Source: Acidobacteriaceae bacterium (lineage in GTDB: Bacteria > Acidobacteriota > Terriglobia > Bryobacterales > Bryobacteraceae). From it: a stretch of 5,911 bases of DNA. Below the pieces are notes generated by a model. That model saw only the letters and a list, made by a program, of their open reading frames with translations. It did not search any database and had not been told where the DNA came from. The stretch is from the NCBI GenBank assembly GCA_019246575.1, contig JAFAQG010000958.1, positions 1-5,911 on the forward strand. Reading direction: 5' to 3'. This document shows, one piece after another, positions 1 through 5,911 of the stretch; position 1 is the first letter of the stretch, and every line of letters begins with the position of its first letter. The position numbers and the translations under genes are program-made.

Positions 1-2
1 AT

Positions 3-143
3 TTGGTCGCTTTCATTCAGAATGGACACGCTTTCGCTCGAGTGACGCACCGTCTCAGCGGAGGCATTTTACTGATTTTAATCACGTACGCGAAAACGGC
101 GGGGACAAAACGTCGCCGGCACTCTGGCGTCTCACTTCCATGA
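3..143 (+). CDS. C-terminal end of a probable membrane protein (partial, runs off left edge)
   Basis: This frame is open from the left edge to a TGA at 141-143 and gives 46 residues. In the middle is a hydrophobic run (GGILLILITY, about bases 60-89), followed by a basic tail (KRRRH). That pattern suits a last transmembrane helix with a positively charged cytoplasmic end. The TGA overlaps the ATG of the hydrolase at 140 as ATGA, the classic arrangement of translationally coupled genes in an operon, and the hydrolase has no clear Shine-Dalgarno of its own. I do not recognise the family; several small exporters end in this way. The doubt is that a second frame (starting at base 2) is also open across this stretch, so an open frame alone is weak evidence. 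The overlap and the hydrophobic segment are what support the call. Confidence 0.45.
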   Translation: MVAFIQNGHAFARVTHRLSGGILLILITYAKTAGTKRRRHSGVSLP

Positions 144-748
144 CACACCGAACCGGCGAGCGCCTCAAATTACTCGCAACCCGGAGTGCTGGAATCACCG
201 AAGGCGCCGAAGACCTTACGTTTGAGACGAGCGAGGGACCGCTGGGCGCGCGGTATCACTCGGCGGCCGCACCGACGCCGGCGCTGTTATGGGTATTCGG
301 GGCGGGCGGCGGGCTCGGAGGACCGGCGGGAGGGATGTACGAGCGTCTCGCGCGCCGGCTGGTCCCGTCGGCCGCATCTCTTCAGCTCGATTACAGACGT
401 CCGGGAGATCTTCCGTCCTGTGTTTCCGATGTTTTACTCGGAATCGAATATCTTGGTTCGCGTGGAAATGCCCGCGTAGTCCTGGTCGGGCACTCGTTTG
501 GCGGTGCGGTTGTCATCAACGCCGCAATTGCGACTCAAAAGGCGATCGGCGTGGCCGCGTTGAGCTCACAAACGGCCGGAGTGGGGGATGTGACGCGAAT
601 CAGTCCACGTCCGATCCTATTCGCGCATGGAGAGGATGACGAAGTGCTGCCCGTTCGCTGCTCGCTCGCGCTGTTCCGGCAAGCCCGGCACCCGAAGACT
701 CTGAAACTGTATCCGGGCTGCCGTCATGGGCTGGACGATTGCCGCTAG
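140..748 (+). CDS. Alpha/beta hydrolase, dienelactone-hydrolase/KANL3-Tex30-like, probably shortened by an in-frame amber codon
   Basis: A 202-residue cytoplasmic alpha/beta-hydrolase-fold protein with no signal peptide. A glycine-rich oxyanion-type loop (GAGGGLGGPAGG) follows the first core strand. The nucleophile elbow GHSFGG places the serine at residue 119. The acid is Asp167 in HGEDDEVLP and the catalytic histidine is His196 in CRHGLDD, so the Ser-Asp-His triad is complete. The substrate is unknown; relatives are annotated as dienelactone hydrolase-like or COG3571-type hydrolases. ATG 140 is the only start codon in this frame within the window, and it overlaps the preceding TGA as ATGA. 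The oddity is at the end: the TAG at 746-748 is followed in frame by QLDRDLQEWLTHVL and a TGA at 791-793, which looks like the usual C-terminal helix of this family (HGL, then a short acidic stretch, then a Leu-rich EWL helix). The annotated product therefore probably lacks about 14 residues. All catalytic residues precede the stop, so activity may survive. Confidence 0.85.
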   Translation: MTHRTGERLKLLATRSAGITEGAEDLTFETSEGPLGARYHSAAAPTPALLWVFGAGGGLGGPAGGMYERLARRLVPSAASLQLDYRRPGDLPSCVSDVLLGIEYLGSRGNARVVLVGHSFGGAVVINAAIATQKAIGVAALSSQTAGVGDVTRISPRPILFAHGEDDEVLPVRCSLALFRQARHPKTLKLYPGCRHGLDDCR

Positions 749-793
749 CAACTTGATCGCGACTTGCAGGAATGGTTGACGCATGTACTGTGA
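749..793 (+). pseudogene. Severed C-terminal tail of the hydrolase beyond the amber codon
   Basis: Immediately after the TAG the same frame encodes 14 residues, QLDRDLQEWLTHVL, and then TGA. The segment has the amphipathic spacing and the Glu-Trp-Leu motif expected for the last helix of alpha/beta hydrolases of this type, where the HGL histidine motif is followed by a helix ending the domain. I infer that a sense codon one base from TAG (for example CAG, GAG or AAG) once stood at 746-748. A sequencing error at this base would look the same. Confidence 0.5.
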
Positions 794-874
794 ATGAGGC
801 ATTCCAGCGCCACGCCCCGCCACGCCCAAGTTCCGTCGTAACCACGCCCTCGCTCGTCGCTCAGAAAGTGTCTT
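794..874. other. Convergent intergenic spacer between hydrolase and SIR2-STAND gene
   Basis: This short spacer separates the 3' ends of the hydrolase (+) and the SIR2-STAND gene (-). I see no gene, and no hairpin followed by a T tract that would make a convincing intrinsic terminator for either strand. The only structure worth recording is a three-fold direct repeat, listed separately, and a weak 5-bp hairpin (GAATG/CATTC, 792-804). Confidence 0.6.
810..849. repeat. Three exact copies of CCACGCCC
   Basis: The octamer CCACGCCC occurs at 810-817, 820-827 and 842-849, with starts 10 and 22 bases apart, close to one and two helical turns. On the minus strand, the sense of the SIR2-STAND gene, it reads GGGCGTGG just beyond the stop codon. 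It could be a protein-binding cluster, a remnant of a small repeat, or chance in GC-rich spacer. No function can be assigned. Confidence 0.4.
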
Positions 875-3800
875 TTATTGTTTTCGAAATGATGCGGGAA
901 GCGCTTCGCTGATGACATCCGGGAGGTCAAGCGCGGCCGCGCGATTCCACTCGGCGTGATATGCCTCGCCGCCCATAGTAGTTTTTGCGCGTTCGAGTGC
1001 CGCCTCACGTTGCGCGACGAGTGCGGGGGGCAACGCGTAGCCGTACGCGCCCCGAATCTTCGCGGCGGCACTCACCAGGAACACGGCGTTGGCATCGTTC
1101 CCCAGGTTTGCATTCATCAGAGCCAGCAGTTCGAGGGCTTCAGAGATCCCACGCGTATCGTCGACTCCTCGGGCCAGCATCATCGCCTCTTTCAGCCGGT
1201 TCGTCGCGCTCTCATAGTCTCCGGCTTGTACAGCTGCCCAGCCCAAGGTACGGAGCGAATCCGCGGAACACTTGTTGTCGACCAGCTTTCGGCGAATCTC
1301 GAGAGCAATACTCGCGCTGTTCTTTGCCTCTTGCAGTGGCCGCCCTGAAGCGATGTAAGCGCGTGCCAGCGAATCGAGCGCAAACGCACGTTCCCGATCG
1401 TTATGCGCCGCTTCGAACTGATTCAGCGCCTCGCGGAGGCGTGCGATGGCTGTTTCGTTATCGCCCCTCCCGAGCGCAATAAAGCCCAGATTGTAAGTGG
1501 CGACGGCCGCATTCCGGGGATTGCCATTCGCGACTTCGAGGGTGCGGCACCGTTCCTGCCGCTCCTGTGCCGTTTTGAAATCGCCCTTCATCATCGCTAC
1601 CAACCCGAGCCCGCTTAACGCGTCCGCCATTTCAACAGAGTCTTGGCGGGCTTCGGCGATATGCCAGCATTGCTCGAAGAAAGTTTCGGCGCCCGCGAAA
1701 TCTCCCATGCGGTACTTCAGCATGCCCGCGCCGCTCAACAAACGGCATTTTAGTTCGGGCGCAGACTCCGTACCGGGGATGGCGAGAACCTTGTTTGCCA
1801 AGCTGAGACCTTCCGTGTAGTACGCGCGGATTTCGAGAAACCGCCAAAGCCCAACCATGATGCGCAGCGCTATCTCAGGTAGCGTGGTGTCGCGCGCCCA
1901 CCCGATCGCCTGACGGAAGTTGTCCAACTCCGGCTGCAGGGCATCGAGAGTCTTACGCTGCTCCCCCGTCAGAAATTTAGGCGCGGCTTCTTCGGCGAGA
2001 CGAAGGAACCACCGGGCATGACGTTCCTGCTGCGACTGTATCTCGTCAAGTGTACGTTCTTGCTGCATACATTGGCGGATGGGATCGAGGAAACGAAAGC
2101 GCGATCTTCCGCCGGCTTCGCTGCGTACGAAAAGCGAGCTGTCTACCAGTTCTGACGTCAAATCTTTGACATCATTCGACTGAAGAGCCGGATCGCAGAC
2201 CGCGCCGGCAGCCTCAAGCGTCCATCCGCCCACGAACACCGACATGTCGCGCACAAATTGTTGCGAACGCGGCGCCAGCAGCCTATAGCTCCATTCAATG
2301 GCGGCGCTCAGGGTCTTCCAGTGGCTTAGATGGGACTCTTTGATCTGTTCGTTCAGCAATTGGGCCGTTTCATCGCTCATTTCGGCCGGACTCCTGATAG
2401 TGAGGCGCGCCGCTGCAATTTCAATGGCTAGCGGAATGCCTGCGAGCGCGGTGCAGATGCCGGCTACGTATTTTGCGTTACTGTCATCCAGGGCAAAGTC
2501 GGGACACCGTCGCTTGGCTCTCTGGATAAAGAGCTGTACCGCGCTGCTTTTGGCGATATCCGAGGCGCTCGCATCTGCGCTCGCCGGCACAGCAAGAGGG
2601 CTCACCGGATACACGGATTCGTATGCAGATCCCAGCACTCTCCGGCTGGTCACAAGAATTTTCAGCAACGAACATTCGCCCAGTATGGAGCCGGCCAGTT
2701 CCGAAACTGCTTCGGTCAGGTGTTCGCACGTGTCGAGTATTAGTAGATGCTTGCCTGAACGGAAATAAGCGAGCAGCGATTCATGAGGAGGATGTTTCGG
2801 GAGCTCCGGAACACCCAGTTCCTTGCCGATGCGCGAGGGCAGCAGATTTCTGTCCTCACGCTGTATCTGCAGGTCGGACAGCGGCACGAACCCGACTCCG
2901 CGCGAAAAGTGCGATTTCACTCTATTTGCGACTTCCACGGCGATTCTTGTCTTTCCGCAGCCGCCTGCGCCGAGGATTGTGATGAGGCGGTCCGCTGCCG
3001 AGTCCCCCGTAAGACGCGACGCGAGCTCTGCGATGTCCGCCTCCCGTCCGACTGTCTCATTGCCTAAGTCGGGTATTTTGTCGCGCCGCGGCCGGGGAAA
3101 CACGGTTTCCATCTGTTCCGCCAGGTAAGTCAGAATGCTCTCTACTGCACCGTGTTGTCCTTTGGGATACCAGATGGGAGTGATCGATAACTCGGCGAGT
3201 TCGTTCCTGCGCTTCTCGATTGAAGCTGCGCTTTGGTCCGGACTGCCTCCGTCCGGCTTCTCAACGATCGCAAAGTGCTGGATATGTTCGGAATATTGCT
3301 TGCTGATTTGACGAAGCGTCCGCATGGTCCGGTCCTGAGCCAGACTGCAGCCAACGAACAAGATGCAGCGGGATTTCAGAAGCAGTCCGAGGAGTTCAGG
3401 CAGCGGCCTGCTCATATCGATCGACTTGGGGTCGGAGTGACCATACGCTTTTTCGTATTCGAGTAATGTGAGGACGCGGTGATCAGGGTGTTCCCAGTCG
3501 CCGTGCAGTTTCAGAACAAAGGGTTGTCCCTGGTTCAGAGCTTCGACTGCGTACTGCGGGTCGCCTCCGCAGAAGCACCGAAGCTCAATCCCGTTCTGAC
3601 GAAAACAGGTCTCGAGTACGCGATCGAAGTTTGTCGTGACGACCCGGGCAGATGGGAACCGAGTAAGTTGGTCGACGGCTCCGCTCAGGCCTTTACTCGA
3701 AAGATTCGAATGTCCGAACGCCTTTGCCATTTTGCTCTGGAACACGCCGTATGGCAGTGCGTTAGTCAGATCGGACGCCGCTTCCTCATACTCGTTCGAT

Positions 3801-4024
3801 GCGAGCCGGGTGTTGATCTTATCCTGCAGTTGCGGCCGGTTGCCAACACAAGCTTTCAGAAATTCACCCCACAACGGGAAACCAAACGGTTTAGAGAGTC
3901 CTGCGCCGACGAAGGGGATGACAATGCGGTCGGGGTTCTTGCAGCGATCGACAAGTAAGGGCAATGAATCCTGGTTGTCGGGATCGTTGCCCAGCGTGTT
4001 CTGTATGTCAGCGTCGGAGATCAT
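875..4024 (-). CDS. SIR2-domain STAND ATPase with TPR repeats, putative NAD-depleting anti-phage sensor
   Basis: A 1049-residue three-part protein. Residues about 30-305 form a SIR2-like NADase domain: VGAGLSKPFGFPLW (39-52) is the NAD-binding motif, TTNFD (130-134) carries the key Asn132, KLHGD (172-176) the catalytic His174, and FVGCSLAQD (223-231) the late SIR2_2 motif. Residues about 324-650 are an NB-ARC/STAND ATPase of the COG3903 style: VGRE (325-328), Walker A GAGGCGKT (352-359), Walker B LLILD (Asp431) continuing TCEHL, the sensor-like TSRRVL (459-464), the GIPLAIEIAAARL motif (529-541), then a winged-helix region. Residues about 690-970 are helical TPR-like repeats (YRMGDFAGAE, LVAMMKGDFKTAQ, GRGDNETAI, AVQAGDYESA), followed by a tail typical of this ATPase family. 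By analogy with Avs5, DSR2 and ThsA, the TPR part may sense a trigger, the ATPase oligomerise, and the SIR2 domain hydrolyse NAD+ to abort infection; this is inference. No membrane segment is seen. GGAAG lies 7 bases before the ATG, and no in-frame start exists close upstream. The gene stands alone, divergent from ispG. Confidence 0.9.
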   Translation of the reverse strand: MISDADIQNTLGNDPDNQDSLPLLVDRCKNPDRIVIPFVGAGLSKPFGFPLWGEFLKACVGNRPQLQDKINTRLASNEYEEAASDLTNALPYGVFQSKMAKAFGHSNLSSKGLSGAVDQLTRFPSARVVTTNFDRVLETCFRQNGIELRCFCGGDPQYAVEALNQGQPFVLKLHGDWEHPDHRVLTLLEYEKAYGHSDPKSIDMSRPLPELLGLLLKSRCILFVGCSLAQDRTMRTLRQISKQYSEHIQHFAIVEKPDGGSPDQSAASIEKRRNELAELSITPIWYPKGQHGAVESILTYLAEQMETVFPRPRRDKIPDLGNETVGREADIAELASRLTGDSAADRLITILGAGGCGKTRIAVEVANRVKSHFSRGVGFVPLSDLQIQREDRNLLPSRIGKELGVPELPKHPPHESLLAYFRSGKHLLILDTCEHLTEAVSELAGSILGECSLLKILVTSRRVLGSAYESVYPVSPLAVPASADASASDIAKSSAVQLFIQRAKRRCPDFALDDSNAKYVAGICTALAGIPLAIEIAAARLTIRSPAEMSDETAQLLNEQIKESHLSHWKTLSAAIEWSYRLLAPRSQQFVRDMSVFVGGWTLEAAGAVCDPALQSNDVKDLTSELVDSSLFVRSEAGGRSRFRFLDPIRQCMQQERTLDEIQSQQERHARWFLRLAEEAAPKFLTGEQRKTLDALQPELDNFRQAIGWARDTTLPEIALRIMVGLWRFLEIRAYYTEGLSLANKVLAIPGTESAPELKCRLLSGAGMLKYRMGDFAGAETFFEQCWHIAEARQDSVEMADALSGLGLVAMMKGDFKTAQERQERCRTLEVANGNPRNAAVATYNLGFIALGRGDNETAIARLREALNQFEAAHNDRERAFALDSLARAYIASGRPLQEAKNSASIALEIRRKLVDNKCSADSLRTLGWAAVQAGDYESATNRLKEAMMLARGVDDTRGISEALELLALMNANLGNDANAVFLVSAAAKIRGAYGYALPPALVAQREAALERAKTTMGGEAYHAEWNRAAALDLPDVISEALPASFRKQ

Positions 4025-4184
4025 GCACGAGCTTCCAGCTGTTAGAAGATGAACACCAACATAGCGTGTGGACGTTAGCCGATGCGGCAGTCATTATCGC
4101 GTCGAGGAGCTTCGGGAAGGCGGTGTTTCGAAAGGGTACGCATTCTGAAATCGGTAAGGCGACTTCGGGGTAGCGCCATTCCAC

Positions 4185-4193
4185 TGATAAAAT
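4185..4193 (+). promoter_or_regulatory. Candidate extended -10 promoter for ispG
   Basis: The sequence TGATAAAAT matches an extended -10 element (TGn followed by TAAAAT at 4188-4193). It is the most AT-rich point of the spacer. No good -35 hexamer lies 16-18 bases upstream, which is tolerated by extended -10 promoters. A start about 7 bases downstream would fall near 4200, placing the inverted repeat at the very 5' end of a leader of roughly 150 bases. This is prediction by eye only. Confidence 0.35.
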
Positions 4194-4196
4194 GGA

Positions 4197-4277
4197 AGTT
4201 CGTTCCAATCGAAGGGCTTTGGTCCGAGGAGCGCAAAGGGCGCGGATACGCGCCACCATACAGCAAAGGAACGAACT
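4197..4277 (+). promoter_or_regulatory. Structured inverted-repeat element in the ispG leader
   Basis: A perfect 10-bp inverted repeat, AGTTCGTTCC (4197-4206) and GGAACGAACT (4268-4277), encloses 61 bases that contain two adjacent smaller hairpins. These are CTTTG/CAAAG (4217-4221 with 4234-4238) and an all-GC stem, GGCGCG-GATA-CGCGCC (4239-4254). Together they can be drawn as a three-way junction. The right arm overlaps an AAGGA (4266-4270) placed 9 bases before a tiny Met-Ala-stop frame (ATG at 4280, TAG at 4286). It does not match any riboswitch class I know. It could be a leader RNA controlling ispG, a short non-autonomous repeat, or a chance fold. Confidence 0.4.
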
Positions 4278-4351
4278 GTATGGCTTAGGGCGGCGCGCCT
4301 GATACCGCGACGCGTTTTGCGCCGTTCCGCGAGAGAGGAGAGGTGTCGTAG

Positions 4352-5596
4352 ATGGCTGCTTTGCCGCGCCGGAGATCGGTCGCTGTCGACGTGGGAGGAG
4401 TGAAAGTTGGCGGCGGGAATCCGATTGTCGTGCAGTCCATGACGAATACGGATACGGCGGACACGGCGTCGACGGTGAACCAAGCGATAGAGCTGGCGCG
4501 CGCCGGGTCGGAGCTGGTTCGGGTGACGGTAAATACCGAAGAAGCGGCGCAGGCTGTTCCGAGGATTGTCGACACTCTGCGTAGCTTCGGCGTAAATGTT
4601 CCGATTGTCGGCGACTTCCATTACAACGGCCACATTCTGCTGAAGAAGTATCCGGAATGCGCGCGTGCGTTAGCGAAGTACCGTATCAATCCGGGCAATG
4701 TGAACATCGGGCGCAAGCAGGACGATAATTTTCGGACGATGATCGAGGCCGCGATCGACTACGACCGGCCGGTGCGCATCGGCGTGAACTGGGGATCGCT
4801 CGATTCGGTTCTGCTGACGCGGATGATGGACGAGAATTCGAGAGCGCCCGAGCCGCTGGATGCGATGGAAGTGACGATGCGGGCGATTGTCGAAAGCGCA
4901 TTGCGCAGCGCGGAGGCGGCGGAGCGGTATGGCCTCGCTCACGACAAAATCATTTTGAGCGCGAAGGTCAGCAATGTGCAGGATCTGGTGCATGTGTACG
5001 AGATGCTGGCGGCGCGTTGCGATTATCCGCTGCATGTCGGGTTGACGGAAGCGGGATTGGGATCGAAGGGGATTGTCGCGACCACGGCGGCGCTTTCACT
5101 GTTACTGCAGCAAGGAATCGGGGATACGATTCGCGCGTCGCTGACACCGCTACCAAACGGCGATCGCACCGAAGAGGTCATCGTGTGCCAGCAGATTCTG
5201 CAAGCTTTGAATCTGCGCAGCTTCACGCCGCAGGTGGCGGCATGTCCGGGGTGTGGAAGGACGACCAGCACGTTTTTCCAGGACATGGCGGACCAGATTC
5301 AGACGTATCTGCGCGAGCAGATGCCGGTATGGCGGGAGAAGTACACGGGCGTCGAGGAGATGCGAGTTGCGGTGATGGGATGCGTGGTAAATGGGCCAGG
5401 CGAATCTAAACACGCCAACATCGGGATTTCGCTGCCGGGCACGTTTGAGAAGCCAGTTGCGCCCGTCTACGTGGACGGAAAACTCGCGACGACGTTGCGG
5501 GGCGACGGCATTGTTGCGGAGTTCCGTGCGATCCTGGACGACTACGTGGCGCAGCGGTACGGGGTAGTTGAGCCGGTTGCAGAGACGGTAGGGTAG
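4352..5596 (+). CDS. ispG: 4-hydroxy-3-methylbut-2-en-1-yl diphosphate synthase (IspG/GcpE)
   Basis: IspG is the cytoplasmic [4Fe-4S] enzyme that converts the cyclic diphosphate MEcPP to HMBPP, the second-to-last step of the MEP (non-mevalonate) isoprenoid pathway, taking electrons from flavodoxin or ferredoxin. The 414-residue product carries the family landmarks in order: [11 protein letters not shown] near the N-terminus, [42 protein letters not shown] and [10 protein letters not shown] in the TIM-barrel part. The cluster ligands are in the C-terminal part: Cys298 and Cys301 (ACPGCGRTT), Cys344 and Glu351 ([10 protein letters not shown]). The protein is longer than the E. coli enzyme (372 residues). 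Part of the difference is about 11 extra residues between the second and third cysteines, as in the longer bacterial subtype. The start is secure: a TAG lies directly before ATG 4352 in frame, and GGAGAGG (4337-4343) is a good ribosome site. The gene is divergent from the SIR2-STAND gene and convergent with the UPF0182 gene. Confidence 0.97.
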
Positions 5597-5614
5597 ATCG
5601 CGGTTGAGTCTGCC

Positions 5615-5911
5615 TCAGCGTTGAACCAGCGACTGAATTGCGTCTAATTCTTTGCCGGCGTCGGCCCACTTGCCTTGCGAGCTGAGTTCGCGATAGCGGC
5701 GCAGGTGATCGCGGATTTGCTGTAAAGTCTGGACTGCCTGATTCGAGGGCTGTTGGACAGAGGGAGCAGCTTGGGGTGCGCCGGCAGTCTGAGGGGGCGC
5801 AGGCTGGTTCGGCTGTGGTTGGGGCGGCGCTGTGCCTCCAAGCTCGGCAATCAGCTGTGACAACGCCTGCTCGTAGGTGTCCTGATACACAAGCCGGTTG
5901 CCCATGGCCAG
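5615..5911 (-). CDS. UPF0182 (COG1615) family protein, C-terminal end (partial, runs off right edge)
   Basis: Only the last 98 codons are in view. The frame is open through the right edge (it reads Leu-Ala before the Met-Gly of GNRLVYQDTYEQAL), so the internal ATG at 5905 is not the true start. The visible part has the conserved block GNRLVYQDTYEQALSQLI seen near the end of UPF0182 proteins. After it comes a Pro/Gln/Ala-rich linker of about 35 residues, then a terminal helical segment (QQIRDHLRRYRELSSQGKWA and on) typical of the family's last domain. Full-length members are large proteins of roughly 900-1000 residues with several N-terminal membrane helices and a long extracytoplasmic part; their function is unknown. 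The stop codon (TGA, 5615-5617) is 18 bases from the ispG stop on the opposite strand, so the two genes converge with almost no spacer. Confidence 0.8.
   Translation of the reverse strand: MAMGNRLVYQDTYEQALSQLIAELGGTAPPQPQPNQPAPPQTAGAPQAAPSVQQPSNQAVQTLQQIRDHLRRYRELSSQGKWADAGKELDAIQSLVQR

Follow-up and report, generated by a model that had tools for sequence, protein, structure and literature searches.

What does the protein encoded by the solitary SIR2-STAND-TPR gene of this acidobacterial contig do, and what sets it off? The whole stretch of DNA analysed, 5,911 nucleotides in length (hereafter the window), had been predicted to carry a candidate single-gene anti-phage system, and the product of this lone gene may act by itself as an alarm that brings the cell to a halt. 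Sequence and model show a stand-alone gene whose product combines three modules and keeps its catalytic and nucleotide-binding residues, which are also conserved in the family. The reading preferred here, with a probability of roughly 0.6, is an NLR-like receptor of the STAND class, made of one protein and using a SIR2 NADase as its effector, most likely serving abortive-infection defence.

The gene and its neighbours

The 1049-residue open reading frame of the original prediction (875..4024) was recovered, and the minus strand, which the prediction did not give, was added (Table 1). It starts with an ATG at 4024, preceded by a Shine-Dalgarno-like GGAAG about 7 nt upstream. The ORFs and Pfam matches of the window agree with the proposed single-gene layout, as the neighbouring hydrolase gene is convergent and ispG is divergent. 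The GC content of the gene (0.579) differs from that of ispG (0.600) and the hydrolase gene (0.631) by an amount that is not telling, and a foreign origin by composition was rejected. A short Pro/Gln-rich ORF (5615-5905, minus strand) lies downstream of ispG and has no Pfam match at 0.1, and the Rfam scan returned zero families.

Table 1. Features of the window, with coordinates, strand and basis of assignment
Feature	Coordinates	Strand	Basis
SIR2 / NB-ARC STAND / TPR gene, 1049 aa	4024..875	minus	ORF, motifs, Pfam, AlphaFold2 model
SIR2 NADase-type head with N132, H174	3107..4024	minus	residues 1-306
NB-ARC/AP-ATPase STAND core and winged-helix part	2045..3067	minus	about residues 320-660
Helical TPR arm	878..2044	minus	about residues 661-1049; stop codon 875-877 excluded
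Alpha/beta-hydrolase, convergent, outside the system	140..748	plus	Hydrolase_4 6.4e-11
ispG (GcpE), divergent, outside the system	4352..5596	plus	GcpE 7.5e-112; PRK00366 1e-136

Domain architecture and catalytic residues

The SIR2 motifs, Walker A and B and TPR-like repeats were all located in the order predicted, and the three Pfam models exceed their curated cut-offs: SIR2_2 at residues 128-283 (4e-26), NB-ARC at residues 328-580 (3.1e-6; 27.1 bits, cut-off 23.5) and TPR_12 in three stretches (1.8e-18). Judged from sequence, the assignment as SIR2_2 + NB-ARC + TPR is far beyond chance. The AlphaFold2 model has a mean pLDDT of 83.8 and a pTM of 0.64, and is weaker in the SIR2 part, where blocks within residues 121-250 have pLDDT values of 58-80.

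The head contains the motifs VGAGLS (residue 39), TTNFD (130, including N132), KLHGD (172, including H174) and FVGCSL (223). In HMMER alignments with positions counted by hand, N132 aligns with Asn at residue 112 of ThsA chain 6lhx and with Ala at position 112 of ThsA chain 8bto, while H174 aligns with H146 of KomC, the residue altered in chain KomC(H146N), 9xvc. Asn132 of the original prediction thus has its equivalent in ThsA and His174 in KomC, at positions that are altered in deposited mutants. All 20 aligned family members share N132, H174, D176, K358 and D431 (the window protein, 18 of P0002-P0020, and P0099; P0001 and P0004 were left out). D134 is Asp in 19 of these and Glu in one. In Avs5, the substitutions N110A and D112A in the TTNxD motif abolished immunity (PMC12931631). 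The head is a predicted NADase with an intact Asn/His pair, matching SIR2_2 and the ThsA and KomC NADases.

The core contains Walker A (GAGGCGKT, 352), Walker B (LLILDTCEH, 427), TSRR (459) and GIPLA (529), and R461 and P531 share the invariance of K358 and D431 in the same alignment. AfsR matches residues 297-662 at 1.5e-36, and the STAND-TPR part is of the AfsR/MalT/Apaf-1 type.

Comparison with known systems

A SIR2-NB-ARC-TPR family is not described in the open-licence literature, which leaves out preprints and most subscription papers. Among the systems described there, those nearest to it are Avs5 (PMC12931631) and a TPR-GreA/B-PIN system on which SIR2 is one of 13 effectors (PMC8195603). 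The comparison with Avs5 made in the original prediction stands for the N-terminal SIR2_2 head with its TTNxD motif, the central STAND ATPase and the C-terminal repeats in one chain, but fails for the STAND type, as the core of the window protein is NB-ARC and that of Avs5 is described as nSTAND3 (PMC12931631); it is thus an analogy. The long regular TPR arm is a further difference. The window protein has no match to nSTAND3 (PF20720) or NACHT (PF05729) in Pfam at E up to 0.1, and Avs5 membership was ruled out by STAND type. In the relative at locus L135, nSTAND3 scores 24.3 bits, below its cut-off of 27.2, and NB-ARC scores better. None of the 15 PADLOC matches of the window protein is to an Avs5-named profile, of which the library may hold none.

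In ThsA, a C-terminal domain directly after SIR2 senses a nucleotide signal from a partner TIR protein. That domain is absent from the window protein, whose residues 320-1049 match NB-ARC and TPR in its place, and identity with ThsA was rejected. DSR2 is not known to have a P-loop STAND core; its SIR2 part matches, and whole-chain alignments give an rmsd of 9.8-11.5 over 325-356 residues. The NCBIfam equivalogs Dsr1 (15.4 bits, cut-off 1400) and AfsR (83.9 bits, cut-off 1430) were excluded. The STAND regulators AfsR, MalT and PH0952 have a DNA-binding or other signalling part where the window protein has SIR2. Compared with the plant TIR-NLRs Roq1 and RPP1 and with Apaf-1, the window protein is bacterial, with SIR2 replacing TIR and TPR replacing LRR/WD40. 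In a viral fold library, 13 entries matched at E up to 0.001; most are repeat proteins, one is an ATPase-domain protein, and none is named as SIR2.

Distribution and genomic context

The IspG of the window is 80% identical to that of genome G300, and, among 10 acidobacterial MAGs, 72-74% identical in 5 and 40-58% in the other 5; within this comparison, the source is probably an acidobacterium. In a sample of 396 acidobacterial genomes, the SIR2 head was found in 6 at E up to 1e-6, the strongest match having 1.4e-10; none of the six is a full-length protein, because the frames are at most 549 aa. In a sample of 257 genomes from the order of G300, the head was found in 17 at 1e-10 (with E under 1e-30 in 11), and the complete SIR2-STAND-TPR protein only in G532 (locus L135; 40% identical); this full-length search scored at most three candidates per genome, which the head-only repeat covers. 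The scan of genome contigs is no measure of the frequency of the SIR2-headed form, because all 80 matches listed begin at query residue 205 or beyond.

The 11 SIR2-head loci of the order fall into five groups by mutual similarity, one of which is a SIR2-NACHT family (L139 8837-11557, L153 6841-9420, L155 7295-9961 and L157 7096-9960). Its members come from four genomes of one order and are 40-48% identical over most of their length, with NACHT matched by Pfam in L139 only. In L136 (6678-10057, minus strand) and L137 (7731-11430, plus strand), a TPR frame and the SIR2 frame overlap in different reading frames, which may represent a frameshift, an assembly error or overlapping genes; in L137 the Pfam scan covered the overlapping TPR frame, not the SIR2 frame. 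Among mechanically picked ORFs, only two besides the SIR2 genes and the TPR part are common to more than one of the 11 loci at 1e-5, namely a family whose members are about 970-1,170 residues long, present in L136, L154, L156 and L157 (cut), and one 63-residue match.

In the few loci available, homologs do not lie consistently in conserved metabolic or regulatory operons, the finding by which the original prediction would have been refuted. A conserved ispG hotspot was rejected, as none of the eight nearest ispG loci has a SIR2-STAND gene or the hydrolase. The neighbours of the G532 copy differ from those of the window. Four of the 12 scanned neighbour ORFs in L135 have Pfam matches (metallo-beta-lactamase fold, alanine-racemase-like/serine dehydratase, glycosyltransferase and beta-helix), all ordinary, and the other eight include mechanically picked frames that may not be genes. 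A different SIR2_2 + TPR gene of 577 aa (L130, 9198-10931, plus strand) adjoins ispG in a related genome; the ispG flank perhaps accepts SIR2-TPR-type genes, a weak hotspot idea taken from this locus.

PADLOC recognised none of 10 neighbours chosen from six SIR2-head loci at 1e-5, a choice and not all neighbours. Neither 72,556 plasmid records (325 matching) nor 50,697 phage records (three matching) include a place that covers 80% of the query, viral contigs contained five loci (L081-L085) with the SIR2 head only (31-33% identical), and PHROGs gave zero families at 1e-5; a mobile or viral origin was rejected on these results. The context supports a variable single-gene locus, with zero positive evidence for a defence island.

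The family and exchange of its head

In a protein search with the window protein, 7992 candidates were scored and 523 proved to be relatives at E up to 0.001; P0001 is a copy with 99% identity, and P0002 has 80%. By classes that we assigned from Pfam accessions, the best 120 of these comprise 22 proteins with SIR2_2 (P0001-P0020, P0093 and P0099), 90 in which this STAND-TPR chassis carries a kinase, cyclase, SARP or HTH-class part, and eight others. In a first chassis tree of 121 rows, from which P0001 was left out, 21 of 23 SIR2-headed rows form one clade (support 1.0). After the addition of 13 SIR2-headed proteins from a head-only search whose chassis aligns, 31 of 36 form one clade (0.992), four more (P0099, P0131, P0146 and P0147) cluster at 0.931, a second group distant from the main clade, and P0093 stands alone, so that SIR2 occupies three separate places on the chassis. 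The tree rows lean to the near relatives of the window protein, since it was the seed of both searches.

The head-only search gave 282 relatives. Among the 120 listed, the partners of the head, by their Pfam accessions, are NACHT (5), WD40 (3), kinase (3), TIR-class (2), FGE-sulfatase (2), subtilisin (1), metallophosphatase (1) and other parts; P0130, P0132, P0144, P0133 and P0126 join the same head to kinase, subtilisin-type protease or metallophosphatase parts. In P0139 and P0178 the head is paired with TIR-class domains, which makes two possible NADases per chain. A SIR2 head on so many C-termini shows the kind of exchange that effector domains undergo, and modular effector exchange is already known in STAND proteins (PMC10907252).

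Conservation of the predicted sensor arm

Averaged over the pairs among 19 family members, identity is 0.48 both in the head and in residues 661-750, compared with 0.45 for NB-ARC, 0.43 for the TPR region (751-995) and 0.39 for the winged-helix part. It falls to 0.27 over the last 54 residues, none of whose columns is 90% conserved. In a shared alignment, SIR2 pairs have a ratio of TPR to STAND identity of 0.95-1.07; pairs with other heads mostly have 0.56-0.77, and close ones among them reach 0.86 (kinase) and 0.97 (cyclase, three pairs). Pairs were also aligned separately and binned by STAND identity, against control clades taken from the tree (support 0.74 for kinase A, 0.993 for kinase B, 0.87 for the mixed clade and none printed for SARP). 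TPR identity in the SIR2 clade is 0.53 (20 pairs) versus 0.39 (40), 0.35 (6) and 0.40 (26) in the controls at STAND identity 0.5-0.6, and 0.58 (12) versus 0.47 (60), 0.60 (64) and 0.42 (2) at 0.6-0.75, values from pairs that are not independent and a ratio that a faster ATPase core would equally give. One row without a boundary was dropped from each of the SIR2 (of 21), kinase A (of 13) and SARP (of 6) sets, and the 13 later-found SIR2-headed rows were left out. By these sequence comparisons, the TPR arm apart from its tail is conserved to roughly the same degree as the ATPase and is not fast-evolving. Such an arm does not suggest a rapid arms race and fits a conserved trigger, although recognition of a phage fold that is itself conserved could be the reason too.

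The same NADase-STAND machine might instead answer a conserved endogenous or social trigger (stress, contact or a peptide) and bring about regulated dormancy or cell death, a reading that we regard as rather unlikely. Against it, at STAND identity 0.4-0.5 the SIR2 clade (0.43, 88 pairs) does not exceed kinase clade B (0.44, two pairs) and only just exceeds the mixed clade (0.41, eight pairs), the fourth value being 0.35 (four pairs). The slow-arm signal is also not unique to the SIR2 clade, because kinase clade B does nearly as well, with ratios of 0.90-0.92 at higher identity. Further points against it are the variable last 54 residues and the patchy distribution, which resembles defence more than housekeeping. 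Characterised bacterial NADase sirtuins are also mainly anti-phage (PMC12700824).

Proposed mechanism and remaining alternatives

For the abortive-infection receptor preferred here, we infer a switch mechanism, NAD+ loss and phage as the trigger. At rest, an ADP-bound NB-ARC would keep the SIR2 heads apart; a ligand on the TPR arm would open the receptor, ATP exchange would lead to oligomerisation, and the clustered heads would hydrolyse NAD+, whose loss would stop growth or kill the cell, most likely as abortive-infection defence. By analogy, the proposed receptor would resemble a plant TIR-NLR with SIR2 for TIR. We hold the NADase-STAND mechanism to be probable and lean towards defence against invaders as its purpose. 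The phage sensing of the original prediction gained no direct support from the PADLOC result, the plasmid and phage records or the mostly slow arm. The same PADLOC result, the ordinary L135 neighbours with Pfam matches, nearest chassis relatives that are regulator-type rather than known defence proteins, and a TPR region that is not hypervariable all speak against a phage-defence reading. More tentatively, and with odds that we place against it, the proteins may be a distinct family of plant-TNL-like resistosomes, with a NADase head on a regulator/kinase chassis and a slow TPR arm recognising a single conserved trigger, perhaps a peptide or a common signal of cell damage, and not fast-changing phage proteins.

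It is improbable that the protein is a regulator, as its relatives with kinase, cyclase or SARP heads would be, and that its SIR2 part tunes gene expression by protein deacylation or ADP-ribosyl signalling: the chassis is common to regulator-type proteins (the 90 of the best 120 relatives, classed by Pfam accession), but the head matches SIR2_2, ThsA and KomC NADases and recurs, effector-like, on unrelated C-termini, Pfam matched no DNA-binding domain, and the window locus has no operon. A decayed or inactive remnant would suit the rarity in the genomes searched but is very improbable given the intact 1049-aa frame, the invariant motifs and the copies P0001 and P0002.

If the mechanism holds, a common AfsR/MalT-type STAND-TPR chassis, mostly regulator-headed here, became a suicide receptor by means of a SIR2 head, and would be a bacterial mirror of the plant TIR-NLR. 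The conserved arm makes one trigger for all members testable, and such a trigger, if shared, would point to a general danger signal.
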